Origin: a virus
Direction: 5' to 3' (one strand)
Virus record (IMG/VR): IMGVR_UViG_3300030108_005325
Location: 1-63,054 of that record
Length of the DNA stretch: 63,054 nucleotides
Each line of letters begins with the position of its first letter. Position 1 is the first letter of the stretch. Both the position numbers and the translations under genes were made by a program. Of this stretch, positions 1-63,054 are shown one piece after another. The notes beneath the pieces are model-generated. The model was not told the DNA's origin and ran no database searches. It saw only the letters and a program-made list of their open reading frames with translations.

Positions 1-2
1 TT

Positions 3-188
3 AATGAGTATCGTGATGGAAGTGTTCATTCATTTGTTGATAAGAACACAGGGGAAGTTTACATGGCAGCATCATGGAATAAACCCGCAAAGCATGTTCG
101 CTTTGACATGAGAATCATTCAAGAGAGAACACTTATGCACACCCCCAGTTTTGTTACTTGGGCAGGTGGTTACTTATACCTAAGGTAA
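3..188 (+). CDS. Hypothetical protein, 5'-truncated by the window edge
   Basis: Open in frame from the first complete codon at base 3 to a TAA at 186-188, giving 61 visible residues with no start codon before the window edge. The visible part includes a Y-R-D-G-S-V-H-S-F-V-D run and a W-x-K-P-A-K-H segment, and is basic. A similar short sequence type is familiar from marine T4-like phages, but I know of no assigned function. The next ORF starts 2 nt downstream, so it belongs to the same transcription unit. Confidence 0.6.
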   Translation, partial: NEYRDGSVHSFVDKNTGEVYMAASWNKPAKHVRFDMRIIQERTLMHTPSFVTWAGGYLYLR

Positions 189-189
189 A

Positions 190-267
190 ATGTTTATCAC
201 TATTTTAGCAATCGCACTTATCGCAGCAATATTATTCATATTGCGTTATTACAATCCACACACATAG
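190..267 (+). CDS. Tiny single-pass membrane peptide (25 aa)
   Basis: The ATG lies 2 nt after the previous stop. About 18 of the 25 residues form one hydrophobic stretch (residues 2-18, rich in Ile, Leu and Ala), followed by a polar Arg-Tyr-Tyr-Asn tail, as in a single membrane anchor. It is too short to compare with any family. Tight spacing to both neighbours supports translation, but at this length chance cannot be excluded. Confidence 0.4.
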   Translation: MFITILAIALIAAILFILRYYNPHT

Positions 268-271
268 TCAA

Positions 272-409
272 ATGTCAAAACCAGAGAGAGACCCATTATT
301 AGAAGAACTTGAGGAGAGAATCCTTGAAGGTAATGTATTGTTTACACCTGACGAGGAGTTCCTTAGAAGAGTAAATGAAAAAAGAAAAGAAATAAATGAC
401 CAAGAGTGA
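272..409 (+). CDS. Hypothetical charged protein (45 aa)
   Basis: Starts 4 nt after the preceding stop and ends inside a GACACT/AGTGTC inverted repeat. The product is highly charged (Glu, Arg and Lys make up nearly half) with helical character. It begins Met-Ser-Lys-Pro and ends in a Lys/Arg/Glu-rich segment. No domain was recognised. It is the last gene of its unit before the hairpin-promoter cassette at 406-484. Confidence 0.5.
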   Translation: MSKPERDPLLEELEERILEGNVLFTPDEEFLRRVNEKRKEINDQE

Positions 410-484
410 CACTTTAATTAGTGTCCACTTTTGATTGAATTGACCTGAGAGTCAATTATAATAAGTACATAACAAACAAAGGTG
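406..484 (+). promoter_or_regulatory. Hairpin-promoter cassette 1
   Basis: The inverted repeat GACACT(n6)AGTGTC at 408-425 overlaps the upstream stop codon. TATAAT follows at 457-462, then the leader AAGTACATAACAAACAAAG, and the ATG of the next gene is 30 nt after TATAAT. The -35 position (434-439, ATTGAA) is poor. The 25 bases from TATAAT onward recur exactly at 8241, so the element is more than a chance -10 box. Confidence 0.65.
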
Positions 485-486
485 CT

Positions 487-708
487 ATGACCCAAGAAGA
501 CCAAATTATCAAAGACATCGCATTTTGTATTGACGAGTGCGGTATGAACGATGAAGAGATCGGACACTTTCTCAGAGCAGCAGAAGAACTTGGTGTGAGT
601 TGTGAGTATCTTGCCGAAGAGTTTATCTTTGAGAGTGAGACACACGATGAGTTCCACAGACTTCATTGCGATGACAACTACCTTAAAATCAACTGGAGGT
701 TAGACTAA
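487..708 (+). CDS. Hypothetical acidic protein (73 aa)
   Basis: First gene behind cassette 1. It is strongly acidic and contains two cysteines (residues 14 and 39). A helical N-terminal half is followed by an E-E-F-I-F-E-S-E patch. Its TAA overlaps the ATG of the next gene (TAATG), so the two are probably translationally coupled. No known domain was seen; role unknown. Confidence 0.75.
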   Translation: MTQEDQIIKDIAFCIDECGMNDEEIGHFLRAAEELGVSCEYLAEEFIFESETHDEFHRLHCDDNYLKINWRLD

Positions 709-893
709 TGAATCCAGTTAAGATAGATGTATTCGACAAATACATTATGAGAGGTGGAGACCAATCCTTACGCAATATTGAAGACCTATGTGACTATGGA
801 TTCAATATGTTACAGCAACCATTTGAACCAGAGTTGTTTGATGAAGTTGTTATTGATGTCATTCGCAAACTTACGAAGGACTTAGACAAATGA
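708..893 (+). CDS. Hypothetical protein (61 aa)
   Basis: Starts in a TAATG overlap with the preceding gene and ends in an ATGA overlap with the next. It is acidic, with an F-x-P-E-L-F-D-E motif in the second half and a predicted helical C-terminus. Not recognised. It is the second gene of a tightly coupled run (487-1777) of six similarly small proteins. Confidence 0.7.
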   Translation: MNPVKIDVFDKYIMRGGDQSLRNIEDLCDYGFNMLQQPFEPELFDEVVIDVIRKLTKDLDK

Positions 894-1108
894 GATACAG
901 TTCCCCCTATGAGATTGGACTTGGCGATGTTGTCATCATGACCGATGATACTGGTTACAAAACAGAGCATTTAGTTCTAACCAACTATATTAAAGGCGAA
1001 ACTGATGCTAAAGGTTACACACCACAGAGAAATCGCACAATACTAATTGACAACTATGGTAAAAGAACCACAGTTTATGACTACTCACAGATGGAGGTTG
1101 TAGCATGA
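890..1108 (+). CDS. Hypothetical protein (72 aa)
   Basis: Overlaps its neighbours at both ends by 4 nt (ATGA). It is less acidic than its neighbours. The pattern of short beta-like strands (G-L-G-D-V-V-I-M-T, then T-E-H-L-V-L-T-N) suggests a small beta-barrel or SH3-like fold. That is inference from hydrophobic periodicity only; no family recognised. Confidence 0.7.
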   Translation: MRYSSPYEIGLGDVVIMTDDTGYKTEHLVLTNYIKGETDAKGYTPQRNRTILIDNYGKRTTVYDYSQMEVVA

Positions 1109-1317
1109 AATTCAATGTAACTGATGTTGAGTTTGACTTTGATGATATGTACTCAAATGATGACTTTACTTGCCTTTCCTTTGATGAGGAGATTGAATTG
1201 AGAGACCTTGCACTTGGTGTATGGGAAGCAGACAATGAAGATGACCTTATCGAAGAAGTTACTACCGCAGCAGGGTGGTGTATTAAATCCATTGATTATG
1301 AGGTACAATTAAAATGA
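1105..1317 (+). CDS. Hypothetical acidic protein (70 aa)
   Basis: ATGA overlap with the previous gene. Very acidic, with nearly a third Asp/Glu, two cysteines and a C-terminal A-A-G-W-C segment. Highly acidic small proteins are common among early phage gene products that bind host proteins or mimic DNA, but nothing in this sequence identifies a target. Confidence 0.7.
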   Translation: MKFNVTDVEFDFDDMYSNDDFTCLSFDEEIELRDLALGVWEADNEDDLIEEVTTAAGWCIKSIDYEVQLK

Positions 1318-1511
1318 AACTTGAACTAAACACCGAACAATTAGAGTTCCTATCATTCATACTCTCAGAGTTTGAGTATAATGACGATAAAGAGAGAACA
1401 TTGATTGAGCAAATTGAAGCAAAAGTGTATGATGTCAGAGAGGAAGACATACTCAGAGCAATGAATATTCTAAAAGCACAGGCAAAGCAACCAACTATGG
1501 AGTGGAACTAA
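1314..1511 (+). CDS. Hypothetical protein (65 aa)
   Basis: ATGA overlap with the upstream gene and TAATG overlap with the downstream gene. Predicted largely alpha-helical and Glu-rich, beginning M-K-L-E-L-N-T-E-Q-L-E-F-L. No recognised family. Position alone ties it to the 487-1777 operon. Confidence 0.7.
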   Translation: MKLELNTEQLEFLSFILSEFEYNDDKERTLIEQIEAKVYDVREEDILRAMNILKAQAKQPTMEWN

Positions 1512-1777
1512 TGAGACTTAATCTGAATGATTTTTTAACTGATGATGACATTCATACGTTATGGGGAATAGCGGGTCGTATTATTGATAGTGGTGCAATC
1601 ATAGATGACCAAGACTATGAAATATCATTATCACTATTGAAAGATGAACCGAATAATTATTATGAAAGTTTATCCGAAGGTTATGATACCAAAGTTGATG
1701 CACTTGTGGATAGTATGGGTGTGTCAGATAAATTAGTGTCACAACGACACGAGCGAAGAGACTTAGATGCTTTATAA
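1511..1777 (+). CDS. Hypothetical acidic protein (88 aa)
   Basis: I chose the ATG in the TAATG overlap at 1511 rather than a GTG nine bases earlier, because every neighbour uses such coupling. The product is acidic with a basic tail (R-H-E-R-R-D). The last codons overlap the TATAAT at 1773-1778 of the next transcription unit. Function unknown. Confidence 0.65.
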   Translation: MRLNLNDFLTDDDIHTLWGIAGRIIDSGAIIDDQDYEISLSLLKDEPNNYYESLSEGYDTKVDALVDSMGVSDKLVSQRHERRDLDAL

Positions 1778-1802
1778 TGAGTATATAACAAACAAAGGAC
1801 TT
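1773..1802 (+). promoter_or_regulatory. Sigma70-like -10 and conserved leader (cassette without hairpin)
   Basis: TATAATGAGTATATAACAAA at 1773 matches the leader seen at 457, 4085 and 8241. It is followed by CAAAGG and an ATG 30 nt after the -10. No good -35 or hairpin is visible, because the element sits within the end of the previous coding sequence. It explains why translation probably starts at 1803 rather than at an upstream in-frame ATG at 1767 inside the -10 region. Confidence 0.6.
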
Positions 1803-2087
1803 ATGAACTCAGGAACATCAAGCACAGCACTCAACGATATGCTTACAGACTTTGTTGACTATGTTGATTCATTCTATGGTGTCAATGACCCATTATACCC
1901 ATTAATCAAAGATGGTCAACCACTTTCAAAAGTTGACATCTTAGGTGCTACAGAGAAATATCTTTCTCAATGTGCTGACGATAAACTTGAGTATGTAACG
2001 TGGGGAGACGGAGACTCACTTGACAGAGAAAGAGTCAGAGACATTCTAATTAATCAGTTCAACTACACATATAAGGAGGACAATTAA
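1803..2087 (+). CDS. Hypothetical protein (94 aa)
   Basis: The start at 1803 is 30 nt after the TATAAT of its cassette. The ATG at 1767 lies upstream of the -10 and would not be on this transcript. The acidic product has a Ser/Thr-rich N-terminus followed by a helical D-F-V-D-Y-V-D region and a C-terminal Arg-rich helix. A strong AAGGAGG near its 3' end serves the next gene. Not recognised. Confidence 0.7.
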   Translation: MNSGTSSTALNDMLTDFVDYVDSFYGVNDPLYPLIKDGQPLSKVDILGATEKYLSQCADDKLEYVTWGDGDSLDRERVRDILINQFNYTYKEDN

Positions 2088-2318
2088 ATGACTAAACTCA
2101 ACACACTCAAAAGATTTTATATCAATGTAAAATTTGAGAAGTATGGAACTTACACCATTGAAGCAACAAGTAAGGAACATGCACTTGAAATATACAATGA
2201 TGGGGATTATGGTTGGAGTGACTATCAAGAGGACTTCGGAGAGTTCAACGAAGTAGTCGAAGATGTTGAAGAAGAAATATTTGCCGACACACAACTTTCA
2301 CTATCAGGAGTATTCTAA
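2088..2318 (+). CDS. Hypothetical protein (76 aa), YINVKF beta strand type
   Basis: Preceded by a near-perfect Shine-Dalgarno (AAGGAGG, about 9 nt upstream). The N-terminus F-Y-I-N-V-K-F-E-K-Y-G-T-Y-T-I-E-A looks like paired beta strands, followed by T-S-K-E-H-A-L-E-I. That strand-strand-helix pattern recurs in small marine-phage proteins of unknown function. The tail is very acidic. TAATG coupling to the next gene. Confidence 0.7.
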   Translation: MTKLNTLKRFYINVKFEKYGTYTIEATSKEHALEIYNDGDYGWSDYQEDFGEFNEVVEDVEEEIFADTQLSLSGVF

Positions 2319-2599
2319 TGACAACACTTACACCAGAACAAATCCAAGACCTAAGAGAAGAGTTCATTGATTTTAAGATCAATGAAATGACATGTGAAGA
2401 CATGTACGCATACATCAAAGACGTTTGTTTGTATGAATTGAACAAATGCACCATTGATGAAATCAAAGATGAGATTGATGAATATGATGAGCATTTGTAT
2501 GGACTTCTCATACCCTATGTACAGGACAGAGAAGGTGCATACGAAGAACTACAAGAGTTCAAACACGACAGACACGCAAACGATTGGATTGACTCATGA
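2318..2599 (+). CDS. Small acidic protein, paralogue of the protein at 3684-3950 (93 aa)
   Basis: Starts in a TAATG overlap. The N-terminal half follows the pattern M-T-x-L-[ST]-P-x-I-x-x-L, then M-[ST]-x-x-D-[ML]-x-x-Y-[IV]. The same pattern recurs in the 88-aa protein at 3684-3950, so the two look like diverged copies. It is helical and acidic. Function unknown; the duplication suggests adaptation to different partners. Confidence 0.7.
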   Translation: MTTLTPEQIQDLREEFIDFKINEMTCEDMYAYIKDVCLYELNKCTIDEIKDEIDEYDEHLYGLLIPYVQDREGAYEELQEFKHDRHANDWIDS

Positions 2600-2784
2600 A
2601 CTTATCAGACCAAAGAGAACAGAGAGCAAACGAAGAAGTGGACATTGAGTTAGAATATGAGAGAGTCTATCAAAAACGATATGAGGACTTTCAAGAGTGG
2701 TTAAATCAATGCCCACTTGTAGTGACTGACTATCAGGACTACACAGATGAATTTACAGTTACATTTAATTTAAAAGCAGACTAA
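2596..2784 (+). CDS. Hypothetical protein (62 aa)
   Basis: ATGA overlap with the upstream gene. The charged, Arg/Glu-rich helical N-terminal half is followed by V-T-D-Y-Q-D-Y-T-D-E-F-T-V-T-F, which looks like beta strands. It ends in a TAATG overlap with the small membrane protein. An alternative frame gives an ORF here (2454-2648) that I take to be a shadow. Confidence 0.65.
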   Translation: MNLSDQREQRANEEVDIELEYERVYQKRYEDFQEWLNQCPLVVTDYQDYTDEFTVTFNLKAD

Positions 2785-2927
2785 TGACAAACGTACCAGT
2801 TTACGACCTACCCCAGAGTCCAATACTCATAGTTGGATTTTTTGGAATCCTATTCACACTTGTATTATTATACTTTGTGAATAGAGCATATTTTGAGAGT
2901 CCATTGAATCCTGACAAGAAAAAGTAG
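2784..2927 (+). CDS. Small single-pass membrane protein (47 aa)
   Basis: Starts in a TAATG overlap. Residues about 14-32 form one hydrophobic segment (I-L-I-V-G-F-F-G-I-L-F-T-L-V-L-L-Y-F-V). It is flanked by a Pro-containing N-terminus and an N-R-A-Y-F-E-S-P-L-N-P-D-K-K-K tail, consistent with a cytoplasmic positive tail. The size resembles small photosystem subunits, but I see no convincing match to one. Role unknown. Confidence 0.6.
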   Translation: MTNVPVYDLPQSPILIVGFFGILFTLVLLYFVNRAYFESPLNPDKKK

Positions 2928-3019
2928 AAATGTATCATAGCGAACACTTTTGCTCCCACCAGGATCGCCTGTAACACCTTTGTTTTGAGTCGAAGGTATA
3001 TAAGTAACCCCCTAAAAAC

Positions 3020-3199
3020 ATGAAAAAATGGATTTTAACTGACACTTTTGATTTTTACTCAAAAGATGCAAATTACTGGAATTTTACTGATTTTGATGAA
3101 GCAAAAAGAATCGGAGAGAGTTTAGTTAGTACTGTAGGAATAGTTTATCTATGGAAGGGTACTAATGGTAACCCAATTAAGTGGATGAAATTTAATTAA
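3020..3199 (+). CDS. Hypothetical protein (59 aa)
   Basis: Separated from the gene before it by about 90 nt containing a CAGG(atcg)CCTG hairpin and a TATATAAG box, so it may have its own promoter. It is rich in Trp, Tyr, Phe and Lys, with the pattern D-x-F-D-F-Y-S-K-D-A and F-D-E-A-K-R. Neutral to basic, unlike its acidic neighbours. Not recognised. Confidence 0.6.
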   Translation: MKKWILTDTFDFYSKDANYWNFTDFDEAKRIGESLVSTVGIVYLWKGTNGNPIKWMKFN

Positions 3200-3200
3200 T

Positions 3201-3286
3201 GTGCCACTTTGATTAGTTGCACACAACTTGTGGTATTGCCACATGTATCCATTATAATAAGTTCATAACCAAAGGAGAAACCCCTT
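3201..3286 (+). promoter_or_regulatory. Hairpin-promoter cassette 2
   Basis: Two stacked inverted repeats, GTGCCACT/AGTTGCAC (3201-3222) and TGTGG(n5)CCACA (3229-3243), are followed by TATAAT at 3253-3258 and an AAGTTCATAACCAAAGG leader. The next ATG is 34 nt after TATAAT. The nearest -35-like hexamer, TTGTGG at 3228, is 19 nt away. Confidence 0.65.
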
Positions 3287-3469
3287 ATGTCTAAAGAAAT
3301 GCTATTCTTATGTGATGTGTACGACAACTGGTTAGATAATAATGATCTACCACATCGAAGTGCATGTGACATTCTTTACGGAGAAAATGCGATGGCACTC
3401 ACATCAAATCAAAAATACTGGTTAGAGAGTTTTGTTGCCACTTGGGAAGTTATTGCAGAGCATTGCTAA
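3287..3469 (+). CDS. Hypothetical protein (60 aa)
   Basis: First gene behind cassette 2, with AAGGAG upstream. It contains three cysteines and several Trp residues (D-N-W-L-D-N-N-D-L-P-H-R, then Y-W-L-E-S-F). The TAATG overlap couples it to the next gene. Unknown function. Confidence 0.7.
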   Translation: MSKEMLFLCDVYDNWLDNNDLPHRSACDILYGENAMALTSNQKYWLESFVATWEVIAEHC

Positions 3470-3687
3470 TGAAGAGAACGAAGCATTATCTGGTCACACA
3501 CATTGACCCCTATCTATTTCCACAACCACAGGACTTAGAAGACAAAATATTCAATGCACTTGGTGTATGGTCGGCAACTGATGTTGGAGACCTTGAAGAC
3601 AAAGTAAAACAGTACATACACCCATATAAAGTTCGCTCATTCGAATATATGAAAAACAGACCACATTCACTCACATCATACAAATGA
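3469..3687 (+). CDS. Hypothetical basic protein (72 aa)
   Basis: The start is placed at the TAATG overlap (3469) rather than at an in-frame ATG 27 nt upstream inside the previous gene. Basic, with an H-Y-L-V-T-H-I-D-P-Y start. A central segment, I-F-N-A-L-G-V-W-S-A, recalls the A-L-G-V-W-E-A of the protein at 1105-1317, hinting at a shared domain. Not otherwise recognised. Confidence 0.65.
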   Translation: MKRTKHYLVTHIDPYLFPQPQDLEDKIFNALGVWSATDVGDLEDKVKQYIHPYKVRSFEYMKNRPHSLTSYK

Positions 3688-3950
3688 CAAACCTTTCCCC
3701 AAAAATAATTGACGAACTCAAAGCATTTTTAGTTGAGAGAATTGTTGATAATATGTCAACAAAAGACTTAGTTGAATATGTGACTGAAGACCTTGATGAG
3801 TATTATGATGAATTGACAGACTCACAGTTTATTATTGAAGCACAAAACTATTGGGAAGATAGTTTTGATGAAGTGGTCGAAGAAATCAAAGAATATGCAG
3901 ATTGTGATTTCAAAAAACCATTAAGAGAACCATTTGAGGAGACAAACTGA
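3684..3950 (+). CDS. Small acidic protein, paralogue of the protein at 2318-2599 (88 aa)
   Basis: ATGA overlap with the upstream gene. The N-terminal pattern matches the 2318 protein: M-T-x-L-[ST]-P-x-I, then a charged helix, then M-S-T-K-D-L-V-E-Y-V. Acidic (D-E-Y-Y-D-E-L) and helical. I infer an old tandem duplication within the accessory region. Function unknown. Confidence 0.7.
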   Translation: MTNLSPKIIDELKAFLVERIVDNMSTKDLVEYVTEDLDEYYDELTDSQFIIEAQNYWEDSFDEVVEEIKEYADCDFKKPLREPFEETN

Positions 3951-4120
3951 TGCAGTTATCAAAAGACCAACTTCTTGAATTAATCAACACTATTGATTAT
4001 GCCACAGATAATGATGCTTCATATGAAGAGTATACCATTATCAGAAGTGGCACATTCAACCTTGAACCGATCAGAGAACTTCTCTATAATGAGTACATAA
4101 CCAAAAGAGGTAATTCATGA
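3950..4120 (+). CDS. Hypothetical protein (56 aa) with an internal promoter
   Basis: Starts in a TGATG overlap. The helical N-terminus is L-S-K-D-Q-L-L-E-L-I-N-T-I. Its last codons contain a complete promoter (TTGAAC at 4062, 17-nt spacer, TATAAT at 4085) that also encodes L-Y-N-E-Y-I-T-K. Coding sequence and the cassette leader are therefore superimposed. ATGA overlap with the next gene. Confidence 0.6.
   Translation: MQLSKDQLLELINTIDYATDNDASYEEYTIIRSGTFNLEPIRELLYNEYITKRGNS
4062..4116 (+). promoter_or_regulatory. Intragenic sigma70-type promoter with conserved leader
   Basis: TTGAAC (4062-4067), a 17-nt spacer and TATAAT (4085-4090) are followed by GAGTACATAACCAAAAGAGG and an ATG 32 nt after the -10. 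It is the best -35 among the cassette promoters and lies inside the 3' end of the 56-aa gene. Confidence 0.65.
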
Positions 4121-4293
4121 GTTACACAAACAACGAATTGGCATTGCTCGATCTTATCGGCAACATCAACAAAACATTTTCCTATATTGGAGAAGATGGG
4201 GATGATGTTGACCAGTTTGAAATTGACCAACTACACAAGTATGTAAATCAATTTGCATCACAAGTAACCATTTCAGATAGTCAGGGGGAATAA
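4117..4293 (+). CDS. Hypothetical acidic protein (58 aa)
   Basis: ATGA overlap with the upstream gene, and first gene after the 4062-4116 promoter. Acidic, with a G-E-D-G-D-D-V-D cluster followed by a helical F-E-I-D-Q-L-H-K-Y segment. The next ATG follows its stop after 3 nt. Not recognised. Confidence 0.6.
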   Translation: MSYTNNELALLDLIGNINKTFSYIGEDGDDVDQFEIDQLHKYVNQFASQVTISDSQGE

Positions 4294-4296
4294 TCA

Positions 4297-4425
4297 ATGA
4301 ATCCAATATCAGTAACTCATGATGAAAGGTATGAGTTTATCAAATTATATGATATACTTAGAGATATGGACTTTGAACTGACCCCAATACAGGAGGCAGT
4401 ATTTGAAAAATTTTTGGAGAATTAA
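4297..4425 (+). CDS. Hypothetical protein (42 aa)
   Basis: A short ORF between two coupled genes: 3 nt after the previous stop, and a TAATG overlap with the next start. Charged and helical, with L-x-D-M-D-F-E-L-T-P-I-Q-E. Confidence rests on the spacing, since the protein itself matches nothing I know. Confidence 0.55.
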   Translation: MNPISVTHDERYEFIKLYDILRDMDFELTPIQEAVFEKFLEN

Positions 4426-4643
4426 TGTCAGACAAACTATTCCACAATTCCAAGACATCATTAAGTGAAGAGTCAAAACTCTATCTACCTACAGTTAAGG
4501 AGTTCTATCCGCACCTTGATGATATGCTTACTGACCGCATTGCCAAGTATTGTGCAGTATATTCGAAAGGAACAGATAAAGCAAGCATACGTCAGGCAAT
4601 CAACGATTTCGAAGAAGTATTCGATACAGAGTTGACATCTTAG
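4425..4643 (+). CDS. Hypothetical protein (72 aa)
   Basis: TAATG overlap with the upstream gene. Helical, mixed charge, with a K-E-F-Y-P-H-L-D-D-M-L-T-D-R-I segment. Its last codons include the TTGACA of the consensus promoter at 4632-4660. Unknown function. Confidence 0.7.
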   Translation: MSDKLFHNSKTSLSEESKLYLPTVKEFYPHLDDMLTDRIAKYCAVYSKGTDKASIRQAINDFEEVFDTELTS

Positions 4644-4667
4644 TATTCTCAGAGTATAATAGAGTAT
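4632..4667 (+). promoter_or_regulatory. Perfect-consensus sigma70 promoter
   Basis: TTGACA at 4632-4637, exactly 17 nt, then TATAAT at 4655-4660. The predicted start near 4667 leaves about 5 nt before an ATG (4672) and 19 nt before the TTG of the next gene, so the transcript would be nearly leaderless. It lacks the conserved leader of the cassette family and is probably a distinct, very strong early promoter. Confidence 0.8.
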
Positions 4668-4685
4668 CTTTATGTTTACCTTCTA

Positions 4686-4922
4686 TTGAAATATCTCTAT
4701 ATCATTGATTACTGGATACCTTTTCCTACCTCAGAGTATGGAGGAGTATTGTGTGTCATATCCGAGAGTGACAGCGAGGTTGCGGCGGTCATCAGAAATG
4801 AGGACTCTATACCACAAAAAGAGGGGTTTGAGAATCTAATGCTTAAAAACATACAGGAAGCAGAGAAACTACCTTTATCAGGAGACTTTGAGTCAGGTAT
4901 CATATCCGCATTTATCACATAA
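4686..4922 (+). CDS. Hypothetical protein (78 aa), TTG start
   Basis: The open frame begins at TTG (4686). The next in-frame ATG would remove about 50 residues, including the conserved-looking start K-Y-L-Y-I-I-D-Y-W-I-P-F-P. A five-codon ORF (ATG 4672, stop TGA 4687-4689) overlaps the TTG as TTGA. Initiation may therefore depend on reinitiation after a mini-leader, or on a +1 frameshift from it. The protein has a beta-strand N-terminus and V-I-S-E-S-D-S-E-V-A-A-V, resembling unassigned marine-phage proteins. Confidence 0.65.
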   Translation: MKYLYIIDYWIPFPTSEYGGVLCVISESDSEVAAVIRNEDSIPQKEGFENLMLKNIQEAEKLPLSGDFESGIISAFIT

Positions 4923-4942
4923 ATCATATACACGATTTAGAC

Positions 4943-4949
4943 CTAAATA
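4943..4949 (+). promoter_or_regulatory. Candidate T4-type late promoter
   Basis: CTAAATA lies 21 nt before the ATG at 4970, the same core and spacing as the late-promoter-like elements before the virion genes. It is isolated in the accessory region, so a chance match in AT-rich DNA is possible. Confidence 0.35.
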
Positions 4950-4969
4950 AAACACTTAATCATAAAACA

Positions 4970-5134
4970 ATGAGTAACGAACTTTATCACATTGAAGAGA
5001 GAACGACTACAGGTTGGCACTTAGTTGATTCAGCAAGAGTACCAATGCCAAAAGATGTATGTTGGCAAGCATATCAGGATTTAGTTGAAGATGGAGGAGA
5101 CCCCGCCGATCTTCGCATAGTTCGGGACAGATAA
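4970..5134 (+). CDS. Hypothetical protein (54 aa)
   Basis: ATG after an A-rich leader. The product has a T-T-T-G-W-H-L-V-D-S-A-R-V beta-hairpin-like segment followed by a helix and an R-I-V-R-D-R end. Short proteins of this kind (G-W-H-L-V-D motif) occur in marine T4-like phages with no function assigned. A 26-nt gap precedes the next gene. Confidence 0.65.
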   Translation: MSNELYHIEERTTTGWHLVDSARVPMPKDVCWQAYQDLVEDGGDPADLRIVRDR

Positions 5135-5160
5135 GAGTAAACAACATTTAGACTTTCAAA

Positions 5161-5517
5161 ATGACATATACACCAACTGTCAATGACTATGTGAAATGGA
5201 CAACAGCACTTGGCATGGTACACGAAGGGTGGGTGTATTATAAATCAACACCACTTGATAATACATTTCGAAAGAAAAATGGTTGGAGAGAGATTGACCC
5301 TTACATCACCATTGAGATCGCAACAAAACCAAGACCGCAATGTGACATCAGTACATTCTTACATAAAAGAATACATATATGCCTATGTTGCCCAGAGAGT
5401 TGTTGGCATGAATTGGAGTTCATTCGAAGGCGGATTTCGAAGCATGATGACACAGACCCCGATCAGATTTCATATGGAATGTATAAGTCTCAACAGCACC
5501 GACCAATCGACCCTTAA
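5161..5517 (+). CDS. Conserved hypothetical protein with paired cysteines (118 aa)
   Basis: Opens with a beta-rich region (N-D-Y-V-K-W-T-T, E-G-W-V-Y-Y-K-S, Y-I-T-I-E-I-A-T-K-P-R-P). This is followed by a Cys/His-rich stretch (P-Q-C-D-I-S, then H-K-R-I-H-I-C-L-C-C, then C-W-H-E-L-E) that could bind zinc. I recognise the type from cyanophage genomes, where it is a conserved unknown. A second long ORF in the +2 frame (5210-5530) is a shadow. It is the last gene before a 376-nt gap. Confidence 0.75.
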   Translation: MTYTPTVNDYVKWTTALGMVHEGWVYYKSTPLDNTFRKKNGWREIDPYITIEIATKPRPQCDISTFLHKRIHICLCCPESCWHELEFIRRRISKHDDTDPDQISYGMYKSQQHRPIDP

Positions 5518-5538
5518 TGGTATAATATGATACAGAAA

Positions 5539-5570
5539 AACCTTTTATTTAATTAAAAAAGGTTATTTTA
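5539..5570 (+). terminator. Possible AT-rich terminator hairpin
   Basis: AACCTTTT (5539-5546), a 10-nt loop, AAAAGGTT (5557-5564), then ATTTTA. The eight-base stem has only two G:C pairs and the symmetrical A/T flanks could act in both directions. It closes the transcription unit that ends at 5517. Confidence 0.45.
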
Positions 5571-5756
5571 AATATAAAAGTGTTTTTTATATCGTTTTGT
5601 AATCTGTATAGAATCTGTAAGTATTCTGAGGTCAATCAAGTCTGATTAAGTGTCTTATAAATGTGTGTGAGACTTGTGAGTTTAGCGAGCGTAGCATAAG
5701 GATCGACTCTTGTCAAGTACAGAGACGCAGAAATGTTACGAGATTGTCACATGAAA

Positions 5757-5980
5757 CTCGACGAGAACATATATACTACTGCGACTTTATAAAAATCTCG
5801 ACGAGATATGTGAGCAAATATACACATAAGCATTGACATCTCGTGCGATCTCGACTATAATTATCATATACAACATACATCTCGACAAGAATCATGTACG
5901 ACGATTTCGAAAATCTCGACTATACATGTGAGGATAATTCATTCAATTATGATGACGAGTTTTATGAAGAACTCGACGAG
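5757..5980 (+). repeat. Cluster of CTCGAC / CTCGACGAG palindromic motifs
   Basis: CTCGACGAG occurs at 5757-5765, 5797-5805 (within the palindrome ATCTCGACGAGAT) and 5972-5980. ATCTCGAC occurs at 5848, 5879 and 5913, with a partial ATCTCG at 5838. Six sites in 224 bp flank and overlap the -35/-10 region at 5833-5861. CTCG-A-CGAG is an odd-length palindrome, as many dimeric repressor sites are. The motif recurs once at 10244. Confidence 0.6.
5833..5861 (+). promoter_or_regulatory. Perfect-consensus sigma70 promoter inside the palindrome cluster
   Basis: TTGACA (5833-5838), a 17-nt spacer and TATAAT (5856-5861). The spacer itself contains ATCTCGAC ending at the -10, and another copy lies just downstream at 5879. 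That is the geometry of a repressible promoter. It drives the 48-aa ORF at 5894. Confidence 0.8.
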
Positions 5981-6040
5981 AATTATTCGCGAGCAGCGCA
6001 TACAGACTATCAAGAACTTGCATATAAGCATTATGCATGA
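5894..6040 (+). CDS. Very acidic hypothetical protein (48 aa)
   Basis: ATG 33 nt after a perfect -10. About one third of residues are Asp/Glu, with many Tyr, including D-D-E-F-Y-E-E-L-D-E-N-Y. Extreme acidity with aromatic residues is typical of small DNA-mimic or host-protein-binding phage products, but that is inference. Two of the CTCGAC motifs lie inside the gene and encode Leu-Asp. Confidence 0.6.
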   Translation: MYDDFENLDYTCEDNSFNYDDEFYEELDENYSRAAHTDYQELAYKHYA

Positions 6041-6326
6041 TAATTGGTATGTGACTCGCACAAGATTTATGGGTAATAGATAGGCACATTATATGTGTGA
6101 TAGATTCTTGTCTTTATTTTTAGCATGATATGACACCAGAAGTCAAGAGGTTGTGTGTCAGTGGTTTAATTGTCACAGCGCGACTTGACAGGCATTGTTA
6201 CAGAAGATTACAGATATTATTTTCAGGCAGGGGGAGTGGCGAAGTTTGTTCAGTAGTGCTACCCCGCACCCTTTATTTTTCGTTACACTCATTATAATTC
6301 ATATTTTGATGAGAATCAATATGAAT

Positions 6327-6388
6327 TGTGCCACTAATTTAAGTGTCACATAGATGGTTGCGCGGCAGCTGGATTGTGATATTATAAA
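6327..6388 (+). promoter_or_regulatory. Hairpin-promoter cassette 3
   Basis: TGTGCCACT (6327-6335) and AGTGTCACA (6342-6350) form a nine-base stem with one mismatch. CATAGATGG and TTGCGC (6358-6363) follow, then TATTAT (6380-6385, spacer 16) or TATAAA (6383-6388, spacer 19). It matches the cassette at 6483-6542 closely and would transcribe the candidate RNA at 6391. Confidence 0.55.
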
Positions 6389-6390
6389 AG

Positions 6391-6483
6391 TGTGGAAGGG
6401 GTGGTTTCCTTTCACGGTCATAAGGATATATTTGTTTTTCTCACACAAACTATAGAGCGGATTGGGAACCCGCTCTTTTTTTT
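6391..6483 (+). ncRNA. Candidate phage small RNA (about 90 nt)
   Basis: Bounded by a TTGCGC/TATTAT promoter just upstream and a strong intrinsic terminator. Between them lie a stem GTGGAAGG/CCTTTCAC (6392-6399 and 6408-6415, one G-U pair, 8-nt loop) and a single-stranded AU-rich middle. GTGTG near the 5' end could pair with CACAC at 6441-6447. There is no ORF longer than a few codons. The exact 5' end is a guess, and a longer transcript from the TATAAT at 6293 is possible. Confidence 0.5.
6454..6483 (+). terminator. Rho-independent terminator
   Basis: AGAGCGG (6454-6460), loop ATTGGGAAC, CCGCTCT (6470-6476) running into eight T residues. The stem is perfect and GC-rich in an AT-rich genome, making it one of the clearest terminators in the window. 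Confidence 0.85.
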
Positions 6484-6542
6484 GTGCCAATTTGATTAGT
6501 GGCACATAGGTAGTTGCGCAACACAGCGGGAGCGAGTATATT
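6483..6542 (+). promoter_or_regulatory. Hairpin-promoter cassette 4
   Basis: TGTGCCA(n10)TGGCACA (6483-6506), then CATAGGTAG, TTGCGC (6514-6519), a 17-nt spacer and TATATT (6537-6542). The hairpin, the CATAG linker and TTGCGC are shared with cassette 3, so the two are duplicates flanking the candidate RNA. The gene at 6567 follows 25 nt after the -10. Confidence 0.65.
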
Positions 6543-6566
6543 AGGAATGTACAGAAAAGAAACCCT

Positions 6567-6869
6567 ATGACCGCAACGAAATTTGTAAAAGAACTTTATA
6601 ACGAAGCATTGGTTTACTCATCCGTAGTTTTTGGAATGGGATTCTGGATAGACGATCAAGGTTTATTCATCTCAGCACCAGAGTTCAAAGACGGTTCCCT
6701 TGACATTGACAATGCGGTTCCCGTGTATGATTGGGAAAACTTTGACGAACTTTCCGCTCATCATCTCTCACACTTAATGCACGTTAACCAAATGTGCATA
6801 CTGAAAAGAGATTCACAGCAAATTGAGTACTATTCAGAAGTTTTTACGGAGTCTATTCAAAATGTCTAA
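6567..6869 (+). CDS. Hypothetical protein (100 aa)
   Basis: First gene behind cassette 4. The N-terminus is helical (F-V-K-E-L-Y-N-E-A-L-V-Y), then a Gly/Trp/Phe-rich patch (F-G-M-G-F-W-I-D-D), then acidic sequence and a His-rich A-H-H-L-S-H-L-M-H segment. The close histidines could bind a metal, but I see no named domain. The last codons overlap the next start. Confidence 0.7.
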   Translation: MTATKFVKELYNEALVYSSVVFGMGFWIDDQGLFISAPEFKDGSLDIDNAVPVYDWENFDELSAHHLSHLMHVNQMCILKRDSQQIEYYSEVFTESIQNV

Positions 6870-7077
6870 GAAACCCAATGGAATTAACATTCAACTCACA
6901 CCATCTCAGTTTGATTATCTTTATGAAGTTATCATGATGGCATATGAGTTGGATGTACCAGACCAAAAAGGATGGGACATGCAGACATACGACAACATGG
7001 TTGACAATGTTTGCAACGGTACATCAACTTATCTCACATCGGATGTAAAAGGCATCCTGCATAGACCAGTTGATTAA
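6862..7077 (+). CDS. Hypothetical protein (71 aa)
   Basis: I chose the ATG at 6862, which overlaps the end of the previous gene by 8 nt, over an in-frame ATG at 6823. Starts M-S-K-K-P-N-G-I-N-I-Q-L-T, then a helical S-Q-F-D-Y-L-Y-E-V-I-M-M-A-Y. Unknown function. Confidence 0.65.
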   Translation: MSKKPNGINIQLTPSQFDYLYEVIMMAYELDVPDQKGWDMQTYDNMVDNVCNGTSTYLTSDVKGILHRPVD

Positions 7078-7089
7078 GTGTCACACATA

Positions 7090-7121
7090 GGGTATCCATC
7101 ACACAGGATACCCTTTATAAT
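7090..7121 (+). promoter_or_regulatory. Hairpin-promoter cassette 5
   Basis: A perfect eight-base stem, GGGTATCC(n8)GGATACCC (7090-7113), runs directly into TTTATAAT (-10 at 7116-7121), followed by ATGTGTATAAACAAA and an ATG 34 nt after the -10. No good -35 is visible. The half-site GTGTCACA just upstream (7078-7085) resembles the stems of cassettes 3 and 4. Confidence 0.65.
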
Positions 7122-7149
7122 ATGTGTATAAACAAATTCATTTCCCATT

Positions 7150-7608
7150 ATGCCTAACTGGTGCTATAACCGAATCACAGTCTACGCAGACGAAGACACA
7201 GCAGACAAAATTGCAGAAATCAAGGAAATCTTTGAATCAAAGCAACCATTCAACACACTCTTTCCAATTCCTGATTTCAAGAACATACCTAACAGCAAGG
7301 GAGAGTTGCCAAAGTTAGAGCAAATGAAAAACCCTGATGGTTCGATTTTATGGGAGACATACAACTTTCCTGATGGTAAGAATGACGATCGTTGGTATCA
7401 CTGGTGCATTGACAACTGGGGAACAAAGTGGGAACCTGATATGCTTGATGTTGATGGCGATCAGGATTCTGAAATGTTAGAAATTACATTCAACACAGCA
7501 TGGTCACCACCCGAAGGAGTTGTTGGTGCATTGCGTTCAAAGTATCCGAAGTTGACTTTCCAGTGCTTCTATGATGAACCCGGTTGTGAAATTGCAGGTT
7601 ACTACTAA
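7150..7608 (+). CDS. DUF1281 / Api92-like protein (152 aa)
   Basis: The N-terminus M-P-N-W-C-Y-N-R-I-T-V is the hallmark start of the Api92/YubB (DUF1281) family, which has a ferredoxin-like fold and occurs on phages and plasmids. Family members share a P-x-P region (here F-P-I-P-D-F) and a W-G-T-K-W segment (residues about 91-95). Both are present, as is a C-terminal C-F-Y-D-E-P-G strand. The molecular role of the family is not established. It is the largest protein of the 1-8.8 kb accessory cluster. Confidence 0.8.
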   Translation: MPNWCYNRITVYADEDTADKIAEIKEIFESKQPFNTLFPIPDFKNIPNSKGELPKLEQMKNPDGSILWETYNFPDGKNDDRWYHWCIDNWGTKWEPDMLDVDGDQDSEMLEITFNTAWSPPEGVVGALRSKYPKLTFQCFYDEPGCEIAGYY

Positions 7609-7844
7609 TGGCATGTTGTGACGTATGCGGTAACTATGACGAATTGTATAAAGAGGACTTGGATTATACCGAGTCCCCACACTTAGAAGCACAGAGTTAC
7701 CAACCCGACCTCTATTACTACTGGGACGCACCATTAGAAGAGATTTACTATTGGCGGGACGCTTTCCCTAACGTGGATTGCATGTGTGAAATATGTTTCG
7801 ACATCGCCAACGAAGAGAAAAAAATCATCTGGGCAGACCATTAG
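7608..7844 (+). CDS. Cys-rich putative zinc-binding protein (78 aa)
   Basis: TAATG overlap with the DUF1281-like gene, so probably co-translated. Two cysteine clusters, C-C-D-V-C near the N-terminus and C-M-C-E-I-C near residue 60, could form a zinc site around a Tyr/Asp/Trp-rich acidic middle. The pairing with DUF1281 suggests a joint role, but I cannot name it. Confidence 0.7.
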   Translation: MACCDVCGNYDELYKEDLDYTESPHLEAQSYQPDLYYYWDAPLEEIYYWRDAFPNVDCMCEICFDIANEEKKIIWADH

Positions 7845-7879
7845 GACAGTTAAATATGTGTCACACTCTACCACGCATC

Positions 7880-7927
7880 GGGTATCAAATGCCCTATAAT
7901 AAGTGTATACCAAACAAAGTTCCCAAC
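7880..7927 (+). promoter_or_regulatory. Hairpin-promoter cassette 6
   Basis: GGGTAT(caa)ATGCCC (7880-7894, one G-U pair) abuts TATAAT at 7895-7900. The conserved leader AAGTGTATACCAAACAAAG follows, and the ATG is 33 nt after the -10. A GTGTCAC half-site lies at 7858-7864. Confidence 0.6.
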
Positions 7928-8170
7928 ATGTACACATCAAAGAGAGTTATCAGACCAAATGACGAAGTTGTAAGATACTACTGCGACAACGGATATGGTC
8001 TATCGGTTGCATGTCATGAGCATTCATACGGAGGGAAAGAAGGTCTTTATGAGATCGCTCTTTTAAAAGATGACAAAATACACTATGATGATCATGAGTG
8101 GCAGGACGTTCGCGGGTGGTTAACTAAGTCCGAAGTGTGGTCATGGTTAAAGATTGTATCAGAGTATTGA
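7928..8170 (+). CDS. Hypothetical protein (80 aa)
   Basis: The start at 7928 is set by the cassette. A longer in-frame ORF begins upstream of the -10 and is not on this transcript. The protein has strands R-V-I-R-P-N-D-E-V-V-R-Y-Y, G-L-S-V-A-C-H-E-H-S and L-Y-E-I-A-L-L, then a Trp-rich helix, suggesting a small alpha/beta domain. Not recognised. Confidence 0.7.
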   Translation: MYTSKRVIRPNDEVVRYYCDNGYGLSVACHEHSYGGKEGLYEIALLKDDKIHYDDHEWQDVRGWLTKSEVWSWLKIVSEY

Positions 8171-8186
8171 TACAATCCCGCTACCC

Positions 8187-8271
8187 AGTGGACAGTTTAA
8201 AAAGTGTCCACTTGTGGTTGCATGAGTGGACACACCCATTTATAATAAGTACATAACAAACAAAGTTCCCA
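8187..8271 (+). promoter_or_regulatory. Hairpin-promoter cassette 7
   Basis: A perfect eight-base stem, AGTGGACA(n10)TGTCCACT (8187-8212), then TTGCAT (8218-8223), a 17-nt spacer and TATAAT (8241-8246). The leader is identical over 25 nt to that of cassette 1. The ATG is 31 nt after the -10. This is the most complete member of the family. Confidence 0.75.
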
Positions 8272-8508
8272 ATGACAAAAACCCAAAGATTAATCAACAG
8301 AATCAAAGAAGTTGAAAACTTCGAAAACCTTGCATTTTTATGCGAAGATTTCGACACTTTCATTGATGAGGTTGCAGAGTGGGGAGTCGATTCAATCGCA
8401 AAGGTTGACTTTGACGATCCAGAAGTCAACAGAGGTATGATGAACGCATTTTTTGCTTCATTCGGTTGCACACCATCAAATCCACATCCAGCAGGGAGGT
8501 ACGCATAA
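8272..8508 (+). CDS. Hypothetical protein (78 aa)
   Basis: First gene behind cassette 7. A basic N-terminal helix (K-T-Q-R-L-I-N-R-I-K-E-V-E) is followed by acidic, Phe-rich sequence and a Pro-rich tail. An in-gene GGGAGG near the 3' end serves as ribosome site for the next start, which overlaps as TAATG. Unknown function. Confidence 0.7.
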   Translation: MTKTQRLINRIKEVENFENLAFLCEDFDTFIDEVAEWGVDSIAKVDFDDPEVNRGMMNAFFASFGCTPSNPHPAGRYA

Positions 8509-8636
8509 TGTCAACACTACATCACGAAGACATGCTATTACAAATCTTTGACGAAGTACAGGAAGCGTTTCCGTACCTTGACGAAGAGAAACAAATCGAA
8601 ATTGCAAACAATCGCTTTCAGGAGTTATGCCAATGA
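8508..8636 (+). CDS. Hypothetical acidic protein (42 aa)
   Basis: TAATG overlap upstream and ATGA overlap downstream, with GGGAGG 10 nt before the start. Acidic and helical (M-L-L-Q-I-F-D-E-V-Q-E-A-F, then L-D-E-E-K-Q-I-E). Too short for family assignment, but the coupling at both ends makes expression likely. Confidence 0.6.
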   Translation: MSTLHHEDMLLQIFDEVQEAFPYLDEEKQIEIANNRFQELCQ

Positions 8637-8803
8637 TGTATGAATTTGATGGATACGACGAAATTCTCAAGTGTTATGAAGGTATCACGGAACACCACGC
8701 AAACACCTCTTTTGAGTTTGGTTTAATGAACGATACCTACTGGTGCCTGTTTCGTGACCACGACCTCTTAGAGTATGCCACTCTACAAACTGGCACAAAC
8801 TAA
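8633..8803 (+). CDS. Hypothetical protein (56 aa)
   Basis: Starts in an ATGATG overlap, so either of two adjacent ATGs may serve. Aromatic, acidic, with two cysteines (C-Y-E-G-I and W-C-L-F-R-D-H-D). Last gene of the unit behind cassette 7. Not recognised. Confidence 0.55.
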   Translation: MMYEFDGYDEILKCYEGITEHHANTSFEFGLMNDTYWCLFRDHDLLEYATLQTGTN

Positions 8804-8804
8804 C

Positions 8805-8863
8805 TTCACACCGTTGCACTTTCGGTTATAATAAGTGTATAGCAAACCAATTCCCTTTTCACT
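8805..8863 (+). promoter_or_regulatory. Promoter with conserved leader (cassette 8)
   Basis: TTCACA (8805-8810), 16 nt, TATAAT (8827-8832), then AAGTGTATAGCAAACCAA and an ATG 37 nt after the -10. Only a short ACCG/CGGT repeat (8810-8826) represents the hairpin here. Confidence 0.6.
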
Positions 8864-9184
8864 ATGCGTAAAATTGAAATGATGATGAACTCAGCAATCA
8901 GATACAGAAAGAACTTCTCATCTGGTAATACTACAGTTCGTTCTTTCAGAGAGTCAGTTGACGTTTATCTACATGGAAATCATATCGCATCTTTAGATAC
9001 AGCAACTCATGCACTCACCCTTAAAGATGGCGGGTGGCAGTCCAACACTACGAAGTCAAGGTTAAATGCACTGCTTGAAGAGTTCGTGCCAAGCATGCGT
9101 ATCTTTCAAAACGATTGGACTTGGTACATCTCCGACAGTTTAGACGGATCAAAAAAACTGTTCATCTCAGGCATGGAGGTTTAA
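8864..9184 (+). CDS. Conserved hypothetical phage protein (106 aa)
   Basis: Basic, with the N-terminus R-K-I-E-M-M-M-N-S-A-I. Strand-like segments follow: T-V-R-S-F-R-E-S-V-D-V-Y-L-H-G-N and H-I-A-S-L-D. A W-Q-S-N-T-T-K-S-R-L-N-A-L-L motif follows, then F-Q-N-D-W-T-W-Y. The strand-G-N-x-I-A pattern is typical of a small family spread widely among phages (my recollection), with no assigned function. The next gene begins 5 nt after the stop. Confidence 0.7.
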   Translation: MRKIEMMMNSAIRYRKNFSSGNTTVRSFRESVDVYLHGNHIASLDTATHALTLKDGGWQSNTTKSRLNALLEEFVPSMRIFQNDWTWYISDSLDGSKKLFISGMEV

Positions 9185-9188
9185 GGAC

Positions 9189-10067
9189 ATGCCATTAACA
9201 CATATCGAACACCCAGAGGACACCATTTTAACTGGTGATCTATCCGTACTTGATGCGTTCACCGCAGACAATCATTATTCAGTCAAGATCGACGGATCAC
9301 CCGCAATCGTATGGGGTACTAACCCAGAGAATGGCAAGTTCTTTGTCGGCACGAAGTCCGTATTTAATAAGAGAACACCAAAGGTAAATTACACAGTCGC
9401 CGACATCGAGAGAAATCACCCTGACTTTGAGTTGCAATCGATTCTCATTCGTTGCTTACACAGTCTACCACGGACAGACAGAGTTTTTCAAGGTGATTTC
9501 ATCGGGTTCGGTGGGTATCGTGACTATAGACCAAATGCGATTTCGTACACACTTGACGAAGTAACACAGGGTGCGGTTGTTGTTGCTCCGCATACAGCAT
9601 ACGCAGGTGAAGTACTCAAGCACATGATCCCCTATCCACTTCGTGAGAAGTTAAATTCTGAGGGTGTCACCTTTATTCAACCAGATGCGTGGATCAGTCA
9701 GTTCGGATCAGCAATGGATATTAAAACTATGGTCGGGTTTGCCAAACAGATGGCAACCTTATGCGAGTTCGTGACAGAGAAAGAAGCGAGACAGTTGAAG
9801 CAAGATCTCAATGCGTATATTAAAGATGGTGAAGAGGTGATCGCTGAAGAGTTTGCCAACTACCAACTGGTTCGTTTATGGTGCTTAGTTGAGAACATTA
9901 AGACAGAATATATGAAACTCATGAGAGATAATTTTAAGTGCGAGTGCTTCTTAGGTAATGATTACGTCGATGGTGAAGGATACGTCATGACAGGTCGTCA
10001 CGGCACATATAAATTAGTGAATCGTTGGGTGTTCAGTCATTATAACTTCAATATCATTCGTTCGTGA
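9189..10067 (+). CDS. DUF6267-like, ligase-fold nucleotidyltransferase candidate (292 aa)
   Basis: The order of motifs matches covalent nucleotidyltransferases (DNA/RNA ligases, capping enzymes). K33-I-D35-G36 resembles motif I with the nucleotide-accepting lysine. G-D-F at 102-104 resembles motif III (V-F-Q-G-D-F). E-G-Y-V-M at 263-267 resembles motif IV, and K-L-V-N-R at 275-279 resembles motif V. G-T-K-S-V-F-N-K at 54-61 is shared with proteins I know as DUF6267 in marine phages. There is no OB-fold region after motif V, as the protein ends 13 residues later. It might be a stand-alone adenylyltransferase or a degenerate one. Activity is inferred, not shown. Confidence 0.65.
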   Translation: MPLTHIEHPEDTILTGDLSVLDAFTADNHYSVKIDGSPAIVWGTNPENGKFFVGTKSVFNKRTPKVNYTVADIERNHPDFELQSILIRCLHSLPRTDRVFQGDFIGFGGYRDYRPNAISYTLDEVTQGAVVVAPHTAYAGEVLKHMIPYPLREKLNSEGVTFIQPDAWISQFGSAMDIKTMVGFAKQMATLCEFVTEKEARQLKQDLNAYIKDGEEVIAEEFANYQLVRLWCLVENIKTEYMKLMRDNFKCECFLGNDYVDGEGYVMTGRHGTYKLVNRWVFSHYNFNIIRS

Positions 10068-10078
10068 TATCAGCAGTT

Positions 10079-10105
10079 AGGGGGTTTGATGCCCCCTTAT
10101 ATAAA
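10079..10105 (+). terminator. Probable intrinsic terminator
   Basis: AGGGGG (10079-10084), loop TTTGATG, CCCCCT (10092-10097), then TATATAAAAA. Six G:C-rich pairs 11 nt after the ligase-like gene. The T-run is poor, so pausing may be weak. The following 130 nt hold a CGAA(n6)TTCG repeat and no other ORF. Confidence 0.6.
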
Positions 10106-10234
10106 AACGCACTGGGAACCTAATCTATAAACGACCCAGATCGCGAGAGTAATATAAAACAGAAAACGCAAACATAAACCCCCTGTTGTAAAAAATTTTT
10201 TCGCTATATAAAAACGAACACAGGTTTCGTTATA

Positions 10235-10405
10235 ATGAAAAAAAATCTCGACAATATTTTTTCGACCATAGAGATCGACCCAATCACTGATCAATATCAT
10301 ATTGTAATTCCCGAAGAAATCATGCATGAATTTGACTGGTACGAAGACTTTGTGTTAAAATGGAATGTAGATAATGGAGACATCTTTCTCACAGAAGCAC
10401 AATGA
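10235..10405 (+). CDS. Hypothetical protein (56 aa), SpoVT/AbrB-like pattern
   Basis: The ATG overlaps a TATAATG sequence at 10231, so the working promoter must lie further upstream (TATATAA near 10205). The middle, I-D-P-I-T-D-Q-Y-H-I-V-I-P-E-E-I-M, is reminiscent of the strand-turn 'x-I-x-I-P-x-x-[IL]' of AbrB/MazE-type DNA-binding proteins. That is a weak similarity and no cognate toxin is adjacent. It carries one copy of the CTCGAC motif. ATGA overlap with the next gene. Confidence 0.6.
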   Translation: MKKNLDNIFSTIEIDPITDQYHIVIPEEIMHEFDWYEDFVLKWNVDNGDIFLTEAQ

Positions 10406-10587
10406 CTCAAACTTCAACTCAATCTTATCACATCTACCTACACGACAAGTGTCTATTTAAAAATTTAAACGAAGAAGAATTTCATATGATATGGAGTAAA
10501 TTATATACATCTTACTGGGACGACGACTTAACATATACGGAAATCACGAATGAAGATGAGTTATTTGCTGAAGAATCCTCATATTGA
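10402..10587 (+). CDS. Small acidic protein, relative of the protein at 11390-11551 (61 aa)
   Basis: ATGA overlap with the upstream gene. The pattern Y-H-I-Y-L-H-D-K-C-L-F-K-N-L-N-E-E-E-F parallels Y-S-I-Y-I-Q-G-I-E-K-F-S-D-L-S-E-H-E-Y of the 53-aa protein across the glycosyltransferase gene. Both suit a strand-turn-helix mini-domain found in marine T4-like phages. Function unknown. Confidence 0.7.
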   Translation: MTQTSTQSYHIYLHDKCLFKNLNEEEFHMIWSKLYTSYWDDDLTYTEITNEDELFAEESSY

Positions 10588-10612
10588 CAAGCACTATATA
10601 ATAGTGTATGAT
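10584..10612 (+). promoter_or_regulatory. Near-consensus sigma70 promoter for the glycosyltransferase
   Basis: TTGACA (10584-10589, overlapping the preceding stop), a 17-nt spacer and TATGAT (10607-10612), 23 nt before the ATG at 10635. An internal TATAAT in the spacer is too close to the -35 to be used with it. Confidence 0.75.
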
Positions 10613-10634
10613 ATGAATGTAATTACAACACATT

Positions 10635-11390
10635 ATGGCAAAAGGATTTACAGTAAAAGCAAAGACTCCTTCCACACAGAAAAAACAAGAATGGGACTAC
10701 GATAAGGCAAGACAAATGATCAAAGGCAAGAGTGTTGTCTTTTGTTTGCCAGGTCGAGGAGTATCTTTCACATTTTTAAAAGCATTTGTTCAACTTTGTT
10801 TTGACATTGTTCAATGCGGTGGGTCGATTCAGATATCTCAGGACTACTCTTCAATGGTAAACTTCGCAAGATGCAAGTGTCTTGGAGCAAATGTATTAAG
10901 AGGACCAAAGCAGATACCATGGGATGGTAAGTTAAAGTATGATTATCAATTATGGATAGATAGCGATATTGTTTTTAACAGTGAGAAGTTCTGGCAGATA
11001 GTATTAATGGATAAAGATATTGCTGCAGGATGGTATTGCACAGAAGATGGAAGAACAACCTCTGTTGCACATTGGTTAGAAGAGGATGATTTTCGAAGCA
11101 ATGGTGGTGTGATGAATCACGAAACAATCGAAAGCATATCCAAGCGTACAAAACCTTTCACAGTTGATTATACTGGTTTTGGTTGGTTACTCATTAAGCA
11201 TGGTGTTTTCGAACATGAAGGTCTTCCATATCCATGGTTTGCTCCGAAGATGCAAGTATTTGAGTCTGGTGAAGTACAGGATATGTGCGGCGAGGATGTC
11301 TCGTTCTGCTTAGACGCAAAAGATGCAGGTTTTGAGATCTGGTGCGATCCAAGAGTTCGTGTTGGACATGAAAAGACAAGAGTCATCTAA
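10635..11390 (+). CDS. Glycosyltransferase, GT-A fold (251 aa)
   Basis: The D109-S-D111 motif in L-W-I-D-S-D-I-V-F-N is the metal/nucleotide-sugar binding DxD of GT-A enzymes. Downstream come F-W-Q-I-V-L-M and the acceptor-side G-E-D-V-S-F-C-L motif (219-226). A His follows in V-G-H-E-K (H245), a usual late metal ligand. No signal peptide or membrane segment, so it acts in the cytoplasm. Likely substrates are phage DNA bases, virion proteins or host surface precursors; the sequence does not say which. It has its own near-consensus promoter and a TAATG overlap with the next gene. Confidence 0.8.
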   Translation: MAKGFTVKAKTPSTQKKQEWDYDKARQMIKGKSVVFCLPGRGVSFTFLKAFVQLCFDIVQCGGSIQISQDYSSMVNFARCKCLGANVLRGPKQIPWDGKLKYDYQLWIDSDIVFNSEKFWQIVLMDKDIAAGWYCTEDGRTTSVAHWLEEDDFRSNGGVMNHETIESISKRTKPFTVDYTGFGWLLIKHGVFEHEGLPYPWFAPKMQVFESGEVQDMCGEDVSFCLDAKDAGFEIWCDPRVRVGHEKTRVI

Positions 11391-11551
11391 TGACAGATCG
11401 TTATAGTATCTACATTCAAGGTATCGAAAAGTTCTCAGATCTTTCTGAACATGAATATTTTGATATCATGGAAGACTTAGCAATTGAATTTTATCAGACA
11501 GGTAAACCAAGTCCTGCTGATATACGTACAGAAATTAAGAAAGGAGATTAA
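11390..11551 (+). CDS. Small acidic protein, relative of the protein at 10402-10587 (53 aa)
   Basis: TAATG overlap with the glycosyltransferase gene. R-Y-S-I-Y-I-Q-G-I-E-K-F, then E-Y-F-D-I-M-E-D-L-A-I-E-F-Y-Q-T-G matches a short conserved family I recall from cyanophages (function unknown). An AAGGAG at its 3' end provides the ribosome site of the following gene. Confidence 0.7.
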   Translation: MTDRYSIYIQGIEKFSDLSEHEYFDIMEDLAIEFYQTGKPSPADIRTEIKKGD

Positions 11552-11554
11552 ATT

Positions 11555-11704
11555 ATGGCAGTACGCACAAAAGTTGGTGTTCTTGGAAGAGAAGAACAAA
11601 TCACAACCCCGAAAAAAACTCGTCAGGGTGCCGGAAAACACACAAAGTATTCAGCAACTTCGCGTAACTCGGCTCGCAAGAAGTACAGAGGTCAGGGTCG
11701 TTGA
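11555..11704 (+). CDS. Small, very basic conserved protein (49 aa)
   Basis: Strong ribosome site (AAGGAG) 9 nt before the ATG. About one third of residues are Lys/Arg. The C-terminal half, T-R-Q-G-A-G-K-H-T-K-Y-S-A-T-S-R-N, then A-R-K-K-Y-R-G-Q-G-R, is recognisable from cyanophage genomes. Its composition suggests nucleic-acid binding, perhaps within the head, but no experimental role is known to me. The stop overlaps the TTG start of the next gene. Confidence 0.75.
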   Translation: MAVRTKVGVLGREEQITTPKKTRQGAGKHTKYSATSRNSARKKYRGQGR

Positions 11705-11853
11705 ACTGTTGGCACTGTGGAACGGAGTTGATTTGGGGCGCAGATCATGATATGGAGGATGTAAATGATGGAGAAGAGTCTGAATATGATTTCTTCTCAA
11801 ATTTTACATGTCCGAAGTGTCAAGCATACGTTGAAGTTTATCATCACAAATAA
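11701..11853 (+). CDS. Zinc-ribbon protein (50 aa), TTG start
   Basis: C-W-H-C near the N-terminus and C-P-K-C at residues 37-40 form a classic four-cysteine zinc ribbon around an acidic linker beginning W-G-A-D-H-D-M-E-D. The reading frame starts at TTG in a TTGA overlap with the preceding stop and ends in TAATG with the next. There is no ATG before the first CxxC. Such zinc ribbons often bind RNA polymerase or nucleic acid; no target can be read from the sequence. Confidence 0.75.
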   Translation: MNCWHCGTELIWGADHDMEDVNDGEESEYDFFSNFTCPKCQAYVEVYHHK

Positions 11854-12638
11854 TGTCTTGTTTAATTACAAATCTACCCTCCTATGAGGTTTGGGTACGA
11901 AAAGAATATTTAACCGACCATAAGTATGGTCATGGCGAATTTGTCAAAGGAGTCTGGGTATCAGCAAAAAGTATACCTGGTCGTGCCTTTTATTTTGAAA
12001 CATATCTACCGGAATATGCGGCAATGTTCGATAAACTGCCAATTTCCGCTTTTCTCTCGTCGCCAGAGACACCAGATCCGGATATGACACTGCATAACCT
12101 TCAGTTTTGGAACTGTATGGACTATGGAGTCGTTGCAGTACAGAAGCAATTCATCGGAAGTATGCATTATGAAGTGTATACTCGTGATTTTGGCACTCAA
12201 ACAGGCACTTATATCTGTACATTAGACAATTATCATCAAGATGTTGATGCAATTGACTACTCAACAAGTGAACAACCTGCTGAACATAAGTCTCATAACC
12301 TGCTTGAACTTGATAATGGGCAGTTTTGCCTCTATCCGAACAACAGAATGAGGATTTATGACAACAGTATCACTCCTGAGACACCTAAGATTCCTGATTT
12401 TAAGGTTTCAACGGTGTATTATCAGGTTGAAAACGGTCATGATCGTGATGGATTGGGTTCAGAAGAGAATTATTTCTGGAAAACAGCAAAAGAAAGGAGT
12501 AATAATCTAATTGATACTGCATCAGGTGATGAATTTGGTGATATTGAAGGAAGATACTCCTCGATTGGTGATATCGGAGTCGGAAATACTGCAATCACAG
12601 GAAATGTAGAGATAAATATCGAACCAGAGTTAGGTTAA
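11853..12638 (+). CDS. Conserved hypothetical protein (261 aa)
   Basis: Starts in a TAATG overlap. The N-terminal part (V-W-V-R-K-E-Y-L-T-D, then G-V-W-V-S-A-K-S-I-P-G-R-A-F-Y-F-E-T-Y-L) and the middle W-N-C-M-D-Y-G-V-V-A-V are conserved in marine T4-like phages as I recall. No enzyme motif was seen. The last 60 residues are low-complexity Gly/Ser/Asn. It sits directly before the terminator that separates this region from the baseplate cluster, so it could be a structural or an early protein. Confidence 0.75.
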   Translation: MSCLITNLPSYEVWVRKEYLTDHKYGHGEFVKGVWVSAKSIPGRAFYFETYLPEYAAMFDKLPISAFLSSPETPDPDMTLHNLQFWNCMDYGVVAVQKQFIGSMHYEVYTRDFGTQTGTYICTLDNYHQDVDAIDYSTSEQPAEHKSHNLLELDNGQFCLYPNNRMRIYDNSITPETPKIPDFKVSTVYYQVENGHDRDGLGSEENYFWKTAKERSNNLIDTASGDEFGDIEGRYSSIGDIGVGNTAITGNVEINIEPELG

Positions 12639-12644
12639 TCACTC

Positions 12645-12701
12645 AAAATCGTTGATTTTTTGGCATTTTTTGTAGAATGTCGATTTTCAACGATTTTTTT
12701 T
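12645..12701 (+). terminator. Strong intrinsic terminator upstream of the baseplate cluster
   Basis: AAAATCGTTGA (12645-12655) pairs perfectly with TCAACGATTTT (12687-12697) and ends in a run of T. The long loop can form an inner GGCATT/AATGTC stem. It marks the boundary between the accessory region and the late structural genes. Confidence 0.8.
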
Positions 12702-12713
12702 ATGAAAACGTGT

Positions 12714-12720
12714 CTAAATA
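12714..12720 (+). promoter_or_regulatory. Candidate T4-type late promoter
   Basis: CTAAATA 20 nt before the ATG at 12740 and just after the terminator. T4 late promoters have only a TATAAATA -10-like element recognised by the gp55 sigma, with no -35. This fits that design. Confidence 0.6.
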
Positions 12721-12739
12721 ATTGATAAATTACAAAAAA

Positions 12740-12862
12740 ATGACTGAAAATACTTCTAAAAATGAGTCTAATCAAAGAATTTTGAAAGAATTGATGTATG
12801 ATGAGGGTGAATCTCTTCATGAAGAGGAAAAAGATCAAAAAGAATTGTTAAAAGAGTCATAA
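12740..12862 (+). CDS. Small acidic hypothetical protein (40 aa)
   Basis: ATG after an A-rich leader downstream of a late-type promoter. Charged (E-E-E-K-D-Q-K-E-L-L-K-E-S) and probably helical. Its stop codon lies within the CATAAATA element that precedes gene 25. A small late protein, unknown function. Confidence 0.55.
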   Translation: MTENTSKNESNQRILKELMYDEGESLHEEEKDQKELLKES

Positions 12863-12865
12863 ATA
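12858..12865 (+). promoter_or_regulatory. Late promoter for gene 25
   Basis: CATAAATA followed by AATAAAAA, with the ATG of the gp25 homologue 20 nt downstream. Matches the TATAAATA-type core seen before genes 8, 19-20, 67 and 22. Confidence 0.6.
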
Positions 12866-12884
12866 AATAAAAACTGTATTCAAA

Positions 12885-13286
12885 ATGGCAATCACAAGGG
12901 TATCAAGGTCGTTTAAGGACATTAGTTTGTCTTTTGAGCCTCATCCTGTGACAAAAGATCTGCCTGTTCTCAAAAATGAACGTGCTATTGCAAGATCTGT
13001 GAGAAATATTGTTGAAACTATACCAACTGAAAAGTTTTTTAATTCATTATTTGGATCTGACGTATATCGTAGTCTTTTTGAGTTTGTAGATTTTGGTACT
13101 GCAACGATTATACAAGATCAAATCAAGACTTCACTCAAAAACTTTGAAAGAAGAATCAATAACGTGAGAGTTGAAGTTGATCCAAGACCAGATGATAACA
13201 ATTTTGAGGTAACTGTGATTTTTGACATCATAGGTCAAGAGTTTCCAACACAAGAATTTTCCTTTATACTCGAAGCAACTAGATAA
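12885..13286 (+). CDS. gp25: Baseplate wedge protein gp25
   Basis: 133 residues, as against 132 in T4 gp25. Member of the GPW/gp25 family (Pfam GPW_gp25), a wedge component where the inner baseplate meets the tube and sheath. The conserved central E-R-A-I-A-R-S-V-R-N-I-V pattern and the C-terminal strands F-E-V-T-V-I-F-D-I are present. It begins the T4-order run 25-6-7-8. The next start follows after 2 nt. Confidence 0.9.
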   Translation: MAITRVSRSFKDISLSFEPHPVTKDLPVLKNERAIARSVRNIVETIPTEKFFNSLFGSDVYRSLFEFVDFGTATIIQDQIKTSLKNFERRINNVRVEVDPRPDDNNFEVTVIFDIIGQEFPTQEFSFILEATR

Positions 13287-13288
13287 AA

Positions 13289-15232
13289 ATGCCTAATACA
13301 AAGTTTACAAATTTAGATTTTGATCAAATCAAAACACAAATCAAAGATTACCTTCGTTCGAATAGTGATTTTTCAGATTTTGATTTTGAAGGATCAAACT
13401 TTTCTGTATTGATTGATACACTCGCCTATAATACTTATATTACTGCATTTAACTCAAATATGATTGTGAATGAGTCTTTTCTGGACTCTGCAACGCTTCG
13501 TGAGAACGTTGTTTCACTTGCACGTAACATTGGGTATACACCACGTTCAAAGACTGCTGCAAGGGCAGAGGTAGCGTTTAAACTTAAGTTATCCCCAAGC
13601 AACCCACCAGATACAGTTGAATTAAGAAGAGGATTGGTTTGTGTCGGATCTGTAAATGATAGTTCATATACATTTGCAATTTCAGAGAACGTAACCAAAC
13701 TGGTTGTCAATGAAGGAGACGCATCAAATCCAAGTTATGTTGCAAATTTTGAGAATTTACCAATCAAACAAGGAACATTTATCACTAAGCAGTTTAAGTT
13801 TGATAATTCGTTAGATCAAAAGTTTATATTAGATAATCCATCGATTGATACATCAACTCTTCATGTATATGTCAAAAAAGATGAGAATACCACAGGGTTA
13901 GGAATTGAATATTTTGTTTCTGATTCGTTAAATGATGTAGATCAAACATCAAGAGTTTTCTTTTTACAGGAAGTCAAAGATGAAAAGTATGAAATTCGAT
14001 TTGGAGATGGTTTATTAGGTAAAAAATTGGGATCAGGTATTGGTAGTGATGGTGTGATTATAACAGCAAATTATCTTGTTACAGATGGAGAAAGTGGTAA
14101 TGGTGCAACTGCATTTTCATTTTCAGGTAATATTATCAATCCCACTACAGATAGTTTAGTATCAGTTGTTGAGACACCAAATGTGACAACAATTCAAAAA
14201 GCACAAGGTGGTGGTAATATTGAAGATGTTGATTCGATTAAATATTATTCACCAAAAAGATACTCATCTCAGAATCGTGCTGTAACAGCAAGAGACTACG
14301 AAGCAATCATTAAAAATATTTTCCCAGAAACAGACACTGTATCAATCGTAGGTGGTGAAGAATTAGATCCTCCTGAGTTTGGAACAGTTCAGATTAGTAT
14401 CAAACCGAAAAACTCAACCTATATTTCAGATTTTACAAAATCCAGAATACTTTCTCAACTTAAAAAATTTACAGTTTCAGGAATCAATCAAAAAATTGTA
14501 GACTTGAAAATACTTTATATTGAACTTGACGTTTCAGTTTACTACAATTTCTCACAAATCTCAACTGAAGAGACACTTAAGACAAAAGTGATCAATTCAT
14601 TAACTCAATATTCTAAATCTGTTAACTTCAATCAGTTTGGTGGTAGATTCAAGTACAGTAAGTCACTTCAAGTCATTGATAATACTGATATAGCAATCAC
14701 AAGTAATATTACAAAGGTTCGAATTCGAAGAGATCTGAAGGTTGCAAAGAATCAGTCTGCACAGTATGAATTATGTTTTGGTAATCGATTCCATGTTGAA
14801 GCAAGTGGTCGAAATATCAAATCTACAGGATTCTTTGTAACTGGGGAATCTTCAATGGTTTATTTAACTGATTCACCAAACGCTGATGGTGTTACTGGTA
14901 CACTTGCAATCGTAAAAGAAATTGATAACCAACAAATACGTGTTGTAAGTAAATCTGCTGGTGTTGTTGATTATATTCATGGTGAAGTCAAATTAACAAC
15001 TGTGAATATCACAGGAACTGAAAGAGATGATGATATTATTGAGATACAAGCATTCCCAGAATCGAATGATGTTGTAGGATTGAGAGACTTATACTTGAGT
15101 TTAAGTGTTTCAAAAAGCACCATAAATATGTTGAGAGATTCGATTACCTCAGGTGATGAAGTATCTGGTACACAATTTGTCAGAGATACGTATACATCAA
15201 GTTATTCAAACGGTAAATTAATAAGAGAATAA
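13289..15232 (+). CDS. gp6: Baseplate wedge protein gp6
   Basis: 647 residues, close to T4 gp6 (660). The N-terminal F-T-N-L-D-F-D-Q-I-K, the L-I-D-T-L-A-Y-N-T-Y segment (about 46-55), and the S-A-T-L-R-E-N-V-V-S-L-A-R-N-I-G-Y motif are typical of the gp6/J-like baseplate family. R-F-G-D-G-L-L-G-K-K (about 237-246) and R-A-V-T-A-R-D-Y-E-A-I (about 331-341) are further family marks. gp6 dimers join neighbouring wedges into the baseplate ring. Lies between gp25 and the gp7-like giant, as expected. Confidence 0.92.
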   Translation: MPNTKFTNLDFDQIKTQIKDYLRSNSDFSDFDFEGSNFSVLIDTLAYNTYITAFNSNMIVNESFLDSATLRENVVSLARNIGYTPRSKTAARAEVAFKLKLSPSNPPDTVELRRGLVCVGSVNDSSYTFAISENVTKLVVNEGDASNPSYVANFENLPIKQGTFITKQFKFDNSLDQKFILDNPSIDTSTLHVYVKKDENTTGLGIEYFVSDSLNDVDQTSRVFFLQEVKDEKYEIRFGDGLLGKKLGSGIGSDGVIITANYLVTDGESGNGATAFSFSGNIINPTTDSLVSVVETPNVTTIQKAQGGGNIEDVDSIKYYSPKRYSSQNRAVTARDYEAIIKNIFPETDTVSIVGGEELDPPEFGTVQISIKPKNSTYISDFTKSRILSQLKKFTVSGINQKIVDLKILYIELDVSVYYNFSQISTEETLKTKVINSLTQYSKSVNFNQFGGRFKYSKSLQVIDNTDIAITSNITKVRIRRDLKVAKNQSAQYELCFGNRFHVEASGRNIKSTGFFVTGESSMVYLTDSPNADGVTGTLAIVKEIDNQQIRVVSKSAGVVDYIHGEVKLTTVNITGTERDDDIIEIQAFPESNDVVGLRDLYLSLSVSKSTINMLRDSITSGDEVSGTQFVRDTYTSSYSNGKLIRE

Positions 15233-15233
15233 T

Positions 15234-18200
15234 ATGATACAAACAGGTATTGATGCAAGAGTAAAAGTTCAAGATATTGTCTCATCTCAACTTCCAAATT
15301 TTATTTTGGATGAGGCACCAAAGACTGCTGATTTTTTAAAGCAATATTATATTTCTCAAGAGTATCAAGGTGGTGTTGTTGATATTGCAGAAAATTTAGA
15401 TCAGTATCTTGATCTTGATAATCTAACTCCAGAGGTTGTAACCGACACAACCTCTTTATCTGTTGGTATCGGAACACAAGAATTTGATACAGTAACTGTA
15501 TCAAGCACAAAAGGATTTCCAAGTAAGTATGGTTTGTTCAAAATTGATAATGAAATCATAACTTATACTGGTTTAACTACAAATACATTTACAGGTCTAA
15601 CTCGTGGATTTAGTGGTATCACAAGTTATCATACAGATTTAAATCAAGAAGAGTTAGTATTTTCAACTTCAAACGCAGGTGTGCATACTGCTGGTTCAAA
15701 TGTACAAAACTTAAGTACGCTATTTTTAAAAGAGTTTTACAATAAATTCAAATCCACATTTGCACCTGGTTTTGAGCAATTAAATTTTGACAAAAATCTA
15801 AAAGTTGGTAATTTTCTAAAAGAAATTAAATCTTTCTATGAGACAAAAGGAACAGACGCTGCAATCGAAACTTTATTTAGAGTATTATATGGTGTTGATC
15901 CAAAGATAGTTAATTTAGAAGAATTATTAATCAAACCCTCTGCTGCAGAATATTTAAGAAGAGAAGTTGTTATAGTTGAGGTTCTAAGTGGAAATCCCTT
16001 AGGATTAGTTGGTCAAACAATTAAAAAGATTGAAAAATTTAATGATCCAAAAACACAAGCATCAGTTTCTGAAGTTGAACCATTTTTTAGAGATGGAAAA
16101 AGATATTTCAAATTTTCATTGTTTATTGGATATGATGGAACTTCATTAGTTGAGGGTAATTTTAAGATAACTCCAAATACTAAAACTGTAGAGAGTATAT
16201 CAGTTGGATCATCAACAATAAGCGTTGACTCTACAATTGGATTTAGCACGACTGGTCAAATTATATCTGGTATTAATACTGTATCCTACACAGATAAAAC
16301 AATAAATCAATTTTTAGGTTGCACAGGAATCACCTCTTCAATACTTCCTACAACAAATATTTACTCTGATGAAATATATTTTGGTTTCGAAGATGGAGAT
16401 GAAGATAAAAAGGTTGAATTTAGAATTACTGGAATTTTATCAGGTTTTAGACAACTTTCGGAAAATGTAATTGTATCAGAAGGAGATATAATTAAAGTCA
16501 AAAATATTGGACAAAATGTTAAAAATCCTGATACAAAAACTAAGAAAGAGGTTTTTGCAAATTCATGGATTTATAATACATCTGCATCATATGATGTTGA
16601 AAGTATTGATGGAACAACAGTAAATTTAAAAAGTGAGTTAGATCGATCAAGTCTGAAGAAAGGAGATTTTGTTGAGTTAGTTAATATTGATGATCCAAGT
16701 TTAGTTGTCTATCCAACATCCACAAGTAGTGCCCCTTTCGTTCAGGGAGATGTTGTTAAAGGATCAAAGAGTGTAACGCTTGGTAATTTTACAGGTATTA
16801 ACACTGCATTTGATTATAAATTAAGAAAAAAATTAAATAAAGCATCAAGTAATTTTGTTCCAATCGATGGAGATATAACATCAGATATAAGTAATATTTA
16901 CTTTGATAGGGAAAATGGATATGCTGCATCAAACTCATTACCCTCTGCCATAAATTCAAATATACCAAACACTAAGTTCTTTGAAAATATTAACTCTAAA
17001 CTTAATAAATTAACTTTAAACAGTGTTGAAAATCAAGATGTAAATACTAAATTATATTCTCAGATTAAGGTCAACGAAACTGATCTTGTTAAAGTATTAA
17101 GAACCGGAGATGCAGTATTTTATCAATCCTCAGGCACTGAATTGGAGGGATTACCAACTGGATTATATTATATTGAAATATTTAATGATGGTGCACAATT
17201 AATAAAATTATACTCATCAAGATCGTTTATCGATAGCGGAACAGCAGTTGAGTTTGGTGAACCTGTTGCTGGAGATGTTCATTCATTCACATTATTCTCA
17301 CAAAGATCTAATTTAATTAAACCTCGTAAATTATTAAAGAAGTTTCCTCTTACTCCTAACTTAAAAAATGGAGCAGTCAGTGAAACAATACCTGGCACAA
17401 CTGGAATTTTAATTAATGGCGTTGAAATATTTAATTATAAAACAAATGATAAGGTATTTTTTGGTCCTCTTAGTCAACTTAATATAATATCATCAGGAAC
17501 TGGTTATGATGTAATAAATCCACCACAGATAGGCATTTCAACCGGCAGTGGTTCTGGTGCAGTTATACAACCTGTAATCAAAGGAAGTTTAGTTGATGCT
17601 TTTGTAGATCCACAAGATTTTGGTGTTGAAAGAGTTGTATCGATTGGTATTACTGGTGGAAATGGATCTGGTGCTGTGATCGCTCCTGTAATTGGAAAAA
17701 GATCAAGAGAATTGCAATTTGTTGCATCTGGAATTAATACTGTAACTGGTATTGGTGTCAGTGCTGTGAATAATACAATAACTTTTGCAAGTGATCATAA
17801 CTTAGCTCCAGCAGAAAGGATTATCTATGATTCACAGAATGGTACAGGAATTGGTACAAATTCATTGACATTAGTATCAAATGAAACATATTTTATTTCA
17901 TCAGAGAATTCTACCACCATTAAATTACATTTTACCGAGAATGATGCTTTATCAAGAATTAATCCAATCGGACTTAGTGAAAGAAATGGAACACAAAAAC
18001 TGATTGTAGGAAGTCCACAGGACACGATTTTAGACTTAAAAATATTAAACAGTGGAAGTAATTATTCAAATCGAACATTAAGTATATCAACTGCAGGTAT
18101 ATCTACATTCTTCAACTCTATTACGTTTGAAAATCATGGTTTTAGTGACGGAGATAATATTGTTTATTCGACTACAGGAACTGTTATAGATGGTTTAGAT

Positions 18201-21200
18201 ACAAACCTACAATATAAGATTTTAAGAATAAATGAAAATGAATTTGGATTGGCAAATGCAGGTCTTGGTGGAACAGATTCAACTAATTTTGAACAAAGTA
18301 ATTTTGTAAGTTTCACAACAGCAGGTATCGGAACTCAAACATTTAAATATCCCGATATAAAGGCAAGTATCGAATACATTCAAGTTGGTGGTGCAAAGAC
18401 TACTGAACTTATTACTCCCGTTGTTAGAGGTGAAATTGACGATCTTTTATTAACAAATAAAGGAACAGGATATGGATCTCAAATCTTAAATTTTGAAAGA
18501 AAACCAAACCTCAAAATTAAGAATGGTAAGAATGCAGCGATTAGCATTTTTATCGATCCATCAACTACAGGAATAACATCAGTATCTGTTGCTGCGGCAG
18601 GAACTGAATACTTCTCAACACCCTCCTTAGAAGTTATTGATACATCAGGTTTAGGTAATGGTGCAAAATTAAAGGCAATTCTTGGTAAAACAAGCACAGG
18701 AGAGTTAAATGGTAAAATTGATAATGTAGTTATAATCAGATCAGGTATCGGTTACTCTGCTGATTCAACTGCTGTTCGTGTTATACCTGCAGGACAGAAT
18801 GGAGTATTAGCAGCGAATGTTAGATCTTTAAATGTAAATAACACTGAGAAGTATGGCAGCAGAATAAATTGCTTAGAAGAAAATTTAGGATCTCTACAAA
18901 ATGTTGTATGTGGATATTCTACTTCACCCTTTCAAGATGATGGATCTGATGTCTCATCAATTATCGGTTGGGCTTATGATGGTAACCCAATCTACGGTCC
19001 TTATGGATTCACTGATCCTGAGAAAAAGACAAATGATATTAAATTACTTCAGTCAAGTTATACGTTAAATTCAAGTGCGATAGAAAATAGACCAAGCACA
19101 AGCGTATTTCCTGATGGATTTTTTGTCGAAGATTTTCAATACACCGGTGGTGGAGACTTAGATGAACATAATGGTAGATTTGAAATTAATAATGATTATC
19201 CTCAAGGAGTTTATGCTTATCATGCAACCATCAATAATGCAGGAGTTTCAACATTTCCATATTTTGTAGGTAATAAGTTTAGATCAAAAGTTGAATCTGA
19301 TAATTATGTGATTGATCAGTCATTTGATTTTGAAAATTCAGAATTAAGAAGAAATACATTTCCATATAAAGTTTCAGATGAAAATGCTGGAACAGATTCT
19401 TTAACTGAAACGAATGAAATTACAACTCAACTTTCAGAAATACAAACTGTTGAGAGTGGAAGTGTTCAAAGTTTACAAATTGTTAATGGTGGTACAAATC
19501 ATAAAGTTGGTGACATATTAGATTTTGATAATACAGATACTGAGGGTGGTGGTATCATCGCAAGAGTTAAATCTGTTAAGGGTGTTGGTATAAATTCAAT
19601 TACATCTGATGTTCTTACATATAATAACTCTGTAATTACAAAGTTAGACAATAAAACTTTAAAAATTACACCTCGTGATAATCATAATTTAAATAATAAA
19701 GATAAAGTTGTTATATCAGGATTAACATCATCATTAACATCAGTGAATGGCACATATATTGTTGGTGTTTCATCAATAAATGCAGTTGCAATATCCAGTA
19801 TATCTGCTGGTGCAGCAACAACTGAAATTTACATTTCTGAGATACCTGAAAATGTATCTGTTGGAAATACTATTGGTATTGGATCTGAAACTTTAAAAAT
19901 ATTAAACATTTACGCTGCAGATAAAATTTTAACCGTTCAAAGAAGTTTACCTGCAATCGCACATACTGAGTCAACATCTCTTTACATAATTCCTGAATCA
20001 TTTACAATTAATAAATCAATTCCAGATTTTAATTCAAAAGTAAATAATAAGTTTTTCTTTAACCCAAGTAAAACAGTTGGATTTGGAACTGTTGCAGGTA
20101 TCACGACAAGTATAACTTATGGATTCGGAGATGAATCAAGAACAAATAATATACCTCAACAAGGAATTTTCTTAGAGAATCATCCATTTAAAACAAATCA
20201 AAAAATTAGTTTCAATTTACCCACTGCAAGTTCAACAAATATAGCGATTTCAACAACCCCGACTGGATCAACTTTTACTCTTCCTTCAGAAGTTTTTGCT
20301 GTTAGGAAAAATTCAAATATTATAGGAATAAAAACTGGAATCGGCACAGATCCTACCCTTACAAACAATCAAGAATTACCTGAGGTATTCTTCAGAGGAA
20401 CTGTTGGTGGTGATGGAAATATTGATAGTGATCTATACTTCTTTGAAAGTAATTTTGTACAAGAAACAGTAAATGTTTCGAATGTCAAGACAACTGTTTC
20501 TTTAGCATCAAGCATTCATAATTTAAAAGATGGTGATGATATTACTCTCACCGTAGAACCGAATCTAAGTGCTGGTATCGGGACTCTAACAGAGGTAAAC
20601 GTAAAAAGGGATACAACCACAAATAAAATACTTATCGACCCTGTAGAAGGTCTTACAACAGGCATTAAGTTGTTTAATGATGTCACCGGAGCAAATGAAA
20701 TTACACTTAAAAATCATAATTTAACAACTGGTGATAAAATCATTTACTATTCAACTCATTATGCTGTGGGTCTTGGAAACAGTTCATATTATGTGAGTGT
20801 AATCGATGATAATACGTTTAAACTATGTCAAACATACCAAAATGCAATCAGTAATCCTCCAGTAGAGATTGACATCACTGCTGCTGCAGGAATCACTACA
20901 GTTCATCGACTATCAAAAGTTAATCCACCACTCAAATCAATCAAAAATAATGATTTAGTGTTTAATTTATCAGATGTTTCTCTGTTAAATCATAAATTTA
21001 AAGTTTATTATGACAATAAATTTGAAAATGAGTTTGTTTCAACATCATCAACTACAGGATTTAATACTCCGGTAGGTATAGTTACTGAAGGAACCACTAA
21101 TTCTAAATTTACTGTTGGTTATGGAGTGAGTTTACCCGAAAAGTTATATTATAATCTTGAAAAAGTTGGAATCGCTCTTACAGCGGATACAGATGTTAGA

Positions 21201-24200
21201 AATTATTCTGAAATTGAATATATTGATAGTGTTTTTGATGGAAAATATACAGTTTCAAACGTTGGAGTGAGTTCATTTACAATTGACGTAAATAAAATTC
21301 CTGAAAGAACATTTTATACCTCAACACAATGTGATTTTCTTGAATATAATACAACATCAGGACTTGCTACAGGATCAATTAATTCAGTAGATTTAGTTTC
21401 TGGTGGTTTTAATTATAAGAAATTACCATCATTTGTTGGCGTAGGAACTACAACTACTCAAGATGCAATAATTATCCCAAGATCCACAACAATTGGTAAT
21501 ATTAAGAAAACCAGAGTTATAAATGAAGGTTTTGAATATTCATCTGATAAGACATTACAACCAGAAGCACTCATACCTAAATTTATTGAATTAACAGGAT
21601 CAGATGCAATTTCCAGTGTAGAAGTGATTGATGGTGGTAGTGGATTTACAAAGGCTCCAACTCTACTTGCAGTTGACACTGATAGTGGACAGTCTGTAGA
21701 TGGTTTATTAAGTGCAACTTTGAATGGTTCATCAATTAATACAGTTGACGTTATATCTTCGCCCACAGGATTAACAAGAGGGGAAATTAAATTAATTACA
21801 ACAAACAATACAAATGGTATTAGTATTCAAAAAGTTGATGCAAATGCAGGTATATCAACATATGTAATATCAATCACAAAACCGGCAGGTGGTTATCCTG
21901 TAAATCCATTTAAATCAGGTGACTCTGTATTTGTTGAGGGTATTGTAAGAGTAGGAACTGCTGGATCTGGATTTAATTCATCAGATTATGGATTTAATTT
22001 CTTACCTGTAACAAACTATGACACATCAGGAATTTTTGATAAAATAACAGTTGATGTTTCACAATACACAAGTAATGTAGGACTTGCTCAAACCATCCAA
22101 TCTTCATTTGGTGTAATCACAAATTCGAATTTATATCCACAATTTAAATTAAACCTAAAGAGATCTCTATTTACAGTAGGTGAAAAATTATTAGTTAATA
22201 ACTTTGAAAGAGATTTAACTGTTGTTGAAAACTTCCAAGATAGTTTTGTTAAAGTTATCGGTTTATTTGATCTGCAAGAAAATGATATTATCGTAGGTAA
22301 AAAATCGAAGAATAGAGGTAGAATTGAAAAAATTACAAATAATCAGGGTGACTTTATAATCAGTTACTCATTAGTTAGAGATTTTGGTTGGGAATCAAAT
22401 ACAGGAAAATTAAATGAGGATAATCAAGTTATAGCAAATAATGATTATTATCAAAATTTATCATATTCAATCAAGAGTCCAATCGAATGGAGTAAACTTG
22501 AAAGTCCGGTTAACAACTTAGTTCATACTGTAGGCACTAAGAATTTTGCGGATACAGGAATCACTTCCACAACTCAAGTAGATATAGCGACAAGTGATCA
22601 AACTGTAATCACTCGTGACGTAATTGAACAACTTAGAGTTGATACATTATTTAATTTTGATCAAGGTAGAGACACATTTGTTGGTTTGCAAACAAATACA
22701 AGTGAAGATGCAGGTGAAGTAGATACCTCTAAATCTAAGTTCATACAGTTAAAGAATACAAGATTAACCGATTTCACAGAAGCTGATACGAATGATGTTT
22801 TATTAATTGATGATATAAGTTCTAAATTCTCAAGTGTTGATGGTGAACCTACAACTGAGATAAATGTAACTCAAATTAATCCTGTTGATAGTTTCAATAG
22901 TCTATTGATAATGGCAAATAATTTAGATGGAAATCAAATTTCATTATCAGAATTAGTTGTTTTAAACAATAATCAAGATGCATCTCTCTTGAATAAGTTA
23001 TCCCTACTTAAAGATTATAACGTACGTCCTATAAGTGGTGCTGAAGAGACTTTAACTAACTTAGAGGATGAAAATTTTGCTAATTTTGAATTATCAACTG
23101 ATGTATTGGCAGATGGATCTAAAAAATTATTTTTGACATTTAAACCAACTGATGCAAACAAATTTCAAAATGATTATGATTTAAAAATTATTGAAAATAA
23201 ATTTAATTCAACACTAACTGGTATTGGCACGAGTTCATTTGGTTTAATTAATATTAGTAGTTCTATAGTGGGAGTAGGAACAACATCAGATGTTGCCGGT
23301 ACAACTGAAAGCATTATTTCTGGTATATCAACTGTGAATGTTGATAGTCTATTTGTTCAATCTCAAATAATTGATCAAATTACAAATAATGTTGAATATG
23401 TTGAAACATTCATCACACATAATGGAACTGACACATTTAAATCTCAACAAATATTTGATACCAGTTTTGGAAATCTAAGTTTTGGATTATCAACAGCGAC
23501 TATTAGTCCAGATATATCTGGTGGTGTTCTATCTGTTAATATTAATAATGTATCAGATAATAACTTAAAAGTTAGATCTAAAATTGTTGGATTTGGGAGC
23601 ACTGCAGTAGGAATTTCATCATATAGATTCAAAGCATCTGGTCAATTAGACGGAAGTGAAAGAACATCTCTTGTTGCTTCAAACTTTGATCAAGGAACAG
23701 GCACTGCTCGTAATGTGGCAACATTTGAAAAGGATAAGTTTACAGCATTAAAATCTACTGTTCATGTTGGAACTGGAACTTCTGAGGCATTACATCAGGT
23801 CTTATTAATACATGATCAAAATACATCAAATATTGTACAATCACAATTCTTATCTGTTGGTGATAACACTGGATCCTCTGCTACTGATAATGCAATTGGT
23901 CTTGGTACATTTGTATCAAGATTTTCGGGAAATAATATTCTTTTAGATTTCCATCCTGACAACACCTCATCTGTAACCACAATCAAAAGTTTGAATGAGG
24001 TTTTCTACCGTCAGTTTGACGAACTAACATTAGAAGGTGAACCAAATGAACCAAACGATTTAAATTTTGGTAAAATTACACAGTCATTTAGTTATAAACA
24101 ATATAATGCGATTGATGGGGTTAGAGTTAATAATCGATCCTTCAAACTCAAAAATAACGGATTTCCAATTTTTGCGCAATCATTTGATCCGTCAAATAAT

Positions 24201-27200
24201 GGAATTGTAAGTTTTGCAACAGGGACATTTAGTATTCCAAATCATAACTTCAGAAATCAAGAAGAATTAGTATATACACCAAAATCAACATTTGTTGGTG
24301 TTGGATCAGAAGCAATGATATATCAACCTGGTGCTGGAACTACTGGTGTACTACCTTCATCAGTCTTTGCTATTGTTGCTGCAAATGATAACAATACTTT
24401 CCAAATATCAACCAGTAGAACTGGATCTGCAGTTACTTTCACAGAAGCAGGAGTAGGTAATGCTCACCAATTTGAAATGAGTAAAGGTCTTACAAAAGCG
24501 GTAATATCGTTGGATGGAATTGTTCAAAGTCCAATTACAAGATCGAACTTGACATTTACACTATCAGGAAATGGTGGATCAATAGGAGTAGGACAGTCGA
24601 TATTCAGACTAAATTCAATTTCAGATTTAAGTCTAACTGATTTACTTAAGGTTGATGATGAAATTTTTGAAGTTAACAATGTTGGTCTTGGCACTACCAA
24701 TGTTGGACCTATATCTGGCACTGGTTCAATTCCTCTTGTTCAGGTTAGTAGGGGTGCTGTTGGAACTCAAAAAGCGACTCATACAGATACAACATCTGTA
24801 ATTTTATTCAAAGGATCATACAACATCAAGGACGGTAATATATTCTTTACAGATGCACCAAGAGGTGATATACGACAGGAACTGAATGAATCAGGACTAC
24901 CCCCTGCGAAGTCTGATTTTAATGGTAGAGTTTATTTGAGAAATGATTACACATCAAACAAAGTATATGATGACATATCAAATCAATTTACTGGTATTGC
25001 CTCAGTATTTACATTAAAGTCTGGAGGTATTAATACTACAGGTGCAGGACAGTTAGCAAGAAATGGTTTATTATTTGTAAATAACATCTTCCAAACACCA
25101 TCTACTGCAAATAATCCAAATCAAAATTATAAGATTATTGATAATGGTAGCACAACTACACTTGAGTTTTCAGGTATTACAACAATTACTGATGGTGCAC
25201 TTATTAAGAGTGATACAGATATCAATCAGAATGAATTACCAAGAGGGGGAGTAATTGTATCTCTTGGATCAACTGGAGGACTTGGATATGCTCCTTTAGT
25301 TCCCGCTAAAGTCAAATTGCAAGTTGGTGCAGGTTCAAGTGCTGGTATGATAACCTCAGTTGTAGGTATTGCATATTCAACAGCAGCAAATGGTATAACA
25401 ACTGCAGCATACGATAACAATACAGGTATATTAGAAATAACAACTGAAGATGAACATACTTTAGCAGTGAATGGTGATGACGATCAAGTCATCTTAGCAG
25501 GATTAGCATTTACATGCACTTCTGGTGGTGTTGGAATAGGTTCAGGTCTCTTCCCTGATGGAACTATTGGAAATCAATTCCCTGTTGTTTCAGTATCATC
25601 CACAAATACATTTAAGACACAAGTCGGAACAAGCACAATACCTCACACTTATATCGGGGGAGGAACAGTCAAAGTGTGGTATGGTGATTTAACATTTGGA
25701 TCAGGATATAATCGCGTTTCAGTTGCTACAACAATCACTGATACTACTGGAACTGGTGCAACAATTACCGCTGAGATTGGTGTTGGTGGTGCGTTATCAT
25801 TTAATATACCTCATGCAGGAACCGGATATGTAAAACCAAAACTATTCACACCAAGTCCATCATATGATGATATGTCAATTATTGGTGTATCAAGAGTTGG
25901 AACCGGTTCGACCACTGACACTGGAATTGGTGCTTTGATAAGTGTTGAAGTTGGTAATTCAGGAGCAACTGGTATTGGATCAACTTTATTCTCTGTCAAG
26001 AACTTTGAATTAAGTCGAAACGGATATAGTTTCAAAAAAGGTGATAAATTTACGCCAGTTGGTTTAGTTACTGATGGTAGTTTACCTGCGCCAATATCAA
26101 AATTTGAGATTGAAGTTGTTGAAACATACTCAGATAACTTCTCATTCTGGCAGTTTGGTGAATTAGATTATATTGATTCAATTTCAAGTTTACAAGATGG
26201 ATCACGTACGAATTTCCCACTATTCTATAATGGTGATCTTATAAGTATTGAAGCAAAAGCAGGATCTGACATCATACTTAAGAATTTACTGGTAATTTTC
26301 ATAAATGGTGTGCTTCAACAACCTGATGTGAATTATCAATTCGAAGGTGGAACATCATTGTCATTCACAACAGCACCATCACGAGATGACAACGTATCAA
26401 TTTATATTTACAAAGGTCAAGATGGTGTTGATTCAATAATTAGCACAAATCAAAATCCATTGGTTGAAGTTGGAGATTTAGTTCAACTTACTAAATCAGA
26501 TGGAATTAGTACCTCTAAAGCACAAAATCAGAGAACCGTGTTTGACTTATCTCTGAAGGATAAATTTGAAACAGATCTGTATTCTGAGCAAGGTATTGAT
26601 TCTGACAATTTTAGAGGTATTCATCTCATCAAACAAAAGCGTGATACAAGAATTGAGGGTAGAAATATTTCAAAAGTCAGAGATTCTATTGAACCTCAAA
26701 TCTATCCAACAGCAAAAGTTATAAAAGATATCACAACTTCATCCAGTACAATATTTGTAGACAATGCTAAATTCTTTGATGTAGAGGGAACTGCATCAGC
26801 AGATGGATTTGATGCGAAGATAATTTCAGGAGCACCTTTACCATTAGTTGGAATTACAACATTAACAGCAACTGTATCGACTGCTGGAACAGTTTCTGGA
26901 TTGACAATCACAGGTGGAGGAAGTGGATACACATCTGCTCCTACAATATCAATCGCATCACCATCAGTTGGTGTCGGAACATTCATTCAATCAGATGGTT
27001 CTGTAGGAGTTGCCACTACTGCAACTGCAACAGTCACGATAACAAATGGTGTGATAGATGGATTTGCAATCACAAATCCTGGTTTAGGTTACACAATTGC
27101 ACCTCAAGTTCTTGTGCGCCCACCAGCAGCAGTGACTGAAGGAATTACATCCATAACTTCTGTTACTGGTTTCTCTGGAATCATAACTGGAATTTCAAAA

Positions 27201-27665
27201 GGATCAATATCTGGTGGAGTTGCTCTAAAATTCCAGTTAGAAAGAACTGATTCAATTGCAAATTATACTGGTTTAAATGTGGGTGATTTTGTATTCATCA
27301 ATAATACAACAGTTGGACATGGTATTACATCTCTATACACTACAGATAGTAGTACAATTGCAGTCGGGTCTACTTTTGTAGATAACATATATGAAGTTGT
27401 AGAAATTAGTAATGTTGGAATTGCAGGTTCAATTATGTGTCGTGTAAATATGAGTGCTATTGATCTTAGTTTAAATGTAAGTGGAGATAATCTTGGCACC
27501 TTCTCATTTGGTAAATTATCATCACTAAATAGAAGTTCAACACCTATTTCAATTGGTGTAACAGGTTTTACTGTTAATTCTGGATTATCTACTTTCCCAA
27601 CAATACAGAGATCAGGTGGGTCTTACACTCTAAGGCAAACTGGTGCTTTACCGAAGATCATCTAA
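15234..27665 (+). CDS. Giant gp7-like baseplate protein with beta repeats and YHYH domain (4143 aa)
   Basis: Residues 1-60 and 155-265 resemble the C-terminal part of T4 gp7. F-Y-E-T-K-G-T-D-A-A at 201-210, followed by L-F-R-V-L-Y-G, and L-V-G-Q-T-I at 258-263 have close counterparts there. Its place between gp6 and gp8 is that of gene 7. A beta module interrupts this core at about 70-155. The remaining ~3,850 residues are Asn/Thr/Ser/Gly/Ile-rich and built of repeats: G-x-G-[YF] units (e.g. G-G-G-S-G-Y-T-S-A-P-T), N-H-[NG]-[LF]-x-x-G-D units, and a YHYH domain at about 1220-1350 (G-W-A-Y-D-G-N-P-I-Y-G-P then Y-A-Y-H-A-T-I). Near the C-terminus, F-I-N-G-V-L-Q-Q-P resembles a phage fibre motif. 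T4 gp7 is 1032 residues. I infer that it both initiates the wedge and forms peripheral baseplate appendages. One unbroken frame, no frameshift seen. Confidence 0.8.
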   Translation: MIQTGIDARVKVQDIVSSQLPNFILDEAPKTADFLKQYYISQEYQGGVVDIAENLDQYLDLDNLTPEVVTDTTSLSVGIGTQEFDTVTVSSTKGFPSKYGLFKIDNEIITYTGLTTNTFTGLTRGFSGITSYHTDLNQEELVFSTSNAGVHTAGSNVQNLSTLFLKEFYNKFKSTFAPGFEQLNFDKNLKVGNFLKEIKSFYETKGTDAAIETLFRVLYGVDPKIVNLEELLIKPSAAEYLRREVVIVEVLSGNPLGLVGQTIKKIEKFNDPKTQASVSEVEPFFRDGKRYFKFSLFIGYDGTSLVEGNFKITPNTKTVESISVGSSTISVDSTIGFSTTGQIISGINTVSYTDKTINQFLGCTGITSSILPTTNIYSDEIYFGFEDGDEDKKVEFRITGILSGFRQLSENVIVSEGDIIKVKNIGQNVKNPDTKTKKEVFANSWIYNTSASYDVESIDGTTVNLKSELDRSSLKKGDFVELVNIDDPSLVVYPTSTSSAPFVQGDVVKGSKSVTLGNFTGINTAFDYKLRKKLNKASSNFVPIDGDITSDISNIYFDRENGYAASNSLPSAINSNIPNTKFFENINSKLNKLTLNSVENQDVNTKLYSQIKVNETDLVKVLRTGDAVFYQSSGTELEGLPTGLYYIEIFNDGAQLIKLYSSRSFIDSGTAVEFGEPVAGDVHSFTLFSQRSNLIKPRKLLKKFPLTPNLKNGAVSETIPGTTGILINGVEIFNYKTNDKVFFGPLSQLNIISSGTGYDVINPPQIGISTGSGSGAVIQPVIKGSLVDAFVDPQDFGVERVVSIGITGGNGSGAVIAPVIGKRSRELQFVASGINTVTGIGVSAVNNTITFASDHNLAPAERIIYDSQNGTGIGTNSLTLVSNETYFISSENSTTIKLHFTENDALSRINPIGLSERNGTQKLIVGSPQDTILDLKILNSGSNYSNRTLSISTAGISTFFNSITFENHGFSDGDNIVYSTTGTVIDGLDTNLQYKILRINENEFGLANAGLGGTDSTNFEQSNFVSFTTAGIGTQTFKYPDIKASIEYIQVGGAKTTELITPVVRGEIDDLLLTNKGTGYGSQILNFERKPNLKIKNGKNAAISIFIDPSTTGITSVSVAAAGTEYFSTPSLEVIDTSGLGNGAKLKAILGKTSTGELNGKIDNVVIIRSGIGYSADSTAVRVIPAGQNGVLAANVRSLNVNNTEKYGSRINCLEENLGSLQNVVCGYSTSPFQDDGSDVSSIIGWAYDGNPIYGPYGFTDPEKKTNDIKLLQSSYTLNSSAIENRPSTSVFPDGFFVEDFQYTGGGDLDEHNGRFEINNDYPQGVYAYHATINNAGVSTFPYFVGNKFRSKVESDNYVIDQSFDFENSELRRNTFPYKVSDENAGTDSLTETNEITTQLSEIQTVESGSVQSLQIVNGGTNHKVGDILDFDNTDTEGGGIIARVKSVKGVGINSITSDVLTYNNSVITKLDNKTLKITPRDNHNLNNKDKVVISGLTSSLTSVNGTYIVGVSSINAVAISSISAGAATTEIYISEIPENVSVGNTIGIGSETLKILNIYAADKILTVQRSLPAIAHTESTSLYIIPESFTINKSIPDFNSKVNNKFFFNPSKTVGFGTVAGITTSITYGFGDESRTNNIPQQGIFLENHPFKTNQKISFNLPTASSTNIAISTTPTGSTFTLPSEVFAVRKNSNIIGIKTGIGTDPTLTNNQELPEVFFRGTVGGDGNIDSDLYFFESNFVQETVNVSNVKTTVSLASSIHNLKDGDDITLTVEPNLSAGIGTLTEVNVKRDTTTNKILIDPVEGLTTGIKLFNDVTGANEITLKNHNLTTGDKIIYYSTHYAVGLGNSSYYVSVIDDNTFKLCQTYQNAISNPPVEIDITAAAGITTVHRLSKVNPPLKSIKNNDLVFNLSDVSLLNHKFKVYYDNKFENEFVSTSSTTGFNTPVGIVTEGTTNSKFTVGYGVSLPEKLYYNLEKVGIALTADTDVRNYSEIEYIDSVFDGKYTVSNVGVSSFTIDVNKIPERTFYTSTQCDFLEYNTTSGLATGSINSVDLVSGGFNYKKLPSFVGVGTTTTQDAIIIPRSTTIGNIKKTRVINEGFEYSSDKTLQPEALIPKFIELTGSDAISSVEVIDGGSGFTKAPTLLAVDTDSGQSVDGLLSATLNGSSINTVDVISSPTGLTRGEIKLITTNNTNGISIQKVDANAGISTYVISITKPAGGYPVNPFKSGDSVFVEGIVRVGTAGSGFNSSDYGFNFLPVTNYDTSGIFDKITVDVSQYTSNVGLAQTIQSSFGVITNSNLYPQFKLNLKRSLFTVGEKLLVNNFERDLTVVENFQDSFVKVIGLFDLQENDIIVGKKSKNRGRIEKITNNQGDFIISYSLVRDFGWESNTGKLNEDNQVIANNDYYQNLSYSIKSPIEWSKLESPVNNLVHTVGTKNFADTGITSTTQVDIATSDQTVITRDVIEQLRVDTLFNFDQGRDTFVGLQTNTSEDAGEVDTSKSKFIQLKNTRLTDFTEADTNDVLLIDDISSKFSSVDGEPTTEINVTQINPVDSFNSLLIMANNLDGNQISLSELVVLNNNQDASLLNKLSLLKDYNVRPISGAEETLTNLEDENFANFELSTDVLADGSKKLFLTFKPTDANKFQNDYDLKIIENKFNSTLTGIGTSSFGLINISSSIVGVGTTSDVAGTTESIISGISTVNVDSLFVQSQIIDQITNNVEYVETFITHNGTDTFKSQQIFDTSFGNLSFGLSTATISPDISGGVLSVNINNVSDNNLKVRSKIVGFGSTAVGISSYRFKASGQLDGSERTSLVASNFDQGTGTARNVATFEKDKFTALKSTVHVGTGTSEALHQVLLIHDQNTSNIVQSQFLSVGDNTGSSATDNAIGLGTFVSRFSGNNILLDFHPDNTSSVTTIKSLNEVFYRQFDELTLEGEPNEPNDLNFGKITQSFSYKQYNAIDGVRVNNRSFKLKNNGFPIFAQSFDPSNNGIVSFATGTFSIPNHNFRNQEELVYTPKSTFVGVGSEAMIYQPGAGTTGVLPSSVFAIVAANDNNTFQISTSRTGSAVTFTEAGVGNAHQFEMSKGLTKAVISLDGIVQSPITRSNLTFTLSGNGGSIGVGQSIFRLNSISDLSLTDLLKVDDEIFEVNNVGLGTTNVGPISGTGSIPLVQVSRGAVGTQKATHTDTTSVILFKGSYNIKDGNIFFTDAPRGDIRQELNESGLPPAKSDFNGRVYLRNDYTSNKVYDDISNQFTGIASVFTLKSGGINTTGAGQLARNGLLFVNNIFQTPSTANNPNQNYKIIDNGSTTTLEFSGITTITDGALIKSDTDINQNELPRGGVIVSLGSTGGLGYAPLVPAKVKLQVGAGSSAGMITSVVGIAYSTAANGITTAAYDNNTGILEITTEDEHTLAVNGDDDQVILAGLAFTCTSGGVGIGSGLFPDGTIGNQFPVVSVSSTNTFKTQVGTSTIPHTYIGGGTVKVWYGDLTFGSGYNRVSVATTITDTTGTGATITAEIGVGGALSFNIPHAGTGYVKPKLFTPSPSYDDMSIIGVSRVGTGSTTDTGIGALISVEVGNSGATGIGSTLFSVKNFELSRNGYSFKKGDKFTPVGLVTDGSLPAPISKFEIEVVETYSDNFSFWQFGELDYIDSISSLQDGSRTNFPLFYNGDLISIEAKAGSDIILKNLLVIFINGVLQQPDVNYQFEGGTSLSFTTAPSRDDNVSIYIYKGQDGVDSIISTNQNPLVEVGDLVQLTKSDGISTSKAQNQRTVFDLSLKDKFETDLYSEQGIDSDNFRGIHLIKQKRDTRIEGRNISKVRDSIEPQIYPTAKVIKDITTSSSTIFVDNAKFFDVEGTASADGFDAKIISGAPLPLVGITTLTATVSTAGTVSGLTITGGGSGYTSAPTISIASPSVGVGTFIQSDGSVGVATTATATVTITNGVIDGFAITNPGLGYTIAPQVLVRPPAAVTEGITSITSVTGFSGIITGISKGSISGGVALKFQLERTDSIANYTGLNVGDFVFINNTTVGHGITSLYTTDSSTIAVGSTFVDNIYEVVEISNVGIAGSIMCRVNMSAIDLSLNVSGDNLGTFSFGKLSSLNRSSTPISIGVTGFTVNSGLSTFPTIQRSGGSYTLRQTGALPKII

Positions 27666-27670
27666 ACTGT

Positions 27671-27678
27671 TATAAATA
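27671..27678 (+). promoter_or_regulatory. Late promoter for gene 8
   Basis: A perfect TATAAATA 25 nt before the gp8 ATG. A second TATAAATA (27689-27696) overlaps the start codon and cannot serve it. Confidence 0.7.
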
Positions 27679-27695
27679 TCTAAAAAACTATAAAT

Positions 27696-29261
27696 ATGCC
27701 AGCCGTAGTCACAGATCAATTTAGAATATTTAACGCTAATAATTTCATAGATTCATTATTAGACACCTCTAATAATTATTATGTTTTTTTAGGTTTAGTA
27801 AATCCATCTCCTGCAAGTATAGGTTTTGGAAGGACTGATACTGCCAATTGGCCGCTCAATCCAATTGATAATCTTCAGAATAGATCACACAATCGAGATA
27901 CTGCATTATTTGGTAAAAAAATAACAGCAGCAAATGTCAGGAGAGTTATAAGAAAAGTCTCATGGGTTCGAAATACAAAATATGATATGTATCGACATGA
28001 CTATAGTTCTTCAAATCTTTCACCAAATACACAAGTAGCAAATTTATATGATACAAATTTTTATGTTATAAACAGTGATTTCAGAGTTTATGTGTGTATT
28101 GATAATGGATCTACAGGTACATCAGGTACTGAAACAGCAAAAGGTGAAAACTCACTTGACGAACCGATACATACAGATTTAGAACCACAAGGTGGAACAA
28201 GTGGAGATGGATACTTATGGAAGTATCTTTTCACAATATCACCAAGTGATATAATCAAATTTGATTCAACTGAATTTATAGTTCTTCCAAATGATTGGCC
28301 AACTTCAACTGATTCATCAATATTAGATGTAAGAGAAGCAGCAGACTCAAGAGTCAACAATAATCAAATCAAAAAAGTATATATTGAAGATTCTGGTAGT
28401 AGTTCTTCTCAGGCATATCAAGAGGGAACAAATACTTTAGATATACTTGGTGATGGAACAGGAGGAAAGGTGAGTGTAACTGTAAATGCAAACGGTAAAA
28501 TTACAGATGCAACAGTTTCAAATGGTGGTAAAAATTATACGTATGGAATTGTAAATTTAAAACCAATTCAAGCAACATCTACAATCAATGAGGTAGATAG
28601 AGCAAAATTAATTCCAATTATACCTCCATCAAGAGGTCATGGATTTGATTTATACTCTGAATTGGGTGCTGATAAAGTTTTAGTTTATGCAAGATTTGAT
28701 GATTCTTCGCCAGATTTTCCAACAGACACTAAATTTTCTCAAGTTGGAATTGTAAAAAATCCTGAACAATTCAGTAGTGATAGTGCTTACACAGGTTCTA
28801 CATTTACATCAACTCATGCAATTAAGTTGGATTCAACTCCAGCATCAACACCAACAATCGGTGTTGAGATTACACAAAATACTGCAACTGGAACAGCAAG
28901 AGGTTATTTAATTTCATATGATTCAACTACAAACGTAGTTAAATTCTCAAGAGATCGTTCATTATACTTTAGTAATGGAAAAGATCAAACTGACAATGTT
29001 GATGTTAACACTATTTCAAAAATTGTTGATTTTGAAGCAGGTTCAACTGTAAGTCCTTTAAATGTAGGTGTTCAAGATTTTAGTGGAATCACAACCACTG
29101 TCAATTCAAAAGTCATAGATCTCGGTGTTAATTTTACAAATGGAGTTGCAGATCCTGAGATAAATAAAAAGACAGGTGAATTAATTTATATTGATAATCG
29201 TTCATTAGTTACAAGAGATCCTCGCCAGAAGGAAGATATCAAAATTATACTGGAATTTTAA
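27696..29261 (+). CDS. gp8: Baseplate wedge protein gp8
   Basis: 521 residues (T4 gp8 is 334). Diagnostic segments are shared with T4 gp8: G-D-G-Y-L-W-K-Y-L-F (T4 has G-D-G-Y-V-W-E-Y-L-F) and E-F-I-V-L-P. The C-terminal T-G-E-L-I-Y-I-D-N-R, ending in I-I-L-E-F, also matches. The extra length is an insertion in the middle with S-N-G-G-K-N-Y-T-Y-G repeat-type sequence, related to the repeats of the giant gp7-like protein. gp8 forms dimers on the wedge next to gp7 and gp10 in T4. Confidence 0.9.
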   Translation: MPAVVTDQFRIFNANNFIDSLLDTSNNYYVFLGLVNPSPASIGFGRTDTANWPLNPIDNLQNRSHNRDTALFGKKITAANVRRVIRKVSWVRNTKYDMYRHDYSSSNLSPNTQVANLYDTNFYVINSDFRVYVCIDNGSTGTSGTETAKGENSLDEPIHTDLEPQGGTSGDGYLWKYLFTISPSDIIKFDSTEFIVLPNDWPTSTDSSILDVREAADSRVNNNQIKKVYIEDSGSSSSQAYQEGTNTLDILGDGTGGKVSVTVNANGKITDATVSNGGKNYTYGIVNLKPIQATSTINEVDRAKLIPIIPPSRGHGFDLYSELGADKVLVYARFDDSSPDFPTDTKFSQVGIVKNPEQFSSDSAYTGSTFTSTHAIKLDSTPASTPTIGVEITQNTATGTARGYLISYDSTTNVVKFSRDRSLYFSNGKDQTDNVDVNTISKIVDFEAGSTVSPLNVGVQDFSGITTTVNSKVIDLGVNFTNGVADPEINKKTGELIYIDNRSLVTRDPRQKEDIKIILEF

Positions 29262-29264
29262 AAA

Positions 29265-32200
29265 ATGGCACAAAAATCAAATTTAAATGTAAGTCCATAT
29301 TATGATGACTTTGATCCGAATAATAACTTTTATAAGGTATTATTTAATCCAGGATTTCCAGTCCAAGCGAGAGAATTAACAACTTCACAATCAATTTTAC
29401 AAAACCAAATTGAAGATTTTGGTAGTCATATTTTTAAACAAGGGTCTGTTGTTATACCAGGTAATATAACTTTTGATAATCGCTACAATGCTGTTAAGTT
29501 AAATGCAACTAATTTTGGAATTGATATATCAGTATACTTAGAGAATTTTGTCGGAAAAACAATAACAGGAAAAATATCAAACGTAAGTGCAACTGTAGAA
29601 AAAATCGCACTGCCATCTACAGATCCAATTGATGATATCACAATATATGTCAAATATATTGATAGTGGTAATAATTTTAGCAATAGTGTATTTACAGATG
29701 GTGAAGCATTAATTTGTAATGAGAATATTACTTATGGAAATACAACCATATCTGCAAACACCGATTTTGCGAGTTTAATATCTGAAAATGCAACATCAGT
29801 AGGTTCTGCTGCTTCCTTAGGAGATGGTGTATTTTTTATAAGAGGATATTTTGTAAAAGTATCTCAACAGACTTTAATTTTAGATTATTACAGTAATAAT
29901 CCATCATATCGTGTTGGTCTTCAAGTTACAGAATCATTCATAGGTTCAAAAGATGATTCCTCACTTTTTGATAATGCAAAAGGATTTACAAATTTTGCTG
30001 CGCCAGGTGCGGATAGATTAAAAATTACATTAACATTAACTAAAAAACTACTTACAGATTTAGAGGACACTGATTTTGTTGAAATATTAAGAGTTGATAA
30101 TGGAAAAATTAAGAAGATAAAATCAAAAACAAGATATAATCAAATTCGTGATTATCTTGCAGAAAGAACTTTTGATGAGTCGGGTAATTATACAGTTAGA
30201 CCTTTTATTCCATCATTACACAACTCTTTGAATGATAGAGTCGGAACAAATGGAATATATTTTAGTAATCAAAAAACAGATGAAGGAAATACACCATCCG
30301 ATGATTTAGCGTGTATTGAACTATCACCAGGTAAGGCATATGTTAGAGGTTATGAGGTAGATAAACCATTTTCATCAATTATAGATATTGAAAAACCAAG
30401 AGATACTGAAGAAATTAAAAATGTCACCGTTCCATTTTCATCTCCAAATAAATTAAAAGTTAATCGAGCACATGGTGTTCCTAAAAATGGAGAAATAGTT
30501 GAATTATACGATCAAGTTAAAAATGCAGGATCTGGAATAGGTAGTGCAAGAGTTTACGGATTTAATTTAGCAGATGCACCACTTGTAGATGATAAATCAA
30601 ATTGGAACTTACACTTATATGATATACAAACATATACGAAATTAATTGTTAATACATCAAAATATGGAAATGAAGATATACCAAGGTCATCATTTATCGA
30701 AGGAAAAAGTAGTGGTGCAACAGGTTTCGCAGTCGATGGAATTAACAACACTGACACAATACAACTTCGTCAAACATCTGGAACTTTCATAGCAGGGGAA
30801 TCTCTTGTAGTGAATGGTACCGATTTACCAATCGGTGTAGGCACTGTGACTGTTTTTGATACAAGTAGTATCAAATCTGTGAAACAAACAGGAGTAACTG
30901 GTTTTCCAGACTTTTCTGCAGACTCAATTTTAGAAAAGTTTAGATTACCCAGTGGTGTTGTTAAGATAGATGTTAGTGCGTCAGGAATTGCCACTGCTCC
31001 TTCAATCAATGGTGGTTTTGGCGGTCTTAGAGTGAATGATATAATCAGATATTTCAATCCGCAATACTCACAAGAGGTTTTCAATAGAGTTTCAGCAATA
31101 TCAGATACTAAAACAGAGATTACTTTAGCGGCGATAAATGCAGGTGTTACCACTGCAAATATATTTGGAAGTTTACCAGCTGCAAGTGATGTTAATCTTC
31201 AAGTAGATGCATTTTTAGCTGCTCCCACAATTCAAGCAGGTAATGGATTGATTGCCCCTTTGCCTGATGAAAATGTATCTTCAGTAGATTTAGATAGATC
31301 AAATTTGATATTAAATCATCAAGTCACTGGTGAAACTACAACTGGAGCAGGTGTTTTAACTGTAAATACATCAGATATTACAGGTATTACAAGTGTTTCA
31401 TTTTTACCCTTTGATGCAGAGAGATATATTGTTCATAGAAGTAATGGATTAATAAATGCAGTTACAGATGATACGTTTAGTCTTGGAGCAAATAGTTTTA
31501 CAATAACTAACTTATCAAATAGTCAGACTAATGTTGTGGTGAACACAACTATTCAGAAAAATTTTATAAAGAGTAAGAAAAAGGTATATAACAGAAGTCA
31601 AAAGTTAAATGTAACTGGATCAAGTAACAGAACATCGGGTAGTACAGCGTTGGGAGATGGTACAGCAAACATCGCAGATGGATTAACATTCAACAACTTC
31701 TTAGGATTAAGAGTGCAGGATAAAAGAATCTCTCTCAATTATCCTGATGTTGCAAAAGTAATCGCAGTTTATGAATCTGTTGATGGTACTACACCTACAT
31801 TAGATAAGGTTAAATTTAGTGCGTCTGCAGGAGTGTTAACAAATGCGGTAATTGGTGAGAATATTAGTGGCAAAAGTTCAAATGCAATTGCAAGAGTTGT
31901 CGCTAATAGTGCAGGTGGAGATACGAATAGTTTAGAGATTGTATATTTAAATTCTTCAAAATTTGTAAATAATGAAACAGTGATATTTGATGAATCAAAT
32001 ATTCAAACAACCATAGAGTCAATAACGATTGGAAATAAAAAAGATTTAACAAATTCATACAAATTGGATAAAGGTCAAAATCCTGAATTTTATGATTATT
32101 CAAGTATTATAAGAAATAGTGGAGTTGCAGAACCCTCAAATCCTTTACTTGTAATTTTTGATTATTATTCAATACCAAGCACTGATTCTGGTGACTTATT

Positions 32201-35200
32201 TACAGTATTGAGTTATGATGATGAAAGATATGCAACTGATGTACCAAAAATCTTTGGTATCAGAACATCTGACATGTTAGATTTTAGACCAAGAGTTGAT
32301 GTTTTTAGTTCAAGCACTTCCTCTCCATTTGATTTTGACTCCAGAACCTTTACAGGATCTTCAAATAAGTTTTTGAAAGTTGGTGAAGGATCGGTTGTTG
32401 ATTATGAATATTATTTACCAAGAATTGATAAATTATATTTAGATACTAAAGAGAAATTCATAGTTGAGAAAGGAACACCATCAAGATATCCAAAACCACC
32501 AAAGAAAAATAATTCTTTATTGGAAATAGCTCAAATAACTTTGCCAGCATATCTTTATAATCCCCAAGATGCTATCTTCAAATTGATTGATAATCGAAGA
32601 TATACCATGAAAGATATTGGTGGTATTGATCGAAGAGTTAAAAATTTAGAAGATGTAACTTCACTTTCATTATTAGAATTAGATACAAAAACTTTACAAA
32701 TTCAGGATTCTCAAGGAAATAATCGTTTTAAGACTGGATTCTTTGTTGATGATTTTAAAAATACAAACTTTATGAATTCAGCTTTATCTAAGTCTGAAAT
32801 AAATCCGACAGGAAATGAGTTAGTGCCTATTCGATCAAGAAATTCATTGAAAATCGATCTTGCACCAGCAGATGTAAACGACAACACAGAAAATTTTGCT
32901 CTATTGGATTCAAACGTACAAAAAACAGGTAGATTTGTTACTTTAAAATATGATGAAATTGGTTGGATTGAACAACCATTTGCAACAGGTGTTGAAAATG
33001 TTAACCCTTTCCACGTTGTAGTATATACAGGAGACATTGAGTTAGACCCTGCAAATGATATCTTCACAAGAACAATTCAGTTAGAAGATAACAATATAAG
33101 TCGAACTGTAAATCGAGAAGTTCAATTTAATCAAAATATTGATTTGGGAACTTTAGCAAGACTTAATAGAACATCTTTAGATTTTGGAAGAGTGGCGAGA
33201 GCAAATACAGAATTGGTAGCACAAGTTGAGGCAGCACAACAGAATCTTGGACGACTTACAGTGGGTGATACTACAAGAGAAGATATATCATCAGTTTCAA
33301 GAAATACATTAGTCACAACAGATGTTTCGATAAGAAATATTTTAGTTTCATCGGGTAATGAAACATTTATGAGATCAAGAAATACTGAATTTTTTGCATC
33401 TGCGTTAAAACCAAAAACAAGGTACTATCAGTTCCTTGATGGAAGAGGTGATGTAGATGTAGTTCCAAAATTAATTGAAATTAAAAATTCAGATGGTCAA
33501 GATGGTTCAGATGGTGTATTCCAAATCGGAGAAACTGTTGTTGGTTCTGTTGGAACTGATAATTTAATTCGATTTAGAGTTGCAACTCCAAATCATAAAA
33601 AAGGTGTATTCAACAATCCATCCGAAACATATACCTTTAATCCTTATGCAATTGTCCCTGCAGGTGGTGCACCTGTTTCTTTACCTTCAAGTTACAGTCA
33701 AACATCATCAGTCTTAAATGTAGATACAAAATCTTTGGCAGAAGAAGCTTTAGGATCTTTCTTCGGGTATATAACATTAGATATGAAACTGGTTGGTCAA
33801 TCCAGTGGTGCTGTTGCTTATGTTAAAGATATTCGTTTAATTTCAGATGTTCAAGGAGATGTTGTTGGTACTTTCTTCCTTCGAGATCCAAATGTATTAC
33901 CAACACCACCTGTTCGTATTGAAAATGGTACAAAATCATTTAAATTGACTTCTGATCCTAATAACGTACCAGGATTAGTGGGTTCAAGTGATGTTTCTAC
34001 CGCTGAAGTCAATTACATTTCAAATGGATCAGTTGATAGATGGCAAAATGAAGTCTTAACCACAGATTTTGTAACTGATATTGATACTACTACAAATGTT
34101 GGATTTGATGTTAATAATTTAAATGTTACTGATAGAGTAGAAGTAGAATTTTTTGATCCACTTGCACAAACATTTGTTGTTGGTGGAAATATTGAAGCAC
34201 CGTCAGACGTTGATACAAATGATGATATTGACGGAGCATTTTTAACTGGAGTTGAGATATACTTTGCAAAAGTTGACCCTGGTAATTTACCAGTTACAAT
34301 ACAAGTTAGAACAACATCACTTGGAATTCCAACAAGAGATGTTCTTGGAGTTCCAGTTGTATTGAATCCTAATTCTGTGGTCGGAACCGATGAAGATGGC
34401 AATGACATTTTACTTAAAAATAATACATCTACAGATGGTTCGAAAGGAACTAAGGTTACATTCCCAGAACCAATATTCTTACCACCTGGAAGAGAATACG
34501 CTATAGTTTTACTATCTGATAAGAGTATGGAGTATGAGGTTTGGATCGCAACAATGAATGAACCAACCGTAAACACTCAAAATCTTCCAAATGCAGAGCA
34601 GACAACATACTCAACTCAATTCTCAATGGGTGCGTTGTTTAGATCTCAAAATGGTTCTCTTTGGACTGAAAATCAATATCAAGATATGAAGTTCAAGTTA
34701 TATAAAGCAAACTTCACATCGAATACGGGAACAGCAACATTCTATAATCCAAGTATAATTACAGAAGATAATGCTACAGTTGATGAGAATACACTTGAAT
34801 CACCAAAACTTTTAGATAACCCAATTGAAACATTACCTAAGACAGGGTTTGTAGGGGTTACATCCATCTCAAATGCAGCTTTAGTAGCAATTGTTACCAC
34901 AGGTAGAAAGATACATGCAAGAGGGTTTATAGACAACACAGCAGTGATTACTGGAGTTGGTGGAAAAGTCCTCGGTGTCGGGATAATGACCGGTGGTCTT
35001 AGATATGCTCAAGCCACAACTGCTGGAACTGAATTTGATACTTATCCAATTTCAACGAAAGGCACAGGATTAAAACTAAAAATTAGTGGTGCCGATGCAG
35101 CTACTGGAGCTGTTACTAATATTTCAATCAATAGCAATGGTGAAGGATATAATGTCGGTGATATTGTTGGAATTGTAACAGCACAGGCTTCAGGTGCAAA

Positions 35201-36785
35201 GGGGCAGGGAGCACAACTTGTAATCAATTCAGTTGGTGATGTAGATAGATTATATCTAACAGATATACAAGGATCTGATGCATCATTTACTGCTTCAATC
35301 GGTGAACCACTTCAAGTATTTAATTCAACATCTCAATCACTTGATTCTTCAATATTAGTTACAAGTTACACTGCTGATGGTGGAGTAAATGATGGTAAAC
35401 ATATTAAGGTGAATCACTTTGATAATGGATTATATACTTCAACAAATAAAGCAAAATTAACTTCAGTTCAACCAACCACAAAATTAGTTGAGTTACCAAG
35501 TAGTATCACTGCAACTGAAGAATCATCGTTAGTAGTTGGTGCAGCAAATACTTCAATATTTGCATTCTTTGAGGGATCACCAGTTGGTGCTGCAAATACC
35601 GGATATTTAATATTAGGTAATGAGGTGATTGGTTATGAGACTGTTGGTGCCTCAAAATTAGGAACTTTAACAAGAGGAGTAGACAATACAATTGCACAAT
35701 CTCATGGACAAGTAGGAGTTGTAAATCTACAAAAATATGAATTGAATGGTGTATCTTTAAGAAGAATTAATGGTATTACTAATACTGTGAGCACAAGTGG
35801 AGATATAGATTTAGATTCTTATTTCTTATCAATTGACATGTCTCCAACAAACGGAACTGCTCGATCAATAGATTTAACTAAATTGCAAACAGGTATCAGT
35901 AGTATGCCAGCATTAAGTTTCAATAGTAAAAAGATTGTTGGTGGATCAAATGCTCACGCTTCCAGAAACATTACATTTGGAGCAGTTGTTCCTTCCGTTG
36001 CTAACTTCAATCCTGGTTCGACTACATCCTCAAGCACGTCTATCAGAACAGTGACTGCAAGAAGTGTAGGTGGATCAGAAGTTCCATTCTTAGATGCAGG
36101 ATTTGAAAACGTAATACTAAATGAATATAACGCATTATCAAGTCCAAGACTGATTGCATCAAAGTTAAATGAGGATAATTTCTTAACAGGTCTTCCAAGA
36201 AATAAATCATTAACTTTAAATGTAACTATGAATAATAATGGGACACCAGCATTATCTCCCGTGATACGTACTGATACATCCTTTATTGAATTAATTAATC
36301 ATCGAATTAATAATCCTGTTGGATCTGATAATTATGCTACAAGTAAGTCTGCAAATTCAATTTTAGATGATCCCCATGCAGCAATATATGTATCAAACAA
36401 TATAAAATTAAGTAGACCAGCATCATCATTAAGAGTTATTCTATCAGCGTATAGAGATGCAAGTGCAGACTTTAGAGTTTTATATTCTCTGGATAGAGTT
36501 GATTCAGATGGTGTCCAACAGGAATTTGAACTATTTCCTGGTTATAAAAATTTAGTGGGCACTGATGAAACTGGTTTTGGTGATCAGGTTATTGATCCTT
36601 CAAAAAATGATGGAAGACCTGATGTATTTGTCCCTGCAAGTTTAGAAGATGAGTTTTTAGAGTATCAATTTACTGTAGAGAACTTAGATTTATTTACAGG
36701 TTTTACAATTAAAATTGTAATGTTTGGAACAAATCAGGCAAGACCTCCAAGATTTAAAGATCTCAGAACAATAGCAGTAAGATGA
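29265..36785 (+). CDS. Very large baseplate/tail protein with DUF4815-type N-terminus (2506 aa)
   Basis: The N-terminus N-V-S-P-Y-Y-D-D-F-D-P-x-x-N-F-Y-K-V-L-F, then P-G-x-P-V-Q-A-R-E-L-T, is the signature of the DUF4815 domain of phage tail proteins. A later region (D-P-L-A-Q-T-F-V-V then F-L-T-G-V-E-I-Y-F-A) looks like a beta-sandwich carbohydrate- or fibre-type domain. L-T-R-G-V-D-N-T-I-A-Q-S-H-G belongs to a module also found in the giant gene 7-like product. The conserved C-terminus (F-T-V-E-N-L, F-T-I-K-I-V-M-F-G-T-N-Q) is shared with cyanophage tail proteins. In T4, genes 9 and 10 sit here. This protein probably replaces them as fibre-attachment or short-fibre structure. Next gene overlaps by 4 nt. 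Confidence 0.75.
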   Translation: MAQKSNLNVSPYYDDFDPNNNFYKVLFNPGFPVQARELTTSQSILQNQIEDFGSHIFKQGSVVIPGNITFDNRYNAVKLNATNFGIDISVYLENFVGKTITGKISNVSATVEKIALPSTDPIDDITIYVKYIDSGNNFSNSVFTDGEALICNENITYGNTTISANTDFASLISENATSVGSAASLGDGVFFIRGYFVKVSQQTLILDYYSNNPSYRVGLQVTESFIGSKDDSSLFDNAKGFTNFAAPGADRLKITLTLTKKLLTDLEDTDFVEILRVDNGKIKKIKSKTRYNQIRDYLAERTFDESGNYTVRPFIPSLHNSLNDRVGTNGIYFSNQKTDEGNTPSDDLACIELSPGKAYVRGYEVDKPFSSIIDIEKPRDTEEIKNVTVPFSSPNKLKVNRAHGVPKNGEIVELYDQVKNAGSGIGSARVYGFNLADAPLVDDKSNWNLHLYDIQTYTKLIVNTSKYGNEDIPRSSFIEGKSSGATGFAVDGINNTDTIQLRQTSGTFIAGESLVVNGTDLPIGVGTVTVFDTSSIKSVKQTGVTGFPDFSADSILEKFRLPSGVVKIDVSASGIATAPSINGGFGGLRVNDIIRYFNPQYSQEVFNRVSAISDTKTEITLAAINAGVTTANIFGSLPAASDVNLQVDAFLAAPTIQAGNGLIAPLPDENVSSVDLDRSNLILNHQVTGETTTGAGVLTVNTSDITGITSVSFLPFDAERYIVHRSNGLINAVTDDTFSLGANSFTITNLSNSQTNVVVNTTIQKNFIKSKKKVYNRSQKLNVTGSSNRTSGSTALGDGTANIADGLTFNNFLGLRVQDKRISLNYPDVAKVIAVYESVDGTTPTLDKVKFSASAGVLTNAVIGENISGKSSNAIARVVANSAGGDTNSLEIVYLNSSKFVNNETVIFDESNIQTTIESITIGNKKDLTNSYKLDKGQNPEFYDYSSIIRNSGVAEPSNPLLVIFDYYSIPSTDSGDLFTVLSYDDERYATDVPKIFGIRTSDMLDFRPRVDVFSSSTSSPFDFDSRTFTGSSNKFLKVGEGSVVDYEYYLPRIDKLYLDTKEKFIVEKGTPSRYPKPPKKNNSLLEIAQITLPAYLYNPQDAIFKLIDNRRYTMKDIGGIDRRVKNLEDVTSLSLLELDTKTLQIQDSQGNNRFKTGFFVDDFKNTNFMNSALSKSEINPTGNELVPIRSRNSLKIDLAPADVNDNTENFALLDSNVQKTGRFVTLKYDEIGWIEQPFATGVENVNPFHVVVYTGDIELDPANDIFTRTIQLEDNNISRTVNREVQFNQNIDLGTLARLNRTSLDFGRVARANTELVAQVEAAQQNLGRLTVGDTTREDISSVSRNTLVTTDVSIRNILVSSGNETFMRSRNTEFFASALKPKTRYYQFLDGRGDVDVVPKLIEIKNSDGQDGSDGVFQIGETVVGSVGTDNLIRFRVATPNHKKGVFNNPSETYTFNPYAIVPAGGAPVSLPSSYSQTSSVLNVDTKSLAEEALGSFFGYITLDMKLVGQSSGAVAYVKDIRLISDVQGDVVGTFFLRDPNVLPTPPVRIENGTKSFKLTSDPNNVPGLVGSSDVSTAEVNYISNGSVDRWQNEVLTTDFVTDIDTTTNVGFDVNNLNVTDRVEVEFFDPLAQTFVVGGNIEAPSDVDTNDDIDGAFLTGVEIYFAKVDPGNLPVTIQVRTTSLGIPTRDVLGVPVVLNPNSVVGTDEDGNDILLKNNTSTDGSKGTKVTFPEPIFLPPGREYAIVLLSDKSMEYEVWIATMNEPTVNTQNLPNAEQTTYSTQFSMGALFRSQNGSLWTENQYQDMKFKLYKANFTSNTGTATFYNPSIITEDNATVDENTLESPKLLDNPIETLPKTGFVGVTSISNAALVAIVTTGRKIHARGFIDNTAVITGVGGKVLGVGIMTGGLRYAQATTAGTEFDTYPISTKGTGLKLKISGADAATGAVTNISINSNGEGYNVGDIVGIVTAQASGAKGQGAQLVINSVGDVDRLYLTDIQGSDASFTASIGEPLQVFNSTSQSLDSSILVTSYTADGGVNDGKHIKVNHFDNGLYTSTNKAKLTSVQPTTKLVELPSSITATEESSLVVGAANTSIFAFFEGSPVGAANTGYLILGNEVIGYETVGASKLGTLTRGVDNTIAQSHGQVGVVNLQKYELNGVSLRRINGITNTVSTSGDIDLDSYFLSIDMSPTNGTARSIDLTKLQTGISSMPALSFNSKKIVGGSNAHASRNITFGAVVPSVANFNPGSTTSSSTSIRTVTARSVGGSEVPFLDAGFENVILNEYNALSSPRLIASKLNEDNFLTGLPRNKSLTLNVTMNNNGTPALSPVIRTDTSFIELINHRINNPVGSDNYATSKSANSILDDPHAAIYVSNNIKLSRPASSLRVILSAYRDASADFRVLYSLDRVDSDGVQQEFELFPGYKNLVGTDETGFGDQVIDPSKNDGRPDVFVPASLEDEFLEYQFTVENLDLFTGFTIKIVMFGTNQARPPRFKDLRTIAVR

Positions 36786-37000
36786 TTAGGGTTGAAGGAC
36801 ACAAAAATTTATACCGTGATGAAAACTCCGGTGCTATCATAAACTGTGATTTTACAGGATATGATAACTATGTTCGGAGTTTGAAATCAAAGGAAAAAGA
36901 AAAGGATGAAATTAAACAAATGAAAAATGACATTCAAGATATCAAAGATGTCCTAAAAGAATTGAAGGAGGGGATTAACTTAGTCATAAATAGTAAATAA
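36782..37000 (+). CDS. Conserved coiled-coil protein (72 aa)
   Basis: ATGA overlap with the large tail gene. The N-terminal V-E-G-H-K-N-L-Y-R-D-E-N-S-G-A-I-I-N occurs in small proteins next to baseplate/tail genes of marine T4-like phages (my recollection). The second half is a Lys/Glu heptad coiled coil ending D-V-L-K-E-L-K-E-G-I. Probably a virion or assembly factor bound to the protein upstream. Confidence 0.7.
   Translation: MIRVEGHKNLYRDENSGAIINCDFTGYDNYVRSLKSKEKEKDEIKQMKNDIQDIKDVLKELKEGINLVINSK
36985..36992 (+). promoter_or_regulatory. Candidate late promoter
   Basis: CATAAATA inside the last codons of the coiled-coil gene, 26 nt before the ATG at 37019. Confidence 0.5.
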
Positions 37001-37018
37001 TATAGTATTGTTAAATAG

Positions 37019-37357
37019 ATGGCTGTATATGTATCGAATATTGTAATCAATTCAGGCACAACATTTTCAGAGACATTTACGTTGGAGTCTGCTACCACTA
37101 ATTCACGATTTGATTTGAGTGGATATTCTGGTGCTGCTCAAATGAGAAAGCATGCTGGCGCATCTACTGGACACGATTTTACTGTTGAATTTCCGGAACC
37201 AGTTTCTGCCGGACAAATTATATTAAGTATGACCGCCACAACAACTTCTGCGATTAAAGCAGGTCGTTATGTTTATGACATTGTTATAACTACAGGATCG
37301 ACTAAACAAACAGTCGTTGAAGGAAATGTTTTAGTTAGAGAGGGAGTAACTCGTTAA
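37019..37357 (+). CDS. Putative virion beta-sandwich protein (112 aa)
   Basis: Beta-rich throughout (Y-V-S-N-I-V-I-N-S-G-T-T-F, A-Q-M-R-K-H, Y-V-Y-D-I-V-I-T-T-G, V-V-E-G-N-V-L-V). It resembles the N-terminal domains that anchor fibres or upper-baseplate proteins (A-Q-x-R, then Y-x-Y-D-I-V pattern). Followed by the repeat-rich fibre protein in a TAATG overlap, so a fibre-base plus fibre pair is plausible. No T4 homologue recognised. Confidence 0.65.
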   Translation: MAVYVSNIVINSGTTFSETFTLESATTNSRFDLSGYSGAAQMRKHAGASTGHDFTVEFPEPVSAGQIILSMTATTTSAIKAGRYVYDIVITTGSTKQTVVEGNVLVREGVTR

Positions 37358-38136
37358 TGGCAAACATCAAAGTTCGTGTTGGACAATCTAATGCTGTTAA
37401 AGTCATTGCTGCTGCTTCTGGTGGTTCATTAAATGCTGAAACTGCGACTAACGTAGTTGGTGGTATCGCTTCGGTTTCACAACTTTCAGTTGGTGCAGTT
37501 GCAGGAATGTCTGGTGTCTCTACATTCTTTGGTGTATCTAATTTTCAAAAAGGACTTGTTGTTACTGCTGGAGTTTCTACATTTACTGGTTTAACAACAA
37601 CTTTTGGAGATTTATTTGTAGGTGGAAATTTAAATGTTGCGGGAATTGGTACTTTTGGAGTAGGAACTTTAACTCTTGATGGTGATAATGATATAATAAA
37701 TGTAGGAACTGGAGTTACAATAGGTAGTGCAGAGGGTATATTTACACCATCATTGTCTATATCTGGTATACTAACTGCTGCTTCATTGAATATAACTGGT
37801 GTTTCAACCTTAACTGGAATTGTTACAACAGGAACTGATTTATTTGTAGGTGGAGATTTGTATGTTCAAGATGATTTGAGATTTGATGAATTACGTGCAA
37901 GAAATGGTATCTTTAGTGGATTTTTAAGTGTTGTTGGTGTGGCAACTTTAACTGGTATAGTTACCACTGGCACAGATTTATTTGTTGGTAGAAATTTAAT
38001 TATACCAAAAAATAGTCAATCAGAATCACTAAATATTACTGGAGTATCAACATTTGTTGGAATAGGAACATTTGAAAATAATTTATTTGTTGCGAATACT
38101 TTAACTGCAGGATTGATTGATGGAGGTGCGTTCTAA
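37357..38136 (+). CDS. Short tail-fibre-like repeat protein (259 aa)
   Basis: After a basic V-R-V-G-Q-S-N-A-V-K-V start, nearly the whole chain is built of G-V-S-T-[FL]-T-G and D-L-F-V-G-G-[ND]-L units. T-L-T-G-I-V-T-T-G-T-D-L-F-V-G occurs identically at 151-165 and 197-211, though the codons differ, so the repeat is old. Such repeats form trimeric beta-helical fibres. Likely a short fibre or collar fibre of the tail; the receptor-binding role is not shown. Confidence 0.75.
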   Translation: MANIKVRVGQSNAVKVIAAASGGSLNAETATNVVGGIASVSQLSVGAVAGMSGVSTFFGVSNFQKGLVVTAGVSTFTGLTTTFGDLFVGGNLNVAGIGTFGVGTLTLDGDNDIINVGTGVTIGSAEGIFTPSLSISGILTAASLNITGVSTLTGIVTTGTDLFVGGDLYVQDDLRFDELRARNGIFSGFLSVVGVATLTGIVTTGTDLFVGRNLIIPKNSQSESLNITGVSTFVGIGTFENNLFVANTLTAGLIDGGAF

Positions 38137-38993
38137 TGGCAAAACCAAGTAGTAGACAAGAATTAATAGATTATTCTTTGAGGAGATTGGGTGCTCCTGT
38201 ATTGGAAATAAATGTCGATGATGATCAAATAGATGATTTAGTTGATGATGCATTACAAATTTTCAATGAACGTCATTTTGATGGTGTTGAAAGAATGTAT
38301 TTAAAGTATAAATTTACACAAGAAGATATTGATAGAGGAAGGGCAACAAGTCAGAGTGGAAGCGGAAATACATTAGGAATAGTAACAACATCAGGAATAT
38401 CAACTACAGTCAGTGGCATGTCCACGATGACAAATAATTTCTCTGAAACGTCGAACTTTATACAAGTTCCAGATTCAGTAATCGGTATTGAAAAAATATT
38501 TAAGTTTGACACCAGTACAATATCTGGTGGTATGTTCAGTATTAAATATCAGTTATTCTTAAATGATCTTTATTACTTTAACTCTGTCGAATTGTTACAG
38601 TATTCAATGACAAAGACTTATCTTGAAGATATTGACTTTTTATTAACACCAGAGAAACAACTAAGATTCAATAAGAGACAAAATCGCTTGTACTTAGATA
38701 TAGATTATACTGCAATCACAACGGATGATTTTATTGTGATAGATTGTCAAAGAATCTTAGATCCTAATACATTCACTGGTGTCTATAATGATAGTTTTCT
38801 AAAACTATATCTTACAGCACTTATCAAAAGACAGTGGGGACAAAATTTAATGAAGTTTAGAGGTGTTAAATTAGCAGGTGGAATTGAATTAAATGGTAGA
38901 GAAATTTATGAAGATGGTGAAAGAGATTTAGAGAATATCAGACAAAGAATGCAACTTGAATATGAAACACCACCTCTTGATTTTATTGGTTAA
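38136..38993 (+). CDS. gp13: Neck protein gp13
   Basis: 285 residues (T4 gp13 309). The opening S-S-R-Q-E-L-I-D-Y-S-L-R-R-L-G-A-P-V and the helix I-D-D-L-V-D-D-A-L-Q-I-F are typical of gp13. The middle (I-G-I-E-K-I-F-K-F-D) and Q-W-G-Q-N-L-M-K-F are also conserved. gp13 with gp14 closes the portal after DNA packaging and receives the tail. Gene order 13-14-15-16-17 as in T4. Start in a TAATG overlap. Confidence 0.9.
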   Translation: MAKPSSRQELIDYSLRRLGAPVLEINVDDDQIDDLVDDALQIFNERHFDGVERMYLKYKFTQEDIDRGRATSQSGSGNTLGIVTTSGISTTVSGMSTMTNNFSETSNFIQVPDSVIGIEKIFKFDTSTISGGMFSIKYQLFLNDLYYFNSVELLQYSMTKTYLEDIDFLLTPEKQLRFNKRQNRLYLDIDYTAITTDDFIVIDCQRILDPNTFTGVYNDSFLKLYLTALIKRQWGQNLMKFRGVKLAGGIELNGREIYEDGERDLENIRQRMQLEYETPPLDFIG

Positions 38994-38999
38994 TGACAA

Positions 39000-40439
39000 A
39001 TGGCACTAAATCCCTTTTTTCTACAAGGATCACAAAGTGAACAACGACTGATTCAAAGTTTAATAAACGAACAGTTGCAGATTTATGGTGTAGAAGTAAT
39101 ATACTTACCAAGATCAATTTTATCAAAGGATGAAATTTTAACAGAAGTTCAATCATCTGCATTTAATGATAATTATGCAATTGAAGCGTACATCAATACC
39201 TATGAGGGGTATACAGGTGCTGGTGATATCATGACAAAATTTGGTATGAGTTTAAAAGATGAACTTACAGTAACTATATCAAAAGAAAGATTTGAAGATT
39301 TTATTAGTTCATTTTTAGCAGACTTACCAGCAAGTGAAAGAGAAGTTGCGACAAGACCTTGTGAGGGAGATTTAATATTTTTTCCTTTGGGAAATAGAAT
39401 ATTTGAAATTAAGTTTGTAGAACATGAGCAACCATTCTATCAGTTAGGTAAAAATTATGTCTATCAATTGAAGTGTGAACTATTTGAACTTGAAGATGAA
39501 TTAAGCACTATAGCAGGTGATGGCATAGAATCACTTACACAAGATATTGACGATGAGATGGTTGATTTTGGATATATTACAAGTCTTCAAATGGTGTCTG
39601 CAGGTTCAACAGCAACCTTAGGTATAAGCACGGTTACTGGATATGTAAGAAAGATAGTATTAACAAATGATGGATTTGGATATACCCAAACACCTACTGT
39701 TGCTATTACAACAGCACCTGCTGGTGGAACAAATGCAACTGCAGTTGCGATAACTACATCAGTCAGCAATATATTCTCAGTTAAGGAGATATTAATTATT
39801 AATCCAGGTGCTGGATATACTGTTGCACCAACAGTCTCAATTGTAAGTGCAGCATCCACAATCGCAGGTATTGGATCTACTTCTTATGGAGTTGGTGCTG
39901 CTGCAACATCTGTGCTTGTTACAGACTCAGCAGGTATTTCTACAATAAGTCTATCAGGTAAGGGTACAGGATATCTAAAAGTTCCAACTGTTACATTTAC
40001 AACTCCAACATCAGGAGTGGGAACTGCAACAGGAGTAGTACAGATTGATGCAGTTAACAATGAACTATCAAGAGTATTACTTAGAGATGCGGGTATTGGA
40101 TATACTGCTGGAACTGCGACTGCAACAGTGTCTGCACCTGCACTAATCACAGGAATTGGAACATATCAGTTTGGTGAACTTGTTACAGGATCAACATCAG
40201 GTGCAAAAGGAAGAGTTAAGAAATGGGATTCTGATGATAAGATTCTTAATCTTGGCACAACAGATAAGGACTTTATACCTGGCGATGTCGCTGTTGGATC
40301 CACATCTGGTGCACAATATGCAGTAGATCGTATTATATCTGACGAATTTAATGATAAATATGATAAGGGATCTGAAATTGAGACCGCCGCTGATGACATA
40401 ATTGATTTTTCAGAAGGAAATCCATTCGGTACATTCTAA
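39000..40439 (+). CDS. gp14: Neck protein gp14 with repeat insertion (479 aa)
   Basis: The first ~195 residues (N-P-F-F-L-Q-G-S, Q-S-L-I-N-E-Q-L-Q-I-Y-G-V-E-V, C-E-G-D-L-I-F-F-P, then Y-Q-L-K-C-E-L-F-E) are gp14. The end, E-G-N-P-F-G-T-F, is also characteristic. T4 gp14 has 256 residues. The excess, about 195-420, is made of G-x-G-Y-T repeats such as G-A-G-Y-T-V-A-P-T-V-S-I and K-G-T-G-Y-L-K-V-P-T-V-T. These are the same repeat type as in the giant gp7-like protein. The neck may therefore carry whisker- or collar-like decorations. Confidence 0.88.
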   Translation: MALNPFFLQGSQSEQRLIQSLINEQLQIYGVEVIYLPRSILSKDEILTEVQSSAFNDNYAIEAYINTYEGYTGAGDIMTKFGMSLKDELTVTISKERFEDFISSFLADLPASEREVATRPCEGDLIFFPLGNRIFEIKFVEHEQPFYQLGKNYVYQLKCELFELEDELSTIAGDGIESLTQDIDDEMVDFGYITSLQMVSAGSTATLGISTVTGYVRKIVLTNDGFGYTQTPTVAITTAPAGGTNATAVAITTSVSNIFSVKEILIINPGAGYTVAPTVSIVSAASTIAGIGSTSYGVGAAATSVLVTDSAGISTISLSGKGTGYLKVPTVTFTTPTSGVGTATGVVQIDAVNNELSRVLLRDAGIGYTAGTATATVSAPALITGIGTYQFGELVTGSTSGAKGRVKKWDSDDKILNLGTTDKDFIPGDVAVGSTSGAQYAVDRIISDEFNDKYDKGSEIETAADDIIDFSEGNPFGTF

Positions 40440-41236
40440 TGCTTGGAACTTATTACTATCATGAAATAGTTAGAAAAACGATCATATCGTTTGGAACTTT
40501 GTTTAACGAAATTTTTATTCGTCACAAAGATTCTGGTGGTAGCACTTACAGTGAGATGAAAGTTCCTTTAGCATATGGACCTTCTCAAAAGTTTCTTGCG
40601 AGATTGGAGCAACAAGCAGATTTAAATAAACCAATTGCAATCACTTTACCCAGAATGTCATTTGAGATGACATCAATACAATATGATTCTTCAAGAAAAC
40701 TTGGTGTAACACAAACATTTAAAGCATCAGATGGAACAAATTTAAAAAAAGTTTTCATGCCTGTTCCTTATAATATCGGATTTGAATTAAATATATTAGC
40801 AAAATTAAATGATGATGCTCTACAAATAATTGAACAGATATTACCATACTTTCAACCATCCTTCAACTTAACTCTTGATTTAGTAAGTTCTATTGGAGAA
40901 AAAAGAGATGTGCCAATCGTTTTAGACTCGATGAATTTTCAAGATGATTATGAAGGAGATTTTTCAACAAGAAGAGCATTAATATATACGTTAGGATTTA
41001 CAGCAAAGACATACTTGTTCGGACCTGTACCATCATCCTCAGAAGGAATCATCAAAAAAGTTCAGGTTGATGTTGCTGCTGATACAAATACAAAAACAGC
41101 AAAACGTCAAATGAGATATACTGTTGAACCAGATCCAGTTACAGCAGGTCCTGATGATGACTTTGGATTTAGTGAGACTACTTCATTCTTCTCAGATGGG
41201 AAATCATATAGTCCCACACAACAAAAAGACGTATAA
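40439..41236 (+). CDS. gp15: Tail sheath stabiliser and completion protein gp15
   Basis: 265 residues (T4 272). The N-terminus Y-Y-Y-H-E-I-V-R-K-T-I-I-S-F-G-T-L-F-N is gp15-like. So are L-P-R-M-S-F-E-M and P-Y-N-I-G-F-E-L (about 112-119). gp15 caps the tail tube and sheath and docks to the neck. The start overlaps the gp14 stop (TAATG). Confidence 0.9.
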   Translation: MLGTYYYHEIVRKTIISFGTLFNEIFIRHKDSGGSTYSEMKVPLAYGPSQKFLARLEQQADLNKPIAITLPRMSFEMTSIQYDSSRKLGVTQTFKASDGTNLKKVFMPVPYNIGFELNILAKLNDDALQIIEQILPYFQPSFNLTLDLVSSIGEKRDVPIVLDSMNFQDDYEGDFSTRRALIYTLGFTAKTYLFGPVPSSSEGIIKKVQVDVAADTNTKTAKRQMRYTVEPDPVTAGPDDDFGFSETTSFFSDGKSYSPTQQKDV

Positions 41237-41238
41237 TC

Positions 41239-41649
41239 ATGGATAATAAAAACTCTGAAAATAAAATCGTAAACGTAGATGCAACTCCAGTTGACAAAGG
41301 TCAGTTGCAGAAAGTTGAGGATGTTGAGAAAGATTATTCATATACAAGAGGTCAATTATATTCATTGATTGAAAAGGGACAAGAAGCAATAAATGGGATT
41401 ATGGAACTTGCTGGTGAAAGTGCGAGTCCAAGAGCATATGAAGTTGCAGGACAATTAATCAAGTCGGTTGCAGATACAACTGATAAGTTAGTTGACTTGC
41501 AAAAGAAAGTCAAAGAATTAGATGAAGATTCGCCCAAAAGTCCAAATAGTGTTACTAACAATGCTCTGTTTGTAGGGTCTACATCAGAGTTGTCAAAGAT
41601 GCTCAAGAAGGGTTTTCTAAATAATAACGAGTCTAACGAAGCTAAATAA
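41239..41649 (+). CDS. gp16: Terminase small subunit gp16
   Basis: 136 residues (T4 164). The helical core G-Q-L-Y-S-L-I-E-K-G-Q-E-A-I-N-G, then S-P-R-A-Y-E-V-A-G-Q-L-I-K, matches the central ring-forming helices of gp16. Acidic ends. It regulates packaging initiation with gp17, but one gene is interposed here between 16 and 17. The TAA lies in CTAAATAA, which I do not count as a promoter because the next ATG is only 2 nt away. Confidence 0.88.
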   Translation: MDNKNSENKIVNVDATPVDKGQLQKVEDVEKDYSYTRGQLYSLIEKGQEAINGIMELAGESASPRAYEVAGQLIKSVADTTDKLVDLQKKVKELDEDSPKSPNSVTNNALFVGSTSELSKMLKKGFLNNNESNEAK

Positions 41650-41650
41650 T

Positions 41651-42214
41651 ATGAAGAAATGTAAACAAGGCTACTATTATTGTCACACTGATAAGAAGTG
41701 TAAGAAGATCCCTATGGGGTATCGGGTCGGTTATGGTGGTTATCTCAGGAGAGACAACGAAAAAAATGGCAATGGTAATGGCAACTCTAACGGAAGTTCT
41801 AACGGAAATGGGAGTAATGGGAATGGTTCTGGAAATGGTAACGGTGGCTCTGGTGGTAATGGTGGTGGTAATGGCTCAGGCGGGGGCGGAGTAGGAGAGA
41901 ACGTTGAAATCAGAACTGCAAATGGTGATTTATATGCAACTATCATTGACATAATGAGTAATGATCATATCAAACCAACTCTTGATTCAAATGGTGTATG
42001 GAATGGTAATAAAATTGTAGAAAAAAATGATGAGGATCATGAATATGAAATGATTCGCAGTCAGATGAAGACAACTAAAAAATCTGCTGATCGAATACAT
42101 AAGAAAGTCAAAAAAGGTGAAGGCAATATCAAAGCATGGGTTCAATCTAAAATTACAAAGGCAACTGATTACTTGGATGGAGTTGCTGATTACTTAGATA
42201 ATAAAGAAGAGTAG
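41651..42214 (+). CDS. Cys-containing protein with Gly/Asn-rich linker between terminase genes (187 aa)
   Basis: Three parts. The N-terminal C-K-Q-G-Y-Y-Y-C-H-T-D-K-K-C-K-K-I-P motif (residues about 4-21) is a small Cys/Lys module known from marine T4-like virion proteins. A ~45-residue Gly/Asn/Ser linker (about 38-81) follows. The helical C-terminus (I-K-A-W-V-Q-S-K-I-T-K-A-T-D-Y-L-D-G-V-A) completes it. Similar proteins sit between 16 and 17 in cyanophages. It is probably a packaged or head-associated protein. The linker is encoded by GGTAATGG-type codon repeats. Confidence 0.75.
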   Translation: MKKCKQGYYYCHTDKKCKKIPMGYRVGYGGYLRRDNEKNGNGNGNSNGSSNGNGSNGNGSGNGNGGSGGNGGGNGSGGGGVGENVEIRTANGDLYATIIDIMSNDHIKPTLDSNGVWNGNKIVEKNDEDHEYEMIRSQMKTTKKSADRIHKKVKKGEGNIKAWVQSKITKATDYLDGVADYLDNKEE

Positions 42215-42217
42215 ATT

Positions 42218-43864
42218 ATGGTTGATAATGTATATCTTGGCAATCCGAATCTAAAAAAAGCAAATACACCAATAGAATTCACTGAAGAAAATGTCATTGA
42301 ATTTATGAAGTGTAAGGAAGATCCTGTATATTTTGCAAAGAAATATATTAAAATTGTTTCTCTTGATGAGGGATTAGTTCCTTTCAATCTATACCCTTTC
42401 CAAGAAAAATTAGTACGTAACTTTCATGAAAACAGGTTTAATATCTGCAAGATGCCAAGACAGACTGGTAAATCTACTACTGTGGTATCTTATCTTTTAC
42501 ACTATGCGGTATTCAATGATAACGTTAATATAGGTATTCTTGCGAACAAAGCAAAGATTGCAATGGATCTACTTGGTAGATTGCAAACTGCATATGAGAA
42601 TTTACCAAGATGGATGCAGCAAGGTATCATTGCTTGGAACAAAGGTTCACTTGAATTAGAAAACGGTTCGAAGATATTGGCAGCATCTACATCTGCATCT
42701 GCTGTTCGTGGTATGTCATTCAACATATTATTCTTGGACGAATTTGCTTTCGTACCTAATCACGTTGCAGATGATTTCTTTGCATCTGTTTATCCTACAA
42801 TTTCATCTGGTACAAATACAAAAGTGATTATCGTATCCACTCCTCGTGGTATGAATCACTTTTATCGTATGTGGCATGATTCAGAAAAAGGTAAAAATGA
42901 ATATGTACCAACAGATGTTCACTGGTCAGAAGTACCAGGTCGTGATGATGAGTGGAAAGCACAAACAATTGCAAACACATCAGAGCAACAGTTTAAGGTT
43001 GAGTTTGAGTGTGAGTTCTTAGGTTCTGTCAATACTCTCATTAATCCTGCTGTATTGAGAAATATGGTATATGACAATCCAATCACAAAAAATGCAGGAC
43101 TTGACATATACGAAAAACCGGAAAAAGAACATAATTATATTGTCACTGTTGATGTTGCAAGAGGACTTGGAAACGACTATTCAGCATTTATTGTTTTTGA
43201 TGTCACTCAGTTTCCTTATAAAGTTGTTGCAAAGTACCGAAATAATGAAATCAAACCGATGCTTTTTCCAAATGTGATATTAGATGTGGCGAAAGGATAT
43301 AACAATGCATACTTATTGGTAGAGGTAAATGATATTGGAGATCAAGTTGCAAGTATACTTCAATATGATTTGGAGTATGAAAATTTATTGATGGCATCAA
43401 TGAGAGGTCGTGCAGGTCAGATAGTAGGTCAAGGATTTTCAGGAAAGAAAACACAACTGGGTGTAAGAACAACTGCTGCTGTGAAAAAACTTGGTTGTAG
43501 TAACTTAAAGACGATGATTGAGGATAATAAGTTGTTGACTTGTGATTATGAAATTATATCTGAATTAACAACATTTGCTCAGAAGCATAACTCATTTGAA
43601 GCAGAAGAGGGTTGTAATGATGACTTAGCAATGTGTCTTGTCATATTTGCTTGGTTAGTTGCACAAGAATATTTTAAAGAAATGACAGATAATGATATTC
43701 GAAAGAGAATATATGAGGAACAAAAGAATCAAATCGAACAAGACATGGCACCATTTGGTTTTATCGCAGATGGTTTCGACGATGAGTCTTTTGTTGACAA
43801 TGATGGCGAAAGATGGTACGCTGATGAATATGGTGATCGATCATATATGTGGGATTACATGTAA
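42218..43864 (+). CDS. gp17: Terminase large subunit gp17
   Basis: 548 residues (T4 610). ATPase: P-R-Q-T-G-K-S-T (80-87, Walker A) and I-L-F-L-D-E (170-175, Walker B plus catalytic Glu). I-V-S-T-P-R-G (205-211) is the coupling motif. Nuclease: V-D312-V-A-R-G, E369 in L-L-V-E-V-N, and D468/D469 in C-N-D-D-L-A-M line up with the three acidic residues of the RNase H-like fold. It pumps DNA through gp20 and cuts concatemers. Complete and apparently functional. Confidence 0.95.
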   Translation: MVDNVYLGNPNLKKANTPIEFTEENVIEFMKCKEDPVYFAKKYIKIVSLDEGLVPFNLYPFQEKLVRNFHENRFNICKMPRQTGKSTTVVSYLLHYAVFNDNVNIGILANKAKIAMDLLGRLQTAYENLPRWMQQGIIAWNKGSLELENGSKILAASTSASAVRGMSFNILFLDEFAFVPNHVADDFFASVYPTISSGTNTKVIIVSTPRGMNHFYRMWHDSEKGKNEYVPTDVHWSEVPGRDDEWKAQTIANTSEQQFKVEFECEFLGSVNTLINPAVLRNMVYDNPITKNAGLDIYEKPEKEHNYIVTVDVARGLGNDYSAFIVFDVTQFPYKVVAKYRNNEIKPMLFPNVILDVAKGYNNAYLLVEVNDIGDQVASILQYDLEYENLLMASMRGRAGQIVGQGFSGKKTQLGVRTTAAVKKLGCSNLKTMIEDNKLLTCDYEIISELTTFAQKHNSFEAEEGCNDDLAMCLVIFAWLVAQEYFKEMTDNDIRKRIYEEQKNQIEQDMAPFGFIADGFDDESFVDNDGERWYADEYGDRSYMWDYM

Positions 43865-43992
43865 TGAATTACAAAGAACAAATCAAAAATTTAGAGAAAG
43901 AAAATAAAAGTTTAAAAATGCAAGTTGACTTTTTGAAAGAGCAGTTGGCATATAAAACATTTGGAAAACCAAATATAAACGAAAAGACTTGA
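43864..43992 (+). CDS. Small coiled-coil protein (42 aa)
   Basis: TAATG overlap with gene 17 and TGATG overlap with the next gene. The first 30 residues are a heptad-patterned coiled coil (I-K-N-L-E-K-E-N-K-S-L-K-M-Q-V), followed by a short polar tail. Probably an assembly accessory protein. The evidence is tight spacing plus clear coiled-coil composition. Confidence 0.6.
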   Translation: MNYKEQIKNLEKENKSLKMQVDFLKEQLAYKTFGKPNINEKT

Positions 43993-44216
43993 TGGACTTA
44001 GATGATCAATTAAAATTAGATCATTTACTCTTCTCTGAAAGAAAGTGTAGAACTTGTGGTCAAGTTAAAGACTTAATCGCTGACTTTTACTTATCAAGAA
44101 AAAATAAATTATCATCACCATCTGCATATTCATATGAGTGTAAGACCTGTACGATTCAAAGAGTTATGAAGTCCAGAAGAAAAACAATAATTGAATGGGA
44201 ATATCCAGATTGGTAG
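43992..44216 (+). CDS. Small CxxC zinc-finger protein, HNH-associated type (74 aa)
   Basis: The ATG at 43992 overlaps the previous stop. An in-frame TTG just upstream is less likely. C-R-T-C-G-Q-V-K and Y-E-C-K-T-C form the two halves of a zinc site with K-x-x-x-D-F-Y between, as in the zinc domain that precedes HNH nucleases. No H-N-H residues follow, so it is either a stand-alone binding module or the relic of an HNH gene. Basic tail. Not in T4 at this place. Confidence 0.65.
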   Translation: MDLDDQLKLDHLLFSERKCRTCGQVKDLIADFYLSRKNKLSSPSAYSYECKTCTIQRVMKSRRKTIIEWEYPDW

Positions 44217-44252
44217 TTCGTGCATTGTTTCCCCAATGAAAATACCCTTTTG

Positions 44253-44260
44253 AATAAATA
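44253..44260 (+). promoter_or_regulatory. Late promoter for gene 18
   Basis: AATAAATA 30 nt before the gp18 ATG in a 74-nt intergenic gap, with no competing -35/-10 pair. Confidence 0.55.
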
Positions 44261-44290
44261 TTTTCAGAACAAAAAATGACGGAGTAAGGG

Positions 44291-46573
44291 ATGGCATTAA
44301 ATTTAGCATCTCCTGGTATTCTCATAAGGGAAGTCGATTTAACCATTGGTAGAATCGATGGATCGACAGGTAAAATTGGTGGCATAGTAGGACCATTTGA
44401 AAAAGGACCTGTTGGTGATCCCGTGACGATTACTGGTGAAAATGAGTATGTTGATCAGTTTGGAAGACCATTTAACACAGACAAACAATACGAAACTTGG
44501 ATGGTAGGATCATCTTACCTATCATATGGTGGAGTATTGAGTGTAATCAGAGCAGACGACACTAATTTGAAGAATGGTTTCTCCGGTACAGCATTAAACT
44601 TAAAGATTAAGAGCACAGATCATTATAAAGAGTTAGGATACGATGAAAACACAATATCAAACGTAACTGTTGCTGGTCGAAATCCAGGAACATGGACAAA
44701 TGATATTCGAGTTGCAATCATTGATAATAAAGCAGACCAAATACTAAACTTTGATGTGTCTTCATTTAACTCTGCAATCAGTGGAGCAGGTACAACAACA
44801 ATTAGAGTTGGTACAGCGGTAACACAAAAAGTTCCAAGTTTAACTGTACAACAAGTTGGCGCAGGTTTAACTGAGTATCTTGATGGACACTTTAAGGGAG
44901 TTGTTACTCAAGTAAATCCAACAAATATAGAGGTAAAATTCTTAAGTCATGTATCTGCGGCAGGAACTGAGTTTCCAAAAGATTTTGATAGCACATTTAA
45001 ATTTAGAGCAGCAGGTTCTACTGGTTATGGATCAAGTAGTATCTTAACAACAGATGGTGGTGGTTTAAGTTTTACAGGTATTAATACACTATCTTCAGCG
45101 GTGGGTGTAGGTACAACAGCTGCAGCTGCAACAGTTCAAGATTGGTTTGACAACCAGACATTAGCAATTTCAACTTCGACTTCTGGTGGCACAACATCTC
45201 TAAGTACAATTAAGTGGAATACAGTTGCTGACAAACCAGGTACGTCAGACTATGCCGCTGCAAGAGGTAGTCGTTTTGATGAAGTTCATGTCGTTGTAAT
45301 TGATGCAAAAGGAACAATTACTGGTAATGCTGGAACAATTCTTGAGAAACATCTAAATCTTTCAAAAGCAAAAGATGCCGAGTTCTCAGTGGGTTCACCA
45401 TCATACTGGAGAAAATATCTTTATAATACTTCAGAGTATATCTTTGGAGGAGGTGGTGCTGGAATTGGCACACTCGCAACTGGATTCGCACCAGGCACAA
45501 CAGCAACACCATTTGCAGATGGTGGATGGGATCAGGATGCTGAAGGAATTATTTTCAATAGTTCAGGAAAGCAAGACTTAGTATTATCAGGTGGTTTAAA
45601 CTACGGTGGTAAAACTGATCTAACAACAACCGGTGCATTAGATTCAGGACTTGATGATCTAATCGGTGGTTATGGAGAGTTTGAAAATGACACAACAGTT
45701 GATGTAGACTTCTTATTGATGGGTTCTGGAAAGTATGGTCAGGATCGTACAAGAGCACTTGCTGAAAAATTAATTTCAGTTGCCGAACTCAGAAAGGATG
45801 CAGTTGCATTCATATCACCATCAAGAGATCGTATCATATCAGACACAACTGATGATACAGCAGTCACAATTTACAGCGATTCAACAATAACTGACAATGT
45901 TGTTGAGTTTTATGACACAATAAGTTCAACTACCTTCGCAGTATTTGACAGTGGGTACAAATACATGTATGATAGATTTAATAATACCTTCAGATATATT
46001 CCACTTAATGGAGATATCGCTGGAGCATGTGCAAGAACTGACATTAATGACTTCCCTTGGTTCTCACCAGCGGGTACAGACAGAGGTGCAATTCTAAACG
46101 CAGTTAAATTACCATACAATCCTACTAAAATACAGAGAGATAAACTTTATTCAAGTCGAATAAATCCAGTTATCTTCTCACCTGGTGCAGGAATTGTATT
46201 ATTCGGTGATAAAACTGGATTTGCAAAAGCATCAGCATTTGATCGTATTAATGTACGTAGATTATTCATCTATCTTGAAGATGGTATCTCTGCTGCAGCG
46301 AAAGATCAATTATTCGAATTTAACGATGAAATCACAAGGGCAAACTTTGTGAACATTGTTGAACCTTTCCTACGTGACGTTCAGTCCAAGAGAGGTATTC
46401 AAGATTATGTCGTTATTTGCGATGAAACAAATAACACTGCTGCTGTTATAGATAACAATGAATTCATAGCAGACATCTTTGTTAAACCTGCAAGATCAAT
46501 CAACTTTATTGGTCTTACATTCATCGCCACAAGAACTGGCGTATCATTTGAAGAAGTGATCGGTTCCGTTTAA
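44291..46573 (+). CDS. gp18: Tail sheath protein gp18
   Basis: 760 residues (T4 659). The N-terminus S-P-G-I-L-I-R-E-V-D-L-T and G-P-F-E-K-G-P-V are sheath signatures. The C-terminal region (R-R-L-F-I-Y-L-E-D-G, I-Q-D-Y-V-V-I-C-D-E-T-N-N, I-N-F-I-G-L-T-F-I) forms the conserved contractile core. The extra length is in the middle, the outward-facing protease-sensitive domains in T4. It contracts to drive the tube through the host envelope. Confidence 0.94.
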   Translation: MALNLASPGILIREVDLTIGRIDGSTGKIGGIVGPFEKGPVGDPVTITGENEYVDQFGRPFNTDKQYETWMVGSSYLSYGGVLSVIRADDTNLKNGFSGTALNLKIKSTDHYKELGYDENTISNVTVAGRNPGTWTNDIRVAIIDNKADQILNFDVSSFNSAISGAGTTTIRVGTAVTQKVPSLTVQQVGAGLTEYLDGHFKGVVTQVNPTNIEVKFLSHVSAAGTEFPKDFDSTFKFRAAGSTGYGSSSILTTDGGGLSFTGINTLSSAVGVGTTAAAATVQDWFDNQTLAISTSTSGGTTSLSTIKWNTVADKPGTSDYAAARGSRFDEVHVVVIDAKGTITGNAGTILEKHLNLSKAKDAEFSVGSPSYWRKYLYNTSEYIFGGGGAGIGTLATGFAPGTTATPFADGGWDQDAEGIIFNSSGKQDLVLSGGLNYGGKTDLTTTGALDSGLDDLIGGYGEFENDTTVDVDFLLMGSGKYGQDRTRALAEKLISVAELRKDAVAFISPSRDRIISDTTDDTAVTIYSDSTITDNVVEFYDTISSTTFAVFDSGYKYMYDRFNNTFRYIPLNGDIAGACARTDINDFPWFSPAGTDRGAILNAVKLPYNPTKIQRDKLYSSRINPVIFSPGAGIVLFGDKTGFAKASAFDRINVRRLFIYLEDGISAAAKDQLFEFNDEITRANFVNIVEPFLRDVQSKRGIQDYVVICDETNNTAAVIDNNEFIADIFVKPARSINFIGLTFIATRTGVSFEEVIGSV

Positions 46574-46593
46574 TAAAGTAGAGGTTTTCAATT

Positions 46594-47187
46594 ATGCCAT
46601 CCCGTCAACAAATTAACAATATTCCTTTAAGGAAGATTAGTGATTTTAAAAGTAAATTAACTGGTGGAGGTGCTAGACCGAATCTCTTTGAGGTTGAGTT
46701 AGCATTCCCAGATGCAGTTGCAATCAACAATGATGTTTTACAGAAAGCAAGATTTCTTGTAAAAGCAGCTGCTCTACCAGCATCAACCATTGCTCCAGTC
46801 GAAATACCATTCAGAGGTCGTATTTTAAAAGTAGCAGGTGATAGGACATTCGAAACATGGACTATTACAGTTATCAACGATACAGACTTTGTAATAAGAT
46901 CTGCAATGGAAAAATGGATGAATGTTATTAACAAGTTAGAAGATGCCACAGGATTAACTGATCCAGATGCTTATCATAAAGATGCATTTGTTCATCAGTT
47001 AGATCGTGACGGTTCGATACTACGTTCATACAAATTCTGGGACATTTTCCCAACCAATATTTCAACAATTGACCTAAGTTACGAAACAACAGATACGATT
47101 GAAGAATTTACCGTAGAGATGCAAGTTCACTGGTGGGAAGCCTTCAAGGGAACTAGTTCTTCTGCTGGTGGTGAAAATATCAGATAA
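46594..47187 (+). CDS. gp19: Tail tube protein gp19
   Basis: 197 residues (T4 163). The gp19 core is visible: R-P-N-L-F-E-V-E-L, then A-A-A-L-P-A-S-T-I, P-F-R-G-R-I-L-K-V-A-G-D-R, and W-M-N-V-I-N. Hexameric rings of gp19 line the tail. It follows gp18 with a 20-nt gap, as in T4. Its stop codon overlaps the late promoter of gene 20. Confidence 0.92.
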   Translation: MPSRQQINNIPLRKISDFKSKLTGGGARPNLFEVELAFPDAVAINNDVLQKARFLVKAAALPASTIAPVEIPFRGRILKVAGDRTFETWTITVINDTDFVIRSAMEKWMNVINKLEDATGLTDPDAYHKDAFVHQLDRDGSILRSYKFWDIFPTNISTIDLSYETTDTIEEFTVEMQVHWWEAFKGTSSSAGGENIR

Positions 47188-47190
47188 ATA
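47183..47190 (+). promoter_or_regulatory. Late promoter for gene 20
   Basis: GATAAATA, overlapping the gene 19 stop, 24 nt before the portal ATG. Its neighbours ATAAAATAA and TTATAATATGG are AT-rich as well. Confidence 0.6.
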
Positions 47191-47214
47191 ATAAAATAAC
47201 AGTTAAATTATAAT

Positions 47215-48873
47215 ATGGCAAGACTTTTTGGGTTCTCCGTTGATGATAAAGAAAAGACACCGCCCTCGGTAGTCTCACCCGTTCCTCAAAATAATGAGGA
47301 CGGGTCTGACTATTATATACAGAGTGGTTTTTATGGTCAATACGTTGACATCGAAGGTGTTTATAAAAACGAGCACGACTTAATCAGAAGATATAGAGAG
47401 ATGGCAAATCACCCTGAGTGTGATAGTGCCATAGAAGATGTTGTCAATGAAGCGATTGTAAGTGATCTTTACGATTCACCTGTTGAAATTGAATTGTCAA
47501 ATTTAAATGCAAGTGATAAACTCAAAAGTTTGGTAAGACAAGAATTTAAGAATATAAAAGAGATATTAGATTTTGATCGAAAGGCACATGAAATATTCCG
47601 TAACTGGTATGTTGATGGTAAATTAGCATACTTAAAAGTTATCGATCAGAAAAAACCTGAGGAAGGTTTGAAAGATATTCGTTATATTGATTCACTGAAG
47701 ATAAGATATATTCGTAAAGAGAAAAAAGATAAGGGTGATCCTTATGTAAAAATAAATTCAAGACAAGATGAAGCGAATGTAATTACACCTGAACTGGAAG
47801 AATATTACATTTACACTCCTGCACCTAACTATCCAACGACAATGATGTCAAGTGCAGGTGGTAATAAAGGTATTAAAATTGCAAAAGATGCAGTCACTTA
47901 TTGCACATCAGGATTAATTGATCGTAATCGTGGAAACGTTTTGTCTTATATGCATAAGGCAATTAAGGCATTAAATCAATTAAGAATGATTGAAGATAGT
48001 CTTGTAATCTATCGTTTATCAAGAGCACCAGAAAGAAGAATTTTCTATATTGATGTTGGAAATTTGCCAAAAATAAAAGCGGAACAATATCTCAAAGAGG
48101 TGATGAATCGCTATCGTAATAAGTTAGTTTACAACGCACAAACTGGTGAAGTTCGTGATGATCGTAAATTTATGAGTATGATGGAGGATTTTTGGTTACC
48201 AAGAAGAGAGGGTGGTCGTGGAACTGAGATTACAACTCTGCCAGGTGGACAAAATCTTGGTGAGTTATCAGATATTGAATACTTCCAGAAAAAATTATAT
48301 CGTGCATTAAATGTTCCTGAGTCACGTATCGCATCTGATGGTGGATTTAACTTAGGAAGATCATCTGAAATCTTGAGAGATGAACTTAAGTTTACAAAGT
48401 TTGTTGGACGTTTAAGAAAAAGATTTGCTCAGATGTTCAATGATCTATTGAAGACTCAACTCATTCTAAAAAATATTGTAACACCAGAAGATTGGGAAAA
48501 AATGAGAGAGCATATTCAATATGATTTCTTATATGATAATCAATTCTCAGAACTCAAAGAATCTGAACTGATGAATGAAAGGTTGGCAACACTTGCAACA
48601 ATCGAACCATACATTGGTAAATACTATTCAAATGACTACGTAAGAAGAAAAATATTACGTCAAACTGATAGTGAGATTTTAGAAATTGATGAGCAAATTG
48701 AACAGGAAATTAAAGATGGAATTATACCTGATCCAGAAGCAGTTGATCCAATTACCGGAGAACCATTGCCACAAGGTGATTTAGGCGATATTCCACAAGA
48801 ACCAGATTTAGAAAAAGACGCTGCAGTAACTGATGCTCAACTTGCCAAAGATACTAAATCTATGGAGATATAA
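47215..48873 (+). CDS. gp20: Portal vertex protein gp20
   Basis: 552 residues (T4 524). It shows the T4-type portal segments Y-R-E-M-A-N-H-P-E-C-D-S-A-I and D-S-L-V-I-Y-R-L-S-R-A-P-E-R-R. Further segments are D-F-W-L-P-R-R-E-G-G-R-G-T-E and R-A-L-N-V-P-E-S-R-I, a region commonly used for cyanomyovirus diversity surveys. The dodecameric portal nucleates the prohead and is the channel for packaging. Acidic C-terminal tail. Confidence 0.95.
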   Translation: MARLFGFSVDDKEKTPPSVVSPVPQNNEDGSDYYIQSGFYGQYVDIEGVYKNEHDLIRRYREMANHPECDSAIEDVVNEAIVSDLYDSPVEIELSNLNASDKLKSLVRQEFKNIKEILDFDRKAHEIFRNWYVDGKLAYLKVIDQKKPEEGLKDIRYIDSLKIRYIRKEKKDKGDPYVKINSRQDEANVITPELEEYYIYTPAPNYPTTMMSSAGGNKGIKIAKDAVTYCTSGLIDRNRGNVLSYMHKAIKALNQLRMIEDSLVIYRLSRAPERRIFYIDVGNLPKIKAEQYLKEVMNRYRNKLVYNAQTGEVRDDRKFMSMMEDFWLPRREGGRGTEITTLPGGQNLGELSDIEYFQKKLYRALNVPESRIASDGGFNLGRSSEILRDELKFTKFVGRLRKRFAQMFNDLLKTQLILKNIVTPEDWEKMREHIQYDFLYDNQFSELKESELMNERLATLATIEPYIGKYYSNDYVRRKILRQTDSEILEIDEQIEQEIKDGIIPDPEAVDPITGEPLPQGDLGDIPQEPDLEKDAAVTDAQLAKDTKSMEI

Positions 48874-48876
48874 ATA
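48869..48876 (+). promoter_or_regulatory. Late promoter for the prohead-core genes
   Basis: A perfect TATAAATA overlapping the gene 20 stop, 24 nt before the gp67-like ATG. Confidence 0.65.
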
Positions 48877-48900
48877 ATTTATAACATTATATTAGTTTAA

Positions 48901-49095
48901 ATGGAAGAAATTGTAGATTTGATAGTCACTGACTCATCTCCGAATGATATTAGTGATAAAATTAAAGATGTATTATTAGCAAAATCTGCTGAAAGAATTG
49001 AAGCAGAACGTTCTAATGTGGGTGCATCAATGTTTGATGATAGTGAAGTTGACGAAGTTGAACCTGAAGAAACACCTGAGGAACCAGAAGAATGA
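48901..49095 (+). CDS. gp67: Prohead core protein gp67-like (64 aa)
   Basis: Small, very acidic protein (T4 gp67: 80 residues) located between 20 and 21 as in T4. N-terminal helix (V-D-L-I-V-T-D-S-S-P-N-D-I) and a Glu/Pro-rich acidic tail. The assignment rests on position and composition, as sequence identity across this family is low. It would be packed in the scaffolding core and removed by gp21. ATGA overlap with the next gene. Confidence 0.7.
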   Translation: MEEIVDLIVTDSSPNDISDKIKDVLLAKSAERIEAERSNVGASMFDDSEVDEVEPEETPEEPEE

Positions 49096-49367
49096 CAAGA
49101 ATTCTTGTAAAAGGAACACAAATAACCGTGCCAAATACAGTTGGTAGTGCGACTAGTTTTAGTGAAGCGACAGTTGTTCGTTTGGCAAACCCATCTGACA
49201 ACGACAGAATAGTTTCAGTTCACGAAAATAGAAGTGGAATATCCACTATTGGAAGTTTCACTATATTAGCGAATACCACAGAATTGTTAGAAAAAAATCA
49301 TACAGATGTTGTTTTCGTAAATGCAGGAACTGATGTATTAGGTGCAAAAGTAGGATTTACCAATTAG
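49092..49367 (+). CDS. Putative head-associated beta protein (91 aa)
   Basis: It occupies the place of T4 gene 68 but looks different: beta-rich, with I-L-V-K-G-T-Q-I-T-V-P-N, V-V-R-L-A-N-P-S and H-T-D-V-V-F-V-N-A-G. The single-domain strand pattern suits a capsid decoration or small structural protein. I do not recognise a named family. 4-nt gap to the protease gene. Confidence 0.65.
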   Translation: MTRILVKGTQITVPNTVGSATSFSEATVVRLANPSDNDRIVSVHENRSGISTIGSFTILANTTELLEKNHTDVVFVNAGTDVLGAKVGFTN

Positions 49368-49371
49368 AAAG

Positions 49372-50022
49372 ATGAAACTTATCACAGAAGAAATTTCAAG
49401 CGTTAAATTTATCACCGAAGGAAAAGGTGCTAAAAAGAAAATGTATATTGAGGGTGTTTTCTTACAAGGTGACATCAAAAATCGTAATGGTAGAATGTAT
49501 CCAGTAAATACTCTTGCAAAAGAGGTTGGTAGATACAATGAATCTTTTGTTCAGAAAGGTCGCGCTCTTGGTGAACTGGGACATCCGGAAGGACCAACAG
49601 TTAACTTAGATCGTGTATCACATAAAATTACATCACTTCGTCAAGAGGGGAATAATTTTATTGGTAAGGCACAACTTTTAGAAACTCCAATGGGTAAGAT
49701 TGCAAAATCTCTTATCGCCGAAGGTGTAACACTTGGAGTATCTTCTCGTGGTGTCGGATCACTTAGAGAAGACAACAAAGGATGCAAAGTTGTAGGTGAA
49801 GATTTCATGTTAGCAACTGCTGCAGATATTGTTGCAGATCCTTCTGCTCCTGATGCTTTTGTATCTGGAATTATGGAAGGAAAAGAGTGGGTTTGGGAAG
49901 GAGGAATTCTTCGTGAACAACTCGCACAAAAGACTGAGAAGCGTATTAATACACTCGTTGATCAGAAAGCACTTGAAGAGCATAAACTAAATCTTTTTAA
50001 CGATTTTTTATTAAATCTTTAA
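49372..50022 (+). CDS. gp21: Prohead core protease gp21
   Basis: 216 residues (T4 212). Herpesvirus-like serine protease fold. H71 in L-G-H-P-E and S124/S125 in L-G-V-S-S-R-G fit the His and Ser of the catalytic centre. M-Y-I-E-G-V-F-L-Q and R-N-G-R-M-Y-P are also conserved. It cleaves scaffold and capsid proteins after [LI]-x-E before packaging. Between core and scaffold genes, as in T4. Confidence 0.93.
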   Translation: MKLITEEISSVKFITEGKGAKKKMYIEGVFLQGDIKNRNGRMYPVNTLAKEVGRYNESFVQKGRALGELGHPEGPTVNLDRVSHKITSLRQEGNNFIGKAQLLETPMGKIAKSLIAEGVTLGVSSRGVGSLREDNKGCKVVGEDFMLATAADIVADPSAPDAFVSGIMEGKEWVWEGGILREQLAQKTEKRINTLVDQKALEEHKLNLFNDFLLNL

Positions 50023-50026
50023 GTTC

Positions 50027-50034
50027 TATAAATA
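50027..50034 (+). promoter_or_regulatory. Late promoter for gene 22
   Basis: A perfect TATAAATA just after the gene 21 stop. The spacing to the ATG (58 nt) is longer than for the others, leaving a leader of about 50 nt that contains AACCGTCCGTTGGGAAC. Confidence 0.6.
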
Positions 50035-50092
50035 ATATTAGTTTTTATAACTAAAAATAAACAAACCGTCCGTTGGGAACAATTTAGACAAA

Positions 50093-51229
50093 ATGGAAAA
50101 CGTAGTAACCAAAGGAGCAAAACCTGCAGAGCCTATGCCAAAACTGACTACAGGTGGTACACCACCAACAGTTGAAGACTTAGGTGGACCAACTCCTGAA
50201 AATTATAAAGTAGATGATGATTCTGCAAAACTCAAAGATCCTTCAATGATTTTGAAGCAAGTTAAGGATATTGTCAACAAAGGGGCAAAACCTGCTGAAC
50301 CTATGCCAAAAGGAATGAAGGAAGAAGAGGTAGAAGTAGAAGGTGATGTAGTTGCTGAAGAAGAGCAAACTACTGAGGACCAGGCAGATGTTGTATCCGA
50401 AGAGGAGACTACAGAATCCGAAGAGCAAGAAATTGTTGCCGAGGAAGAATCTTCTGAAGAGGAAGAGGTTGTAGCCGAAGAGCAAATCGAAGATTCAATT
50501 GATGTAGAAGAAGATCTTACTGCATTACTTGAGGGCGAGGAGTTATCTGAGGAGTTTCAAAATAAGGCACGTACTATTTTTGAAGCAGCAATAAAAACAA
50601 AGATTTCAGAAGTCAAATCTGAACTACAAGAGCAATACGAAAAAACTATTGTAGAAGAAGTTGCTTCTGTTAAGGCAGAACTTGCCGAGCGTGTAGATGC
50701 ATATCTTGAGTATGTGTCTGACGAATGGATGTCTGAGAACAAACTTGCTGTTGAAGCAGGTCTTAAGACAGAAATGACAGACTCATTCTTAACAGGAATG
50801 AAGAGTCTATTTGAAGATCATTATGTAACAATCCCTGAAGACAAATACGATGTACTTAATAGCATGGTAGAAAAACTTGATGAAATGGAAGGAAAACTCA
50901 ACGAGCAGATTAATAAAAACGTTGCTCTTAATAAGAGATTAGCAGAATCAACTTCTGATGTCATCTTAGCAGATGTATCTGAGGGTCTTGCTGTAACACA
51001 GAAAGACAAACTTGCAACTCTCGCCGAAAATGTTGAGTTTGATGGTGAAGACAACTATCGTGAGAAGCTAGTTACACTGAGAAATTCTTATTTCCCATCT
51101 AATCCTGGCACTCCAACAGAAAAATCAGAAAACTTATCCGAAGGTGCGGAAACAGGTCATCAGCAACCAGCAGTCACTGGTTCGATGGAATCCTACCTCA
51201 ACGCGATAAGAAGATCTGTTAAAAAGTGA
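50093..51229 (+). CDS. gp22: Prohead scaffold protein gp22
   Basis: 378 residues (T4 269). The N-terminal ~140 residues are extremely acidic with two copies of K-G-A-K-P-A-E-P-M-P-K (7-17 and 63-73). The rest is the helical scaffold core (A-Y-L-E-Y-V-S-D-E-W-M, then L-F-E-D-H-Y-V-T-I-P). Several L-x-E sites would be cut by gp21. The duplicated acidic N-terminus is the main difference from T4. Position between 21 and 23 as in T4. Confidence 0.9.
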   Translation: MENVVTKGAKPAEPMPKLTTGGTPPTVEDLGGPTPENYKVDDDSAKLKDPSMILKQVKDIVNKGAKPAEPMPKGMKEEEVEVEGDVVAEEEQTTEDQADVVSEEETTESEEQEIVAEEESSEEEEVVAEEQIEDSIDVEEDLTALLEGEELSEEFQNKARTIFEAAIKTKISEVKSELQEQYEKTIVEEVASVKAELAERVDAYLEYVSDEWMSENKLAVEAGLKTEMTDSFLTGMKSLFEDHYVTIPEDKYDVLNSMVEKLDEMEGKLNEQINKNVALNKRLAESTSDVILADVSEGLAVTQKDKLATLAENVEFDGEDNYREKLVTLRNSYFPSNPGTPTEKSENLSEGAETGHQQPAVTGSMESYLNAIRRSVKK

Positions 51230-51238
51230 TTTTTATAC

Positions 51239-51246
51239 TATAAATC
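51239..51246 (+). promoter_or_regulatory. Candidate late promoter for gene 23
   Basis: TATAAATC, one base off the common element, 24 nt before the capsid gene ATG. The spacing equals that of genes 20 and 67. Confidence 0.55.
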
Positions 51247-51270
51247 AAACTTAAAATAAGGTAAAATTAA

Positions 51271-52704
51271 ATGCAAACCCCAAATTCTGATCATCTTCAG
51301 GAGAAGTGGGCACCGCTATTAGACTACGAAGGTTTAGATCCAATCAAAGATCCACATCGTAGAGCAGTGACCGCAGCACTCTTGGAGAACCAAGAACAAG
51401 CAATTAGAGAAGAAAGAGAGTTTCTTTCCGAGACACCAACAAACAGCACAAGTTCAAATGGTGCAACAGCAGGTTTTAGTGGAGCATCTTCACTAGCCAG
51501 TGGTCCAACAGCAGGTTTCGATCCTGTATTAATCAGTCTAATCAGACGTTCAATGCCAAACTTGGTCGCTTATGACCTTGCTGGTGTACAACCAATGACA
51601 GGACCAACAGGTCTTATCTTCGCGATGCGTTCACGCTTCGAGAACATGACTGGTCCTGAGGCACTATTCAATGAAGCAGATACTGCATTCTCAGCAGTTA
51701 GTTCTTCTGGTGCTGTTGGTGACGTTGGTAACCCATACGTATCAGGTTCAGACGGAGTTTCCGTTGGTTTCGGTACAACTGGTGGTTCAAGTCAGTCATC
51801 TGACCCATCTGCTTTAAACCCAAGTTCAGCTTCTACTCAGTTAGCATATAAGACTGGTCGTGGTATGGATACCGAGAAGGCAGAATCTCTTGGTACAGAA
51901 AGTCGTGAGTTCCGTCAAATGGGATTCAGCATCGAGAAAGTTACTGTGACTGCGAAGTCCAGAGCACTCAAAGCTGAGTACAGTTTAGAACTTGCACAAG
52001 ACCTTAAGGCAATTCACGGATTGAATGCAGAGGCAGAATTAGCAAACATTCTCTCAACAGAGATTCTTGCTGAAATCAACAGAGAAGTTATTAGAACTAT
52101 CTACAAGTCTGCTGAAACTGGTGCAGCAAGTAACGTTGCAACTGCTGGAACATTCGATCTTGATACCGATTCAAACGGTAGATGGTCTGTTGAGAAGTTC
52201 AAAGGTCTCATCTTCCAGATGGAAAGAGATGCAAACGCAATCGCACAAAGAACTCGTAGAGGAAAGGGTAACATGATCCTTTGTTCTGCTGATGTTGCAT
52301 CTGCACTAACAATGGCTGGTGTTTTAGATTACACTCCTGCTCTTAATGCAAACCTTAACGTTGATGACACAGGTAACACATTTGCTGGTGTTCTTCAAGG
52401 TAAGTACAGAGTGTATATTGACCCATTCTCATCTAACCAAACAACTTCAGTTGGTACTCAGTACTATGTTATTGGTTACAAAGGTACATCTCCTTACGAC
52501 GCTGGTTTATTCTATTGCCCTTACGTTCCACTACAGATGGTAAGAGCAGTGGGAGAAAACACCTTCCAGCCAAAAATTGGCTTTAAGACTCGTTACGGAA
52601 TCGTAGCAAACCCATTCGCTGAAGGAACAACTCAAGGACTTGGTAGAATCACTGCTAATAGCAACAGATACTACAGAAGAGTTACAGTTAAGAACCTAAT
52701 GTAA
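51271..52704 (+). CDS. gp23: Major capsid protein gp23
   Basis: 477 residues (T4 521). HK97-fold capsid protein. F-L-S-E54-T-P is a probable gp21 cleavage site, removing the N-terminal 54 residues. A-G-V-Q-P-M-T-G-P-T-G-L-I-F, M-G-F-S-I-E-K-V-T-V and K-A-E-Y-S-L-E-L-A-Q-D-L are the strongly conserved gp23 blocks. Codon choice is visibly more GC-rich than in its neighbours, consistent with very high expression. Followed by a strong terminator. Confidence 0.96.
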   Translation: MQTPNSDHLQEKWAPLLDYEGLDPIKDPHRRAVTAALLENQEQAIREEREFLSETPTNSTSSNGATAGFSGASSLASGPTAGFDPVLISLIRRSMPNLVAYDLAGVQPMTGPTGLIFAMRSRFENMTGPEALFNEADTAFSAVSSSGAVGDVGNPYVSGSDGVSVGFGTTGGSSQSSDPSALNPSSASTQLAYKTGRGMDTEKAESLGTESREFRQMGFSIEKVTVTAKSRALKAEYSLELAQDLKAIHGLNAEAELANILSTEILAEINREVIRTIYKSAETGAASNVATAGTFDLDTDSNGRWSVEKFKGLIFQMERDANAIAQRTRRGKGNMILCSADVASALTMAGVLDYTPALNANLNVDDTGNTFAGVLQGKYRVYIDPFSSNQTTSVGTQYYVIGYKGTSPYDAGLFYCPYVPLQMVRAVGENTFQPKIGFKTRYGIVANPFAEGTTQGLGRITANSNRYYRRVTVKNLM

Positions 52705-52725
52705 ATCTTAGTTTACATACTTTTC

Positions 52726-52755
52726 AAAGGGACTCATTGCGAGTCCCTTTTTTTT
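52726..52755 (+). terminator. Rho-independent terminator after gene 23
   Basis: AAAGGGACTC (52726-52735), loop ATTGC, GAGTCCCTTT (52741-52750) and five more T. Ten-base perfect stem, the best terminator in the late region. The -35 of the next promoter lies in its loop and 3' arm. Confidence 0.92.
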
Positions 52756-52765
52756 ATGCTATAAT
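52737..52765 (+). promoter_or_regulatory. Sigma70-like promoter embedded in the gene 23 terminator
   Basis: TTGCGA (52737-52742, in the terminator loop), a 17-nt spacer made of the stem and T-run, and TATAAT (52760-52765). A CTAAATA element follows at 52787-52793 but is only 8 nt from the ATG. It would restart transcription for the 52.8-56.4 kb genes. Confidence 0.6.
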
Positions 52766-52800
52766 TGATCATATAAACTCCGTTAACTAAATAGTTAAAA

Positions 52801-53046
52801 ATGGATTTTGAAAGAATGAAGTCGTTCAATAAATTTATCGAAGAGATGGCATCATCTGCCTTTGCATCTGGTGAAGAGCAACCACAACCAACAGCACTTC
52901 AAAAAGCAAAGGAAAAATTTGCTGCAAAAAAAGCAGCTGCTGTTGATAAAGTCAGTGAATTGAAAGATAAAGCAAAACAATTTGGTGGAAAAAAACTTGG
53001 CAAAGTCAAGACAAGATTCACTAAACAATCAGGGGAGAGAATGTAA
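52801..53046 (+). CDS. Small basic protein with F-x-x-F-I-E-E-M start (81 aa)
   Basis: Starts with an M-K-S-F-N-K-F-I-E-E-M helix, a short motif that opens many small T4-like virion proteins. A Lys/Ala-rich helical region (K-A-K-E-K-F-A-A-K-K-A-A-A) and a basic tail follow. Probably a head-packaged or structural protein. TAATG overlap with the next gene. Function not known. Confidence 0.65.
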   Translation: MDFERMKSFNKFIEEMASSAFASGEEQPQPTALQKAKEKFAAKKAAAVDKVSELKDKAKQFGGKKLGKVKTRFTKQSGERM

Positions 53047-53279
53047 TGCCCTATCATATTAAAAAAGGAAGTGTTTTAGGTTCTGCTGTTCCTACAGATG
53101 GTAGTGAATACTATGCGGGTGATAATCACTGGACAAATGTCTATGAGAATCGTAAAGTTTATACTAATAAAGCAGACGCTGACGCTCAAGCAGCAACAAC
53201 TGAAACAAGAACCTTAGGTGGTAAAACCTACAATTATCAACCAGTATGGTGGAAAAATAGTACTGTAGTTGAAGAATAA
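53046..53279 (+). CDS. Putative structural protein (77 aa)
   Basis: TAATG overlaps at both ends. Beta-type sequence rich in Tyr, Asn and Trp (H-W-T-N-V-Y-E-N-R-K-V-Y, T-Y-N-Y-Q-P-V-W-W-K-N). Similar short proteins precede the tail gene in marine phages. No T4 equivalent known to me. Confidence 0.65.
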   Translation: MPYHIKKGSVLGSAVPTDGSEYYAGDNHWTNVYENRKVYTNKADADAQAATTETRTLGGKTYNYQPVWWKNSTVVEE

Positions 53280-53827
53280 TGGCAAGAGCATACGCAAATC
53301 AAATTGAAAATCGCAATTTCCTATCACCGATAGGATTTCAATTTTCATTAAATAAAACTCCAAAGGTAACTTTTTTTAGTAACTCTGCACGTATACCAGA
53401 TATCTCATTAGGAACTGCAATTCAACCAGTGTATCTAAAAGATATCGACGTACCTGGCGATAAACTTTCGTATGGTGATTTTAATTTAAGATTTTTAGTT
53501 GATGAGAATTTGACTAACTACATGGCGATACATAACTGGTTGACAGGTTTAGGTTATCCAGAAAGCACAAAAGAGTTTAAAGATGCAACAACTGATGAAG
53601 AAGGACTGAGAGATAGAGAAGAAGTTTTTAGTGATGGTAGTTTATCAATCTTAAATAGTAATTTTAGACAGGTTGCTGTTGTCAAGTTTAAGGATTTATT
53701 TCCAGTATTTTTAACTTCACTTGAATTTGAAGCAACTGATACTGATGTAAACTACTTTACAGCAGAGGTTACTTTTAAGTATACTATCTACGAAATTGTT
53801 GGAGCAGACGGACGCACACCCTTATGA
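53279..53827 (+). CDS. gp3: Tail-tube-fold protein, gp3-like tail completion protein (182 aa)
   Basis: N-R-N-F-L-S-P-I-G-F-Q-F, then A-R-I-P-D-I-S-L-G-T-A and D-E-N-L-T-N-Y-M-A-I-H-N-W, resemble tail tube proteins. In marine T4-like phages the gene at this place (after 23, before uvsY) is annotated as gp3, the tube-terminating tail completion protein. T4 gp3 has 176 residues. The symbol rests on that context and size. A second tube-like protein such as a gp54/gp48 analogue remains possible. ATGA overlap with uvsY. Confidence 0.6.
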   Translation: MARAYANQIENRNFLSPIGFQFSLNKTPKVTFFSNSARIPDISLGTAIQPVYLKDIDVPGDKLSYGDFNLRFLVDENLTNYMAIHNWLTGLGYPESTKEFKDATTDEEGLRDREEVFSDGSLSILNSNFRQVAVVKFKDLFPVFLTSLEFEATDTDVNYFTAEVTFKYTIYEIVGADGRTPL

Positions 53828-54255
53828 ATCTTGAAAAAATTCAGGAGATGTGGGAAAGAGATTCACGCATCGATCCTGATAATCTACATGATGAATCACT
53901 CAAAATACCTCAACTTCACTCAAAGTATTATACAATCTACAATACAATCACATTATTGAGAGAGAAGGCAAGGGATTCTTATAACCGAATACGCTTAGAA
54001 AGATACAACTACTACACTGGAAAGGCACCAGCGGAGGTTTATGCTGCTGAACCATTTCCTTATAAGGTTAGAGAAAAGGATGCCATACAAAGGCATATGG
54101 ATGCCGATGAAAAACTAAATACAATTAACATGAAGATAAAATATTATGATACTACATTAAAATATCTTGAAGAAATCATTCGAATCATATCAAATCGCAC
54201 ATATCAAATTAAGAATGCAATCGAGTGGAATAAATTTCAAGCAGGTTTCAATTAA
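53824..54255 (+). CDS. uvsY: Recombination mediator UvsY
   Basis: 143 residues (T4 137). The N-terminal D-S-R-I-D-P-D-N-L-H, central R-L-E-R-Y-N-Y-Y-T-G-K-A-P-A-E and C-terminal I-S-N-R-T-Y-Q-I-K-N-A-I follow UvsY. It loads UvsX recombinase onto gp32-coated single strands. It lies close to uvsW as in T4. Overlaps at both ends. Confidence 0.88.
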   Translation: MNLEKIQEMWERDSRIDPDNLHDESLKIPQLHSKYYTIYNTITLLREKARDSYNRIRLERYNYYTGKAPAEVYAAEPFPYKVREKDAIQRHMDADEKLNTINMKIKYYDTTLKYLEEIIRIISNRTYQIKNAIEWNKFQAGFN

Positions 54256-54494
54256 TGGACGCAGAGTTACCAGAAGAAGAAAAGGTTCCATCTTGGAGTC
54301 TTGAACTTCGTATTGGAATCAAGGAAACAAAAATGTTGTATAATTGTATTCGAGTTTACTCAAATATAATTGATATTGATGATGAAGAAACAGAAGAGAA
54401 AGAATATTTCAATACTTTGAAGACTAAATTTTTCACAGTAATCACAGATTACGATTTTAAGAAACAGTTTCCTGATTCAAAAACAGACTTATAA
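54255..54494 (+). CDS. Hypothetical protein between uvsY and uvsW (79 aa)
   Basis: TAATG overlap with uvsY. Acidic with W-S-L-E-L-R-I-G-I-K-E-T-K and helical character. T4 also has small ORFs beside uvsW and uvsY (uvsW.1, uvsY.-1, uvsY.-2), but I cannot show homology to any of them. Possibly a helicase or recombination accessory factor by context. Confidence 0.65.
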   Translation: MDAELPEEEKVPSWSLELRIGIKETKMLYNCIRVYSNIIDIDDEETEEKEYFNTLKTKFFTVITDYDFKKQFPDSKTDL

Positions 54495-54528
54495 AACGTT
54501 AATATATACTTTATATTGACGTGAAGTT

Positions 54529-55992
54529 ATGTCTCATTTGAGCATATCCAAAAAGAATGAGGTAAATCTACAAGTAAAATCAGAAGCACACGTTTACTAT
54601 GAACTGTCTGATTACTTTACTTTTGATGTGCCTGGTGCTAAATTTATGCCACAGTATCGTAACAAATACTGGGATGGGAAGATTAGACTGTTTAGTAATC
54701 ACACAGGAGAGATATATGTCGGGTTACTTGATAAACTTATACAGTTTTGTGAAGACCACAACTATACTTACGAATTTGAAGACAACGAATATTACGGACT
54801 ACCGTTTCAAACGAATGAATTGATATCCAAAGAGGGAGTCAAGGATTACATGTATTCTATATGTAAGCACGTCCCCAGAGACTATCAGATAGAGGGAGTA
54901 TACGACGCTTTAAAACATAATCGAAAATTATTGATATCTCCAACTGCTTCTGGAAAGTCACTGATGATATACTCGATTGTGAGATACTACGTTGAAAAGA
55001 AACAAAATACTCTGATAGTTGTTCCGACGACTTCGTTAGTAGAGCAGATGTATAAAGACTTTGAAGATTATGGATGGGACGTTGGTTCATTTTGCCACAA
55101 AATATACGCAGGTAAAGAAAGAGAGACGAACTCTCAGGTAATCATTACAACTTGGCAATCAATCTACAAACTCCCCAGAAAGTATTTTGAGCGATTCTCT
55201 GTGGTAATCGGGGATGAGGCGCACCAGTTTAAATCGAAATCACTAATATCTATAATGACAAAACTTTCAGATGCCAAATATCGGTTTGGATTTACTGGCA
55301 CACTGGATGGAACACAGACACATAAGTGGGTCTTAGAGGGTTTATTTGGCCCGTCTTACAAAATTATTAAGACTGATGAGCTCATGAAGAAGGGTCATTT
55401 GGCAACATTGGATATAAATGTGCTTCTATTGAAACACTCACCGAATAAATTTGAAACATTTGAAGATGAAGTTCAGTATATTATCAGTCATGAAAAGAGA
55501 AATCGTTTCATTCGTAATCTTGCATTAGATCTCAAAGGAAATACTCTCATACTTTTTGCCAGAGTTGAAGCGCACGGACAACCATTGTATGAGATGATAA
55601 ATAATAAAAAGATTGATAATCGTAATGTCTTTTTTATTCATGGTGGAGTGGACACCGAAGACCGAGAAAAGGTTCGAGCAATCACTGAGAAGGAGAGCAA
55701 TGCTATTATCGTTGCCTCGTACGGCACCTTTTCTACCGGCATTAACATCAAAAATTTACACAATATAATCTTTGCATCACCTTCAAAATCAAGAATTCGA
55801 AACTTACAATCAATCGGAAGAGTTCTTCGAAAGGGTGATAAAAAATCCAAGGCAACTCTATATGATATTGCTGATGATATTAGATATAAAAGTCGAAAAA
55901 ACTACACACTGAATCACTTAATTGAAAGAATTAAGATTTATAACGAAGAAAACTTTAACTATGATATAATAAACGTACCAATCAAAGACTAA
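54529..55992 (+). CDS. uvsW: UvsW RNA-DNA and DNA helicase
   Basis: 487 residues (T4 503). Superfamily 2: P-T-A-S-G-K-S (138-144, motif I), D-E-A-H (229-232, motif II), F-T-G-T-L-D (motif III), then F-S-T-G-I-N and Q-S-I-G-R-V-L-R (motifs V-VI). The N-terminal ~90 residues match the small DNA-binding domain of UvsW (F-M-P-Q-Y-R-N-K-Y-W-D-G-K-I). It unwinds R-loops and branched DNA, switching replication to the recombination-dependent mode. The 34-nt gap before it has no obvious promoter. Confidence 0.94.
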   Translation: MSHLSISKKNEVNLQVKSEAHVYYELSDYFTFDVPGAKFMPQYRNKYWDGKIRLFSNHTGEIYVGLLDKLIQFCEDHNYTYEFEDNEYYGLPFQTNELISKEGVKDYMYSICKHVPRDYQIEGVYDALKHNRKLLISPTASGKSLMIYSIVRYYVEKKQNTLIVVPTTSLVEQMYKDFEDYGWDVGSFCHKIYAGKERETNSQVIITTWQSIYKLPRKYFERFSVVIGDEAHQFKSKSLISIMTKLSDAKYRFGFTGTLDGTQTHKWVLEGLFGPSYKIIKTDELMKKGHLATLDINVLLLKHSPNKFETFEDEVQYIISHEKRNRFIRNLALDLKGNTLILFARVEAHGQPLYEMINNKKIDNRNVFFIHGGVDTEDREKVRAITEKESNAIIVASYGTFSTGINIKNLHNIIFASPSKSRIRNLQSIGRVLRKGDKKSKATLYDIADDIRYKSRKNYTLNHLIERIKIYNEENFNYDIINVPIKD

Positions 55993-56396
55993 TGGAAGAG
56001 GAATTTTACAGCATTATCAAACTGGTATCAGGCGAAGAAATCTTTGCCTTGGTCTCTGTGGATGAGAATGATGAGAATCCAATTCTTGTGTTACAAAATC
56101 CTGTTGTAATTTCAACTGTGAATACACCTGGTGGAAGTATGATCAAAGTGAAACCTTGGTTGAACTTAACTGAAGAATCTATGTTTATGATTCGACTTGA
56201 TAAAGTGATCACAATGATTGAAGCAAAGGATCAAAAGTTAATTGATGTATATAATAATTACAATGAAGATACTGATGAAGAAGAATCCTTAGACGGATCC
56301 GTGATGCCTACTCCAAAAATGGGATATCTATCTTCAGTCAAAGATGCTCGTAAAGATCTTGAAGATCTCTTTAAGAAAGACATAAAAGATACTTAA
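55992..56396 (+). CDS. Sm-like fold protein (134 aa)
   Basis: TAATG overlap with uvsW. Residues about 6-75 have the strand pattern and motifs of an Sm/LSm-like barrel: I-I-K-L-V-S-G-E-E-I-F-A, then L-Q-N-P-V-V-I, and M-I-R-L-D-K-V-I-T. An acidic linker and a helical tail follow. Sm-like proteins bind RNA; here a role in RNA handling beside the late sigma gene is possible. I recall related proteins in other T4-like marine phages without assigned function. Confidence 0.65.
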   Translation: MEEEFYSIIKLVSGEEIFALVSVDENDENPILVLQNPVVISTVNTPGGSMIKVKPWLNLTEESMFMIRLDKVITMIEAKDQKLIDVYNNYNEDTDEEESLDGSVMPTPKMGYLSSVKDARKDLEDLFKKDIKDT

Positions 56397-56408
56397 TATT
56401 TCCTTCCA

Positions 56409-56474
56409 AACCTTACAAAGGTTATTGTACACAAAAAGACACACCTTGTCAAGCTCTTGATATTATGCTATACT
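56409..56474 (+). promoter_or_regulatory. Hairpin and sigma70 promoter for gene 55
   Basis: AACCTT(aca)AAGGTT (56409-56423), then TTGTCA (56446-56451), a 17-nt spacer and TATACT (56469-56474). The gp55 ATG is 32 nt downstream. The late sigma gene is thus under host-sigma70-type control, as an early/middle gene should be. Confidence 0.75.
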
Positions 56475-56505
56475 AAATTTAATTCTAAGAGAGTGTAATC
56501 CAGTT

Positions 56506-57021
56506 ATGCCAAAGAAAAGAACTGAACACTATGTAAACAACAAACAACTTTTAGAGGCACTTATTGTCTACCGTTCTTATGTCCAGAAGGCAAAAGACGT
56601 ATACATTGAAAAGTATGGGGAAGAACCACCGAAAGGTCCGTGGGAAGGTAAACCACCAATTCCAAATTACTTAGGTGAGTGTTTCCTCAAAATTGCTACA
56701 CATTTATCATACAAACCAAACTTCGTAAATTATATGTTCCGTGAGGACATGATATCAGATGGGATTGAGAATTGCGTTCAATACATTCATAATTTTGATC
56801 CTGAGAAATCAAAGAATCCTTTTGCTTACTTTACGCAGATTATACACTATGCATTTTTAAGAAGGATTCAAAAAGAGAAAAAACAATTAGATATTAAAAC
56901 AAAGATTATCGAGAAGACTGGTTTTGATGAAGTGATGGCAGTTGACGACAATGCAATGTCAGGAGAGAACAGTCAGTATAATCAAATCAAAGATTCAATC
57001 CAATACAGAGGTAACCGATAG
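56506..57021 (+). CDS. gp55: Late-transcription sigma factor gp55
   Basis: 171 residues (T4 185). Divergent sigma70-family region 2: I-S-D-G-I-E-N-C-V-Q-Y-I-H-N-F-D-P-E, followed by N-P-F-A-Y-F-T-Q-I-I-H-Y-A-F-L-R-R-I, which binds the core polymerase clamp and the TATAAATA element. No region 4. The C-terminus is polar (Q-Y-R-G-N-R), without the short hydrophobic sliding-clamp-binding end described for T4 gp55. The next gene begins 2 nt after the stop. Confidence 0.92.
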   Translation: MPKKRTEHYVNNKQLLEALIVYRSYVQKAKDVYIEKYGEEPPKGPWEGKPPIPNYLGECFLKIATHLSYKPNFVNYMFREDMISDGIENCVQYIHNFDPEKSKNPFAYFTQIIHYAFLRRIQKEKKQLDIKTKIIEKTGFDEVMAVDDNAMSGENSQYNQIKDSIQYRGNR

Positions 57022-57022
57022 A

Positions 57023-58057
57023 ATGCGTGTTGCCATCATCACAGATACACACTACGGTGCAAGAAAAGGTGCAAAGGGTTTGCATGATTACTTTCGTTTG
57101 TTTTATGATAACGTATTCTTTCCGACATTAGAGAGAGAAGGAATTGATACGATTATTCATATGGGAGATATGTTTGATAGTCGTAAGTCAATTGATTATC
57201 AAAGTCTTGAATGGTCAAGAGAAGTTGTCTTCGAACCGATGAAGAAGTATAAGGTATATGCAATCGTTGGTAATCATGATTGTTACTATAAGAATACAAA
57301 CTTTATCAATTCACCAGAATTACTTCTTCAAAACTATTCAAACATTGAAACTTATAGTTCGATTAATACGATCAATGTTGATGGATTAGACATCTTATTT
57401 GTACCTTGGATATGTAGTGAGAACTATCAAGAGTCTCTGGATGCCATTAAAGCGAGCCAGGCAAGAGTTGCGATGGGTCACTTAGAGTTGAATGGTTTCC
57501 GTGCTCATCGTGGTCATGTGATGGAAGACGGTATGGATACGAAGGTCTTTGATAAATTTGAAAAGGTATATTCTGGACACTATCATACAAGATCTGATAA
57601 TGGAAAAATATATTATTTGGGTAATCCATATGAGATGTATTGGAATGATGTAAATGATAAGAGAGGATTCCACATCTTTGATACGGAAACCCTTACTCAT
57701 AAGTCAATTAACAATCCTTATAAATTATTTTATAACATATATTATGAAGATACCAATTATAAACTGTTTAATGCGACTGAATATCAGAATAAAATTGTAA
57801 AAGTTATTGTCCGTCAGAAGACAAGTCCGAAAGAATTTGAAAAATTTATTGACAAACTTTATGGAGCAGGTGTACAAGATCTAAAAATTGTTGAAAACTT
57901 TGAGTTGAGCACGAATGAAAACTTTGATGTTGATGAGGATGAAAACACTCTTTCAATATTGAATCGTTACATTGATGAATCAGAATTTGATATTGACAAA
58001 GGTATCATTAAGAATATATTCAAAGACTTATACAGACAATCTTGCGAGGTAGAGTAA
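57023..58057 (+). CDS. gp47: Recombination nuclease subunit gp47 (Mre11-like)
   Basis: I place the start at 57023, giving 344 residues (T4 339). An upstream in-frame ATG lies inside gene 55. The calcineurin-like phosphoesterase motifs are all present: D8-T-H10, G-D-M-F-D (48-52), G-N-H-D (83-86) and S-G-H-Y-H (184-188). With gp46 it resects DNA ends for recombination-dependent replication. TAATG coupling to the next gene. Confidence 0.94.
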   Translation: MRVAIITDTHYGARKGAKGLHDYFRLFYDNVFFPTLEREGIDTIIHMGDMFDSRKSIDYQSLEWSREVVFEPMKKYKVYAIVGNHDCYYKNTNFINSPELLLQNYSNIETYSSINTINVDGLDILFVPWICSENYQESLDAIKASQARVAMGHLELNGFRAHRGHVMEDGMDTKVFDKFEKVYSGHYHTRSDNGKIYYLGNPYEMYWNDVNDKRGFHIFDTETLTHKSINNPYKLFYNIYYEDTNYKLFNATEYQNKIVKVIVRQKTSPKEFEKFIDKLYGAGVQDLKIVENFELSTNENFDVDEDENTLSILNRYIDESEFDIDKGIIKNIFKDLYRQSCEVE

Positions 58058-58311
58058 TGTTTATTCTTACATTAAGAGACAAAAAGGAACAGGGTGCATA
58101 CGCTGTGCAAGATGGTTATGGCAATCATGTGTTGTTTTTATTTGAAGAAGAAGACGATGCAGAAAGATATGCTATGATGTTGGAGAATGAAGAAGATAAA
58201 GAAATGGATTTAGTCGAAGTTGACGATGCACTTGCACTTCGGACGTGTAAGATGTATAATTATAAGTATTCGATAATTACTCCGAATGATATTGTGATAC
58301 CACCTAAATAA
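58057..58311 (+). CDS. DUF3110-like small protein between 47 and 46 (84 aa)
   Basis: TAATG overlaps at both ends tie it to the gp47-gp46 pair. The pattern F-I-L-T-L, then V-L-F-L-F-E-E-E-D-D-A-E-R-Y-A-M-M-L-E, resembles DUF3110, a short domain common in cyanobacteria. It ends with S-I-I-T-P-N-D-I-V-I-P-P. The domain's function is unknown. Its recurrence at this spot in cyanophages (my recollection) suggests a link to the nuclease complex and to a cyanobacterial host. Confidence 0.72.
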   Translation: MFILTLRDKKEQGAYAVQDGYGNHVLFLFEEEDDAERYAMMLENEEDKEMDLVEVDDALALRTCKMYNYKYSIITPNDIVIPPK

Positions 58312-60041
58312 TGATCATTTTTAAAAAGATAAGATACAAGAATTTTTTAAGCACAGGTAATCATTTTAACGAGATAGATTTTCAACAAAACCATACAAAC
58401 CTTATCATAGGTACAAATGGTGCAGGAAAGTCAACGATGTTAGATGCTTTGACATTTGGATTGTTTAATAAATCCTTTCGTCAAATTAAAAAATCACAAC
58501 TCATCAATGCCACAAATGAAAAAGATTGTGTTGTTGAGGTTGAGTTTTCTGTCAATAGTCGTGACTACTTAGTTCGTAGAGGAATCAAACCAAATTTATT
58601 TGATATCGAGGTCAATGGTAATCCATTACATAAAGAATCTGATGATCGTGCAAATCAAAGAATCTTAGAAGAGAGTATTTTAAAAGTAAATTATAAGTCA
58701 TTCACACAAATCGTCATACTGGGAAGTAGTACATTTGTTCCATTCATGCAATTATCTACGACGAATCGTAGAGATGTGATTGAGGATTTGTTAGATATAC
58801 GAATATTCTCAGTGATGAATAATTTGATTAAGGATAATATTCGCACAAAGAAAGAACAAATTAAATCATTGGATTTGAAGAAAGAGAATCTCAAAGACAA
58901 GATTGAACTGCAAAATAATTTAATTCAAAAACTCTCTGATCAGGGAAAGGAAAAAATTAAATCAAATCATGATAAGATAAATGAATTGTTATCTGAGTCA
59001 GATAATTGTGTGTCTGCGAATGAAGATTTAGAACTTGAGGTAACTGGTCTTATCGAGGATCAGGAAAAGTTTGTAGGTGCTGACAAGAAACTGTCCAAAC
59101 TGAACAACTTTAAAGGACAGATTTCGAATAAGGTATCTACGATTACAAAAGAACATAAGTTTTTCACAGATAATACGGTTTGTCCCACCTGTACACAACC
59201 GATAGAAGAATCATTTCGGTTAAATAAAATTGCTGACGTTCAAACTAAAGCGAGGGAACTTAAAAAAGGTTTCAATGACCTTGAAGAATCCATCAAGACC
59301 GAACAAGACCGAGAACGTCAATTCAAAAAACTATCAAAGGAGATTACGAAACTCAACCATGACATTTCTCAAAACAATACTCACATCTCTCTCAACCAGA
59401 GACAGATCAGAGATCTTGAATCAGAAATTCAAACTATTACCAAACAATTTAAAGACAGAAATATTGAGAATGAGAAATTAGAAGAGTTTAAAAGCAGTCT
59501 AAACACCACCATTGATGAACTATCGGTCAAGAGGCAAGACATTTATCATTATGACTTTGCATATTCACTTTTGAAAGACGATGGTGTTAAGACTAAAATA
59601 ATCAAAAAATACCTTCCATACATCAATGCACAAGTCAATCGTTACTTGCAGATGATGGATTTCTATATTAACTTTACTCTTGATGAAGAGTTTAGTGAAA
59701 CAGTGAAATCTCCAATACATGAAGACTTTTCATATTCATCTTTTAGTGAAGGTGAAAAGATGCGTATTGATTTGGCATTGCTATTCACTTGGAGAGAAGT
59801 TGCCAGAGTCAAGAACTCTGTCAATACAAATCTACTAATCATGGATGAGGTATTTGATAGTTCACTTGATGGTTTTGGAACTGATGAGTTTCTCAAGATT
59901 ATCAAGTTTGTTATTCGTGATGCAAATATATTTGTTATCTCCCACAAGTCTGACCTACATGATAAGTTCGACAGTGTGATTAAGTTTGATAAATTGAGAG
60001 GTTTCTCATCCATCGTCTCACAAGAATCCAGAAAATCTTAG
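58311..60041 (+). CDS. gp46: Recombination nuclease subunit gp46 (Rad50-like ATPase)
   Basis: 576 residues (T4 560). Walker A G-T-N-G-A-G-K-S (34-41), Q-loop region S-F-T-Q-I-V (about 126-131). Coiled-coil arms lead to the zinc hook C291-P-T-C294. ABC signature F-S-E-G-E-K (about 478-483) and Walker B L-L-I-M-D-E (about 508-513) follow. Complete SMC-type ATPase, partner of gp47. Last gene of the 55-47-46 operon. Confidence 0.95.
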   Translation: MIIFKKIRYKNFLSTGNHFNEIDFQQNHTNLIIGTNGAGKSTMLDALTFGLFNKSFRQIKKSQLINATNEKDCVVEVEFSVNSRDYLVRRGIKPNLFDIEVNGNPLHKESDDRANQRILEESILKVNYKSFTQIVILGSSTFVPFMQLSTTNRRDVIEDLLDIRIFSVMNNLIKDNIRTKKEQIKSLDLKKENLKDKIELQNNLIQKLSDQGKEKIKSNHDKINELLSESDNCVSANEDLELEVTGLIEDQEKFVGADKKLSKLNNFKGQISNKVSTITKEHKFFTDNTVCPTCTQPIEESFRLNKIADVQTKARELKKGFNDLEESIKTEQDRERQFKKLSKEITKLNHDISQNNTHISLNQRQIRDLESEIQTITKQFKDRNIENEKLEEFKSSLNTTIDELSVKRQDIYHYDFAYSLLKDDGVKTKIIKKYLPYINAQVNRYLQMMDFYINFTLDEEFSETVKSPIHEDFSYSSFSEGEKMRIDLALLFTWREVARVKNSVNTNLLIMDEVFDSSLDGFGTDEFLKIIKFVIRDANIFVISHKSDLHDKFDSVIKFDKLRGFSSIVSQESRKS

Positions 60042-60063
60042 TACAAAAATTACAAAAAACAAA

Positions 60064-60333
60064 ATGATCCCATTTTTAATAACAACATCAAGTTTCCTTA
60101 ACTTCGCTTTCTACATCTATGCAATCGGATTTGTGGTTGCATTAATATTAGAACAAGTGGTAAGACCAACAGGAAATGAAAGAAATATTTTTATAGTAGA
60201 GACGAATCGAAAGTATCTTTGGAAACAGACATGGATCATAAATATTCTTTGGTTCTTTACTAACATAAGTTTATATTTGGTATCAAGAAACATGCAACCG
60301 GTTACAGATAATTTTTGGCAAGGAGGATTATGA
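60064..60333 (+). CDS. Two-pass membrane protein (89 aa)
   Basis: Hydrophobic segments at about 5-31 (F-L-N-F-A-F-Y-I-Y-A-I-G-F-V-V) and 57-75 (W-I-I-N-I-L-W-F-F-T-N-I) flank a charged loop with P-T-G-N-E-R-N. No signal peptide cleavage site is obvious. Inner-membrane insertion is likely; function unknown. An AGGAGG at its 3' end is the ribosome site of the next gene, which overlaps by 4 nt. Confidence 0.7.
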   Translation: MIPFLITTSSFLNFAFYIYAIGFVVALILEQVVRPTGNERNIFIVETNRKYLWKQTWIINILWFFTNISLYLVSRNMQPVTDNFWQGGL

Positions 60334-60536
60334 CAATACCAAACTGGCAACATCACTCCAAGAAGGAGAAAAAACGAAAACTTAAACCACAAGCTCTACG
60401 TTCTGCAAGAGAAAGACGTAGACAGTTGATAAAGTGTCTACTTAACCCTGCCAACGGTAGGGTTTCTTTGTATAATGAGTATATCAGACAGAGATCCAAT
60501 GACAATCAAACACGAAATCAAATCACAACTTGCTAA
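60330..60536 (+). CDS. Small very basic protein (68 aa)
   Basis: Start in an ATGA overlap after AAGGAGG. The first 35 residues are rich in Lys/Arg (K-K-E-K-K-R-K-L-K-P-Q-A-L-R, E-R-R-R-Q) after I-P-N-W-Q-H-H. This N-terminal type occurs in cyanophages as I recall. The C-terminal third is read through the hairpin and promoter of the following cassette and overlaps the next gene, so the natural end may be variable. Nucleic-acid binding is plausible. Confidence 0.6.
   Translation: MTIPNWQHHSKKEKKRKLKPQALRSARERRRQLIKCLLNPANGRVSLYNEYIRQRSNDNQTRNQITTC
60444..60498 (+). promoter_or_regulatory. Hairpin-promoter cassette 9
   Basis: AACCCTGCC(aac)GGTAGGGTT (60444-60464, nine pairs with one G-U), then TATAAT (60471-60476), GAGTATATCAGACAGAG and an ATG 28 nt after the -10. 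The same design as in the 1-8.8 kb accessory region, but 50 kb away and in front of a large enzyme-like gene. -35 candidate CTGCCA at 17 nt. Confidence 0.6.
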
Positions 60537-62667
60537 ATTACTTGCTACCGAAGACTTAGTTGTAGAGCACAAGAAAGTTGAGACAGCACAGTTCAACGTA
60601 CAATCAAGAGTTTTGACACTACCAACATGGGAGAATACAACTGATGATGTGATTGATATGTTAGTGAGTCACGAAGTTGGACATGCACTCTACACACCAG
60701 ACAGAGAGTGGTGGAAAGATTATCAGATGAATCCTTCAATCGTAAATATTGTTGAGGATGCTCGTATTGAGAAGTTGATGAAAAGACGTTATGAAGGTAT
60801 TGCAAAAACATTTTTCAAAGGATATACAGAGTTACACAAGAAAGATTTTTTCCAAGTCAAGCAAAAAGATATCTCTGAGATGAATCTTCTTGACAGAATC
60901 AATCTTCAGTTCAAGATTGGAACACACTACAACATTCCTTTCTCAACAGATGAAATGTTCTATGTCAATAAAGTTTCTTTATGTGAAACATTTGATGAAG
61001 TATTAGAAGTATCAAAACAAATATTTGATTATGTTTTAGGTGAGTTAGAGAAGAAGAAAGAAGAAGAAGAGCAACAACAACAATCTCAACAATCAATGCC
61101 TTTCTCTGAAAATTCTGGAGATGGTGAACCTACACCTTGGGATGATTGGGATGATGAAGATGCAGAAGATGATGAAGATGCTGATGAAGAAGGAGAAGCA
61201 CCTGTTCAAGTTAAAACACAAATGGGTGGCACTGGTTCTCAATCCATTGACCTATCAGAAGAAGTTGTATCAGAAACTGCTGAGAGTTTAGAGGAAGCAC
61301 TTAAGAATCTTGCAAATACTCAAGGTAGAGAAAATGTTTATCTTGAACTACCTAAGTTAGATATTGATGAACTTATTATTGATAATGAACTTATTCACAA
61401 TCTATGTAAAACTGCAGTATCTGAGATACCTGAGAATGATTCTGAAATGCCTGAACTGTATTCAATGGCAAACTTTATTGAAGAGTGTAAAGTAGATTTT
61501 GTTAAGTTCAAAAGATCTGCACAGAAAGAAGTTAACTATCTTGTCAAAGAGTTTGAGTGTAAGAAATCTGCAGGTGCGTATGCTCGTGCTACTACAAGTC
61601 GTACCGGTGTTCTTGATACAAGTAATCTTGTTAACTACAAATTTAGTGAGGACTTATTCAAGAAAGTCACTCTATTACCTGATGGTAAGAATCATGGATT
61701 AGTATTCATTCTTGATTGGTCTGGTTCAATGTCAACAGTGATGGAGGATACAATCAAACAGTTATACAATCTTCTATGGTTCTGTAAGAAGATTCAAATA
61801 CCATTTGAGGTATATGCTTTCACATCAAACTTTCCAAGAACATATAGTCCGGAAGGATATAGAGATGCAAAACCACTTTATGAACCAAAAGATGATTTAA
61901 TTAATATTGATAAGTATTTCAGTTTGATGAATCTATTTACAAGTAAGGTTCGTGGTAGAGAGTTAGAAGATCAAATGCTTAATATCTATCGTATAGTTAA
62001 ATCATTCAAAAACTATCATGCGAATCGTGTAGTTCCAATGGGCATGGGATTATCAGGCACACCACTTAATGAAACTATAGTTGCCTTACATTCAATACTT
62101 CCTCGATTCCAAAAACAAAATAAGTTAGAGAAAGTTAACTGTGTGATTCTAACTGATGGTGAAGGTAGTCCACTTACATATCATAAAACAGTACAGAGAG
62201 ATTGGGAAGATACACCATACATGGGTAGTAATTATATCAATGAGAGTTGTTTCTTACGCAATCGTAAAACAGGTAAGACATATCAGATGACCGATACTTG
62301 GTATCAGTTCACTCCGATTCTCCTAAAGGATATTAGTGACTCATTACCAAATGTAAACTTCATTGGTATCCGAGTGATGGATTCCAGAGACGTTGGTAGA
62401 TTCCTTCGTACGAATGATTTGGATTGTAATACTGAGGAGTATAAAGAAAAGATGAGATACTACAAGAAAAATAAATCAGTTGCAATTGAAAATGTTGGAT
62501 ACAAAGTTTACTTCGGTATGTCATCGAAAACATTATCAAGTAGTTCTGATTTTGAGGTCGAAGATGATGCAACCAAAGCACAAATCAAAAAGGCATTTAC
62601 AAAGTCATTAACTGCAAAGAAAATGAACAAACAAATCCTAAGTCGATTTGTAGAATTAATTGCCTAA
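60499..62667 (+). CDS. HEVGH metallopeptidase-VWA protein, CobT-like (722 aa)
   Basis: The start at 60499 is placed by the cassette. An in-frame ATG at 60475 lies within the -10. Residues 58-62 H-E-V-G-H form a zinc-protease motif, followed by N-I-V-E-D-A-R-I-E-K-L-M (glutamate likely the third ligand). A Gln/Glu/Asp-rich low-complexity linker follows (about 190-240). A von Willebrand A domain begins near 400 with the MIDAS D406-W-S408-G-S410-M. The combination and the acidic linker resemble CobT and DUF2201-type proteins, which work with MoxR/CobS AAA+ ATPases. No such ATPase is in this window, but cyanophages often carry a cobS-like gene. Probably a remodelling factor rather than a cobalamin enzyme. 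Confidence 0.75.
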   Translation: MTIKHEIKSQLAKLLATEDLVVEHKKVETAQFNVQSRVLTLPTWENTTDDVIDMLVSHEVGHALYTPDREWWKDYQMNPSIVNIVEDARIEKLMKRRYEGIAKTFFKGYTELHKKDFFQVKQKDISEMNLLDRINLQFKIGTHYNIPFSTDEMFYVNKVSLCETFDEVLEVSKQIFDYVLGELEKKKEEEEQQQQSQQSMPFSENSGDGEPTPWDDWDDEDAEDDEDADEEGEAPVQVKTQMGGTGSQSIDLSEEVVSETAESLEEALKNLANTQGRENVYLELPKLDIDELIIDNELIHNLCKTAVSEIPENDSEMPELYSMANFIEECKVDFVKFKRSAQKEVNYLVKEFECKKSAGAYARATTSRTGVLDTSNLVNYKFSEDLFKKVTLLPDGKNHGLVFILDWSGSMSTVMEDTIKQLYNLLWFCKKIQIPFEVYAFTSNFPRTYSPEGYRDAKPLYEPKDDLINIDKYFSLMNLFTSKVRGRELEDQMLNIYRIVKSFKNYHANRVVPMGMGLSGTPLNETIVALHSILPRFQKQNKLEKVNCVILTDGEGSPLTYHKTVQRDWEDTPYMGSNYINESCFLRNRKTGKTYQMTDTWYQFTPILLKDISDSLPNVNFIGIRVMDSRDVGRFLRTNDLDCNTEEYKEKMRYYKKNKSVAIENVGYKVYFGMSSKTLSSSSDFEVEDDATKAQIKKAFTKSLTAKKMNKQILSRFVELIA

Positions 62668-62670
62668 ATA
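62664..62670 (+). promoter_or_regulatory. Candidate late promoter
   Basis: CTAAATA overlapping the preceding stop, 20 nt before the ATG at 62691, followed by an A-run. Confidence 0.5.
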
Positions 62671-62690
62671 AAAAAAAAGTGTCAAGAGAG

Positions 62691-63054
62691 ATGAAGACGT
62701 TTCAAGAGTTTATGCAAGAGAGTAGTCTCTCTCGTATCAAGAGTAAATCTGATAAGGGTGGTATGGCCATCCTTTCAGGTTCAAGGGGTGACAAGTCGAA
62801 GAAGGAAAATAAAGCAAGGGCAAAGCAATTAGATAAAGATATTCGTGGAAAAGGTTTACCAGGTGCCACAAAGGTTACAGGATCATATGTAGAGAAAGGT
62901 AATGATGGAAAAGAAAAGAAAGTCAAAGAGAGATCTCACGTTGTTACATCTGGAAAGATGGGTAAGAGAAAATTCAAGAAGGCAGTAAAGGCACTTGGTA
63001 AAAAGTATGGACAAGACTCTGTGTTGACACAAACTAAAAAAACTGGTAGACTAC
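62691..63054 (+). CDS. Basic protein, 3'-truncated by the window edge
   Basis: 121 codons are visible. It begins M-K-T-F-Q-E-F-M-Q-E, the F-x-x-F-M-x-E start shared with the 81-aa protein at 52801. A Lys/Arg-rich body and a conserved segment K-M-G-K-R-K-F-K-K-A-V-K-A-L-G-K-K-Y-G-Q-D-S-V follow. The last motif is widespread in small phage proteins I remember without a function. Behind a late-type promoter, so probably a virion or packaged protein. Confidence 0.65.
   Translation, partial: MKTFQEFMQESSLSRIKSKSDKGGMAILSGSRGDKSKKENKARAKQLDKDIRGKGLPGATKVTGSYVEKGNDGKEKKVKERSHVVTSGKMGKRKFKKAVKALGKKYGQDSVLTQTKKTGRL

Follow-up and report, generated by a model that had tools for sequence, protein, structure and literature searches.

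Genomic context of the locus

What is encoded in the stretch of about 90 nt that lies between two similar cassettes at positions 6327–6542 of a viral DNA, and why do the two cassettes resemble each other? A sequence-only reading had proposed a phage small RNA between duplicated promoters in a T4-like marine phage. The window, i.e., the whole stretch of DNA analysed (63,054 nt), makes up most of a virus record of 63,981 bases (IMGVR_UViG_3300030108_005325). PHROG matches in the window include the major head protein, the tail sheath and the baseplate wedge, and its DNA is similar to that of P-SSM2 and other Kyanoviridae; on both grounds, the virus is a T4-like cyanophage, and the proposed assignment was correct. 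The locus is situated in a region of small genes to the left of the structural genes and contains the following features, where O1 and O2 are predicted operators and P1 and P2 are predicted promoters:

6155–6176, no strand: another dyad resembling an operator, beyond the leftward RNA as seen from O1
6227–6288, minus: conserved leftward RNA (predicted), a 5′ hairpin with a 6-nt loop (RRNGUM), then UUCGNCACUCNCCCUGC
6291–6296, minus: −10 box of the leftward promoter (TATAAT), 31 bp from O1
6328–6349, no strand: operator O1, GTGCCACTAATTTAAGTGTCAC, predicted to serve divergent promoters
6358–6363, plus: −35-like TTGCGC of P1, at the position of the weak −35 of the class
6380–6385, plus: −10 box TATTAT of P1, 30 bp from O1
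6392–6483, plus: predicted non-coding RNA of about 92 nt, its start inferred from the −10 box
6392–6415, plus: 5′ hairpin of the P1 RNA, 10 bp, z about −3.8
6454–6483, plus: intrinsic terminator with T8, AGAGCGG-N9-CCGCTCT, a 7-bp GC-rich hairpin
6484–6505, no strand: operator O2, GTGCCAATTTGATTAGTGGCAC
6514–6519, plus: −35-like TTGCGC of P2
6537–6542, plus: −10 box TATATT of P2, 31 bp from O2
6567–6869, plus: 100-aa gene (phrog_13427, function unassigned), P2 being its predicted promoter

A search for tRNA and tmRNA genes found none. Further left, largely non-coding DNA at 5705–5990 carries a repeated CTCGACnAGA-like motif, part of which is common to positions 2822–2877 of Synechococcus phage S-T4.

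The TTGCGC/TATTAT promoter claimed for the locus is present as P1, with a spacer of 16 bp between the two boxes. The −10 boxes of P1 and P2 are imperfect, and the pattern of TTGCGC plus a −10 box has a chance expectation of 0.18 per window. The cassettes were said to share a hairpin, the CATAG linker and TTGCGC. The block GTGNCACATAGNTNGTTGCGC does occur exactly twice in the window (at 6343 and 6499; chance expectation 0.02); the shared “hairpin” is better read as an operator than as an RNA hairpin.

The 22-bp dyad as a probable operator

BLAST searches found the cassette dyad in other cyanophages, and across cyanomyoviruses it follows the 22-bp consensus GTGMCAST-N6-ASTGKCAC. Pattern searches yielded 4–12 copies per genome versus 0–2 for a reversed-pattern control, and a gap of exactly 10 between the half-sites stands out in seven genomes. 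P-SSM2 contains seven dyads of this form; S-SSM7 contains 11 copies within 10 kb, most of them immediately 5′ of a run of small genes. When viral contigs were scanned with 20–50 bp permitted between the dyad and TATAAT, the two lay 29, 30 or 31 bp apart in 10, 66 and 27, respectively, of the 122 matches listed, and any other distance accounted for 0–5 matches each; the selection of these matches should not bias the distance. A small peak at 41 bp (five cases among the matches listed) lies one helical turn further.

The composition of the dyad argues against a structure formed in RNA. Among 79 non-redundant sites from the matches listed, mirror positions 4/19 pair as chance predicts (41 seen, 41.1 expected) and mirror positions 7/16 pair below chance (23 versus 39.4, Fisher p = 2.6e-4). 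Since the mirror positions do not covary, and a hairpin would show the opposite, the dyad appears to be a DNA site and not a hairpin or terminator; it also has no T-run, and its length is a constant 22 bp. The dyad is thus best read, with a high degree of confidence, as a DNA operator that defines a promoter class. Its centre lies about 53 bp ahead of the inferred start, and its ligand would most simply be a dimeric protein. Positions 7/16 show a preference for G..G or C..C (56 of the 79 sites among the matches listed), and the half-sites tend to differ, ACTG versus AGTG.

The −35 element is weak across the class, and TTGCGC occupies its place in the window. Many −10 boxes of the class are followed by a conserved start region, AAGTACATAACAAACAAAG; it is absent from P1, which fits a non-coding transcript. 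Under relaxed criteria, including relaxed left halves and 23–24-bp variants, the window contains eight rightward and one leftward class promoters between 406 and 8832, plus one at 60418. An operator promoter of the class (60418–60476) precedes a gene for a 730-aa peptidase-family protein at the opposite end of the window, outside the small-gene region.

Cellular genomes were scanned with one genome per species (84,980 bacterial and archaeal species), requiring the strict dyad and an exact TATAAT. Five stretches with the class were found, in two assemblies. Two of them lie on NZ_RMVE01000006.1, a 188-kb P-TIM40-like contig filed as Nonlabens xiamenensis, which is 97.8% identical to P-TIM40 over the 4 kb compared; three belong to contigs of the TMED113 MAG (Flavobacteriales), cyanophage-like in the contig tested. 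The matches in both assemblies are probably contamination by cyanophage. The strict operator form was not found in any Prochlorococcus or Synechococcus genome of this species scan. The promoter class appears to be restricted to phages, the cellular matches being, where tested, cyanophage DNA.

These results bear on the strongest of the competing explanations, according to which the operator is the site of a repressor or a host regulator and its spacing reflects silencing or host control. Many −10 boxes are perfect TATAAT and might work unaided, which leaves room for this explanation; yet a weak −35 with an upstream centre near −53 suits activation, and the Prochlorococcus and Synechococcus genomes scanned carry no strict copies, so we regard it as unlikely. 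An activator acting at the dyad is the preferred reading.

The predicted leftward RNA

On the minus strand, O1 faces a promoter of the same class. The distance between the leftward TATAAT and the dyad is 29–31 bp in 21 distinct loci and 40–41 bp in six. The predicted RNA downstream was found in 39 viral stretches by a pattern scan, and 49 copies were collected, including those of P-SSM2 (66490–66552) and S-SSM7 (50931–50990). A model of this RNA, R1, scores 66 bits on the window (E 1.3e-15) and also finds the copies of P-SSM2 and S-SSM7 and, more weakly, P-HM1.

Thirty-four distinct leftward sequences form the stem when anchored on the loop, a count that taken alone is biased, because the position of the loop had been selected for the best pairing. 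The covariation analysis of 21 sequences aligned with MAFFT indicates that the hairpin is maintained: the score is 0.843 versus 0.055–0.215 for slid alignments, it was reached in 0 of 500 shuffles, and all six pairs show changes on both sides. RNAalifold returned the same stem unprompted. G-U cells number 17 in the minus-strand stem, and those of the mirror kind number 0, which points to the minus strand as the RNA. Some copies enter a T-rich stretch just after CCCUGC, possibly the end of the RNA. Rfam searches gave no family at gathering score in the window or in the leftward copies of P-SSM2 and S-SSM7; the matches to mmgR, L20 leader and STnc50 obtained by a permissive search of 6100–6600 were below gathering and were rejected as terminator look-alikes.

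The P1 segment

Rightward from O1, the P1 unit has the anatomy of a small-RNA gene: a promoter, a short unit free of ORFs and an intrinsic terminator. The strong internal stem and the GC-rich terminator noted from the sequence are both real; the window holds only two strict terminators, and 60 dinucleotide shuffles produced none. A strong strict terminator also lies at 52726–52750, immediately 3′ of the major head protein gene. The statement that about 90 nt are free of ORFs withstands comparison as well, as the two variants known for the segment have no conserved ORF in common. Two small ORFs were considered and rejected: that at 6354–6455 starts before the inferred P1 transcript, and that at 6392–6499 passes through the terminator and is lost in the diverged locus L004.

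The segment is present in only three records (the window, that of loci L002/L003 and that of L004/L012), in two variants; the known carriers are contigs, such as IMGVR_UViG_3300020436_000374, and not isolates. A search for further homologues by sequence pattern recovered the same two variants only, and a search of viral contigs for terminator-plus-dyad cassettes returned mostly chance matches and no further copy of the P1 RNA. The first 37 nt of the variants are 92% identical, the middle has diverged with indels, and the 29 nt of the terminator are identical in L004. The 5′ stem has 10 bp in the window and 9 bp in L004, where one-sided changes keep the pairing, again judged on two variants only; with so few variants, the conservation of the RNA ends could be short-term. 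The proposal of a small RNA is upheld by this anatomy (promoter, 5′ hairpin, terminator) as far as a predicted short terminated transcript goes. A discrete RNA from P1 seems somewhat more probable than its absence, and a regulatory function for it is rather doubtful.

The segment might instead be a leader whose terminator acts conditionally and allows some read-through into the 100-aa gene, and not a stable small RNA. The terminator does directly precede the promoter of the gene, and in the minimum free energy fold of the window segment its 3′ arm is paired to the RNA's 5′ end and not to the other terminator arm. However, the gene has a class promoter of its own, a strong terminator, unchanged in L004, closes the segment, and seven related loci keep the gene and its promoter without the segment, so a leader is improbable. 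A separate, terminated P1 RNA remains the preferred interpretation.

Presence and absence of the P1 segment

The 100-aa gene has nine related loci. The segment comprising P1, RNA and terminator is almost unchanged in L003 (on the same contig as L002), and L004 has a diverged version of it; seven loci (L005–L011) possess the gene and lack the segment. In L005–L010 the dyad stands directly 5′ of the promoter and gene, L011 being the exception. Because seven related loci are without it, the segment must have arisen by insertion or been lost by deletion, and comparison of the loci supports the insertion of a cassette that now separates the leftward RNA from the gene.

The suggestion of a cassette duplication around the RNA therefore holds in part: an RNA-bearing cassette appears to have been inserted, and the likeness of the flanking cassettes needs no special duplication, because the promoter–operator class recurs many times in many cyanophages, in their regions of small genes. 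Moreover, in the nearest relatives, L003 and L004, the downstream dyad takes a 23-bp form that lacks CATAG, and hence the close likeness of the two cassettes in the window does not simply preserve a duplication that dates from the insertion. The outer repeat GTGCCACTAA...TTAGTGGCAC (fold z −4.9) was also considered as a retron- or MITE-like element; this was dropped, since the arms of the repeat belong to two separate operators that are seen singly elsewhere.

Proposed mechanism

Taken together, the observations make the following overall scheme likely. A putative dimeric regulator, probably encoded by the phage, would bind the 22-bp dyad centred some 53 bp 5′ of the start and recruit the host RNA polymerase to a TATAAT-type −10 box with a weak −35. 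O1 would fire both ways, leftward into the conserved structured RNA and rightward, from P1, into the RNA of about 92 nt. The P1 transcript would stop at the T8 terminator, isolating P2, and O2 would let transcription start anew at P2 and run into the 100-aa gene. The P1 unit would have entered by insertion, with the leftward RNA on one side and the gene on the other, for which the repeated promoter cassettes of other T4-like phages, as exchange points, offer an analogy; the P1 RNA may act in trans or be passenger cargo.

Comparison with known systems

The nearest known kind is the PeSL (promoter early stem-loop) cassette of T4-like phages (Arbiol 2010 and Comeau 2014), compared here through its description in PMC4503421, which also discusses PeSLs in S-PM2 and found them sparse there. 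As far as that description goes, PeSLs resemble the window cassettes in being short promoter repeats in plastic small-gene regions that gain and lose cargo. Here too, sigma-70-like promoters with a TATAAT-type −10 in a fixed place lie between small genes, in many copies (as in the 10 kb of S-SSM7) and with indels (the insert is present in three cases and absent in seven). In contrast to the PeSLs so described, the window dyad is best read as an operator of fixed length at a fixed distance from the −10, has neither a T-run nor a pairing constraint and so does not look, by sequence, like a terminator stem-loop, and the cargo includes a predicted non-coding RNA. A separate terminator precedes the dyad at O2 only. 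That the cassettes are simply PeSLs as in coliphages, with the dyad serving as a terminator hairpin before an early promoter, is very improbable: the layout is the same, with a repeated promoter and dyad between small genes linked to insertions, and PeSLs are described in T4-like phages in the source above, but the dyad lacks mirror covariation, avoids pairing at 7/16 and keeps its spacing to TATAAT, and at O2 a separate true terminator precedes it.

An operator-driven promoter, the reading favoured here, also resembles the T4 middle promoters, in which a phage-specific upstream element replaces a good −35 at a fixed spacing from a sigma-70 −10. In T4 this element is the MotA box near −30, whereas the cyanophage element, a 22-bp dyad, has its centre near −53. 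The Syn9 transcriptome (Doron, 2016) reportedly may bear on early and middle transcription in cyanomyoviruses. According to a 2010 review, cyanomyoviruses lack homologues of motA, asi, alt and mod, their early and middle transcription mechanism was unresolved, and a putative middle promoter occurs in some phages, not including P-SSM2 (PMC2984593).

Non-coding RNAs have precedents in these viruses. CfrI of the T4-like cyanophage S-PM2 is an RNA of about 225 nt, antisense to psbA and a homing endonuclease gene (PMC2984593); the RNAs predicted in the window are intergenic, shorter and located elsewhere. The structured RNAs wcaG, manA, glnA and abiF are known from cyanophages as Rfam families (PMC9964418), unlike the window RNAs, which match none at gathering score.

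Implications for cyanophage biology

It may be, though we put this forward tentatively, that a phage-encoded dimeric activator at the dyad near −53 constitutes an early/middle switch replacing MotA, with a new conserved regulatory RNA in the opposite direction and the P1 RNA as a second, recently acquired operator-driven RNA. The operator and its spacing rule make MotA-less early/middle control in T4-like cyanophages testable, the operator itself being a bait for the regulator, and sites of the class are available in the cultured phages P-SSM2, P-HM1, S-SSM7, P-RSM4 and P-TIM40. The predicted leftward RNA would add a new family to the structured RNAs of these abundant marine viruses.
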